A model generated the notes under the pieces. It made no database searches and was not told the origin of the DNA. It saw only the letters and a list, made by a program, of their open reading frames with translations. DNA of 34,519 nt, taken from assembly GCA_001789045.1 (NCBI GenBank), contig MFYG01000009.1:1-34519 (forward strand), read 5' to 3'. The position numbers and the translations under genes are program-made. This document shows, in pieces, positions 1 to 34,519 of the stretch (positions are counted from its first letter, which is position 1; every line of letters begins with the position of its first letter). Source of the DNA: Candidatus Peribacteria bacterium RIFCSPLOWO2_12_FULL_55_15 (GTDB lineage Bacteria > Patescibacteriota > Gracilibacteria > Peribacterales > Peribacteraceae).

Positions 1-237
1 GGCCTCGGGTGTGACATTCTACGGAGATGGTGGAGTTCCAGAACGGGTTTTATCCGGCATTCGTGGCTGGATATGGGGGTAATATGCGAAATGACTTTCC
101 ACGGAACCTCCGCCGCGTCCGACCTGCAAAAATCCAGTCTCCGCAGTTATATCCGGGGGTAAAAACTCATGAACGTCTACATGATATGGGGATAACGGAG
201 TCAATTGGCTCCAGTCGGGGATGATAGTAAAAAATTT
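1..237. other. Left edge, no supported gene
   Basis: No gene can be supported here. A plus-strand frame is open from base 2 to a stop at 80-82 and could be the last 26 codons of a gene that begins outside the window, but I do not recognise the peptide. The other open frames (27-224 plus, 19-204 minus) are short, overlap each other and resemble no family I know. The insertion sequence begins at 238. Confidence 0.4.
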
Positions 238-269
238 GGGGCTGACATAGGAAACTCCTGTCTCCTACC

Positions 270-932
270 ATGTCAGTTATGCGACTTAAGAGAAGTAAGC
301 TCAGTGAACGTCAGACCAATGAGTTGATAAAACTCTTCGTTGCGGGAACGACAGCGAGAGCAGCCGCAGAAGTGGTTGGTGTAAACCGCAACACCGCCAT
401 TCAGTTCTTCTCACGATGCAGAAAGGCCATAGCCGCTTATCAAGAGCGGCTATGGCCTTTCTCCGGTGAAGTGGAAGTCGATGAGAGTTACTTCGGTGGG
501 AGGCGCAAAGGGAAGCGTGGCCGTGAAGCAGCGGGAAAGGTTCCTGTTTTTGGCATTCTGAAGCGCGGAGGGAAGGTCTACGCACAGGTGATTGAGAATG
601 CGAAAGCGAAGACATTGATGCCAATCATCAAAGAAAGAATCGTTCCTGACAGCATCGTGTACAGTGACACGTTTAAGAGTTACAACAGTCTCCACGTCGA
701 GGGATATCATCACGTCCGTATCAATCATTCACAGACATTCGCCACATCGAAACGCAACCACATCAACAGGATTGAGAACTTTTGGAACCAGGCAAAACGT
801 CACCTCAGAAAGTTCAATGGTATCCCGAAAGAAACCTTCCCTCTGTACCTGAAAGAGTGCGAATGGAGGTTTAACTGTCGGACAACCAAGGAAATGCTCA
901 AGTCCTTGCGGAGAATCCTTAGTTTGTATTAG
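270..932 (+). CDS. IS1595-family transposase (ISXO2-like DDE domain)
   Basis: Transposase of the insertion sequence, 220 residues; it would cut and join the element's ends. The N-terminal part (about residues 8-55) looks like a helix-turn-helix segment. The ISXO2-like catalytic domain follows: GEVEVDESYFGG carries the first Asp, IVYSDTFKSY the second, and HINRIENFWNQAKRHL the Asn/Lys region typical of the family. The N-terminal zinc ribbon of longer IS1595 members is absent, as in the IS1016 group. The frame appears intact. Start at 270 is the first ATG; a second in-frame ATG at 279 is possible. A perfect 17-bp inverted repeat lies inside the gene at 421-461, coding for the stretch just before the first catalytic Asp. 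Confidence 0.88.
   Translation: MSVMRLKRSKLSERQTNELIKLFVAGTTARAAAEVVGVNRNTAIQFFSRCRKAIAAYQERLWPFSGEVEVDESYFGGRRKGKRGREAAGKVPVFGILKRGGKVYAQVIENAKAKTLMPIIKERIVPDSIVYSDTFKSYNSLHVEGYHHVRINHSQTFATSKRNHINRIENFWNQAKRHLRKFNGIPKETFPLYLKECEWRFNCRTTKEMLKSLRRILSLY
421..461. repeat. Perfect 17-bp inverted repeat inside the transposase gene
   Basis: Arms at 421-437 and 445-461 are exact complements with a 7-base spacer at 438-444. It encodes the linker before the first catalytic motif. A stem of this size in coding RNA could slow translation or give an end-like structure in DNA, but nothing here shows a role. Confidence 0.85.
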
Positions 933-1230
933 TGTTATCTATGTCAGCCCCTAACTTTTTTTTAAGTGTTGCAAAGAAATCCTCTTCGGTGGCGAATTTC
1001 TGGACCCCTATCCCCTTCCGTGCATCCCTCATAGATTTCGCGAGGCGCTTATTGGGAATTTCTTCAAGACACACATCTCTTGGATGAAAGGGGAGATTCA
1101 TCTGCCTCGTGATTTCCATGTAAAACAATGTAATGGCCTGTGCCGGTCTGATCCCCAATGCCTTGAGCACGGCTTCCGCTCTCTTTTGAAGCTCGGGGTC
1201 AATCCGCTGCTGAATTCTTCCTGTAGCCAT
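919..1230 (-). CDS. Orphan RelB/DinJ-family antitoxin, C-terminus supplied by the IS end
   Basis: RelB/DinJ-type antitoxin, 103 residues: an N-terminal ribbon-helix-helix DNA-binding part (MATGRIQQRIDPELQKRAEA, then ALGIRPAQAITLFY) and the LPFHP segment typical of DinJ. No toxin gene follows: the frame runs straight into the insertion sequence. The codons from GGG GCT GAC ATA onward are the IS terminal repeat itself, so about the last ten residues (GADIDNTNTN) and the stop codon come from the IS. Family members are usually about 85-95 residues, so the antitoxin body may be intact and only the tail replaced, while a downstream toxin may have been lost or displaced. A perfect palindrome sits immediately upstream of the ATG. 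Confidence 0.75.
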   Translation of the reverse strand: MATGRIQQRIDPELQKRAEAVLKALGIRPAQAITLFYMEITRQMNLPFHPRDVCLEEIPNKRLAKSMRDARKGIGVQKFATEEDFFATLKKKLGADIDNTNTN

Positions 1231-1233
1231 TTC

Positions 1234-1249
1234 GAGTACAATTGTACTC
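1234..1249 (-). promoter_or_regulatory. 16-bp palindrome, probable antitoxin operator over a -10
   Basis: GAGTACAATTGTACTC is a perfect palindrome ending four bases before the ATG at 1230. A minus-strand TACAAT (1241-1246) lies within it, with TTGCCT (1263-1268) 16 bases upstream as a possible -35. DinJ/RelB proteins repress their own promoters by binding palindromes, so this is the natural operator candidate. The predicted transcript would start about four bases before the ATG. Confidence 0.55.
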
Positions 1250-1290
1250 TTTTGTATGACAGAGGCAAGAGGAAGTACGTGAGTCAGAGA

Positions 1291-1314
1291 TCCTCACCTC
1301 TTGCTGAACTGCGG
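1291..1314 (-). repeat. Duplicated 3' end of rpsI (direct repeat, copy 1)
   Basis: This 24-base stretch matches 2015-2038 at all but one position. At 2015-2038 it is the last codons and stop of rpsI (PQFSKR-stop plus four bases). The copy here still spells PQFSKR-stop on the minus strand, but nothing ribosomal precedes it. The two copies flank the DinJ/YafQ pair as direct repeats, as attachment-site duplications do when an element integrates at the 3' end of a conserved gene. Confidence 0.8.
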
Positions 1315-1349
1315 GGGGGGCGGAGGTCACAAGTTCCCAATGATGAGAA

Positions 1350-1658
1350 CTACTCAATCCCCAATACATCTCGATGGCTTCCTGTACGCACTAACAGGAG
1401 AATGAGTTTTTGGTTATCCTTCCGATACATCAACAACCAGTCCGGTGCTATATGGCACTCTCGAATTCCTTTCAGTATTCCCCTTAGTTCATGATCTTTG
1501 TACCTATCGGGCAATACCTTTCCCGCAACGAGAGCATCGATGACCCATTCGAGCTTTTGCAGATTGGCGCCGGACTTCTTCAATTTTCCGATATCTCGTT
1601 CATACCGATTGCTCGGGTGGATTCGATACCTTCTTGGCGGATCAGCCTTGTGGTTCAC
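1350..1658 (-). CDS. yafQ: YafQ-family mRNA interferase toxin
   Basis: Toxin of a type II toxin-antitoxin pair, 102 residues, RelE/ParE superfamily, YafQ branch, whose members cut mRNA at the ribosome. The conserved core is visible: KDHELRG, then RECHIAPDWLLMYR with the catalytic His and Asp region, and the C-terminal RTGSHRDVLG with the last conserved His. The length suits the family. The start overlaps the antitoxin stop by 4 bases (ATGA, 1655-1658), so the two genes should be translationally coupled and silenced together by the operator at 1951-1970. No frame damage is visible. Confidence 0.85.
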   Translation of the reverse strand: MNHKADPPRRYRIHPSNRYERDIGKLKKSGANLQKLEWVIDALVAGKVLPDRYKDHELRGILKGIRECHIAPDWLLMYRKDNQKLILLLVRTGSHRDVLGIE

Positions 1659-1927
1659 CTTTTCAGTATAGCCTTGTGCATGGCCTTGCTTGATGCATAG
1701 TTCTTACGGCTTCTTTGGGCTGATGCTACATCTTTGAGAATGGAGAGCTCCTCCTCAGGCGTCAGTCCATTCTCTGTAATCACCTCAAACGGAATACCCT
1801 GCTTCTCGATAATTTGTACCAAATAAATATTGATAGCAGTACTGAGATCCAGGCCCAGTTTTTCCAGGATATGTTGAGCAGTCCTTTTTGTCTTCTGGTT
1901 CGTTCGTACCTGAATGGTTGTCATCAT
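1655..1927 (-). CDS. dinJ: DinJ/RelB-family antitoxin
   Basis: Antitoxin partner of the YafQ-like toxin. The N-terminus (MTTIQVRTNQKTKRTAQ) is a ribbon-helix-helix DNA-binding segment, followed by LGLDLSTAINIYLVQI and the GIPFEV motif usual in DinJ; the charged C-terminal part should wrap the toxin. Two adjacent ATG codons (1927, 1924) are possible starts. A GGAG (1930-1933) is better spaced for the second, but the promoter predicts a transcript starting near 1927, which would remove the GGAG. A longer frame from 1942 would begin inside the -10 region and is unlikely. Confidence 0.82.
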   Translation of the reverse strand: MMTTIQVRTNQKTKRTAQHILEKLGLDLSTAINIYLVQIIEKQGIPFEVITENGLTPEEELSILKDVASAQRSRKNYASSKAMHKAILKR

Positions 1928-1933
1928 GACTCC

Positions 1934-1970
1934 AGTATACATTTTGTATGTACATTGTCAATACAATGTA
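1934..1970 (-). promoter_or_regulatory. Promoter and operator of the dinJ-yafQ pair
   Basis: On the minus strand a perfect -35 TTGACA (1956-1961) is followed after 16 bases by TATACT (1934-1939), a near-consensus sigma-70 promoter. An inverted repeat TACATTGT-CAAT-ACAATGTA (1951-1970) covers the -35 and suits autorepression by the antitoxin. The predicted start site falls at about 1927, on the first ATG, so the message may be leaderless. Confidence 0.75.
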
Positions 1971-2014
1971 ATGACATGAAAATTGACGTGTTTACCATGA
2001 GCGAGCGGAACGAG

Positions 2015-2038
2015 TCCTCATCTCTTGCTGAACTGCGG
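2015..2038 (-). repeat. rpsI 3' end, partner of the direct repeat (copy 2)
   Basis: The genuine rpsI tail, matching 1291-1314 with one mismatch. It covers the last residues PQFSKR, the stop codon at 2018-2020 and neighbouring bases. Similarity stops on both sides of the 24 bases, so the duplication is short and sharply bounded. Confidence 0.8.
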
Positions 2039-2425
2039 AGCGCGGCGGGCGCGCCGTAAGCCCGGCTTCTTCCGCTCCTTGATGCGAGGATCGCGACGAA
2101 GAAACCCCGCCCGCTTCAGCTCTGGGCGGAATTCCGGATTAAAGAGCATAAGCGCCCGGCTCACTCCGTGACAGACGGCATCCGCCTGCGCCGGTTTCCC
2201 CCCGCCGGCGACGCGCGCTTCCACATCGAACAATGTTTTCGTCTCCGTGCGGGCAAGTGGGGAACAGGCATTCTCGGACGCGACGGGACCGAAATAGTCA
2301 TCCACCGGAACGCCGTTGACCCGGCACTGTCCCGAGCCGCCGGTGTAGACCCTCACGCGCGCAATGGCGGTTTTCCGCTTTCCTACGGCGGAGAAGTATG
2401 GCCTTTTTGTGGATGGTGCATTCAT
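2018..2425 (-). CDS. rpsI: 30S ribosomal protein S9
   Basis: Small-subunit protein S9 (uS9), 135 residues; its C-terminal tail contacts the P-site tRNA. Recognised from GKRKTAIARVRVYTGGSG at the start, GGGKPAQADAVCHGVSRAL in the middle and the KKPGLRRARRAPQFSKR end. It overlaps rplM by 4 bases (2422-2425) and is the last gene of the ribosomal block. No clear terminator follows; beyond the stop the sequence passes into the toxin-antitoxin region whose far side carries a copy of this gene's tail. Confidence 0.96.
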   Translation of the reverse strand: MNAPSTKRPYFSAVGKRKTAIARVRVYTGGSGQCRVNGVPVDDYFGPVASENACSPLARTETKTLFDVEARVAGGGKPAQADAVCHGVSRALMLFNPEFRPELKRAGFLRRDPRIKERKKPGLRRARRAPQFSKR

Positions 2426-2856
2426 AGGGAGCGAGAGGGAATGGGAAGAGGAACGGGTTTCTGCGCTGCGTGCGGATGGTCACTTCCGCGGAATACATGA
2501 AGACGTTGCATGAGACGCGGTCGGAGACGATTCGCCGGAAGCATCCCCTTCACTGCATGTTCCATCACCCATGTCGGGCTCTTTTCGAATGCCGCACGGA
2601 GTGGTGTGCGCCGGAGATTCCCCGGGTATCCCGTGTGACGAATGTACTCTTTCCGACGAAATTTTCCCGGAGGAATACTGATGTCCGCAGCGTTGATGAT
2701 GATCACCTGATCGCCGCAGAGACTCTGTGGAGAGAATGTCGGCCGATGCTTCCCCCTGAGAACCATCGCGACCTTCGTCGCGACCCGTCCCAACGACTGC
2801 CCTCGAGCGTCGATGATGACCCACATAGGAGCCTGCGCGGGTGTTGACGTCTTCAT
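2422..2856 (-). CDS. rplM: 50S ribosomal protein L13
   Basis: Large-subunit protein L13 (uL13), 144 residues, an early assembly protein. The core reads WVIIDARGQSLGRVATKVA, LRGKHRPTFSP, GDQVIIINA, then KEYIRHTGYPGNLR and the AVKGMLPANRLR region. The usual rplM-rpsI order is kept. It overlaps rplQ upstream by 4 bases (2853-2856) and rpsI downstream by 4, so the three are probably translated in a coupled manner. The N-terminus has about ten residues before the conserved MWVIID; a start at that inner Met is possible. Confidence 0.95.
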   Translation of the reverse strand: MKTSTPAQAPMWVIIDARGQSLGRVATKVAMVLRGKHRPTFSPQSLCGDQVIIINAADISIPPGKFRRKEYIRHTGYPGNLRRTPLRAAFEKSPTWVMEHAVKGMLPANRLRPRLMQRLHVFRGSDHPHAAQKPVPLPIPSRSL

Positions 2857-3224
2857 AGGGAAGACGGAGGGGAACGCAGGGTAATTTTCACGAGTGATGC
2901 CGAATCCCCTTTGCGAGCTCCAAGGGGGACAATACGCGTCAATCCCCCCGTTCTCCCAATGTCTGACCCACGATAGAGCTCGATGAGCTTGCGACAGGCA
3001 TTCTTGTCTGTCACCACTCGATTAATCGAACGAATAGCCTCCCGTTCGGTTTTTTCCCGTGCCACACGGATAAGCCGCTCGACGATAGGACGGACAACCT
3101 GCGCGCGCTTTTCCGTCGTCCGAATCGACTCGTAGAGGAGGAGTGATGTGGCAAGATTCCGCAGCATCATCGCAGCATGCTTGGGTTTTTGCGTAAGCCG
3201 GAGACGGGAATGACGATGGCGCAT
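2853..3224 (-). CDS. rplQ: 50S ribosomal protein L17
   Basis: Large-subunit protein L17 (bL17), 123 residues, near the exit-tunnel rim. Conserved features are MRHRHSRLRLTQKPKHAAMM, LLLYESIRTTEKRAQVVRPI and the C-terminal GGLTRIVPLGARKGDSA. Its place directly after rpoA is the standard alpha-operon order. It is separated from rpoA by 27 bases and overlaps rplM by 4. No Shine-Dalgarno sequence is evident before the ATG. Confidence 0.96.
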   Translation of the reverse strand: MRHRHSRLRLTQKPKHAAMMLRNLATSLLLYESIRTTEKRAQVVRPIVERLIRVAREKTEREAIRSINRVVTDKNACRKLIELYRGSDIGRTGGLTRIVPLGARKGDSASLVKITLRSPPSSL

Positions 3225-3251
3225 TGGGGGAAGAGCGTATCAAAAAAGACA

Positions 3252-4241
3252 TTATCCTTCCACTTCATCGGCGAGCTTCGATCCGCGCGTGGCAAAAGTG
3301 TCTCTCACTTCTGCGAGAGCCTTCGTACCGAAACCGCGAAAATTCGTGAGAGTGGCCTCTGTGCATTTTGTTAACTGCTCAATACTCCCGACGCCGGCAT
3401 TGATGAGGGCATTCAGCGTACGCGGCGAGAGGTTGAGAATCTCAATGGGTGTGTAACTCTCTTTCACCGACGTCGTCGCCGGCTCCGTCACGTGTTCTTC
3501 GCGCGTACGCGTGAAATCCGCCATGAATTCCGGTTCCACTTTCTTCTCGCTCCCGAAGTACTGAAAGTAACTCTGGAGCAGCTGACTCGCGAACCGCAGT
3601 GCTTCCTCCGCCGTCAGCGACCCGTTCGTGACAATCTCCATCACGAGCTTATCGAGGTCCGTCCGCTGGCCGACGCGCGACGCTTCGACGTCGTACCGCA
3701 CACGCTCGACCGGACTGAACACCGCATCGATATGGATAAGTCCCGGCTGGTTCTGTTTTTTGTTTCGCTCGGCGGCCGCAATGTAGCCCACCCCCTTCTC
3801 CACGGTGAGTTTCATCTCGATCTCGGCCCCCTTATCAAGGGTGCAGAGCGTGAGAGTCGGATTGAGAATCTCTACATCTGCGGACACGCTGATATCTTTT
3901 GCCGTGACGGTTTTCGGACCCTTCACACTGAGCGTCAGGGTCTCAGGGTCTTTACTGTGCTTGCGCAGTTTCACCTGTTTGAAGTTCAGCGTCAGGTCGA
4001 GAACAGATTCCTTCATACCCTTAATCGTCATGTACTCATGCTGCACCCCATCCATACGAACAGCGGTAATAGCTGCTCCCGGAAGACTACTGAGAAGCGC
4101 ACGGCGCAGGGCATTCCCGAGCGTCATTCCGTACCCAGGCGGGAGAGGGGCTATCGTGAAGACCCGGTGGGCATCGTCACCCTTGACGTCACTCTCCGAG
4201 GAGAAGATCGGAAGACCAATTTCTTCTTGGATGATATGCAT
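3252..4241 (-). CDS. rpoA: DNA-directed RNA polymerase subunit alpha
   Basis: RNA polymerase alpha, 329 residues, the assembly platform of the core enzyme. The N-terminal domain (about residues 1-235) shows PLPPGYGMTLGNALRRALLSSLPGAA (in part) and the DGVQHEY segment. The C-terminal DNA- and activator-binding domain (about 265-325) shows LNLSPRTLNALINAGV and the GFGTKALAEV helix-hairpin-helix, so it is present and complete. Length is normal. It sits between rpsD and rplQ in the classical alpha operon. Confidence 0.97.
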   Translation of the reverse strand: MHIIQEEIGLPIFSSESDVKGDDAHRVFTIAPLPPGYGMTLGNALRRALLSSLPGAAITAVRMDGVQHEYMTIKGMKESVLDLTLNFKQVKLRKHSKDPETLTLSVKGPKTVTAKDISVSADVEILNPTLTLCTLDKGAEIEMKLTVEKGVGYIAAAERNKKQNQPGLIHIDAVFSPVERVRYDVEASRVGQRTDLDKLVMEIVTNGSLTAEEALRFASQLLQSYFQYFGSEKKVEPEFMADFTRTREEHVTEPATTSVKESYTPIEILNLSPRTLNALINAGVGSIEQLTKCTEATLTNFRGFGTKALAEVRDTFATRGSKLADEVEG

Positions 4242-4273
4242 AAGGAAACGGGAAAAAGAAATGGGGAAACCTC

Positions 4274-4891
4274 TTAAGACCGTGAGTAGAACTCCACCAC
4301 TTGTCGGATATCCACTGCTTGTTCCGCATCGGTGACAAGCGGTATCCCTGTGATTTCAACATTCCCAAGAGCAGGATCGCTCTTTAGCCATGCCGGAACA
4401 ACAAATTTCTGGTGCGCTGCAGGCGAATCAACGAATAACGGTGAGCTCTTGCTCCGTGTGCGGATCGCAATGGTCTCCCCGGGGACTACGCGCAATGATG
4501 GCAACGTCACACGCCGCCCATTGACGGTGAAGAGACCATGGGACGCCATCTGCCGAGCCTGCATCCGCGTCCAGGCAAAGCCAGCGCGGTACAGGACGTT
4601 ATCCATACGCCGTTCCAGGAACTGGAGCATCGTCACGCCGGTTTGCCCCTTCATCGCCGATGCTTCCCCGTAGAGGCGGCTACACTGCGCCTCCGAAATT
4701 CCATAGAGATCGCGGAGTCGCTGCTTCATCCGAAGCTGCCTTGCGTATTCCGACTGCCGGCCGAGACGAGACTTCGGGGTCTTTCCCGGCGGATAGGGTT
4801 TGTGCTGGAGAATTTTCTCGTACTTCGCAGCACCGTAGAGATTGATGCCTTGCCGCCGACAGCGCCGTGCTTTGGGACCTGTGTACCTCAT
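4274..4891 (-). CDS. rpsD: 30S ribosomal protein S4
   Basis: Small-subunit assembly protein S4 (uS4), 205 residues. It begins MRYTGPKARRCRRQG and has QLRMKQRLRDLYGISE and the S4 RNA-binding domain RMDNVLYRAGFAWTRMQARQ with GLFTVNGRRV. The open frame extends upstream to 4948, but the ATG at 4891 gives the family N-terminus and lies one base after the rpsK stop (4893-4895), so I chose it. The first residues lack the Cys cluster of zinc-binding S4 forms. Confidence 0.95.
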   Translation of the reverse strand: MRYTGPKARRCRRQGINLYGAAKYEKILQHKPYPPGKTPKSRLGRQSEYARQLRMKQRLRDLYGISEAQCSRLYGEASAMKGQTGVTMLQFLERRMDNVLYRAGFAWTRMQARQMASHGLFTVNGRRVTLPSLRVVPGETIAIRTRSKSSPLFVDSPAAHQKFVVPAWLKSDPALGNVEITGIPLVTDAEQAVDIRQVVEFYSRS

Positions 4892-4892
4892 A

Positions 4893-5291
4893 TCAGACGC
4901 GGCGGCGGCGCGGGGGACGGCAACCGCCATGGGGAATGGGAGACACATCTACAATAGCATCAAGATTCATCCCTGCGGACTGAAGACCTCGTATCGCCTG
5001 TTCCCGCCCAGGCCCAAGACCTTTCAGTTCAACATGGAGCGATTCCACTCCAAATCCTACAACCTTCTTAGCCGCTGTTTCCGCCGCCACCTTCGCAGCA
5101 TATGGCGTGGATTTGCGCGTCCCTTCAAAACCTGATGATCCCGCGCTGGCCCAGGCCAGGACATTCCCTTCCATATCGGTGAAGGTCACAATCGTATTGT
5201 TCTCGGATGCATGAATGCATACGCGCGCCTTTGGCACGGTGCGCTTCACCTTTTTCTTCCGGGCCTTTGTTGGCATGTTGACAAGCGCCAT
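4893..5291 (-). CDS. rpsK: 30S ribosomal protein S11
   Basis: Small-subunit platform protein S11 (uS11), 132 residues. Family signatures are [47 protein letters not shown] and the C-terminal [18 protein letters not shown]. An inner ATG at 5276 (MPTKARKKK) gives a more usual N-terminus and may be the real start; neither has a clear ribosome-binding site. It lies 12 bases after rpsM and directly before rpsD. Confidence 0.95.
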
Positions 5292-5303
5292 TTGATGATA
5301 CGT

Positions 5304-5684
5304 TTACGTCTTTGTAAGGACAACACGACCGGAGAGACCTGTCTTCCTCTTCCCGCGCTTCGTCCGGGCATTGCGACGAGACGTCTGACCACGGACAGGC
5401 ATCTTCCGCTTATGGCGGTACCCCCTCCATGTCCCAATATCCTGCAGTCGCTTGATATCCATCGAAACCTTTCTCTGAAGTTCCCCCTCCGTGAGTTCCT
5501 TCGAAACACGTTCACGGACACGCGCTTCCTGCTCCTCTGACAACTCCTCGGCCCGAAGATCGAGTGACACCCCCGCATCATGCAATACACGTCTCGCCAA
5601 TGACTGCCCTATCCCTTTGATAGACATGAGAGCAATAGCCATACGCTTTTTGCCAGGGAGAACGATACCAGAGATACGAACCAT
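5304..5684 (-). CDS. rpsM: 30S ribosomal protein S13
   Basis: Small-subunit head protein S13 (uS13), 126 residues, part of the bridges to the 50S subunit and of the P-site contact. It starts MVRISGIVLPGKKRMAIALM and contains IKGIGQSLARRVL, DIKRLQDIGTWRGYRHKR and the MPVRGQTSRRNARTKRG tail that reaches the tRNA. The gene follows rpmJ as in most bacteria. Length is normal. Confidence 0.96.
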   Translation of the reverse strand: MVRISGIVLPGKKRMAIALMSIKGIGQSLARRVLHDAGVSLDLRAEELSEEQEARVRERVSKELTEGELQRKVSMDIKRLQDIGTWRGYRHKRKMPVRGQTSRRNARTKRGKRKTGLSGRVVLTKT

Positions 5685-5698
5685 AGGAATGTAGGGAA

Positions 5699-5830
5699 CT
5701 AACCCTGACGTTGCTTATGCTTGGGATTCTTCCGACATACGATGCGACGGACCATTTTGCCTTTCCCTGAACGACGGATAATCAGCCGACAATCTTTGCA
5801 AATAGGTTTGACAGATGCGCGCACTTTCAT
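5699..5830 (-). CDS. rpmJ: 50S ribosomal protein L36 (zinc form)
   Basis: A 43-residue protein starting [16 protein letters not shown] and ending [16 protein letters not shown]. It is L36 (bL36), the smallest large-subunit protein. The zinc ligands of the classical form are present (ICKDC, VC and the late His). The ATG at 5830 overlaps the infA stop by 4 bases (ATGA), and rpsM follows after 14 bases, which is the standard infA-rpmJ-rpsM order. Confidence 0.95.
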
Positions 5831-6099
5831 GGGAAATTTTTAGGAACGGGAGCGGAAACCTGTGGGGAATCGGCGGAGAATCTGTAGACAATGCGTCCCT
5901 TCTGAAGATCGTAGGGGGTCATCTCCACTTTCACCCGATCTCCCGGGAGGATGCGCACGCGGCGCACCCGCATACGACCGGCAAGATGACACAGGAGCTG
6001 GTGATCTTTCGCCTGCGGACTCACAATGCGCACGCGGAACGCGGCATTCGGAAAGGTTTCCTCGACGATTCCAATGAGCTCAATGACGTCCTTGGCCAC
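5827..6099 (-). CDS. infA: Translation initiation factor IF-1
   Basis: IF-1 blocks the ribosomal A site during initiation. The OB-fold reads [42 protein letters not shown] and [16 protein letters not shown], the family core. I place the start at GTG 6099 (GTG GCC AAG GAC), which gives 90 residues and the usual N-terminus; the frame is open to 6183, but the extra residues are unlike IF-1 and would overlap the promoter. About 14 residues follow the conserved core, longer than usual. A palindrome lies about 22 bases upstream. Confidence 0.9.
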
Positions 6100-6121
6100 A
6101 GAAATGCATGGGGGAGAAGGG

Positions 6122-6138
6122 AAGGGGAATTTCCCCTT
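6122..6138 (-). promoter_or_regulatory. Palindrome in the infA leader
   Basis: AAGGGGAA and TTCCCCTT flank a single base. It would form a small hairpin in the leader about 22 bases before the GTG start, or serve as a protein site. It is in the right place to control translation of the downstream ribosomal genes, but no regulator is known from the sequence. Confidence 0.4.
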
Positions 6139-6154
6139 GACAAAGGTGCAAGGC

Positions 6155-6183
6155 ATTATAGGTAGCAATAGCAGCTCCCGCAA
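6155..6183 (-). promoter_or_regulatory. Promoter for the infA-rpmJ-alpha operon
   Basis: On the minus strand TTGCGG (6178-6183) is followed after 17 bases by a perfect TATAAT (6155-6160). The predicted start, near 6148, gives about a 50-base leader before the infA GTG. Map lies upstream in the same direction, and the 73-base gap after it is AT-rich, with a second TATAAT-like sequence that lacks a convincing -35. Confidence 0.6.
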
Positions 6184-6256
6184 GCGGTTTTCCCTATTTT
6201 TGAGCGAAAAACTAAAAATGTGTTGATTATATTTTAAATTATTGTTCAGTGTTACA

Positions 6257-7003
6257 TCACGCCAGAACCTCGCAACCCCTCTCCGTCACAAGAACCGTAT
6301 GCTCCGTGTGGGCGGATAATGCGCTATCCACAATAACCAATGTCCATCCATCCGCCTGACATCGGACTTCAGGGCTTCCCAGCGAAAGAATAGGTTCGAT
6401 CGCAATGACCGTCCCCGCCGGGAGCGCCGGCCCCGTTCCCGCTTTGCCGATGTTCGGAATATCCGGAAACGCATGGAGCGCCCGTCCAACGCCATGTCCT
6501 GTGAGAGAGTGAACGGGATGACACCCTCCCTTCTCCGCCACCCGCTGAATGGTGGAGGAAACCTCCCCCACCCTCACACCTCCTCGTACCATCCTGAGGG
6601 CTGCAGCAAGTGCCTCCTCCGCTACCCGGAGAAGATTCTGCGCCTCCATCGCAACGCGACCCACCGGCACCGTCACACAGGCGTCGGTATACAAGTTATC
6701 AAACAGAACGCCGCCATCGAGCGAAACAATGTCCCCCTCCCCGAGAACGCGCTTCCCGGGAACACCATGGACGCACTCCTCGTTCACCGATACACAGAGC
6801 GTTGCCGGAAACCCCTTGTACCCCTTGAACGCCGGCTCTCCTCCATGATCGAGTATGAACACTTCCGCCGCACGATCGAGCTCTCCCGTCGTGATCCCGG
6901 GACGCACCAGCTCCCCAACGTGGTCCAGGCAGCCGCGGAGGATCTCCCCTCCTTTTCGGAGAGATGCAATTTCCTCATCGGTGTAGATCTGGCACTGGGG
7001 CAT
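6257..7003 (-). CDS. map: Methionine aminopeptidase, type I
   Basis: Removes the initiator Met from new proteins, using two metal ions. Family motifs in order: [27 protein letters not shown], the metal-binding Asp pair ([19 protein letters not shown]), HGVGRALH with a metal His, AIEPIL and TEHTVLVTE with the two Glu ligands. Thus all five metal ligands are visible. I chose ATG 7003 ([11 protein letters not shown]), giving 248 residues; the frame is open to 7075 but those residues are not family-like. Normally map follows adk directly; here a caspase-like protease gene lies between them. Confidence 0.93.
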
Positions 7004-7072
7004 GGGAGGCAGTGTACAAGAGAAGCACACGGGGCTTGTGTCGGTGTAATCTCTTTGAGTAAAAGTGCCATT

Positions 7073-7102
7073 CAAAAACCCCCGCAGAACGACTGCGGGG
7101 GT
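7073..7102 (-). terminator. Rho-independent terminator of the caspase-like gene
   Basis: Arms of nine bases (7079-7087 and 7093-7101, CCCCCGCAG and its complement) enclose a 5-base loop and are followed on the minus strand by five T (7074-7078). It ends the 7130-8433 gene and separates it from map, which must then have its own promoter. Confidence 0.9.
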
Positions 7103-7129
7103 GGCAGGAACGATTTCTATTGGTGACGT

Positions 7130-8317
7130 TTACAAGCGGGTGAACAGTATGGACGTGGCTCCACGCTGGAGCCTGCCCGTGACAGTTCCTCCGCTTTTTC
7201 CACTCCTCCACACTTCGGGGTCGCTGGGGATGATCATGCGTGACGCTTCGTCCGCACGGAGGTGCGCCGCACCGTAGCCTCCTTTTCCCTGAAGGATCTC
7301 CTTCGTGAAGAAAACACCGTAGTAAGTTGAATGCGCTTTCGGAGCGCCGTTCACCCCTTCCCTACCCTTCAGTCGTCCTTCCTGGTTGAGTCCATGGCCC
7401 TTGGTCTGGAGGAAGATCGTGATTCTCCCCTCCTTTCCACTCGGGTCCTTGTACCGTTTCATCGCAGTGGCGTAGCCGCCTCCTTGGCATGCCACAGTGC
7501 TCACCGTGAAGGCGCAGTCCTGGTGGGCGTCGAAGAGCGCGAAGAGCTTCCCGGACGTGAGAACCGTATGGTATGTTTCACCCTCCTTTTTATAGGAGAA
7601 GTGGACACCACCTGAGTCCCCGTGACCAATGAGATTTATGTAGAAATCTCGAATTCCTTTCTTCTTCTGTGCCCGGACGTGCTTTTCGAGAATGGTTGCC
7701 GGGTCATCCGTTACGGGAATGTAACGGGCTGCCGCATCGGCGGCCACCTTGTAACCGCATGCAGCCAGCAGCTCCGGCCAGTATCGCATATCATCCACCA
7801 TCGAGGCGACGATGTGGTCATCGAAGGGGTTGGCATCGATGAGACCGATGTAGCCGATCGGACTGTCCTTCGGGAGATCGAACGTTTGCATCTGAGCGGC
7901 ATCCCTGCGCTCACTTCGGTATGACAGCATTGCATCGCGACATGCGGCAACCACTGTTGCCGGATGCATCCTCTTTATTATGACATTGAAGAGGTCATTC
8001 AGCTCACAGTAAGTTTGCATCCGCTTGTCCGGCTTTCCGTCTGCACCCTTCTTCCACAGAGCAAGATACTCCAGCCCGGGAGGAAGTCCTTCCGGGAATT
8101 GATCTTGGTAGAAGGGACTCTCGCTCACATACCACGTTTCTTCGCTGCCTCCCATATGTTGCAGGAGGAAAGCGTAGCGGTAGCCGTATTCCGGTTCCTT
8201 GAGCTTGAGGAAGGTGACGGTGTATCCCAGGACGGTTGCGCGTGTATCCGACAAATGGTCGAGCTTCTTCCTCCGTTCCTTCGAGAGGAACACGCTCCCG
8301 TCGATGAAGGCGCTCAA
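7130..8317 (-). CDS. Caspase-like (clan CD) cysteine peptidase, body
   Basis: About 395 residues. The fold call rests on two motifs: IGHGDSGGVHFSY, with the catalytic His near residue 232, and FTVSTVACQGGG, with the catalytic Cys near 277, the spacing and context of clan CD peptidases (caspase, legumain, clostripain). I cannot name the subfamily or substrate. The frame has only a TTG at 8317 near its 5' end. An overlapping frame (8314-8433) holds a strong Shine-Dalgarno site and a clear signal peptide, and one extra base in the run of five A at 8348-8352 would join the two into a secreted protein. So this is a frameshifted gene, a programmed frameshift, or a sequence error. It ends in a strong terminator and interrupts the usual adk-map pair. 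Confidence 0.6.
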   Translation of the reverse strand: MSAFIDGSVFLSKERRKKLDHLSDTRATVLGYTVTFLKLKEPEYGYRYAFLLQHMGGSEETWYVSESPFYQDQFPEGLPPGLEYLALWKKGADGKPDKRMQTYCELNDLFNVIIKRMHPATVVAACRDAMLSYRSERRDAAQMQTFDLPKDSPIGYIGLIDANPFDDHIVASMVDDMRYWPELLAACGYKVAADAAARYIPVTDDPATILEKHVRAQKKKGIRDFYINLIGHGDSGGVHFSYKKEGETYHTVLTSGKLFALFDAHQDCAFTVSTVACQGGGYATAMKRYKDPSGKEGRITIFLQTKGHGLNQEGRLKGREGVNGAPKAHSTYYGVFFTKEILQGKGGYGAAHLRADEASRMIIPSDPEVWRSGKSGGTVTGRLQRGATSILFTRL

Positions 8318-8433
8318 AGGGGAGGATTGAGAGGAATCTCCGCAGTCTTTTTCTCCTGCCCCTGCACCGGAAATGCGAGGAAGAGGAGGCCGATGACTGC
8401 CGTCGTGCGAACAATTTTTCTCGTCCAGGACAT
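8314..8433 (-). CDS. Signal-peptide segment, out of frame with the clan CD peptidase
   Basis: The ATG at 8433 has a good Shine-Dalgarno site (GGGAGG about 5 bases upstream). The peptide starts MSWTRKIVRTTAVIGLLFLA, a basic end and hydrophobic core, then FPVQGQEKK, with plausible signal-peptidase cleavage after VQG. The frame stops at 8314-8316, exactly where the TTG-started body frame begins. A minus-one shift near GAG AAA AAG would continue as KKDCGDSSQSSPLSAF into the peptidase body. It is best read as the 5' part of that gene. Confidence 0.6.
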   Translation of the reverse strand: MSWTRKIVRTTAVIGLLFLAFPVQGQEKKTAEIPLNPPL

Positions 8434-8481
8434 GATGTCCTCCCTTTCGTTACGTAATTGCCGTTCCTGCCAAAGAACATG

Positions 8482-8512
8482 CCATGTCACCGTGACATGG
8501 AGGGGTATTGTA
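8482..8512 (-). promoter_or_regulatory. Perfect palindrome and -10 upstream of the clan CD peptidase
   Basis: CCATGTCAC-C-GTGACATGG (8482-8500) is a 19-base perfect inverted repeat. Just upstream on the minus strand lies TACAAT (8507-8512), with TTGTAG 16 bases further (8529-8534) as a weak -35, so transcription would begin at the palindrome. It looks like an operator; the lack of a T run argues against a terminator for adk. Confidence 0.5.
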
Positions 8513-8540
8513 CTCTCGTACAAGACTTCTACAAGGGACT

Positions 8541-9119
8541 TTATGTGAATCCATCCTCCCTCTCCATAGCCTTTTTCATCCGCCCATACACCTCCCAAAC
8601 CGTCCCGCTGCCGTTGACGTCTTCCAGCTTCCTCTGCCGGCGGTATTCGTCGATTACTGGGAGCGTTTTCTCACGAAAAATCTGCATGCGTCGCCGAATG
8701 TAGGACTCATCCGAATCATCCACGCGCCCCTCCACCTTCGCGCGGCCGAGGATGCGCTGCAAGGCCTCTTCCTCCGGAAGGAGGATATGCAGGCAGCGGA
8801 ACGGTCTGCCCACGTCCGCCATCATCGCATCAAATGCCTGCATTTGCTCCCTGTCGCGCGGAATGCCGTCAAAGAGAATTTTTTGGGTCTTAGGCTTAGC
8901 AAGAATCGCCTCCTTCGTCACCTGCATGACGAGAGACAGTGGGACGAGGTTCCCTTTATCCATGTAGGACGCCGCGATTTTCCCAAGATCGCTCCCGGAC
9001 GCGATGATTCTCCGAAGTTCCGCCCCCGTTTCGAAAATGTCGTACCCGAACTCCGCGGCGATCTTCCGCGCTTGCGTGCCTTTGCCGGAGCCTTGGATAC
9101 CAAAGAGAACGATATCCAT
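8541..9119 (-). CDS. adk: Adenylate kinase
   Basis: Balances AMP, ADP and ATP. The P-loop GIQGSGKGTQARK is at residues 7-19, followed by the AMP-binding region (ETGAELRRIIASGSDLG), FDGIPRDREQMQAF and the arginine-rich DSDESYIRRRMQIF segment. The insert between GRAKVEGRVDD and the arginines is the short LID form without a zinc cluster. I chose ATG 9119 (MDIVLFGIQGSGKG), 192 residues; the upstream frame to 9236 would run through the promoter region of the divergent protease. It normally follows secY, but here a plus-strand gene separates them, so it needs its own promoter. Confidence 0.92.
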   Translation of the reverse strand: MDIVLFGIQGSGKGTQARKIAAEFGYDIFETGAELRRIIASGSDLGKIAASYMDKGNLVPLSLVMQVTKEAILAKPKTQKILFDGIPRDREQMQAFDAMMADVGRPFRCLHILLPEEEALQRILGRAKVEGRVDDSDESYIRRRMQIFREKTLPVIDEYRRQRKLEDVNGSGTVWEVYGRMKKAMEREDGFT

Positions 9120-9188
9120 ATATCTTCGCAACAAACGCTGAATGGGGGCAATAAAAAAAAACCGCGAGTGGATCGTACAATAAAAACC

Positions 9189-11555
9189 ATGCTTGTTCAA
9201 TGCGCAGGCGTGAGAGCTGTCCGTGCGCTGCGGCATCGCCTGTCCACTGCTGGTGGCTGTCTTCTTCTCGCAGCTACTGTCGCAGCTACTGTGGGTTTTG
9301 CTGCTCTACTCGTGTACAAAGGAACATCGACGTGGCCGTACGCGGAGCTCTCGGGTGTCGAGAGACAAAGAAAAATGAATGTGAGACAGAGGAGGTACGG
9401 TAGTGATAGTACGAAAGATGCCTCCGCTTTCGTCCCCGGTGAAGTCATTGTAAAATTCCGGAATGCCGCGGATGCGGAGGGAACAATGGAGGCATTGGTG
9501 GAAACGCAGGCCGCAGTGCCGCGTGCCCATGTTCCGATAACGAATCGCCTCAAGAACACCCTCCGCCATCACAGGGCGAAAATAGGGAAAAAAGTGTTCG
9601 CAACAACGGACAGGAGAACAATGGGGAAAAGTAGGCAGAAGGGGCGTGCTCCGAGTGCCGCAGTGGATGCAACAGAGGAAGAGACTTTAGCAAAATTCGT
9701 GAAAATCGAGGTGGAGGAAAAAACCGCGGAGGCCACTCTCGATTTCATCAAGGCACTCCAAGCGCTTCCGGAAGTCGATGTAGCGGAGCCTAATTATCTC
9801 GCACAGACATTCCTCTTCCCGAACGATTCCTATTACGACGGTGCCTGGGGACAACCGTTTCGGGATCTGTGGGGATTACAGAATATCCAAGCGGCACCAG
9901 CATGGGATCTCTCACAGGGAAACGGAATTGTCGTCGCAGTCACGGATACCGGCATCGATTCTACCCACGATGACATCACTGCGAACATGTGGGAAAATCC
10001 AGGGGAGGCTGGGAAGTGCACGAATGGCGTTGACGATGATAACAATGGATACGTTGATGATTGTGGAGGGTGGGACTTCCACAACGGCGACAATAATCCC
10101 ATGGATGGTTTTGGGCACGGGACACACGTTGCAGGAACCATCGCAGCGATTGGTAACAACGCCAAAGGCATCGTCGGAGTCTCCCCCATGGCAAAGGTGA
10201 TGGCAATCAAAGGGTTGGGGGACGACGGGAGGGGAGTTATCGACCGGCTCGCGCAGGCAATTGTGTATGCAGCCAATAATGGGGCAATGGTAATCAACGC
10301 CAGCTGGGGCTGCCGCTGCCCCGCTTCGCAGGTTCTCCGGGATGCCGTTGACTACGCCCACGATGTGAAGGACGTCGTGTTCGTCGCTGCGGCGGGGAAT
10401 AGCAATGCAGACGTTGGCACTCCGGAGAATGGGTTTGCCCCTGCCAGCCTCCCAGCCGTCATCACCGTTGCCGCCTCCGATCACCTCGACCAGAAAGCAT
10501 CCTTCTCCAATTACGGGAACAAAATTGATGTTACGGCACCCGGCGGTGGTGACACCGACCCTACGGATGGGTATCAACCGTACCGTTCCATCCTCTCGCT
10601 CAAGTCCTCCCTGGCCAACAGCGGCATGACGGGGAATGGCCAGCTCGTGGTCGGGAGGATATACCTGCGTCAGGCGGGAACGAGTATGGCAGCCCCGCAT
10701 GTTGCGGGCGTTGCTGCTCTCGTCCGCGCTCTTCACCCAGAGTTCTCCGCCGAGCAGGTCCGTAGCGCGATCCGTCTGGGAGCCGACGATGTCGGGCCTC
10801 CGGGGTTTGATGTGGATTCGGGGTACGGGCGAGTGAATGCTCTCCGAGCTCTGCGTTCCACTCCCCTCCCATCTTCCAGTTTGTCTTCCAGTTCCTCACC
10901 CTCTGCCTCCGGCTCCTCGCTTTCTTCCCGCGCATCCTCCGCATCAGGTTCCTCGCTCTCATCGCTTATGCTCTCTTCCTCGGCCTTATCGCCCCCCTCA
11001 AGTCCGACATCATCCGCTTCAAGCTCACTCGCCAGTTCGCCCGGTTCCTCCATAGCTTCCCTCTTTTCTTCGCGAACATTCTCTTCCACAGGCGCTTCGC
11101 TTTCCTCTGTTGGTCCAGCTTCATCCGCAGTGAGTTCCATTGCGGCCTCCAGTTCTCCCTCAAGCGTGCTTTCGGGATGCACCGATACGGATGGAGGGAA
11201 TGTTTCTGCCGTGAAAGGTTTGGTATCAGGACCGAATTTCTATCAGGAAGATTACTGCAACAACTCTCTCATCCTCCAGGAATATTACTGCATGGGAGAT
11301 AGGTCTATGGGTGCCGGGTATCGCTGCCAGTGCAGCAATGGCGCCTGCGTTGGTCCTCTCCCGGCCGATTGTGTGGACTCCGACGGTGGGAACAACACTG
11401 CCGTGCAGGGAACAGTGGAGACCACTGGAGGCACGGTGAGGACGGACTTCTGCTACGCAGCAGGGACACTCGTTGAGTATGCCTGTGCGGGCGACCGGTA
11501 TTCGGAGACGCTCGTACCGTGCGTTTGTACGAATGGCGCCTGCCCTCCTCCTTGA
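9189..11555 (+). CDS. Subtilisin-family (S8) surface protease with Ser-rich linker and two Cys-rich repeats
   Basis: Secreted or anchored serine protease, 788 residues. Residues about 10-43 are basic then hydrophobic, a signal peptide or anchor. Residues about 75-205 look like an inhibitor-I9-type propeptide (FVPGEVIVKFR, then LPEVDVAEPNYLAQ). The S8 catalytic domain has Asp253 (AVTDTGID), His310 (FGHGTHVAGT) and Ser499 (AGTSMAAPHVAG). A Ser/Pro/Ala-rich linker spans about 556-660. Two related modules follow (664-727 and 728-788), each with C-x-D-x-DGGN, a central YC or FC, YxCxGDR and a CxCxNGAC end. The long frame upstream to 8508 is antisense to adk and is not part of the gene. There is no ribosome-binding site; TACAAT ends 7 bases before the ATG. 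The gene stands between secY and adk on the opposite strand, an unusual place. Confidence 0.88.
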   Translation: MLVQCAGVRAVRALRHRLSTAGGCLLLAATVAATVGFAALLVYKGTSTWPYAELSGVERQRKMNVRQRRYGSDSTKDASAFVPGEVIVKFRNAADAEGTMEALVETQAAVPRAHVPITNRLKNTLRHHRAKIGKKVFATTDRRTMGKSRQKGRAPSAAVDATEEETLAKFVKIEVEEKTAEATLDFIKALQALPEVDVAEPNYLAQTFLFPNDSYYDGAWGQPFRDLWGLQNIQAAPAWDLSQGNGIVVAVTDTGIDSTHDDITANMWENPGEAGKCTNGVDDDNNGYVDDCGGWDFHNGDNNPMDGFGHGTHVAGTIAAIGNNAKGIVGVSPMAKVMAIKGLGDDGRGVIDRLAQAIVYAANNGAMVINASWGCRCPASQVLRDAVDYAHDVKDVVFVAAAGNSNADVGTPENGFAPASLPAVITVAASDHLDQKASFSNYGNKIDVTAPGGGDTDPTDGYQPYRSILSLKSSLANSGMTGNGQLVVGRIYLRQAGTSMAAPHVAGVAALVRALHPEFSAEQVRSAIRLGADDVGPPGFDVDSGYGRVNALRALRSTPLPSSSLSSSSSPSASGSSLSSRASSASGSSLSSLMLSSSALSPPSSPTSSASSSLASSPGSSIASLFSSRTFSSTGASLSSVGPASSAVSSIAASSSPSSVLSGCTDTDGGNVSAVKGLVSGPNFYQEDYCNNSLILQEYYCMGDRSMGAGYRCQCSNGACVGPLPADCVDSDGGNNTAVQGTVETTGGTVRTDFCYAAGTLVEYACAGDRYSETLVPCVCTNGACPPP

Positions 11556-11568
11556 GCCTTTCCACGGT

Positions 11569-11590
11569 GAAAAACTCATACGAGTTTTTC
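11569..11590. terminator. Shared hairpin between the S8 protease and secY
   Basis: GAAAAACTC (11569-11577) and its complement (11582-11590) enclose four bases. A-rich and T-rich arm ends make it terminator-like on both strands, which suits the convergent protease and secY. It overlaps the secY stop codon. The GC core is only three pairs, so strength is uncertain. Confidence 0.5.
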
Positions 11591-12856
11591 ATAGTCATGC
11601 GCCAGCATCTGCGCATTGACCTGCCGGATGAGATCCATGACGACTCCGACTATGATGATCATTCCTGAGCCCGAGATGAGAAGATCGGAACTACTCAGTG
11701 TCGAGTAGCGCGTGAAGAGGAGGGGGATAATGGCAATAGTCGCAAGGAATGTCCCTCCCCAGAGATTCAGGCGATTACTCGTTTTCGCAATAATTGCTGC
11801 GGTCTGGGTTCCTGGGCGTATCCCTGGAATGAACCCTCCTCGCTTCTGAATGCTCTCCGCAAGCTGGTCCGGCCGGAATGTGACGGACACGAAGAAAAAT
11901 GTAAAAAGAACAACGAGCGCGAAATAGCAACCAAGATATACGAAACTGGGACTCGATGAATTGAGATGGGTGCTGATGAAACGCGCTACTCCCTGAAAAT
12001 TCGGCGCGGTCGCCATGAACTGCGCGAATATCTGCGGTATGGTGATGAGGGACACCGCAAAAATGATTGGAATCATTCCCGCCTGGTTCAAGCGGATGGG
12101 AAGATTCCCCTGCACGCCTCGACCAGCCCCCTGATTCGCGTAGGTAATGGGAAGAAGTCGCTGGGCGTCGGTAAAGAGCACAATCGCAATCAGAAGAGCT
12201 ATGGAGAGTATTGCAAAAAAGATGAATGGTTCAATCTTTCCGCCGCCAGAGAAGAACACGGCACCCAAGCTCGATGGGAACTCTGAAACAATCCCCACGA
12301 ATATGATGAGAGAAATGCCATTACTTATCCCTTTCTCCGTTATCATCTCTCCCAACCACATAAGGAAGAGGGCCCCCGCCGTCACAGAGAGCATGGGGAA
12401 AAGAACACCGGGAAATGTTGTATCAACGAGGTCCACACCACCTCGACTGAGAAGCAGCAGAAACCCGTAGCTCTGAAGAAAGGCGAGCGGGAGCGTGAGA
12501 TAGCGCATGTACCGGTTTAATTGCTGCTGCCCCTGCATTCCCTCCTCCTTTGCGAGAGACTCGAGCTTCGGAAAAATGACCGTACAGAGCTGGATGATGA
12601 TCGATGCATTGATGTACGGCCCAAGTCCCAAGAGCACCACGGAGAAATTATCGATATTTCCTCCTGTTAGCGCGGTGAATACGCCGAGAACACCACTGCT
12701 CTGCCGGGACTCCAGGAATTGCTGTAATGCGAAAGGATCCGCACCAGGAATAGTGATGTGCGCGACAATGCGGTAGATGATGAGAAGGACCACCGACCAG
12801 AGGATGCGTCGCCTCAAGCCCTCGGAATGCCAGATTTGGTGTAGATAGGAAAACAT
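11576..12856 (-). CDS. secY: Protein translocase subunit SecY
   Basis: Central channel of the Sec translocon, 426 residues with about ten hydrophobic helices. Recognised from FSYLHQIWHSEGLRRRILW, the GLGPYINASIIIQL segment, KLESLAKEEG, MWLGEMITEKGISNGISLII, and the cytoplasmic loop QKRGGFIPGIRPG. It lies after rplO in the spc operon. The leader consists of a tandem 7-base repeat, without a Shine-Dalgarno site, and the rplO stop codon is inside that repeat. At its 3' end it converges on the S8 protease gene. Confidence 0.97.
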   Translation of the reverse strand: MFSYLHQIWHSEGLRRRILWSVVLLIIYRIVAHITIPGADPFALQQFLESRQSSGVLGVFTALTGGNIDNFSVVLLGLGPYINASIIIQLCTVIFPKLESLAKEEGMQGQQQLNRYMRYLTLPLAFLQSYGFLLLLSRGGVDLVDTTFPGVLFPMLSVTAGALFLMWLGEMITEKGISNGISLIIFVGIVSEFPSSLGAVFFSGGGKIEPFIFFAILSIALLIAIVLFTDAQRLLPITYANQGAGRGVQGNLPIRLNQAGMIPIIFAVSLITIPQIFAQFMATAPNFQGVARFISTHLNSSSPSFVYLGCYFALVVLFTFFFVSVTFRPDQLAESIQKRGGFIPGIRPGTQTAAIIAKTSNRLNLWGGTFLATIAIIPLLFTRYSTLSSSDLLISGSGMIIIVGVVMDLIRQVNAQMLAHDYEKLV

Positions 12857-12858
12857 GG

Positions 12859-12886
12859 AGTAGCTTTTAGGTATTAGGTGTTAGAT
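12859..12886 (-). repeat. Heptamer tandem repeat in the secY leader
   Basis: Read on the minus strand: ATCTAAC, ACCTAAT, ACCTAAA, AGCTACT, then CC and the secY ATG. TAA occurs three times exactly seven bases apart; the last is the rplO stop codon, so the final residues of L15 (NLTPNT) are encoded by the repeat. Confidence 0.75.
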
Positions 12887-13331
12887 TTTGTCTTTTAATG
12901 AGATCAATCCTTCCTCCCACCTTCTCCACCGCTCTGCGGGCACTCTTCGATGCCGAATGAACGGTGAGCGTGAGTTTTTTCGTAAGTGTCCCCTTTCCAA
13001 GAAGCTTCACCGGATGAGTGCCATGAATGAGCTTATGGCTGCGTAGAGTCTCGAGATTATAGGATCCTGCCTCCAGTCTCTGCTCGATGCGTTCCAGATT
13101 GAGCACTTGATAGACGATGCGGTGCGGGTTCCTAAACCCCCCAAGTTTCGGTTGGCGGCGGAGCAGCGGCGTCTGCCCTCCTTCAAAGCCAAAACGGCGT
13201 CCCTTCCCTGCGCGCGCATGCTGCCCCTTCGTCCCGCGCCCGGCGGTCTTCCCTCCACCCGCGCTTATCCCACGTCCAACGCGCTTGCGTCGCTGCCGCG
13301 CACCAGGTGATGGACGAAGTGTATGCAACAT
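12867..13331 (-). CDS. rplO: 50S ribosomal protein L15
   Basis: Large-subunit protein L15 (uL15), 154 residues. It has the family N-terminus LRPSPGARQRRKRVGRG with the glycine-rich stretch GKTAGRGTKGQHARAG, then FEGGQTPLLRRQPKLGGF and the C-terminal KLTLTVHSASKSARRAVEKVGG. ATG 13331, four bases after the rpsE stop, gives this N-terminus; the frame open to 13424 lies inside rpsE. L30, usually encoded between S5 and L15, is absent. The last codons run into the repeat that forms the secY leader. Confidence 0.95.
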   Translation of the reverse strand: MLHTLRPSPGARQRRKRVGRGISAGGGKTAGRGTKGQHARAGKGRRFGFEGGQTPLLRRQPKLGGFRNPHRIVYQVLNLERIEQRLEAGSYNLETLRSHKLIHGTHPVKLLGKGTLTKKLTLTVHSASKSARRAVEKVGGRIDLIKRQNLTPNT

Positions 13332-13335
13332 ACCA

Positions 13336-13857
13336 TTAGACCTTGGAAGGAGCAGATTCTTGCTTGGACACTCCTGCTGATGATGACCGCAGAATATGCA
13401 GTGCATGCATAACAGCCTGAGCATTCACGAGCTTGTTCGCCGTTCCAAAACGCTTACTGAGCACATCCCGTACTCCTGCATGCTCCAGAATGACACGAAC
13501 TGCGCCACCGGCAATAATTCCCGTCCCCTCGCATGCCGGGATCAATCGGATGCGCGCGGCTTTAAATTTCACATCAACATCATGAAAGAGTGTACCGCCT
13601 TTGAGAGGAACCTTCACCATGTTCTTCCGCGCATGGCGCGTTGCCTTTTTTACCGCCACCTGCACCTCGTTGGCTTTCCCTGTTCCCAGTCCCACTCGCC
13701 CCTTACGATCCCCCACCACCACGATGGCGCGGAATCGCATGCGGCGCCCCCCCTTCACCACACGCGTGACGCGATCCACGGATAGTGTGGTTTCCGCAAA
13801 CTCCGAGGGGTCCTTGCGTCGATCATGGTGCCGTCCAGGATGCGATGTCTTGGCCAT
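13336..13857 (-). CDS. rpsE: 30S ribosomal protein S5
   Basis: Small-subunit protein S5 (uS5), 173 residues, involved in accuracy and mRNA unwinding. The double-stranded RNA-binding part shows TRVVKGGRRMRFRAIVVVGD and GRVGLGTGKANEVQVAVKKA; the C-terminal domain shows PACEGTGIIAGGAVRVILEH and AGVRDVLSKRFG. The gene follows rplR, with a short A/T-rich leader of 14 bases. Confidence 0.96.
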   Translation of the reverse strand: MAKTSHPGRHHDRRKDPSEFAETTLSVDRVTRVVKGGRRMRFRAIVVVGDRKGRVGLGTGKANEVQVAVKKATRHARKNMVKVPLKGGTLFHDVDVKFKAARIRLIPACEGTGIIAGGAVRVILEHAGVRDVLSKRFGTANKLVNAQAVMHALHILRSSSAGVSKQESAPSKV

Positions 13858-13871
13858 AAAAAAATTGAAAA

Positions 13872-14216
13872 TTAAAATTGGATGCCCGCCTTCCGGGCGG
13901 CATCTGCGAGAGCTTTCACCTGACCGTGGTACTTATAGGCATTCCGATCGAAGACGACCCGTGTCACTCCTGCTGCAGTCACTTTTTCCGCAATGCGCTC
14001 ACCAAGAAGCGTTGCCCCTTTTACATTCGGGGACATCTTGCACTCCTTTGTGGACACTGCGGCAACTGTCCGCCGCGCATCATCATCAATAACCTGGACA
14101 TATATGTTACGGAGCGAGCAAAAAACACTCATCCGCGGCCTCAGAGCACTGCCCCGCACTTTCGTACGAATACGGCGCTTGCGCTGGAGCCGATTCTGGA
14201 GGAGGACACGACGCAT
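13872..14216 (-). CDS. rplR: 50S ribosomal protein L18
   Basis: Large-subunit protein L18 (uL18), 114 residues, which binds 5S rRNA. Typical segments are RKRRIRTKVRGSALRPRMSV, the YVQVIDDDARRTVAAVSTKE strand pair, LLGERIAEKVTAAGVTRVVF and DRNAYKYHGQVKALADAARK. I chose ATG 14216; a TTG at 14225 would add three residues. It sits between rplF and rpsE as usual. Confidence 0.95.
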   Translation of the reverse strand: MRRVLLQNRLQRKRRIRTKVRGSALRPRMSVFCSLRNIYVQVIDDDARRTVAAVSTKECKMSPNVKGATLLGERIAEKVTAAGVTRVVFDRNAYKYHGQVKALADAARKAGIQF

Positions 14217-14256
14217 GAATGACAACGTACAGTGAATGTGGAGATTCGCAAGCAGC

Positions 14257-14811
14257 CTATGATACCCCTGGAGACTTTGCGGCTGCAGACTTCCCTACTT
14301 TTCGTCGGACGATCTCTCCAACGTACCGGATTCCCTTTCCCTTATAAGGTTCTGGGGGCTGCACGGAACGTACGGATGCCGCAAACTGCCCTACAAGCCA
14401 TTTATCAATCCCACGGACAATGAGAATATTCTTATTCTTCTCTTCCTGTGTTATTTCCAAACCTTCCGGGATAGGAATATCAACAGGATGTGTAAAACCG
14501 ACATTGAGCCCAAGCGTTTGTCCCTTCATCTGTACTCGATATCCTACACCAATGATCTCGAGTCGCTTCTCATACCCGCTGGACACCCCTCGCACCATAT
14601 TCGCGACAATGGCGCGGGTGAGACCATGGAATGCGCTCTTACCTGCTTGCGCCTCAACACACACCACCTCTCCTTCCATCTTTAGAGTCACACCGACCGG
14701 AAGAGGAAAATGGAGAGTGCCTTTCGGCCCCGCGACCTTCACATCGCCATTTGTCACCAAAACGGTAACACCGGAAGGAATAGCCACAGGTTTTCGACCA
14801 ATACGGGACAT
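14257..14811 (-). CDS. rplF: 50S ribosomal protein L6
   Basis: Large-subunit protein L6 (uL6), 184 residues, near the GTPase centre. It begins MSRIGRKPVAIPSGVTV, has VKVAGPKGTLHF, IVANMVRGVSSGYEKRLEII and GVGYRVQMKGQTLGLNVGF, and ends with PPEPYKGKGIRYVGEIVRRK, the usual motif, plus about 12 extra residues. Its leader contains a 7-base tandem repeat and no Shine-Dalgarno site. Confidence 0.96.
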   Translation of the reverse strand: MSRIGRKPVAIPSGVTVLVTNGDVKVAGPKGTLHFPLPVGVTLKMEGEVVCVEAQAGKSAFHGLTRAIVANMVRGVSSGYEKRLEIIGVGYRVQMKGQTLGLNVGFTHPVDIPIPEGLEITQEEKNKNILIVRGIDKWLVGQFAASVRSVQPPEPYKGKGIRYVGEIVRRKVGKSAAAKSPGVS

Positions 14812-14820
14812 GGGCTTTCG

Positions 14821-14843
14821 GAATTAAGAATTAAGAATTAGGG
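14821..14843 (-). repeat. Heptamer tandem repeat in the rplF leader
   Basis: On the minus strand the unit TTAATTC or CTAATTC occurs three times in register, nine bases before the rplF ATG. The three TAA triplets are seven bases apart and so fall in all three frames. The same unit appears in the rpsC leader. Confidence 0.75.
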
Positions 14844-14863
14844 ACGAGGACTGTGGATCATTG

Positions 14864-15250
14864 TTATGAAATGGTGCAGAGAATCTCTCCTCCAATCTTC
14901 TTCTTCCGTGCTTCCTTGTCCGTCATCACCCCCTGGTTTGTTGTAAGAACAGCAATCCCGAAACCGCGGAGAATCGGCCGCATTTCCGCCACCTTTGCAT
15001 ACCACCGACGACCGGGCCGACTCACGCGCTTCAAGACAAGAATTTTCCCCGGCACAAATGTCACCTCGATCTCTCGCTTTGGATCCTCCCCACTCACCCA
15101 CACATCCCTTAGCCATCCTTCGCGCACCAGGAGCTCGCAGAGTTTTTGCTTGAGAAGAGACCACTGAGCCTGACAACCCAAACGCCGGGCGGCTTGGGCA
15201 TTGCGTATCCGGGTCAGCAGGTCGCCAATAGGGTCTGTTACGTACGTCAT
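14864..15250 (-). CDS. rpsH: 30S ribosomal protein S8
   Basis: Small-subunit assembly protein S8 (uS8), 128 residues, also a translational repressor of the spc operon in other bacteria. Seen are TDPIGDLLTRIRNAQAA, LKQKLCELLVREGWL, RVSRPGRRWYAKVAEM and the C-terminal GIAVLTTNQGVMTDKEARKK with GGEILC. It starts four bases after rpsN ends. Confidence 0.95.
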   Translation of the reverse strand: MTYVTDPIGDLLTRIRNAQAARRLGCQAQWSLLKQKLCELLVREGWLRDVWVSGEDPKREIEVTFVPGKILVLKRVSRPGRRWYAKVAEMRPILRGFGIAVLTTNQGVMTDKEARKKKIGGEILCTIS

Positions 15251-15254
15251 AGCA

Positions 15255-15479
15255 TCACCAGGAAGATTTGATTACGCCAGGAATTTCTCCGTTGCTTGCA
15301 AATTCCCGAAAACATATGCGGCATAATCCGAAAAATCGCATGTACCCGTGCCGACGCCCGCAGAGGTTACACCGATTGTACACTCGCGTTGGAAGCCTTG
15401 GCCTACTTCCAGCTGCCTTACTGCGAAGGAATGCCTCGAGATGTTGCCGTTGCCGATTGACGAGCGCGAGACGTGCCAT
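15255..15479 (-). CDS. rpsN: 30S ribosomal protein S14 (zinc form)
   Basis: Small-subunit protein S14 (uS14), 74 residues. Four Cys (CNLC and CRIC, around [12 protein letters not shown]) make the zinc ribbon, followed by [18 protein letters not shown]. Zinc-type S14 is usually about 61 residues; this one has a longer N-terminal part ([20 protein letters not shown]), so it looks intermediate between the short zinc form and the long zinc-free form. Confidence 0.94.
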
Positions 15480-15482
15480 GGG

Positions 15483-16028
15483 TTAGCGGAAAGGGAAGCC
15501 TATCACACGGAGAAGAGCCTTCGCCATCAAATCATCCTTCGCCCTGATGCGGATTTGGATCTGCATCCCGAAAATCTGCCGAACATCGGGCGGAGGAGGA
15601 ACTTCAGGAAATACGGAATAATCACTCAAACCCACTGCGTAATTCCCTCGCCCATCGAAGCGTGGGAGAAGCCCGCGAAAATCACGAATGCGTGGAAACA
15701 CGAAACTCACGAGGCGATCGATGAACGCCTCCATGCGCCGACCGCGCAGTGTCACCATCACGCCAACTATCATGCCTTTACGAATTTTAAAATTCGCGAT
15801 GGACTTTCGCGATGGACAAAATGCCGGTTTCTGTCCCGTGATCTTCCCAAGAATACTGGCAATATGATCGACAATTTCCTTTCCCTCCATCGTACTACGA
15901 TTAATACCGACATTGACGATCACCTTTTCCAGTTGTGGAAGCTCATGCACATTCTCTATCCCCAGCTCTTTCTGGAGCGCACTCCCAATGGGACCCCGAA
16001 GCCGGTCATGGAGAGAAACGTATGCCAT
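15483..16028 (-). CDS. rplE: 50S ribosomal protein L5
   Basis: Large-subunit protein L5 (uL5), 181 residues, which binds 5S rRNA and touches the P-site tRNA. It contains QLEKVIVNVGINRSTMEGK, ITGQKPAFCPSRKSIANFKI, MIVGVMVTLRGRRMEAFIDR, and the C-terminal GRGNYAVGLSDYSVFPEV. Normal length, in the usual place after rplX. Confidence 0.96.
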   Translation of the reverse strand: MAYVSLHDRLRGPIGSALQKELGIENVHELPQLEKVIVNVGINRSTMEGKEIVDHIASILGKITGQKPAFCPSRKSIANFKIRKGMIVGVMVTLRGRRMEAFIDRLVSFVFPRIRDFRGLLPRFDGRGNYAVGLSDYSVFPEVPPPPDVRQIFGMQIQIRIRAKDDLMAKALLRVIGFPFR

Positions 16029-16033
16029 AGTTG

Positions 16034-16564
16034 CTAGCTACTTTCACGAGAACGTCGAACGCTTCCAACGGAACTTCGATCAATCTCCTCCTGACGATTG
16101 CGCCCTTCCTCCTGTCCATCAATTGCTTTGTCCCCTGTCCGGAATGCGCGCTTCCAGAATGGCTCGCGGACAGTGTTTTCTTTCTTCTTTATCACTTGTT
16201 CCTCTCCTATCGTCTGCTCCTTCTCTCGACGCTGTTTCTTCGGAGCATCTTTTCCTCGCTCGAGGGCAGAGCCACTTTTCTTTGCCACTCGCTGCTTTCC
16301 ATGCTCTCCGCACACTATCCCTATACGCGTCCGCTTCGCATTTTTCGGATCCACCATCATCGCATTACTCGCATGAATACTCGCTTCGTAGCGGACAATC
16401 TGTCCGGGGCGCTGCAGCGTCTTTTTCTGGTGACGGGTCCGCATATTCACCCCTTCCACCACAAGACGATTGATCGCGCGTAAGACATGGATCACCTTCC
16501 CTGTTTTCCCCTTCTCTTTGCCGGAAATAATGACGACATTGTCGCCAGTATGGAGCTTCATCAT
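16034..16564 (-). CDS. rplX: 50S ribosomal protein L24 with long charged C-terminal extension
   Basis: Large-subunit assembly protein L24 (uL24). The first 100 or so residues are a normal L24: KLHTGDNVVIISGKEKGKTG (KOW motif), VNMRTRHQKKTLQ, IHASNAMMVDPKNAKRTRIG and RVAKKSG. About 75 further residues follow (to residue 176), very rich in Lys, Arg, Glu and Gln and of low complexity. The extension is in frame, without internal stop, and ends just before rplE. Its leader is a 7-base tandem repeat. A second ATG follows the first immediately, so the first Met is uncertain. Confidence 0.92.
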   Translation of the reverse strand: MMKLHTGDNVVIISGKEKGKTGKVIHVLRAINRLVVEGVNMRTRHQKKTLQRPGQIVRYEASIHASNAMMVDPKNAKRTRIGIVCGEHGKQRVAKKSGSALERGKDAPKKQRREKEQTIGEEQVIKKKENTVREPFWKRAFRTGDKAIDGQEEGRNRQEEIDRSSVGSVRRSRESS

Positions 16565-16597
16565 AAGAAGTAAGAAGTAAGCAGTAAGAAGTAAGTA
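16565..16597 (-). repeat. Heptamer tandem repeat filling the rplN-rplX spacer
   Basis: The whole 33-base spacer is repeat. On the minus strand: ACTTACT, TCTTACT, GCTTACT, TCTTACT and a partial TCTT running into the rplX ATG. On the plus strand TAA occurs four times, seven bases apart. The rplN stop codon is directly upstream. Confidence 0.8.
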
Positions 16598-16966
16598 TCA
16601 AAGGACATCGGGGGCAAGGGAAAGAATTTTGAGATACCCCTTTGCGCGAAGCTCCCGCGCGACGGGACCAAAAACCCGCGTCCCCTTCGGAAGACCGTCC
16701 GGCTGAATGATGACACATGCATTGTCATCAAAGCGGATGCCACTACCATCTTTCCGTCGCGTAAGGGACTTCGTCCGTACAATCACCGCACGTTCGATGG
16801 TTTTTGCCTTCACTACGCCACGCGGCTCAGCCTTCTTCACTGTCACCACTATCACATCCCCCACATGCCCATACCGTCGGTGACTTCCACCAATCACCCG
16901 GATACACATCGCTTTTTTTGCGCCGGTATTATCCGCAACGTTGAGGTATGTCTGGAGCTGAATCAT
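16598..16966 (-). CDS. rplN: 50S ribosomal protein L14
   Basis: Large-subunit protein L14 (uL14), 122 residues, at the subunit interface. It begins [20 protein letters not shown], has [11 protein letters not shown] and [20 protein letters not shown], then [20 protein letters not shown] and [20 protein letters not shown]. The start overlaps the rpsQ stop by 4 bases. Length and order are normal. Confidence 0.97.
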
Positions 16967-17271
16967 AGGTTCAGTGGAACCGAGGGGTGCATTGCATCCT
17001 GAAGACCCGCCTCCTCTACAATCTCACCAACGCGTTCAGCACGTACAAGAACCTCACTCACCTTGAATCGTTTGCGCTTACTTAAGGGGCGGCACTCCAT
17101 AATACTCACTTCATCCCCAACACCGAGCTCCAGACCGTTTGGATCCGCGAGGAATTTCGTGCTCACACGGAAGGATTTTCGATACAGAGAATGCGGCTTG
17201 CGCCGGTGGACGGTCACCGTCACGGTTCCCGTCATCTTGGCCGATGTAATGATTCCGCGCTTTTGAAGCAT
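16963..17271 (-). CDS. rpsQ: 30S ribosomal protein S17
   Basis: Small-subunit protein S17 (uS17), 102 residues. It has the OB-fold features [58 protein letters not shown] and KVSEVL. About 15 residues follow the usual end. Only 17 bases separate it from rplP, so rpmC (L29), which normally lies between L16 and S17, is not here. Confidence 0.95.
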
Positions 17272-17288
17272 AGAGTGTGCGGGGCACT

Positions 17289-17735
17289 TTACGTGACGGA
17301 CTCTGGCCGAGCAAGCGTCGACGAGCGTCGAACGACAATCTTCGTTTGGAGCGGGAGTTTATGACCGGCGAGCCGCAACGCCTCGCGCGCAGTTCCCTCC
17401 ACCACCCCATCCATTTCAAAGAGAACAGTACCGCGCTGGATATTCGCACAGTAGTACTCCGGGGTACCCTTTCCCTGGCCCATCGGCACCTCTGCAGCCT
17501 TGCGCGTCACCGGTGTATGGGGAAAAATACGAATCCAAATCTTCCCTCCACGTTGGATCTTATGAGTAATGGCCTTCCTGGCAGCCTCGATTTGCCGAGC
17601 CGTCACTTCGCCACCACTCACTGCCTTGAGACCGAAGGTCCCAAAGGAGAGTTGCGCTCCTCTCTGTGCCTTCCCTCGGCACGCACTGCGGAGACGGTGT
17701 TGCTTCCGGCGGCGAATCTTCTTCGGTTCAAGCAT
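17289..17735 (-). CDS. rplP: 50S ribosomal protein L16
   Basis: Large-subunit protein L16 (uL16), 148 residues, near the A-site tRNA. Family segments: [74 protein letters not shown] and [20 protein letters not shown]. It overlaps the end of rpsC by 8 bases. rpmC would be expected next but is absent. Confidence 0.96.
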
Positions 17736-18396
17736 GGGATGGGAGAGACGATGTATGTAAATGGCGAATATTCTTGAAGACCATTCCCTTGTGGATCCAT
17801 ACCTGTACCCCGATCGTCCCGAATTTCGTCACTGCGTGGCGCCGCGCGAATTGCACGTTCGCGCGGAGGGTCTGGAGAGGGACATTTCCCTCCTTAAAAA
17901 GATCGGATCGAGCAATCTCTGCGCCATTCAGGCGCCCTGAGACCAACACCTTCACACCGACTGCTCCCGCCTGCATCGCCTTCTCCAGCGCCATTTTCAC
18001 CGCCCGCCTATAGGGCATCCGGCGCGCGATTTGCCCCTGGATCGTCTCGGCCACCACTTCGGCGTCTGCATCGGGATTCCGGACTTCCTGAATTTCCACA
18101 GCGAATATTCCACCGAATTCCTTCTCGAGTATATGACGCAACTCCTCAATCGCCGCACCTTGTTTCCCAATAATCACTCCTGGCTTACTCGTATGTATGA
18201 TGACGGAGACTTTCTTCGTCCGTTCAATTTCGATCAGACTCACTCCCGCTTCCTTCAACCTCTTTTGGAGAAAGCGCCTGATACAAAGATCATCGAGAAG
18301 CAGTTTACGGTATCGTGCCTTTCCGGCAAACCACATGCTCGGCCACGTCCGGGTAAAGCCGATACGGAAGCCGTTGGGATTAACTTTCTGACCCAT
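17728..18396 (-). CDS. rpsC: 30S ribosomal protein S3
   Basis: Small-subunit protein S3 (uS3), 222 residues, at the mRNA entry channel. It begins [18 protein letters not shown]; the KH domain has [20 protein letters not shown] with the GxxG loop; the C-terminal domain has [40 protein letters not shown] and [14 protein letters not shown]. Its leader carries five heptamer units. Overlap with rplP suggests coupling. Confidence 0.96.
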
Positions 18397-18405
18397 AGGG
18401 AACGT

Positions 18406-18440
18406 GGAATTGGGAATTAAGAATTAGGAATTAAGAATTG
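18406..18440 (-). repeat. Heptamer tandem repeat in the rpsC leader
   Basis: Five units on the minus strand: CAATTCT, TAATTCC, TAATTCT, TAATTCC, CAATTCC, then nine bases and the rpsC ATG. The first TAA is the rplV stop codon; the three TAA are seven bases apart. The unit matches the one before rplF. Confidence 0.8.
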
Positions 18441-18763
18441 CGGACACCGAGTGTCACTGAAATGTGGCTCAGGAATTTTCGTATGGGTCGCACGCGTCCG
18501 CGCGCCATCGGTACCCCCCTCCGGAGCGAACTGCCCTGGTTGACGACCACCTCCTTCACTATGAGGACCTGCGGATCTTGCCGGTCGTTGTGCGCCGCAT
18601 TCGCGACGGCGGACGCGAGGAGATCCTCAAAAAGACGCGCCGCTTTCTTGTGAGTTCGGGAAAGGAAATCCTGCGCCTCTGACACAGACATACCGCGTAC
18701 AATCCGCGCGATGATGTTCGCTTTTTTTGGGGCAATGCGGGCGGAGCGGAGGAGGGCTTTCAT
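18431..18763 (-). CDS. rplV: 50S ribosomal protein L22
   Basis: Large-subunit protein L22 (uL22), 110 residues, lining the exit tunnel. It begins [20 protein letters not shown], has the [15 protein letters not shown] helix and the tunnel-loop end [21 protein letters not shown] chose ATG 18763, whose first bases overlap the rpsS stop (ATGA); the longer frame to 18880 lies inside rpsS. The last codons (RNS-stop) are already part of the heptamer repeat. Confidence 0.95.
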
Positions 18764-19104
18764 TTTGTAGGCTTGGAAGAAGTAGGAGCAGTGGTGATAG
18801 TGGAAGGCCCTGCGGCGGCTGCTCCTGCCGTTTGTGATGCCGCCAGCTTCCCACCATGCCCCTTCCACTTTGTCGTCCATGAGAACTCTCCGAGCTTGTG
18901 TCCCACCATCTGCTCCGTGACATATACCGGAATAAAGTCTTTCCCGTTATGAACCGCAAAGGTGAATCCGACAAATTCCGGTGGAATATCACTATCGCGA
19001 GACCACGTCTTCACGACCTTCTTCTCCCCTGCATTCACCATCTTCATGATTTTCTTCATGAGCTTGGGATCAACGTAGGGGCCTTTCTTGAGGGATCTGG
19101 ACAT
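18760..19104 (-). CDS. rpsS: 30S ribosomal protein S19
   Basis: Small-subunit head protein S19 (uS19). It has [60 protein letters not shown] and [16 protein letters not shown] tail of about 25 residues rich in Ala, Thr and Ser follows the normal end. ATG 19104 gives the family N-terminus; the frame open to 19224 runs into rplB. It overlaps rplV by 4 bases. Confidence 0.95.
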
Positions 19105-19124
19105 ATCAGCTTTGGGTAATCCTA

Positions 19125-19973
19125 TTACTTCTTCCGGGATTTCTTGAGACGGCGGCGGATGATGAATGCATTGGAGAACCGCTTCTTCTTCCGTGTTTTT
19201 ACTCCAAGTGCGGGTTTTCCCCAAGGGGTCTTCGGACCGGGAAGCCCGATGGGACTATGTCCTTCTCCTCCCCCGTGGGGGTGATCGACGGCATTCATGG
19301 ATTTCCCAAGGACTTCTGGCCTGCGACCGAGCCAACGGGAACGCCCCGCCTTTCCAATGCGCACGAGATTGTGTTCGGCATTACTGAGCGTACCGATGCT
19401 CGCCATACACTCCCGACGAACTTTGCGCACCTCTGCGCTCGGAAGTTGGAGGAGGGCATACTCCCCATCAAATCCAAGGAGCGTCGCTGTCGTCCCCGCT
19501 GACCGGACAATTTGGCCACCACGCCCGATCTGCAGCTCGATATTATATACCTTATACCCCACAGGAATGTTGCAGAGTTGCATCCTATTACCAACCTTCA
19601 CTTTCGTCTGTTTGGCACTGACAATGGTATCGCCAAGACGCAGACCCTCCGCCGCAAGGAGATAACGCTTTTGTCCATCGCTGTACTGCACAAGGAGAAT
19701 ACGCGCAGAACGATTGGGATCGTACTCTATGGCAATAATTTTCCCTGGAATACCATCGCGCCCATGCTGGCAAAAATCCACGAGACGCTCAAGACGCTTA
19801 TGCCCTCCGCCGCGATGACGGATGGATATTCGCCCGGCACTATCCCGTCCGGATAGCCGCTTCTTTCCATGAACAAGGGACTTTTCGGGTTCCTTCTTTG
19901 TCAACTGCGTAAAATCTGCGCCGGACATCTTCCGTCGCCCGGGACTCGTTGGTTTGTAGGTGCGCAGAGGCAT
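19125..19973 (-). CDS. rplB: 50S ribosomal protein L2
   Basis: Large-subunit protein L2 (uL2), 282 residues, needed for subunit joining and close to the peptidyl transferase centre. It begins [18 protein letters not shown], has [36 protein letters not shown], and the C-terminal signature [20 protein letters not shown] with the key His. Length and position are normal. Confidence 0.97.
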
Positions 19974-19991
19974 GGGAGCAGAGTGTATGCG

Positions 19992-20291
19992 TTAGTTGGT
20001 CCGGAAGGAAGCGAGATCGAGGGCACGGCTCCCTTCCCGAAGCGTCACGATGGCCTTCCGCCACCGGTGACGCTTCTCCATGACCCGACCCGATCCAAGG
20101 AGGCGACGTTTTGGCCGAACGAAGAAAACACGGACGCGCTCGACATCGACGCCGTAGAGCTTCTTCAGCGCCTGCCGCACCTCGATCTTCGTGGCTACAG
20201 ACGCGATGCGTAGCGTATACGTCCGCGCCGCCTTCAGCCGCTCCGATTTCTCGGTGAGTACGGAGCCGACGATGACGTTTGCGATATCCAT
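19992..20291 (-). CDS. rplW: 50S ribosomal protein L23
   Basis: Large-subunit protein L23 (uL23), 99 residues, docking site at the tunnel exit for trigger factor and SRP. Seen are VIVGSVLTEKSERLKAARTY, TKIEVRQALKKLYGVDVERV and FFVRPKRRL. ATG 20291 lies one base after the rplD stop (20293-20295); a TTG at 20303 in the same frame is less likely. About 15 residues extend the usual C-terminus. Confidence 0.94.
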   Translation of the reverse strand: MDIANVIVGSVLTEKSERLKAARTYTLRIASVATKIEVRQALKKLYGVDVERVRVFFVRPKRRLLGSGRVMEKRHRWRKAIVTLREGSRALDLASFRTN

Positions 20292-20292
20292 A

Positions 20293-20922
20293 TCATTTTC
20301 CAAAAACTTCTTCCGCCTTCTTTAGTGCATCAACGAGAAAAACGATGTGGTACGAACGCAGAATATCCTCCGGATTGAGGTATGGAGCCGAAATCACCTT
20401 CAGTCTTGGAACATTACGACTACTCAGGGTTAACCCACGATGCTTCTCTGCCATGACGAAGAGGATCGGACGGCCGATGTTCACAGGTAGTTTCGCGAGA
20501 AACTGGACGAAATCTTTCGTTTTGATGCAATCGGGATATTCCTGCAAACCAAAAATGAGGCCACGCTTCGCCTGGAATGACAGACAGGAAAAGAGCGCCG
20601 CACGTCGCATCTTCTTCGGCATGTCGCGCGCGGGATTCCGCGTGTTCCTGGGACCGAATGCCTTCCCCCCTCCGCGCAGAAGTGGCGAGCGAATCGAACC
20701 GCGGCGGGCGCGCCCCGTGTGCTTTTGTGCATAGAGCTTCCGCGTCGACCCACGTACCTCCCCCCGTGTTTTCACATGGGCGACTGGTTGTCGCCTGTTC
20801 GCCTGCTGCCGGAGCAACGCCTGATGCATGAGGCTTCTCTGGACCGGTGCCTCGAAGAGCGTCGCAGGGAGTTCTACGGTCCCAACTTTTTCGCCGGTAG
20901 AGGAATAGAGTGGGGCTTCCAT
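20293..20922 (-). CDS. rplD: 50S ribosomal protein L4
   Basis: Large-subunit protein L4 (uL4), 209 residues, whose loop lines the exit tunnel. The N-terminus MEAPLYSSTGEKVGTVELP and the loop RGEVRGSTRKLYAQKHTGRA with GSIRSPLLRGGGKAFGP identify it. The frame is open to 20970, but the extra codons come from a REP-like repeat in the rplC-rplD spacer, so ATG 20922 is preferred. The C-terminal half carries the usual alpha/beta domain (KDFVQFLAKL, SYHIVFLVDALKKAEEVFG). Confidence 0.94.
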   Translation of the reverse strand: MEAPLYSSTGEKVGTVELPATLFEAPVQRSLMHQALLRQQANRRQPVAHVKTRGEVRGSTRKLYAQKHTGRARRGSIRSPLLRGGGKAFGPRNTRNPARDMPKKMRRAALFSCLSFQAKRGLIFGLQEYPDCIKTKDFVQFLAKLPVNIGRPILFVMAEKHRGLTLSSRNVPRLKVISAPYLNPEDILRSYHIVFLVDALKKAEEVFGK

Positions 20923-20939
20923 AGATTGAGGAATACTGC

Positions 20940-21006
20940 GTGTCATGGTGAGCGTAGACGAACCATACACGCGATGTCGACCCTTCGACTACGCTCAGGG
21001 TGACAC
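20940..21006. repeat. REP-like double palindrome in the rplC-rplD spacer
   Basis: Outer arms GTGTCA/TGACAC and inner arms TGAGCGTAG/CTACGCTCA form an imperfect stem over about 67 bases. Its left half resembles the repeat inside lysS (24309-24338); its right half shares a 15-base identical core, TTCGACTACGCTCAG, with the repeat inside rluB (33723-33752). It looks like a pair of inverted REP units. Confidence 0.8.
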
Positions 21007-21016
21007 ATTTTTATGG

Positions 21017-21637
21017 TCAAGGTGATACCGCTTTGGTGGCGGCTTCGATGGTGAGGAAGACGTAGGATCCATTGGGGCCGGGAACAGGCCCCTTCACACC
21101 GATGATCTTCTGCTCAATATTGCGGATGAGCATGGGCCGGTTCCGGATAGTCACCTGATCCTTCCCCATCTGCCCCGCCATGTGATGACCCCGGAATATC
21201 CGCCCCGGCTGCGTGCGCATCCCGATGGATCCCGGCTCACGCTTCATGTGGGAGCCGTGGGACGCCGGCCCTCCCGCGAAGTGGTAGCGTTTCATGACAC
21301 CTTGGAATCCCTTCCCCTTGGATACCCCAGTAATCGTGAGCATGGCGCCATCAGGAAGAACCTCGATATTCACGATCTTTCCCTTTTCCATGCCATCCAT
21401 GGACTCTATCTGCCATTCTTTCTGCTTCTGGTACCGCGTGTGTTCGTTACCTTTCCGCGTCTTCCATATTTCCGGCCCCACCCCTAATACCACTGCATCA
21501 TAACCATCTTTCTCCTTCGTCTTCGTGCGAACAACAGTATGATCAGGGATTGCCAAGTACGTCACTGCCATCGCCTCTCCACCTTCCGTGAAGATGCGGG
21601 ACATGCCGACTTTTTTGGCAATGAGACCGAGAGGCAT
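21017..21637 (-). CDS. rplC: 50S ribosomal protein L3
   Basis: Large-subunit assembly protein L3 (uL3), 206 residues. It begins PLGLIAKKVGMSRIFTEGGE and has ITGVSKGKGFQGVMKRYHFA, GGPASHGSHMKREPGSIGMR and GRIFRGHHMAGQMGKDQVTI. It is the first gene of this operon copy: rpsJ (S10), usually just upstream, is absent. A good promoter lies directly before it, leaving a leader of only a few bases. Confidence 0.96.
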   Translation of the reverse strand: MPLGLIAKKVGMSRIFTEGGEAMAVTYLAIPDHTVVRTKTKEKDGYDAVVLGVGPEIWKTRKGNEHTRYQKQKEWQIESMDGMEKGKIVNIEVLPDGAMLTITGVSKGKGFQGVMKRYHFAGGPASHGSHMKREPGSIGMRTQPGRIFRGHHMAGQMGKDQVTIRNRPMLIRNIEQKIIGVKGPVPGPNGSYVFLTIEAATKAVSP

Positions 21638-21648
21638 ACTGTGGCGGG

Positions 21649-21677
21649 AGTGTAGGGAACCGCCAACAGACGGTCAA
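21649..21677 (-). promoter_or_regulatory. Promoter of the L3-led ribosomal operon
   Basis: TTGACC (21672-21677) and TACACT (21649-21654) are 17 bases apart on the minus strand. Eleven bases separate the -10 from the rplC ATG, so the leader would be about four to five bases, with no room for a ribosome-binding site. Confidence 0.65.
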
Positions 21678-21695
21678 TGATTTCCCCATACGAAA

Positions 21696-21722
21696 GCCCC
21701 CTGACCGCATCGGTCAGGGGGC
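21696..21722 (-). terminator. Strong hairpin after the SPFH-like relic
   Basis: A perfect 12-base stem (21696-21707 with 21711-21722, GCCCCCTGACCG and complement) with a 3-base loop stands 12 bases beyond the stop of the 21735-22034 reading frame and just upstream of the rplC promoter. The T run on the minus strand is only three bases, so it may insulate more by structure than by classical termination. Confidence 0.6.
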
Positions 21723-21734
21723 ATAGGGCACAGG

Positions 21735-22034
21735 TTACTTCTTCTCCTCTCTCTTGGAAGGGGCGACATCGAATGTGCCGACGAGTGGGACCCCCATGTT
21801 ACCCACCGGAATGTAGACCGTGGTGTGGTTCGTGGAGCCAACCATCGCCCTCTGGGCTTCGATTGCCTCGTGCTGGAGGTAGAGGGGCGTCAGCTTCTGC
21901 TGGACGATCTCCATCGCTTTCGCAATGCCATCTGCCAGGTATACGGGTTATTGGACGCAGTACCAGAGGAGTCCCCATAGAACAAGGAGAGCCACCACGG
22001 CAGTCCCCACTTCAAAACCAATACGACGAAACAT
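21735..22034 (-). pseudogene. SPFH/prohibitin-like gene relic with an in-frame stop
   Basis: An ideal ribosome-binding site (AAGGAGG, six bases before ATG 22034) starts a 28-residue peptide with one membrane helix (GFEVGTAVVALLVLWGLLWY). A TAA at 21948-21950 stops it. The same frame then continues for 70 codons to 21735, with MEIVQQKLTPLYLQHEAIEA and TVYIPVGNMGVPLVGTFDV, which resembles the C-terminal end of prohibitin/SPFH-type membrane proteins. The SPFH domain that should lie between (roughly 200 residues) is missing. So either an internal deletion plus a nonsense codon left this relic, or it is a small two-part membrane protein. The family link is from memory of the C-terminal motif only. 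Confidence 0.55.
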
Positions 22035-22065
22035 CGTCGTCCTCCTTCAAAGAACCTGTGTTGAG

Positions 22066-22095
22066 AAAAAACATCCCACTCCACCCGTGGAGTGG
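22066..22095 (-). terminator. Terminator after the DUF2384-type gene
   Basis: Arms CCACTCCAC (22076-22084) and GTGGAGTGG (22087-22095) are followed on the minus strand by six T (22066-22071). It ends the 22127-22696 gene and separates it from the SPFH-like relic. Confidence 0.8.
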
Positions 22096-22126
22096 TTTAT
22101 TACATTAATGTTTCTTTGTGTTTCTG

Positions 22127-22696
22127 TCAACTGCCAAATCCGTTCCGCATTTGCCCAATGAGGTCACGCACGTGCTCCCCCTGTCCACCATCGATCACCT
22201 GTATCGGACTCGCGCCACCGAGGAACGGATGCGGCGTCTGGAGCCACTTATCTATGTACCGCGGCTTGATGACCGCGGCGAGCGACGGCCGTAGTTCCTC
22301 GATGAACGCGATGGTCAGCGGGTGCCACTGCTGCGGGTCAACGGGCCGATGCTCCGGCGGGCTGTTGTACACCGCGAAGTACGAACAACTGCCGGCATCG
22401 AGAGCGCCGGCATCGATAATGGACCGGAGTTCCTCCCGGAGCTCCTGCAGGTACCATGCGACCTCCGACCGCACGGCACTCTCCGGCATCTCCTCCCGCA
22501 CGAACGCGAGGATACCCGTGAGGTCCGCCTGGTGATCGAGGAAAAACTGCGTGCGCTCCTCGCGGATATCCCATGCAATAAGCGCGGTGCGGAGCCTTGC
22601 AAGCACCTCCCACACATCCTTCCCCAGCCGTGCCTCGAGAATCTCCGGATGGACCTCGGATGTGCGGATGGTATGGATAAACATGCCGCGCGCCAT
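22127..22696 (-). CDS. Protein with DUF2384-like (MbcA/ParS/Xre toxin-binding) C-terminus
   Basis: About 189 residues. The C-terminal 40 residues, with RYIDKWLQTPHPFLGGASPI followed by QVIDGGQGEHVRDLI, match the pattern of DUF2384, the toxin-binding domain of Xre/MbcA/ParS antitoxins (WLxTPxPxLGGxxP, then a Gly-rich turn). The first 140 residues are helical and charged (EILEARLGKDVWEVLARLRT, YLQELREELRSIIDAG) and I do not recognise them. No RES-type toxin gene adjoins, so an antitoxin role is unproven. The frame is open to ATG 22780, but that stretch is AT-rich and overlaps the divergent promoter, so I prefer ATG 22696. Terminated at 22066-22095. Confidence 0.6.
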   Translation of the reverse strand: MARGMFIHTIRTSEVHPEILEARLGKDVWEVLARLRTALIAWDIREERTQFFLDHQADLTGILAFVREEMPESAVRSEVAWYLQELREELRSIIDAGALDAGSCSYFAVYNSPPEHRPVDPQQWHPLTIAFIEELRPSLAAVIKPRYIDKWLQTPHPFLGGASPIQVIDGGQGEHVRDLIGQMRNGFGS

Positions 22697-22752
22697 GTAA
22701 TGGATACTATACACCCCTGCAAGCCCACGGGACGTGTATGTCACATTTTGCC

Positions 22753-22807
22753 TTGCAAAAGCCAAAAATCTTGTTACCATCCTCTCCTCCCCTGCGACGG
22801 TCGCAGG
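22753..22807 (+). promoter_or_regulatory. Promoter and palindrome before the small membrane protein gene
   Basis: TTGCAA (22753-22758) and TACCAT (22775-22780) are 16 bases apart. Downstream, CCTGCGAC-G-GTCGCAGG (22791-22807) is a perfect 17-base palindrome in the leader of the 22850 gene, a possible operator or RNA hairpin. Confidence 0.45.
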
Positions 22808-22849
22808 ACAGGGGAATTGTTCTTTGGAATAGCAGGAAAGGAAAAGGTT

Positions 22850-23284
22850 ATGTACAAGAGTGGAAGCGATCGCCTCGTGTACGCCTGGAGTCTGCTGCTA
22901 TTGATTTTCCTTGCGGCAGTGGGACTGGTCATCTGGTGGGGCGTGAAACCTTTTTCCCCCCAAACCATCGATGAGCAATCCGTTCGACACGATGAACGAT
23001 TTGTCAGCGACACGCGCTTGCTGGCCAAAAAAGAGTTCGGTGGCGCAGTCTACGATCTGTATCCCGCGATCGGCGGTGGCGGCAGTGGCGGTGGAGGCGT
23101 CTTCATGAAAGATAGCGGTAAGTGTCTCGGTCTCCTCAGCTATGAAGCCCCCGGCGTCACTCTCGCCGTCCCCACGTCAGCCATCCGGCAGTGGACAAAG
23201 GAGAAGTGCGTCGCCTGGGCGATTGACCACACGATCCCCATGCCGTCCGATGAGGAGCTGAAGAAACTCCTGATCGAGGATTGA
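22850..23284 (+). CDS. Small single-pass membrane protein, unknown function
   Basis: 144 residues. The N-terminus has one membrane helix (LVYAWSLLLLIFLAAVGLVI) after a short basic cytoplasmic end. The rest should be outside: a Gly-rich stretch (AIGGGGSGGGGVF), KDSGKCLGLLSYEAPGVTLA and an acidic tail. Two Cys (GKCLG and EKCVAW) could pair. A purine-rich AGGAAAGG lies upstream of the ATG. The gene is alone, between a palindromic leader and a strong terminator. I do not recognise a family. Confidence 0.7.
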   Translation: MYKSGSDRLVYAWSLLLLIFLAAVGLVIWWGVKPFSPQTIDEQSVRHDERFVSDTRLLAKKEFGGAVYDLYPAIGGGGSGGGGVFMKDSGKCLGLLSYEAPGVTLAVPTSAIRQWTKEKCVAWAIDHTIPMPSDEELKKLLIED

Positions 23285-23302
23285 TCAATGCTATTCCGTC
23301 CA

Positions 23303-23326
23303 CCCCCAGCTTCGGCTGGGGGTTTT
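23303..23326 (+). terminator. Rho-independent terminator with TTCG loop
   Basis: CCCCCAGC-TTCG-GCTGGGGG followed by TTTT. The UUCG tetraloop makes it very stable. It ends the small membrane protein gene and also lies just beyond the stop of the convergent coiled-coil gene. Confidence 0.92.
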
Positions 23327-23330
23327 GCAT

Positions 23331-23633
23331 TTACCCCACCTTCACCTCAAGAACACACACGCGCTTATCCATATCTGTCTGATTTTCAATGAAAGAAACC
23401 TGATTCCTATGAAAATCGCTACGCATATGACGCATCTCCGCAGCTAACTGATTCACTTTGGTATCGAGCTGATTCACTTTGGTATCGAGCTTTCCCACCT
23501 TTTCATCAAGTGCATGGATGTCTTCCTTGAGTTCGCGACGGACATCGGCGATCTCGTCGAGGATGATCTTCACAATTTTCCGATTGCTCCAATCAGGAGG
23601 TGCGCCGCTCTTTTTTCTCTTCTTCATAACCAT
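23331..23633 (-). CDS. Small coiled-coil protein, unknown function
   Basis: About 100 residues from ATG 23633 (98 from ATG 23627). A basic start (MKKRKKSGAPPDWSNRK) leads into a long amphipathic helix, IVKIILDEIADVRRELKEDI, then LDEKVGKLDTKVNQLDTKVN with leucines every seven residues. A 21-base unit is directly repeated (LDTKVNQ twice), suggesting heptad expansion. Many CPR genomes carry such short coiled-coil proteins; I assign no function. It is divergent from lysS. The frame open upstream to 23930 is antisense to lysS and is not counted. Confidence 0.65.
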   Translation of the reverse strand: MVMKKRKKSGAPPDWSNRKIVKIILDEIADVRRELKEDIHALDEKVGKLDTKVNQLDTKVNQLAAEMRHMRSDFHRNQVSFIENQTDMDKRVCVLEVKVG

Positions 23634-23665
23634 GAACCCAACAGTACCACGATGACACACTGAGG

Positions 23666-23671
23666 TACAAT
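23666..23671 (+). promoter_or_regulatory. -10 hexamer directly before lysS
   Basis: TACAAT ends seven bases before the lysS ATG (23679), so the start site would coincide with the ATG. No good -35 is visible 16-18 bases upstream, so the call is tentative. Confidence 0.4.
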
Positions 23672-23678
23672 CCCTCCC

Positions 23679-25343
23679 ATGGTCTGGGCCGATCGCATCG
23701 TCGGGGAAATCAAGGAACGCTTTGCGAAGAAGATCGCAAAAGGGCAGCCGCTCGTGATCCGCGATGAGAAAACCCTTTCGGGGCGCGTCCATGTGGGAAG
23801 CCTGCGCGGGATCGTGATCCATGGACTCATCGCACAAGTTCTGAATGAGCAGGGAATTCCAAACATATTCCGCTTCGAGCTCAACGATTTTGACCCGATG
23901 GATGAGGCGCCGGAGAAGTACCTGCAACACATGGGGGAGCCACTGTGGAGGGTGCCGGATTACTCGCCCCTCACCCTAACCCTCTCCCGCGGGGAGAGGG
24001 GAGCTGGGGTTCATGAACCCCAGCTACGGGAACAAAATTACCCGATGCTTTGGGGCAAAGAGCTTCAGGAAGCTGTTGCCCCCCTCCACCTCCCCATCGA
24101 ATGGTACACGCTGCGTCCCCACTACGAACGAGGCGAGTTTAACGAAGTCATCCGCGATGCGCTGGACCACGCAGTAGAGATCCGCGCGATTTATCGAGAG
24201 GTTAGCGGCAGCGTGAAGCCCGACGACTGGTACCCATTGCAAGTTGTCTGCGAAAAGTGCGGGAAGATCGGGACGACGCAGGTGACACACTGGGACTCAA
24301 CGGCAGTGTGTCATGGTGAGCGGAGCCGAACCATGACGGGCATCGTCACCTACACCTGCAAGCCCGACCTCGTGAAGTGGGCGAAGGGATGTGGCCATTC
24401 TGGAAACATGAGCCCATTCGATGGCAATGCGAAACTTCCGTGGAAAGTCGAGTGGCCCGCGAAGTGGAAGGTGTTCGGCATCGACATCGAAGGGTGTGGC
24501 AAAGACCACTCCGCGGCGGGGGGATCGCGCGATATCGGACGGCGCATTGTCACGGAGATTTTCCATTACCCGGAACCCTTCAATATCCCCTACGAATTCT
24601 TCAACCTTGCCGGCAAAAAGATGAGCGCGAGCAAGGGCGTCGGCGCGTCGGCAAAAGAAGTGAGTGATTTGCTCCCGCCGGAGCTCATCAGGCTCCTCAT
24701 GATCCGCAAGCTTCCGAACCATCCTATTGATTTCAATCCGGACGGAGACACGATCCCTCTCCTTTTCGATGAATACGATCGCCTGGCGGACCATGCGTTC
24801 AAGCGCCATCCGAAGCCCGATCACGACTTCACGCGGACATTTCACATCGCCAATCCCGACTTCCCCAAAAAGCCGGAAGATCTGTGGCAGATGCGATTCT
24901 CGGTCCTCTCATTCGTCCTCCAAATGCCGCATCTGCGGCTCGAGGATGAGGCGGTAAAGCTCAAGGGTTCAGCCCTGACGGACGCAGAAAAATCCGCACT
25001 CCGCACGCGCGCGCGATACGTCGAAAAGTGGCTGCAGGAACATGCGCCGGAGGAGTATCGGTTCCGCATCGTCGAACAGCCGCCCCCTCTCGCACTTGAT
25101 GACACGCAGCGCAGCGCCATTGCAAAAGTCCTCTCCGCCCTCGAGCGCTGCCCGTGGGATGGGGCGAGCATCCACGAGGCGATCCACGCAGTGAAAGCGG
25201 AAACCGGCATCGAACCGAAAAAACTCTTCCAGCCCTTGTATCAGGCATTTCTCGGCCGCGACAACGGCCCGCAGATGGGGTGGTTTCTGTCCACGTTTGA
25301 GCGAGAGAAAGTCCTGCAACATCTCGCGACTCTTTGTGCGTAA
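23679..25343 (+). CDS. lysS: Lysyl-tRNA synthetase, class I (LysK)
   Basis: Charges tRNA-Lys. It is the class I (archaeal-type) enzyme, 554 residues: a HIGH-type motif in SGRVHVGSLRGIVIHGLIAQ, zinc-ribbon Cys (CEKCGKIG and YTCKPDL-GCGHSG), GIDIEGCGKDHSAAGGSRDI, and the KMSKS-type loop AGKKMSASKGVG. Two foreign repeats are inserted without breaking the frame. The first (23966-24025) encodes PLTLTLSRGERGAGVHEPQL after the RVPDYS segment; the second (24309-24338) encodes VCHGERSRTMT inside the zinc-ribbon region. Both should lie in surface loops if the enzyme works. Start ATG 23679 follows a -10-like TACAAT by seven bases. Confidence 0.93.
   Translation: MVWADRIVGEIKERFAKKIAKGQPLVIRDEKTLSGRVHVGSLRGIVIHGLIAQVLNEQGIPNIFRFELNDFDPMDEAPEKYLQHMGEPLWRVPDYSPLTLTLSRGERGAGVHEPQLREQNYPMLWGKELQEAVAPLHLPIEWYTLRPHYERGEFNEVIRDALDHAVEIRAIYREVSGSVKPDDWYPLQVVCEKCGKIGTTQVTHWDSTAVCHGERSRTMTGIVTYTCKPDLVKWAKGCGHSGNMSPFDGNAKLPWKVEWPAKWKVFGIDIEGCGKDHSAAGGSRDIGRRIVTEIFHYPEPFNIPYEFFNLAGKKMSASKGVGASAKEVSDLLPPELIRLLMIRKLPNHPIDFNPDGDTIPLLFDEYDRLADHAFKRHPKPDHDFTRTFHIANPDFPKKPEDLWQMRFSVLSFVLQMPHLRLEDEAVKLKGSALTDAEKSALRTRARYVEKWLQEHAPEEYRFRIVEQPPPLALDDTQRSAIAKVLSALERCPWDGASIHEAIHAVKAETGIEPKKLFQPLYQAFLGRDNGPQMGWFLSTFEREKVLQHLATLCA
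23966..24025. repeat. Two-hairpin repeat inserted in lysS
   Basis: After GCCCCTCACCCTAACC (23966-23981), the arms CCCTCTCC (23980-23987) and GGAGAGGG (23993-24000) form one hairpin and a perfect 24-base palindrome (24002-24025, centred on TTCATGAA) forms a second. The first 16 bases recur exactly at 33987-34002. Encoded peptide PLTLTLSRGERG is typical of dispersed bacterial repeats read in this frame. Confidence 0.75.
24309..24338. repeat. REP-like palindrome inserted in lysS
   Basis: GTCATGGT (24310-24317) and ACCATGAC (24330-24337) are perfect complements around GAGCGGAGCCGA. It matches the left half of the spacer repeat at 20940-21006 (TGTCATGGTGAGCG, then CGAACCAT). Length and phase keep the lysS frame open. 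Confidence 0.8.
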
Positions 25344-25346
25344 TCC

Positions 25347-25673
25347 CTACTGCCGTGCCGCTATAGCAAAGTATATGAAGTAGTTCTCGAGTAGCGGAGG
25401 GGTCGAATGAAAAGTGTTCTCACCGAAAAAGTAATCGCAGATTACTTCCCGAAGGCGACAGAGTTCTCTGAGACGTTTTCGATGCTTTGGATCGGCAATC
25501 GTGAAATCCAGAAGCTCCAATGCACGGTCAAGGCAGCGCTGGAGTTGCTGTTCATCACATTTTTCCTTGGCTTTCAATGCCCGCCCGACTTCGCTTCCCA
25601 CGTTTGCCAGCTGCATAGCCAGAGAGAATGTCTGCCACCGACCCCCTGCTAATTCTGTGTGGATGGGATTCAT
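25347..25673 (-). CDS. Conserved small protein paired with DUF5674 gene, unknown function
   Basis: 108 residues, mainly helical: NPIHTELAGGRWQTFSLAMQ, LANVGSEVGRALKAKEK, CLDRALELLDFTIADPKHRK, RLRELCRLREVICDYFFGEN. From memory, proteins with the LAnvGSEvgRa and RALELlDlTiaD patterns occur beside DUF5674 genes in many CPR and some other bacteria; no function is known to me. Its start overlaps the DUF5674 stop by 4 bases, so they are one unit. It converges with lysS, with only three bases between the stops. Confidence 0.75.
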   Translation of the reverse strand: MNPIHTELAGGRWQTFSLAMQLANVGSEVGRALKAKEKCDEQQLQRCLDRALELLDFTIADPKHRKRLRELCRLREVICDYFFGENTFHSTPPLLENYFIYFAIAARQ

Positions 25674-26017
25674 TGCACAAGATCAGAAACAATCTCGATA
25701 ATGATCGAACATATCGCTGCATCTTCCACTCTTCGAGAACGATTATTTTGTTGCGGTCGAATATTGATCATCGAATCGAATTCAATCCAATCACTGCCTT
25801 CTTTTCCCGGATAGAGATTAACTCCCCAAAGATCTTCCTGGTCTGACCCATCTTCCAGGAGCAGCTGTTCCGCGTCCGCGTGGAGTTCGGCACCGACGGC
25901 CATCACCCTTCGCTCGCAATCGACCACGGCTTTCACCATGTCGCCAAAGTGTTCTTCTGCAAGAACCTTCAGCTGCGCACGACTGATCGCTTCGCGGATG
26001 ATGATCATCGGAGTCAT
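25670..26017 (-). CDS. DUF5674 family protein
   Basis: About 115 residues. The pattern is that of DUF5674: PMIIIREAISRAQLKVLAEE, HFGDMVKAVVDCERRVMAVG, ELHADAEQLLLEDGSDQEDL, WGVNLYPGKEGSDWIEFDSM and INIRPQQNNRSRRVED. Function unknown; the strongly conserved acidic and His residues (GAELHADAE, DGSDQEDLWG) suggest a binding or catalytic role, which is inference. ATG 26017 is preferred, with ATG 26008 also possible; the frame to 26053 overlaps the preceding fragment. Confidence 0.85.
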   Translation of the reverse strand: MTPMIIIREAISRAQLKVLAEEHFGDMVKAVVDCERRVMAVGAELHADAEQLLLEDGSDQEDLWGVNLYPGKEGSDWIEFDSMINIRPQQNNRSRRVEDAAICSIIIEIVSDLVQ

Positions 26018-26030
26018 TGGCCCTAGAATA

Positions 26031-26221
26031 TCACTCCCGTTCCGTGCCCACACGTTCCGTGGTCACCCTCTGGAAATTCCGGAGCGCTGCGGCACCTGCT
26101 GCACCTTCGATAACCTTTAAGGCGACCTCTTTATTCTCGCGATGTGCTTGTTCGAGTTGATTAATGAAAGGCGTCGCAGGGGAGATTTGCTTATAGTCAC
26201 AAGCGCCACACGCATGTGGAC
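26031..26221 (-). pseudogene. 5'-truncated small gene at the head of the DUF5674 operon
   Basis: A minus-strand frame open from a stop at about 26222-26224 to TGA 26031-26033. It reads ACDYKQISPATPFINQLEQA, then HRENKEVALKVIEGAAGAAA and LRNFQRVTTERVGTERE, which looks like real helical protein, yet there is no ATG, GTG or TTG in its first part. It ends 13 bases before the DUF5674 start. It overlaps the 5' region of the large plus-strand glycosyltransferase frame, so its beginning was probably lost when that gene arrived, or a frameshift hides it. Family not recognised. Confidence 0.5.
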
Positions 26222-26237
26222 GCTATGCTACTCCACC

Positions 26238-29200
26238 ATGTACCGCTTCTTCGAGAGCATTATCCATCCGGCGCTCGCAATCATCCGTCCGCGCGTGATC
26301 GTCGAAATTGGCATTGATAAGGGATTCCATACAGAAAAACTTCTCCAGTACTGCAAAGAGGCCAACGTCGTCCTCCACGCCATTGACCCGGAACCACATT
26401 GCGATATTGAACAGATGCAACAGACCTACGGGAAACATTTTGCGTTCTATCGGGATTTCAGCCTCAATGCCCTCTATCGCATCGAAACGTACGACATGGT
26501 TCTCATTGATGGAGACCATAATTGGTACACCGTCTACCATGAGCTCCTTCTCATTGAGAAAAAAGCAAAAGAACAACAGCGCTTCCCTGTCGTTTTTCTC
26601 CACGATATCGGGTGGCCCTACGGGCGACGCGATCTCTACTATCACCCAGAAAACATCCCTGCAATGTACAGACATCCATACCAGAAAAAAGGTATTATTT
26701 TCGGAAAAGAAGGTCTCACAGAAGCTCAGGGATGGAACCCCGACTTCTCGAACGCCATCTACGAACACAACCTCCGTAACGGTGTGCTCACCGCCGTGGA
26801 GGATTTTATCGCACAGTCCAGAGAAACATTCCACTTCACCAAAATTCCTGGATTCCATAGCCTTGGGATCATCACCAATGCCATTCTTTTTTTACAAAAC
26901 AGCACATTCCAACATTTTCTCGACTCCCTCCACCTTAGTGGACCTCTCACACAGCATATCGATGCTCTCGAGCATGTGGAACTTAAACACATCACAGACG
27001 CTAGACAACAACAGAATGAAAAGAGACAACTGGAGACGGAACTCACGAGCGTGCGGGAGGGTCGGGACAAGCTGGAGACGGAACTCACGAGCGTGCGGGA
27101 GGGTCGGGACAAGCTGGAGACGGAACTCACGAGCGTGCGGGAGGGTCGGGACAAGCTGGAGACGGAACTCACGAGCGTGCGGGAGGGTCGGGATCGTCTC
27201 GCTATGGAACTTGCGACAAAAACTGTGGGAATAGAGCGCATAACTCGGACCCGCAGCTGGCGGTGGACGGGGGTCCTTCGCAAAGCGGAAGCGCAATGGC
27301 ACATGCTAGTCCATCGTTGCGTCTGTGATTATCCATTCCTTCACTTTACGCGAAAATGGCGGCTCCCAGGCTTTCCTCCACACCCCGTCGCTTCGACGCC
27401 ACCCATCTTTGTCTCACAACCGCGCCCAGTCGACATCATTATTCCAATCCATAATGCTTTTGAAGTAACGACGAGATGCATTGAGAGTGTTCTCGCATAC
27501 ACCACGGATGTGCCTCACCGACTTCTTCTGATCGATGACGCCAGCACCGATACCCGTATGCGCCCATATCTCGAAAACATCCAACATCATCATCCTTCCC
27601 GTGTTCGTATTTTTTTTCTTCCGGAGAACAGAGGATTCGTTCAAACGGTGAACTATGCACTCCCCCTCACTGCATCACACGACGTGGTTCTTCTGAATAG
27701 CGATACAGAGGTTTCTCCATACTGGCTTTCCGGTCTGGCAAAAATCTGCGGAGAAAAAGAGGATACAGCAACGGTAACTCCTCTCTCCAATAAAGCATCG
27801 ATCTATTCGATCATGGAGCCAGCATGGGCCGACGTCATGCTCCGGAAGCTCGATGTTGCTGAGATTGGCACAACCGTACGCAACCATTCCCTGCGGCTTT
27901 ACCCGGAAATCCCAACAGCCGTGGGTTTTTGCATGTATATGAAGCGCGAAGCTATTGACCGTGTCGGATTTTTTGATGAGGAGTTCGGCCATGGTTACGG
28001 TGAGGAAAATGACTGGTGCATGCGCGCGCGAGCGGCAGGATTTCGGCACTATCTCGACGATGCCACTTTTGTGTACCACAAAGGTCATGTTTCCATGCGA
28101 GCGGCTGGTCACTTACTTCCTCAAGAAGAGCATAGGAAAGACCATGAACTCATCCTTCAACGGAAACACCCCTCCTATCGCGCCACTGTTCACTCATTCT
28201 TGAAAAATGATCAGCATCTCCCCCGCATCCGCCAGCATCTCCACCATTTCCTTCTCGAAAAGGTTTCTGCCGATCGCAGAAGACTCGCTTTGCTTGTCCA
28301 TCGGCCCATTGACGGAAGCTGCATCGGAGGCACGGAGTTCAATGTTCGAGACCTGGTCGAAGAGCTCCAAAGCCACATCGATTGTTTCGTCGTTTTTCCA
28401 AAAGACAACGCCTTCGTGGTCAAGAGGCTCGTCGACACTTGTACCGTCTCGTACACTTTCCCCCTCCCTTCCCCCCTAGATCGGGAAGCTGCCCTAGCGA
28501 AAACCTTCGGTTCCATCCTCGATACCTTTTGCATTGAACTTTTCCACGTCCACCATGCCCTGGATACGTCTTTCCGACTTATCGGTGTCGCAAAAGAAAG
28601 AGGATTGCGCGTTCTCTACACCGTTCATGATTTTTACGCACTTTCTCCAAACTATCATTTAGTTCGCGAAGATGGCACATATCATGGTATACCGGACGAT
28701 GGTGAAACCTATGGCAGCTCGAATGAAGAGACACATGGAAATTGGCGGAAGCATGTACGTCATTATTTAGAACAGGTCGATGTCATTACGGCTCCTTCCA
28801 GCTCCTCTCTCACTCTTTTCGATAGTGTTTATGGAGATCTCCCTGCGACACGCCACGTTATAGAGCACGGCGATCCTTTCGCACCATCGTCCGCCCGTCA
28901 TTTCCCCTCGAAACATCGCGTCTGCTTCCTCGGGGCCGTCCACGAAATCCACAAAGGAAGGAACATTATTGTTTCTGCCGCCGAATACATCGCACAACAG
29001 GGAATCGACGTTGTTTTCTTGGGATGTCATTCTGATTTTTTTGCGCAGGCGCTCTCTCGCTGCAAAAACATTTCTTTCCTCGGCTTCTACGCTCGTGATG
29101 ATGTTCAAACCATCCTGCAGAATCAGCAAATCAGCCTGGTTTGCATACTCTCTATTCTCCAAGAAACCTTCAGTCATACCCTCTCGGAGAGTTGGCTCGC

Positions 29201-30152
29201 ACGCATCCCCGTCTATGTGACAAACGTCGGCGCCCTTGCGGAACGGGTCAGGGAAACACATGCTGGAAAAATCGCGCCCAGCTTTGATCCTATCTCAATC
29301 GCCAAAGATATCGTTGACTTTCTCCATTCACCGGACTACAGGAAGGTTTGGCAAAGAACGCAGGAGCTCAAACTGAAAACATCCGCAGAAATGGCAGAGA
29401 AGTATCTTCCGCTTTATGAGCATCTTTGGCCAAAAAAAGACGAACGCCATGATGCCAGGGGCTCCTATACTCTTCAAGAGCCAGCATCCATGCTGGCGCG
29501 AACAAAAGAACAGTGGCTCACAATCCTTCAAAATATCACGAAAGGCTACATGACAATAGGTGGCCACGCTTCCTTTTACGAGACAGGTCATATGATCATG
29601 AACCACATCAGGAAACTGGGAGCATGGAAAGAGGGAGACGCCATCGTCGACGTAGGGTGTGGCAATGGTCGCTGTGCCATACCTCTCACACAATTTTCAA
29701 TCAATTATGTAGGACTGGACGTCATCCCGGAATCCATCCATTTCTGCCGTAGCGCATTTGCACAGTGGCCAAACTTTCGATTTATTCATCTCCGAAGTAA
29801 TAATGCTCTGTATAATCCCGACGAAACGATGCCACCTACTCACGTCTGTTTTCCCATCGCCAGCGAGTCTGCCGATTTCGTCATTGCGATTTCGCTCTTT
29901 ACCCACTTTGAAACCGCCGAAGCTGTGGCAGCGTACCTCCACGAGATGCAGAGAATCCTTAAAAGAAAAGGGAAATTTTGGTGTACATGGTTCAGAGCTC
30001 CTCCCAACGATCCATGTGCATCCGCTCATCGGACGGTCTTTCCCGAGCATACTATCATGGAACTGATCAGACCATTCACCATCCTGCACACAGAATGGGG
30101 CTTGACAACTGGACACCATGATCAGTGGCAAATGCTCCTTCAAAAACAATGA
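26238..30152 (+). CDS. Giant fusion: methyltransferase, coiled coil, GT2, GT4, methyltransferase
   Basis: About 1304 residues, probably a cytoplasmic or membrane-side enzyme of surface-glycan synthesis. Residues 1-230: class I methyltransferase-like (RPRVIVEIGIDKGFHTEKLL, YDMVLIDGDHNWY). 265-320: coiled coil of four LETELTSVREGRDK units. About 395-640: GT2 glycosyltransferase (VDIIIPIHNAFEVTTRCIES, VVLLNSDTEVSPYWL, FGHGYGEENDWCMRARAAGF). About 680-1055: GT4-like glycosyltransferase (IGGTEFNVRDLV, VCFLGAVHEIHKGRNIIV, ETFSHTLSESWLARIPVYVT). About 1110-1304: second SAM methyltransferase (AIVDVGCGNGRCAIPL, FVIAISLFTHFE). The frame is open from ATG 26142; I prefer 26238 because upstream codons overlap the truncated gene on the other strand and lie outside the domain. 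It faces the Wzm/Wzt exporter. Base use looks less GC-rich than the ribosomal block. Confidence 0.85.
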   Translation: MYRFFESIIHPALAIIRPRVIVEIGIDKGFHTEKLLQYCKEANVVLHAIDPEPHCDIEQMQQTYGKHFAFYRDFSLNALYRIETYDMVLIDGDHNWYTVYHELLLIEKKAKEQQRFPVVFLHDIGWPYGRRDLYYHPENIPAMYRHPYQKKGIIFGKEGLTEAQGWNPDFSNAIYEHNLRNGVLTAVEDFIAQSRETFHFTKIPGFHSLGIITNAILFLQNSTFQHFLDSLHLSGPLTQHIDALEHVELKHITDARQQQNEKRQLETELTSVREGRDKLETELTSVREGRDKLETELTSVREGRDKLETELTSVREGRDRLAMELATKTVGIERITRTRSWRWTGVLRKAEAQWHMLVHRCVCDYPFLHFTRKWRLPGFPPHPVASTPPIFVSQPRPVDIIIPIHNAFEVTTRCIESVLAYTTDVPHRLLLIDDASTDTRMRPYLENIQHHHPSRVRIFFLPENRGFVQTVNYALPLTASHDVVLLNSDTEVSPYWLSGLAKICGEKEDTATVTPLSNKASIYSIMEPAWADVMLRKLDVAEIGTTVRNHSLRLYPEIPTAVGFCMYMKREAIDRVGFFDEEFGHGYGEENDWCMRARAAGFRHYLDDATFVYHKGHVSMRAAGHLLPQEEHRKDHELILQRKHPSYRATVHSFLKNDQHLPRIRQHLHHFLLEKVSADRRRLALLVHRPIDGSCIGGTEFNVRDLVEELQSHIDCFVVFPKDNAFVVKRLVDTCTVSYTFPLPSPLDREAALAKTFGSILDTFCIELFHVHHALDTSFRLIGVAKERGLRVLYTVHDFYALSPNYHLVREDGTYHGIPDDGETYGSSNEETHGNWRKHVRHYLEQVDVITAPSSSSLTLFDSVYGDLPATRHVIEHGDPFAPSSARHFPSKHRVCFLGAVHEIHKGRNIIVSAAEYIAQQGIDVVFLGCHSDFFAQALSRCKNISFLGFYARDDVQTILQNQQISLVCILSILQETFSHTLSESWLARIPVYVTNVGALAERVRETHAGKIAPSFDPISIAKDIVDFLHSPDYRKVWQRTQELKLKTSAEMAEKYLPLYEHLWPKKDERHDARGSYTLQEPASMLARTKEQWLTILQNITKGYMTIGGHASFYETGHMIMNHIRKLGAWKEGDAIVDVGCGNGRCAIPLTQFSINYVGLDVIPESIHFCRSAFAQWPNFRFIHLRSNNALYNPDETMPPTHVCFPIASESADFVIAISLFTHFETAEAVAAYLHEMQRILKRKGKFWCTWFRAPPNDPCASAHRTVFPEHTIMELIRPFTILHTEWGLTTGHHDQWQMLLQKQ
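27030..27197 (+). repeat. Four 42-bp in-frame tandem repeats
   Basis: Four copies (27030, 27072, 27114, 27156) of a 42-base unit encoding LETELTSVREGRDK. The first three are identical; the fourth differs only at its end. Fourteen residues are two heptads, so each copy adds one even length of coiled coil. Near-identity at DNA level points to recent expansion and likely copy-number variation between strains. Confidence 0.95.
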
Positions 30153-30277
30153 GCGCCGTGCTCGAAATCCGCAACGATCTCTCCGCGTGAAGAGCAGGGG
30201 CGCACATGCGTTCGTATCTAGGCCTCGGGTCCTAAGCTGCAATTATGCGCAGGCGGCCACCGGTTTTTGTGCGTGCA

Positions 30278-30967
30278 TCAAGACTGCCCGACCATTTTCC
30301 CATCCTCAAGATAGAGAACACGATCGCAGAATTCTTCCAGATCCCTTTCATTATGAAGCACCAGTATGGCCGCCTTGCCACGCTGTTTCATGCCATGCAT
30401 ATATTCTTTACACTGTCTCTGAAAGTCGGCATCCCCCACAGCAAGCACCTCATCGAGAATATACACATCGGCATCCGTATGCGCCATTGCGGCAAAGGCC
30501 AATCGCTGGCGCATGCCGGTTGAATAGCACTTAATGGGAAGATGAATGTGCGACCGAACTCCGGCAAAATCAATAATACGATCCGTCATTCTCTTAATTT
30601 CGTGCGGCATCAGACCATGCAAAAGACCATGAAGGTTCAAATTTTCCGCTGCGAGGCGTTCCATATGAAACCCCACCCCTAACGTAAAAAAGCAGGACAA
30701 TTGCCCTCTCTGAACGACCTGTCCGGCATCCGGTTCCATAATCCCTCCCAAAATACGCAGTAGCGTCGTTTTGCCGCTCCCATTCGGCCCATATACTCCC
30801 ACCCATTCTCCAGGCATCACTGCCATCGAGACATCATTCAACGCATGAACATGAAATGTGTCTCTATGCCTGCGTCGCCGGATAACACGATCCTGAAAAA
30901 GATGCGTCGGGACCACCGGGTACGTGAAGGTTTTATGAATGCCATCACAGGAGAGAATAGGAGCCAT
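30278..30967 (-). CDS. wzt: ABC transporter ATPase, polysaccharide export type (Wzt-like)
   Basis: About 229 residues, powering export of a surface polysaccharide. Walker A is GPNGSGKTTLLR, the signature YSTGMRQRLAFA and Walker B VYILDEVLAVGD. The N-terminus with FHVHALNDVSMAVMPGEWVG and the length suit the Wzt/TagH group without a C-terminal carbohydrate-binding domain. I chose ATG 30967, four bases after the permease stop; the frame runs to 30988. No terminator is evident in the 125 bases between this gene and the convergent glycosyltransferase gene. Confidence 0.88.
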   Translation of the reverse strand: MAPILSCDGIHKTFTYPVVPTHLFQDRVIRRRRHRDTFHVHALNDVSMAVMPGEWVGVYGPNGSGKTTLLRILGGIMEPDAGQVVQRGQLSCFFTLGVGFHMERLAAENLNLHGLLHGLMPHEIKRMTDRIIDFAGVRSHIHLPIKCYSTGMRQRLAFAAMAHTDADVYILDEVLAVGDADFQRQCKEYMHGMKQRGKAAILVLHNERDLEEFCDRVLYLEDGKMVGQS

Positions 30968-30971
30968 AAGA

Positions 30972-31811
30972 CTAATATTCTTGCACAAACGACCTGCTTC
31001 GTTTACGGAAAACCAACAATCCGATCCAGAATACCAGCAGGCAGATCGCTGTTAATACGACGCTATGCACGAGTGATGGCATACCTCCGCCATCAGGCAA
31101 TAAAACTCTCCGTGTATCGAAAATAATGAGAGATAATGGCTGAAAACGCGTAAAAAATGTGAGCATCTCCCATCCAATAATTTGTTGCGGTGAAGATATC
31201 ATTTGTAAAAACTCCACCGTTGCGGGCGCATGGACAGCATGGACATACGTAATCGGTGTGAGCCAAAAAAACACCTGTAACAGAATCCCCCACAAATGGG
31301 GGAAATCCCGAAATCGCAACGCGTACGATGCAAGCAGTGATCCAATACCCAACGAAAAAAGCGTAAATTGTAAAAAAGGAACAGGGAAATACAATGCATT
31401 CCATGAAGGAGCGGCCCCCATCATCACGCTCATGACAAAAAAGATCGCCACATGGGTGCAAAAAATAATCGTCTGTATCCACCCGACGGTGAATACGAGT
31501 AAAAATCGCGGAAATGCGACATTTTTAATGATATCGGCATACGTCAGTGGTATCCCGATGCACGCCATCGTCACATTGGCAAAATACTCCCACAGAATAA
31601 TGCCCAAAAATAAATACAGCGAATAGAACGGAATATCCACCACAAACAGCACGCGGAATACATAAAAAAAGATCACAAATTTACAAAACGGCACCGCGAA
31701 CGACCAAAAGTATCCGAGCACTGATCCGCGATATTTTAACTGGAAATCCGCCCACCCCAGATCCCACACGATCCGAACCATGTGCCTTGTGGTGAAGCGG
31801 CGACTCGACAT
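30972..31811 (-). CDS. wzm: ABC-2 type permease, polysaccharide export (Wzm-like)
   Basis: 279 residues with about six hydrophobic helices, the membrane part of the exporter. The start DLGWADFQLKYRGSVLGYFW is the usual ABC-2 entry segment (KxRYKxSxLGxxW), followed by LFLGIILWEYFANVTMACIG and FRDFPHLWGILLQVFFWLTP with the typical PITY motif. Base composition is AT-richer than the ribosomal genes. Its leader is the heptamer repeat at 31830-31857, and the gene lies after the metallo-beta-lactamase gene on the same strand. Confidence 0.87.
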   Translation of the reverse strand: MSSRRFTTRHMVRIVWDLGWADFQLKYRGSVLGYFWSFAVPFCKFVIFFYVFRVLFVVDIPFYSLYLFLGIILWEYFANVTMACIGIPLTYADIIKNVAFPRFLLVFTVGWIQTIIFCTHVAIFFVMSVMMGAAPSWNALYFPVPFLQFTLFSLGIGSLLASYALRFRDFPHLWGILLQVFFWLTPITYVHAVHAPATVEFLQMISSPQQIIGWEMLTFFTRFQPLSLIIFDTRRVLLPDGGGMPSLVHSVVLTAICLLVFWIGLLVFRKRSRSFVQEY

Positions 31812-31829
31812 CGCTGGAATACTAACCGA

Positions 31830-31857
31830 CCTACAAACTACATACTACCAACTACAC
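31830..31857 (-). repeat. Heptamer tandem repeat in the wzm leader
   Basis: On the minus strand: GTGTAGT, TGGTAGT, ATGTAGT, TTGTAGG. Four TAG triplets are seven bases apart; the first is the stop codon of the upstream gene. Eighteen bases then lead to the wzm ATG. Confidence 0.75.
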
Positions 31858-33261
31858 CACAATCTCCTTATCTCGCTCCGGCATCAGCACCTCGATGCCA
31901 GGATTTGCCACGCGGATGCGCTCGGCGAACGGTTCCATCTGGTACTGTTCCCCATGGACGAGGATAAGTTTTTTGAGGCCGTCGATTTGTTCCACGTAGG
32001 GATCGAGGTCATTCATATCTGCATGTCCGGAGTAGGCGTTGATATAGAGACATTCCGCGCGCTTGCGGAGCATTTTATTGAAAATCCGCACCTCTGTGAC
32101 ATTTTTCTCGATGATCTGCCGTCCGAGCGTTCCCTCCGCCATATAGCCCACCGCAAGGACGGTATTCTTCGGGTCCTCGATGCCATTGAAGAGGTGATGC
32201 CGGATGCGTCCGGCTTCGCACATGCCGGACCCTGCCATAATCACCATCGGCCCCGGCTTCCCGTTGAGTTCCTTGCTCTCCTCCGTGCTCTCGGTGTATC
32301 GAACGAGCGAAAATTGGAACGGCTGGTGGGCGCGCTTGAGGAATTTTTCATAGATTTCTTTGTCATAGCACTCCGGGTGCTTCATGAAGACCTCGGTCAC
32401 TTTCGACGCGAGCGGGGAATCGACGATGATGGGAATCGCTGGAATCTCCTTCGCATCCCAGAGAAGATGGAGGTCGTAGATGATTTCCTGCGTCCGCTCT
32501 AGGGAGAATGCGGGAATGAAGAGCTTCCCGCCGCGCTTCGCCGTACGCAGGAGCACTTCCTTCAGTTTGTCCTTCGCCGTGCGGATGTCCTCATGCCGGC
32601 GATTGCCGTACGTGCTCTCGCAGATGAGAACCTCAACCGGTTCCATCGGTTCCGGATCACGGATGATGGGGAGTGTGTTGCGACCAAGATCACCGGAGAA
32701 GCCGAGACGAAAAGGCATGGTGTCACCCCTCTCTTCCTGTATCTCTATTACTACCATTGCGGCACCTATGATGTGTCCCGCATCGAGGAACTTCGCACGG
32801 ACCCCTGGGACGACATCGAACCACTCCCTGTAGTTCTTCCCCTCGAAGAGTTCGCCGCAGGCAATCGCCTCCACCTGATTGTAGAGCGGACCATCGCAGG
32901 GAAGCATTTCCTCCGGCAGTTTCTTGCAGAAGTACTCCTCGTCTTTCTCCTGGATGTAGCCACTATCCGCGAGCATCACCTCCGCAAGATCTTTAGTCGC
33001 GTACGTGCAGTGGACCGGCCCACGGTAGCCACGCTTCCATAGGAGAGGAATGCGCCCCACATGATCCATGTGAGCATGGCTGAGAATCACGGCATCGATA
33101 TCTTTGGCTGGATCAAAAGAGAGGAATGCATTCTTTTCCACCGCCTCCTTCCGGTGCCCCTGGAAGAGGCCGCAATCGAGGAGAATGCATTTTCCGTTCA
33201 CCTGCAGTTCGTGGCAGCTGCCGGTAACCTCACGCGCCGCACCATGATGAATGATTTTCAT
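31852..33261 (-). CDS. Metallo-beta-lactamase/beta-CASP ribonuclease-like protein
   Basis: 469 residues, probably an RNA-processing nuclease. Metal-binding motifs: ILSHAHMDHVGRIPLL, then DAGHIIGAA and FSGDLGR. The beta-CASP part shows ICESTYGNRRHED, FIPAFSLERTQEII, VDSPLASKVTEVF, and the C-terminal AYSGHADMNDL and LVHGE motifs with the conserved His residues. This is the family of CPSF-like bacterial and archaeal enzymes, and all zinc ligands appear present. Its ATG overlaps the rluB stop by 4 bases. The stop codon starts the repeat that forms the wzm leader. Confidence 0.9.
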   Translation of the reverse strand: MKIIHHGAAREVTGSCHELQVNGKCILLDCGLFQGHRKEAVEKNAFLSFDPAKDIDAVILSHAHMDHVGRIPLLWKRGYRGPVHCTYATKDLAEVMLADSGYIQEKDEEYFCKKLPEEMLPCDGPLYNQVEAIACGELFEGKNYREWFDVVPGVRAKFLDAGHIIGAAMVVIEIQEERGDTMPFRLGFSGDLGRNTLPIIRDPEPMEPVEVLICESTYGNRRHEDIRTAKDKLKEVLLRTAKRGGKLFIPAFSLERTQEIIYDLHLLWDAKEIPAIPIIVDSPLASKVTEVFMKHPECYDKEIYEKFLKRAHQPFQFSLVRYTESTEESKELNGKPGPMVIMAGSGMCEAGRIRHHLFNGIEDPKNTVLAVGYMAEGTLGRQIIEKNVTEVRIFNKMLRKRAECLYINAYSGHADMNDLDPYVEQIDGLKKLILVHGEQYQMEPFAERIRVANPGIEVLMPERDKEIVV

Positions 33262-33986
33262 GTCTGTGATTCTAACCCAACTTCATCACGGAGTCGCCAC
33301 ACTTCTTCGGGAGAAAGCATACGCCCCTCACCCGCTTTCAACTTTTTGTCCTCCAACGTCATAATCCGTATACGACGAAGGCCAACTACTTCGCTTCCCA
33401 CTTTCTGACACATCCGGCGAATTTGCCGGTTGCGCCCTTCAGTCAGGGCTATACGGAAATTCTTTGGTCCGAGACGCTTGATGCATGCCGGCTTCGTCTT
33501 CGTCCCATCCATCATCACGCCTTTTTCCAGTTTCCTCAGGGCTCCATCGAAGATCTGCTCCGCGGTTTCCACTTCATACTCCTTCTCATGATCGAACTTC
33601 GGATGTTCCAGCCGGTACTTTAGCTCGCCGTCGTTCGTGAAAAGGAGGAGGCCCTCACTGTCCTTATCGAGACGACCGACTGGGAAGACCTTGCCGCGGA
33701 GAAAGGAAGGGAGAAAATCGCTTGTCGCACTTCGACTACGCTCAGTGTGACACGCATTCGTCGTCTCCACCCCAACCGGCTTGTACATGAGGTAATACAC
33801 CTTCTCGATCTGTGGCTCCAGTAACTTCCCATCGACCTCAACACGATCAATAGTGATATCGGCTTTCTGACCGATCGCAGCAACCTTCCCATTCACAGAG
33901 ACACGGCCAGCGCGAATGAGGTCTTCTGCTTTGCGACGGGCAGCAATGCCGTAACTAGAGAGAATTTTCTGGAGACGCTCTTGCAT
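33258..33986 (-). CDS. rluB: Pseudouridine synthase, RluB/RsuA family, with in-frame REP insertion
   Basis: Makes pseudouridine in rRNA, 242 residues. An N-terminal S4 RNA-binding domain (ERLQKILSSYGIAARRKAED, then GRVSVNGKVA) is followed by the catalytic domain: YYLMYKPVGVETT, VFPVGRLDKDSEGLLLFTND with the catalytic Asp, KEYEV, and LTEGRNRQIRRMCQKVG. Between KPVGVETT and the catalytic motif lies a REP-like insert (33723-33752) translated as CHTERSRSATS. ATG 33986 gives the family N-terminus; the longer frame to 34412 is antisense to mgtC. Confidence 0.9.
   Translation of the reverse strand: MQERLQKILSSYGIAARRKAEDLIRAGRVSVNGKVAAIGQKADITIDRVEVDGKLLEPQIEKVYYLMYKPVGVETTNACHTERSRSATSDFLPSFLRGKVFPVGRLDKDSEGLLLFTNDGELKYRLEHPKFDHEKEYEVETAEQIFDGALRKLEKGVMMDGTKTKPACIKRLGPKNFRIALTEGRNRQIRRMCQKVGSEVVGLRRIRIMTLEDKKLKAGEGRMLSPEEVWRLRDEVGLESQT
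33723..33752. repeat. REP-like palindrome inserted in rluB
   Basis: TGTCGCACT and AGTGTGACA (eight of nine complementary) flank TTCGACTACGCTC-type core. The 15 bases TTCGACTACGCTCAG also occur in the rplC-rplD spacer. It keeps the rluB frame open. Confidence 0.8.
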
Positions 33987-34002
33987 GCCCCTCACCCTAA
34001 CC
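33987..34002. repeat. 16-base fragment of the lysS repeat beside rluB
   Basis: GCCCCTCACCCTAACC is identical to 23966-23981 in lysS. It begins immediately before the rluB start codon and lies in the 55-base gap to the divergent mgtC-like gene. Confidence 0.65.
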
Positions 34003-34041
34003 GCACCCCTTGTGGGAGGGAAGTGTATACTTTCCACTCGT

Positions 34042-34506
34042 ATGGACTGGTCCCTCCCCTCTGAACACATTACGAAGATCCTCCTCGCGGCACTCCTCGG
34101 CTTCGTCGTCGGCATTGAACGAGACTGGAGCGGGAAGCCCGCCGGCATCCGGACGAACATGATCATCGCCGTAAGCTCCTGCCTCTTCACCATCCTCTCG
34201 ATCGAGGGATTCTTCGGCGCTGTCTCCGACCCATCGCGCGTGGCGGCGCAGATCGTGACCGGCGTCGGCTTTCTCGGCGCCGGCGCGCTCATCCACAACA
34301 AGAACCACGTCACCGGACTCACGACCGCGGCGAACATCTGGCTCGTCGCCGCCATCGGGATGGCGGTTGGCTCCGGTTTTCCGGGTATCGCCGCCTTCGT
34401 CACCGTTCTCACGACCTTCTCCCTCCTCTTCCTGAAACCCGTAAGTCACTGGCTGATCCTGCAAGGGCGGGAGCGGGCAAAGAAGTACGGATGGCCGGGG
34501 GAATAA
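34042..34506 (+). CDS. MgtC/SapB family membrane protein
   Basis: 154 residues with about four membrane helices. Family signatures are LLAALLGFVVGIERDWSGKP, AGIRTNMIIAVSSCLFTI, RVAAQIVTGVGFLGAGALIH and GLTTAANIWLVAAIGMAVGS. MgtC proteins act on magnesium adaptation or ATP synthase in pathogens; the role of environmental members is unclear. ATG 34042 fits the family N-terminus; the frame upstream to 33985 overlaps the rluB start. TATACT (34026-34031) lies ten bases before the ATG, without a good -35. It is complete within the window. Confidence 0.88.
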   Translation: MDWSLPSEHITKILLAALLGFVVGIERDWSGKPAGIRTNMIIAVSSCLFTILSIEGFFGAVSDPSRVAAQIVTGVGFLGAGALIHNKNHVTGLTTAANIWLVAAIGMAVGSGFPGIAAFVTVLTTFSLLFLKPVSHWLILQGRERAKKYGWPGE

Positions 34507-34519
34507 AAAAGCGGCGGGC

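Follow-up and report, generated by a model that had tools for sequence, protein, structure and literature searches.

Can a single polypeptide polymerise, decorate, cap and measure a glycan, and how would such a chain be coupled to its exporter? The question is raised by one gene in the window, the 34,519-nucleotide stretch of a Candidatus Peribacteria contig analysed here, whose product an earlier note on this DNA had described as two methyltransferases and two glycosyltransferases fused in one chain, with capping and a coiled-coil ruler offered as a guess. The protein is a candidate for carrying out all four tasks in one exporter-linked chain in an uncultured, genome-reduced host, and we found no description of a comparable Patescibacteria system in the open-licence literature.

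Results

The chain is encoded on the forward strand, as are all of its parts, by a single uninterrupted frame (26142-30152; 1336 residues counted from the first ATG). The start at 26238 (MYRFF), which is the one used by relatives, gives a protein of 1304 residues (26238-30152) in which Methyltransf_24, a coiled coil, GT2, GT4 and Methyltransf_11/25 follow one another over 1304 codons without a stop, confirming the multidomain single chain. Its description as a fusion of normally separate glycan genes is supported. Pfam matches above the curated cut-offs cover (numbering from 26142) residues 54-156 for Methyltransf_24 (E 3.8e-12), 432-608 for GT2 (E 6e-17), 728-910 and 925-1072 for the two halves of GT4 (E 4e-10 and 6e-11) and 1168-1281 for Methyltransf_25/11 (E 1e-11). 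A phmmer search with the whole chain returned nothing but chondroitin synthase, matching the GT2 part. The earlier note had named loss of catalytic residues from any domain as the finding that would speak against it; the motifs are intact in all four enzyme domains, including IDDAS, NSDTE and GEENDW in GT2 (27435-27965) and GGT, HD, HKGR and EX7E in GT4 (28323-29357), and its reading therefore withstands that check. With every motif intact, we rejected a pseudogene or a chain with inactive domains. Ribosomal-protein genes occupy the left part of the window.

The N-terminal methyltransferase (26238-26939; residues 1-234 of the AF2 model), which we propose as the chain cap, is a Methyltransf_24 domain with a COMT-like cation-dependent O-methyltransferase fold (Pfam, Foldseek/VIA). 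AF2 models cover the N-terminal 396 and the C-terminal 227 residues of the 1304-residue chain, with the coil modelled as a single chain. The structural matches of the N-terminal domain in Foldseek are cation-dependent O-methyltransferases, with MeT1, a polysaccharide 1-O-methyltransferase, at rank 1, and its D91 is invariant across 27 aligned rows. When PDB sequences were searched with a profile of the methyltransferase-coil region, the single match was 8qox_B (E 0.0098), chiefly over the coil; WbdD did not appear, a result that is no evidence for a differing fold. The C-terminal class-I methyltransferase (29643-29984; Pfam, folded C-terminal part) is a rare addition to the GT2-GT4 pair, seen in the window and, with a different methyltransferase family, in one relative (G217), and is more likely to decorate repeat units than to cap the chain. 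The two methyltransferases, which the earlier note had set beside the glycosyltransferases as possible builders and cappers of a methylated glycan, are both present but not equivalent. The N-terminal one, conserved and exporter-linked, is the best candidate for the cap, and the other is a rare add-on.

Between this domain and the glycosyltransferases lies a coiled coil (26940-27245; AF2, heptad test), predicted with high pLDDT as one continuous helix of 102 residues (235-336) about 15 nm long, which may act as a spacer or ruler. Its middle part, LETELTSVREGRDK, is encoded by a 42-bp tandem repeat (27025-27193; 4.0 copies, 99% match) whose unit of 14 residues amounts to two heptads, the copy number being uncertain because four near-identical repeats are open to mis-assembly. 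The repeat had escaped the earlier note; 42-bp arrays of unrelated sequence also occur in two relatives. After the coil, an SWRxT motif and a short basic helix (27252-27323) form a possible membrane or docking helix. The segment is basic in 21 of 21 cases, and we rejected it as a proven amphipathic membrane helix, the hydrophobic moment being significant in 2 of 21, with the window not among them.

The exporter genes lie about 125 bp from the chain's gene in convergent orientation, on the reverse strand, and comprise a Wzt-type ATPase of 236 residues (30278-30988) and a Wzm-type permease (30972-31811). Their presence beside the fused chain is confirmed in the window and recurs among relatives. 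In a comparison set of 74 family genomes (Peribacteria, Patescibacteria), sampled as one genome per species, the N-terminal methyltransferase module is present in 28, and module and Wzm occur together in 26 genomes, the module alone in 2, Wzm alone in 8 and neither in 38 (Fisher p 1e-10); by genus, Wzm is found in 16/16 with the module versus 3/24 without (p 1.5e-8), both p values being optimistic because the genomes are related. These counts leave out weak matches in G008 (E 2.8e-6) and G014 (E 2.5e-4; a Wzt-fused Methyltransf_24), superseding a tally of 27/3/7/37 that included them, and retain G303, which matched in pieces at E 1.1e-8 and on re-scan at 4e-23. Module and Wzm share a contig in all 26 genomes that have both (26 of the 28 with the module), separated by 0.1-12.2 kb, and the module's frame adjoins wzt tail to tail in 13/28. 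As to the two module genomes without Wzm, G213 has wzt on a short contig (L157) and in G260 a PglK/MsbA-type ABC exporter adjoins. Among 47 matching genomes, 23 lie outside the family in other members of the class, 22 of them with weak matches (E 7e-10 or worse); in the strong one, G047, the coil is missing, and wzm and wzt lie at a distance of about 3 kb.

Relatives share the order Methyltransf_24, coil, SWRxT and then exchangeable glycosyltransferases, which are fused in 15 of the 28 module genomes; the split form that the earlier note had proposed to look for was found, with the module free-standing in 10/28 and the protein stopping after the coil. Methyltransf_24-GT2-GT4 fusions also occur in G029 and G177 and a GT2-GT4-methyltransferase fusion in G217, and the full five-part fusion is seen in the window's genome only. 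The coil placed as in known ruler proteins recurs as well: 22/28 genomes have 38-192 residues of it after the module, three have none (G177, G213, G243), two were not measured and one is truncated, and the heptad test is significant for just 12 of the 22.

The window's Wzt consists of the ATPase domain alone, lacking the Wzt_C carbohydrate-binding module that is reported for every terminated O-polysaccharide system, and in 23/23 loci Wzt stops 5-47 residues past the domain match. This module (PF14524) was detected in 1/74 family genomes (G026, which has no Wzm match), in a search whose controls matched in 2/14. An exporter that reads the cap is therefore unsupported at these loci. Enzyme-like domains take the module's place in two genomes, a Methyltransf_24 fused to Wzt in G014 and a sulfotransferase-like domain in G301, fusions which suggest that glycan modification is tied to export. 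No further Wzt-Methyltransf_24 fusion was confirmed among 288 genomes, 16 of which gave a domain match (longer frames in G017 and G228 were left out).

Discussion

The relatives turn the initial guess about capping and a ruler into a supported model, which we favour, at somewhat better than even confidence, of a one-protein, exporter-linked glycan factory with a coil-held capping methyltransferase. The GT2-GT4 pair would polymerise a lipid-linked glycan at the membrane, its sugar identity and its polymerisation both being inferred, while the C-terminal methyltransferase would methylate repeat-unit sugars as the chain grows. The N-terminal Methyltransf_24, held about 15 nm away on the coil, would methylate the non-reducing end of a chain that is long enough and so stop growth, and Wzm/Wzt would export the finished product, whose likely destination is an S-layer or another carrier at the cell surface. 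Exporter linkage, architecture, the AF2 helix, the structure matches and the Wzt fusions argue for the model, as do, by analogy, function-tested proteins of the same layout (WbbB, WsaE and ORF6-O7). It is weakened by a Wzt without carbohydrate-binding module, three coil-less relatives, the heptad result, an SWRxT helix that is not significantly amphipathic in the window, the lack of a kinase domain and the length independence of WsaE in vitro.

WbbB of K. pneumoniae O12 is described as having an N-terminal Kdo transferase terminator, a coiled coil and two C-terminal glycosyltransferases, with Wzm/Wzt (PMC11231755). The window protein likewise places a terminator candidate, a coil and two glycosyltransferases in one chain, but its candidate is a methyltransferase; WbbB is described without a second methyltransferase, and its Wzt has a carbohydrate-binding module (PMC11231755). 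K. pneumoniae O7 ORF6 shares the N-terminal methyltransferase, central coil, two C-terminal glycosyltransferases and Wzm/Wzt, but has a kinase, a CBM-like domain, two GT2 modules and an added ribofuranosyltransferase, and is described without a C-terminal methyltransferase (PMC11231755). WbdD of E. coli O9a holds its methyltransferase on a coiled-coil ruler about 20 nm from the membrane, and our split relatives end past the coil as it does; unlike them it is a kinase-methyltransferase, with a separate polymerase, WbdA, and a carbohydrate-binding module on its Wzt (PMC3482155, PMC5082667). The kinase domain of WbdD and ORF6-O7 is absent here. In WsaE, of the Geobacillus stearothermophilus S-layer glycan, an N-terminal methyltransferase and two glycosyltransferases form one chain with wzm/wzt adjoining, an arrangement also found here, and the glycan bears a methyl cap; the likeness is one of domain layout, no C-terminal methyltransferase being reported there and a separate glycosyltransferase, WsaF, polymerising (PMC2943079, PMC3898925). 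In vitro, WsaE methyltransferase activity is reported to be independent of chain length. The window protein has the Wzm/Wzt linkage of the terminators and, in layout only, a putative end-modifying enzyme beyond the coil, while the cap-reading module on Wzt is missing; the layout is known from the coiled-coil terminators and WsaE, and it is combined here with a Wzt of the ATPase domain alone.

A credible though doubtful alternative is that the coil serves only as a tether or as an oligomerisation and membrane scaffold, that both methyltransferases do no more than decorate, and that length is set by synthesis-export coupling. This is the situation in K. pneumoniae O2a, where the transporter has no carbohydrate-binding module either. 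The absence of this module from the loci examined, the three coil-less relatives and a fivefold spread of coil lengths are consistent with such a role; however, the methyltransferase sits at the coil end remote from the glycosyltransferases wherever a coil is present, and the glycosyltransferases vary, with the coil-bearing methyltransferase found also as a protein of its own next to wzt. Improbable in our estimate is that no polymer is made, GT2 and GT4 each adding one sugar to small glycolipids or oligosaccharides that the methyltransferases then modify. Processivity is not readable from sequence, and one relative has a PglK/MsbA-type exporter, a kind able to flip oligosaccharides, beside the coil protein; yet long polymers are the usual cargo of Wzm/Wzt, and, as described for WbbB, one chain with two glycosyltransferases is enough to make a polymer of disaccharide repeats. 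That separate genes were joined by metagenome assembly or gene prediction is very unlikely: the five-part fusion is confined to one genome and its repeats are prone to mis-assembly, but 1304 codons run without a stop and partial fusions recur in three relatives.

Within the glycan-factory model, a narrower proposal that we hold only tentatively, and consider rather unlikely, takes the ruler in this Patescibacteria family to be a slippage-prone repeat of 42-bp units (exactly two heptads, about 2 nm each). Coupling to export would come about through an end-modifying enzyme that lies next to the exporter or is fused to it, and not through a sugar-reading module on Wzt. If units are gained and lost by slippage without breaking the coil, chain length could be retuned through repeat number. 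Capping and ruler action are inferred for the window protein. As to a possible S-layer carrier, the genome encodes a bacterial sugar transferase (PF02397), gives three Wzy_C matches and has an SLH-domain protein on the chain's own contig (L113:12500-16870), none of which is directly linked to the glycan protein. The relatives form a natural series in which coils span 38-192 residues, fused forms occur beside split ones and glycosyltransferase modules are swapped. This brings two questions within reach of testing: does the coil determine the length of the glycan in nature at large, and by what means would termination be coupled to export where Wzt has no carbohydrate-binding module?

An exporter-linked chain of four enzymatic domains

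One uninterrupted open frame on the forward strand of the window (26142-30152) codes for 1336 amino acids counted from its first ATG. Because relatives begin at the methionine at 26238, the start also chosen in the earlier note, we take the protein to have 1304. The claim made there, that two methyltransferases and two glycosyltransferases are fused in one chain (26238-30152, +), is borne out: Methyltransf_24, GT2, both halves of GT4 and Methyltransf_25/11 all exceed the curated Pfam cut-offs in this one frame. The reading also depends on catalytic residues, and the strings that mark the catalytic motifs are intact in all four domains: VEIGIDKG, IDP, LIDGDH and LHD in the first methyltransferase, IDDAS, NSDTE and GEENDW in GT2, GGT, HD, HKGR and EX7E in GT4, and VDVGCGNGR and GLD in the last methyltransferase. 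D91, the aspartate of LIDGDH, is invariant among 27 aligned N-terminal modules (methyltransferase plus usual coiled coil). When the GT2-GT4 pairs of other Peribacteria are aligned with it, all 9 rows show the GT2 motifs and 7/9 the complete GT4 motifs, the remaining two rows (G206, G013) being clipped by the range taken.

Structure comparison of the predicted model relates the N-terminal domain to cation-dependent O-methyltransferases, with spCOMT at Z 15.7 and rmsd 2.4 over 158 residues (VIA-align). Foldseek ranks first the Mycobacterium hassiacum enzyme MeT1 (E 6.7e-6, TM ~0.5 by target), which is described as methylating methylmannose oligosaccharides at position 1 (PMC9883506); as the rows score close together, these matches leave the substrate unfixed. 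For the C-terminal domain (pLDDT 80.8) the comparison yields numerous class-I methyltransferases of small molecules, none standing out.

The link to a Wzm/Wzt exporter, likewise proposed earlier, is strengthened by relatives. The gene for the ATPase Wzt lies on the opposite strand about 125 bp away, followed by that for the permease Wzm. Among 288 genomes of the class, 47 match a profile built from the N-terminal methyltransferase and its coil (E <= 0.001), strong matches being confined to the window's own family and G047. Within this family of 74 genomes, 28 bear the module (27 at E < 1e-30, plus the separately confirmed G303) and 34 carry Wzm; 26 have both, two the module alone, eight Wzm alone and 38 neither. 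In all 26 the two matches share a contig and lie 0.1 to 12.2 kb apart (median 3.3 kb); module and wzt frames abut tail to tail in 13/28 genomes. By genus, Wzm accompanies the module in 16/16 and occurs in 3/24 without it; the Fisher values (p 1e-10 by genome, 1.5e-8 by genus) are optimistic because the genomes are related. As to the two genomes with the module and no Wzm match, the short contig of G213 (L157) still holds wzt, and in G260 an ABC_membrane + ABC_tran exporter (L154:15762-17777, +) adjoins the module. This PglK/MsbA-type ABC exporter stands in for Wzm/Wzt beside the methyltransferase-coil gene. Exporter-linked glycan assembly is very likely.

Beyond Wzm, on the same strand, lie a beta-CASP RNase gene and an RluB/RluF-type pseudouridine synthase gene. 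The RNase (31852-33261, -) has the type VII CRISPR Cas14 model as its top match (374.8 bits against a cut-off of 800), with aCPSF1 second; since it adjoins wzm in many relatives, at 65-74% identity, it is probably an ordinary housekeeping enzyme. Upstream lies lysS (23679-25343, +), whose lysyl-tRNA synthetase is, in this bacterium, of class I (archaeal-type), with ribosomal-protein genes, SecY and RpoA to its left. The relatives at L021 and L022 are also Candidatus Peribacteria. The 0.9-Mb source genome encodes one PF02397 sugar transferase, eight RmlD-type matches (six above cut-off), three Wzy_C matches, a GDP-mannose 4,6-dehydratase and a UDP-glucose/GDP-mannose dehydrogenase. A 1457-aa SLH and Big_5 protein (L113:12500-16870, -), encoded on the same contig, is a candidate glycan carrier; a paper on Peribacteria reports S-layer genes as well as the synthesis of rhamnose and perosamine (PMC4736985).

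A Wzt without the carbohydrate-binding module

The window Wzt has 236 aa and is nearest to ATPase chains of polysaccharide-export-kind ABC transporters (6amx, E 3e-42), presumably Aquifex Wzt; full-length homologues of 404 aa align to it across that same part only. In 23/23 relatives' loci with a clear match, the Wzt frame stops 5-47 residues past it. The carbohydrate-binding domain PF14524 (Wzt_C) was found in one of the 74 family genomes, itself without a Wzm match, and in two of 14 positive-control genomes. According to work on K. pneumoniae, every terminated O-polysaccharide example has a module attached to Wzt, and in O2a, which lacks it, extension is described as coupled to export (PMC11231755). 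The systems described here therefore pair a protein resembling a terminator with an exporter that has no such module. In two cases a modifying enzyme occupies the module's position: the G014 Wzt (L163:3679-5313, +) carries a complete C-terminal Methyltransf_24 (Pfam E 1e-12), and the G301 Wzt (L168:3888-5543, -) a sulfotransferase-like domain just below cut-off (Sulfotransfer_2, E 3.2e-4), whose HVPKTGG we take to be a sulfotransferase motif. A second sulfotransferase-like gene adjoins the G301 fusion.

The layout of the window protein works like that of WsaE, described as an N-terminal methyltransferase with two glycosyltransferases, encoded beside wzm/wzt, that methyl-caps an S-layer glycan (PMC2943079, PMC3898925), and of WbbB and ORF6-O7, described as joining terminator, coil and two glycosyltransferases on a single chain (PMC11231755). 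Unlike these, it has an extra fifth module, and its Wzt, unlike that of terminated O-polysaccharide systems, is without a reader module; on both grounds we regard it as a variant of the kind rather than placing it in that class.

Coil length and the 42-bp repeat

Lengths obtained for 22 modules, the window's among them, put the coil between methyltransferase and the SWRxT motif at 38-192 residues (G301, G295 and the truncated G286 are outside this count), and it is absent from three family members (G177, G213, G243). Hydrophobic residues concentrate on a single heptad register beyond shuffles (p < 0.05) in 12/22; in the window the fraction is 0.89 of all hydrophobics, reached by 0/500 shuffles. 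An AlphaFold2 model of 26238-27425 (27 sequences, mean pLDDT 89.2 overall) shows a methyltransferase fold and predicts single helices at residues 235-336 and 339-362, the final 35 residues being of low confidence. At 1.5 A per residue the first of these helices would extend about 15 nm; WbdD enzymes are described as held ~20 nm off the membrane (PMC5082667). We somewhat favor the N-terminal methyltransferase acting as a cap with the coil as its ruler.

Within the coil, 27025-27193 holds 4.0 copies of a 42-bp unit (99% match) encoding LETELTSVREGRDK four times, three copies being identical in DNA and the first differing at 4/42 positions. Tandem Repeats Finder detects long-unit arrays in 3/22 coils, every one of 42 bp, the others in G253 (2.1 copies, 93%) and G004 (2.0 copies, 85%), with unit sequences unrelated to one another. 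Since 42 bp is two heptads, gain or loss of whole units preserves register; that repeat number tunes the ruler is a minority reading.

Conserved and exchangeable parts

The module frame runs on into recognised glycosyltransferase domains in 15/28 genomes, is long yet without a Pfam match in three (G011, G131, G126), and is a short stand-alone protein in ten, one truncated. G029 and G177 share with the window a GT2-GT4 pair of this type fused to the module, and in G013, G206, G217, G243 and G303 the pair forms a separate gene of the same locus, so that relatives with split domains, which the earlier note suggested seeking, do exist. A second methyltransferase follows GT4 in the window (Methyltransf_11/25) and in the unfused GT2-GT4 protein of G217, where it belongs to a different family (Methyltransf_24, E 7e-21). 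The G206 locus has a stand-alone gene related to the window C-terminal domain (39% identity). From this pattern we take the N-terminal methyltransferase to be the conserved component, tied to the exporter, and its C-terminal counterpart to be an exchangeable decoration.

G030 (L107:7986-10844, +) has a Methyltransf_24-GT2-GT4 fusion of another type; its coil is short, and no Wzm/Wzt match turned up in the 20 kb examined. In G239, a 2206-aa relative (L147:2682-9299, +) unites methyltransferase, coil, three GT2 and two GT4-type stretches on one chain.
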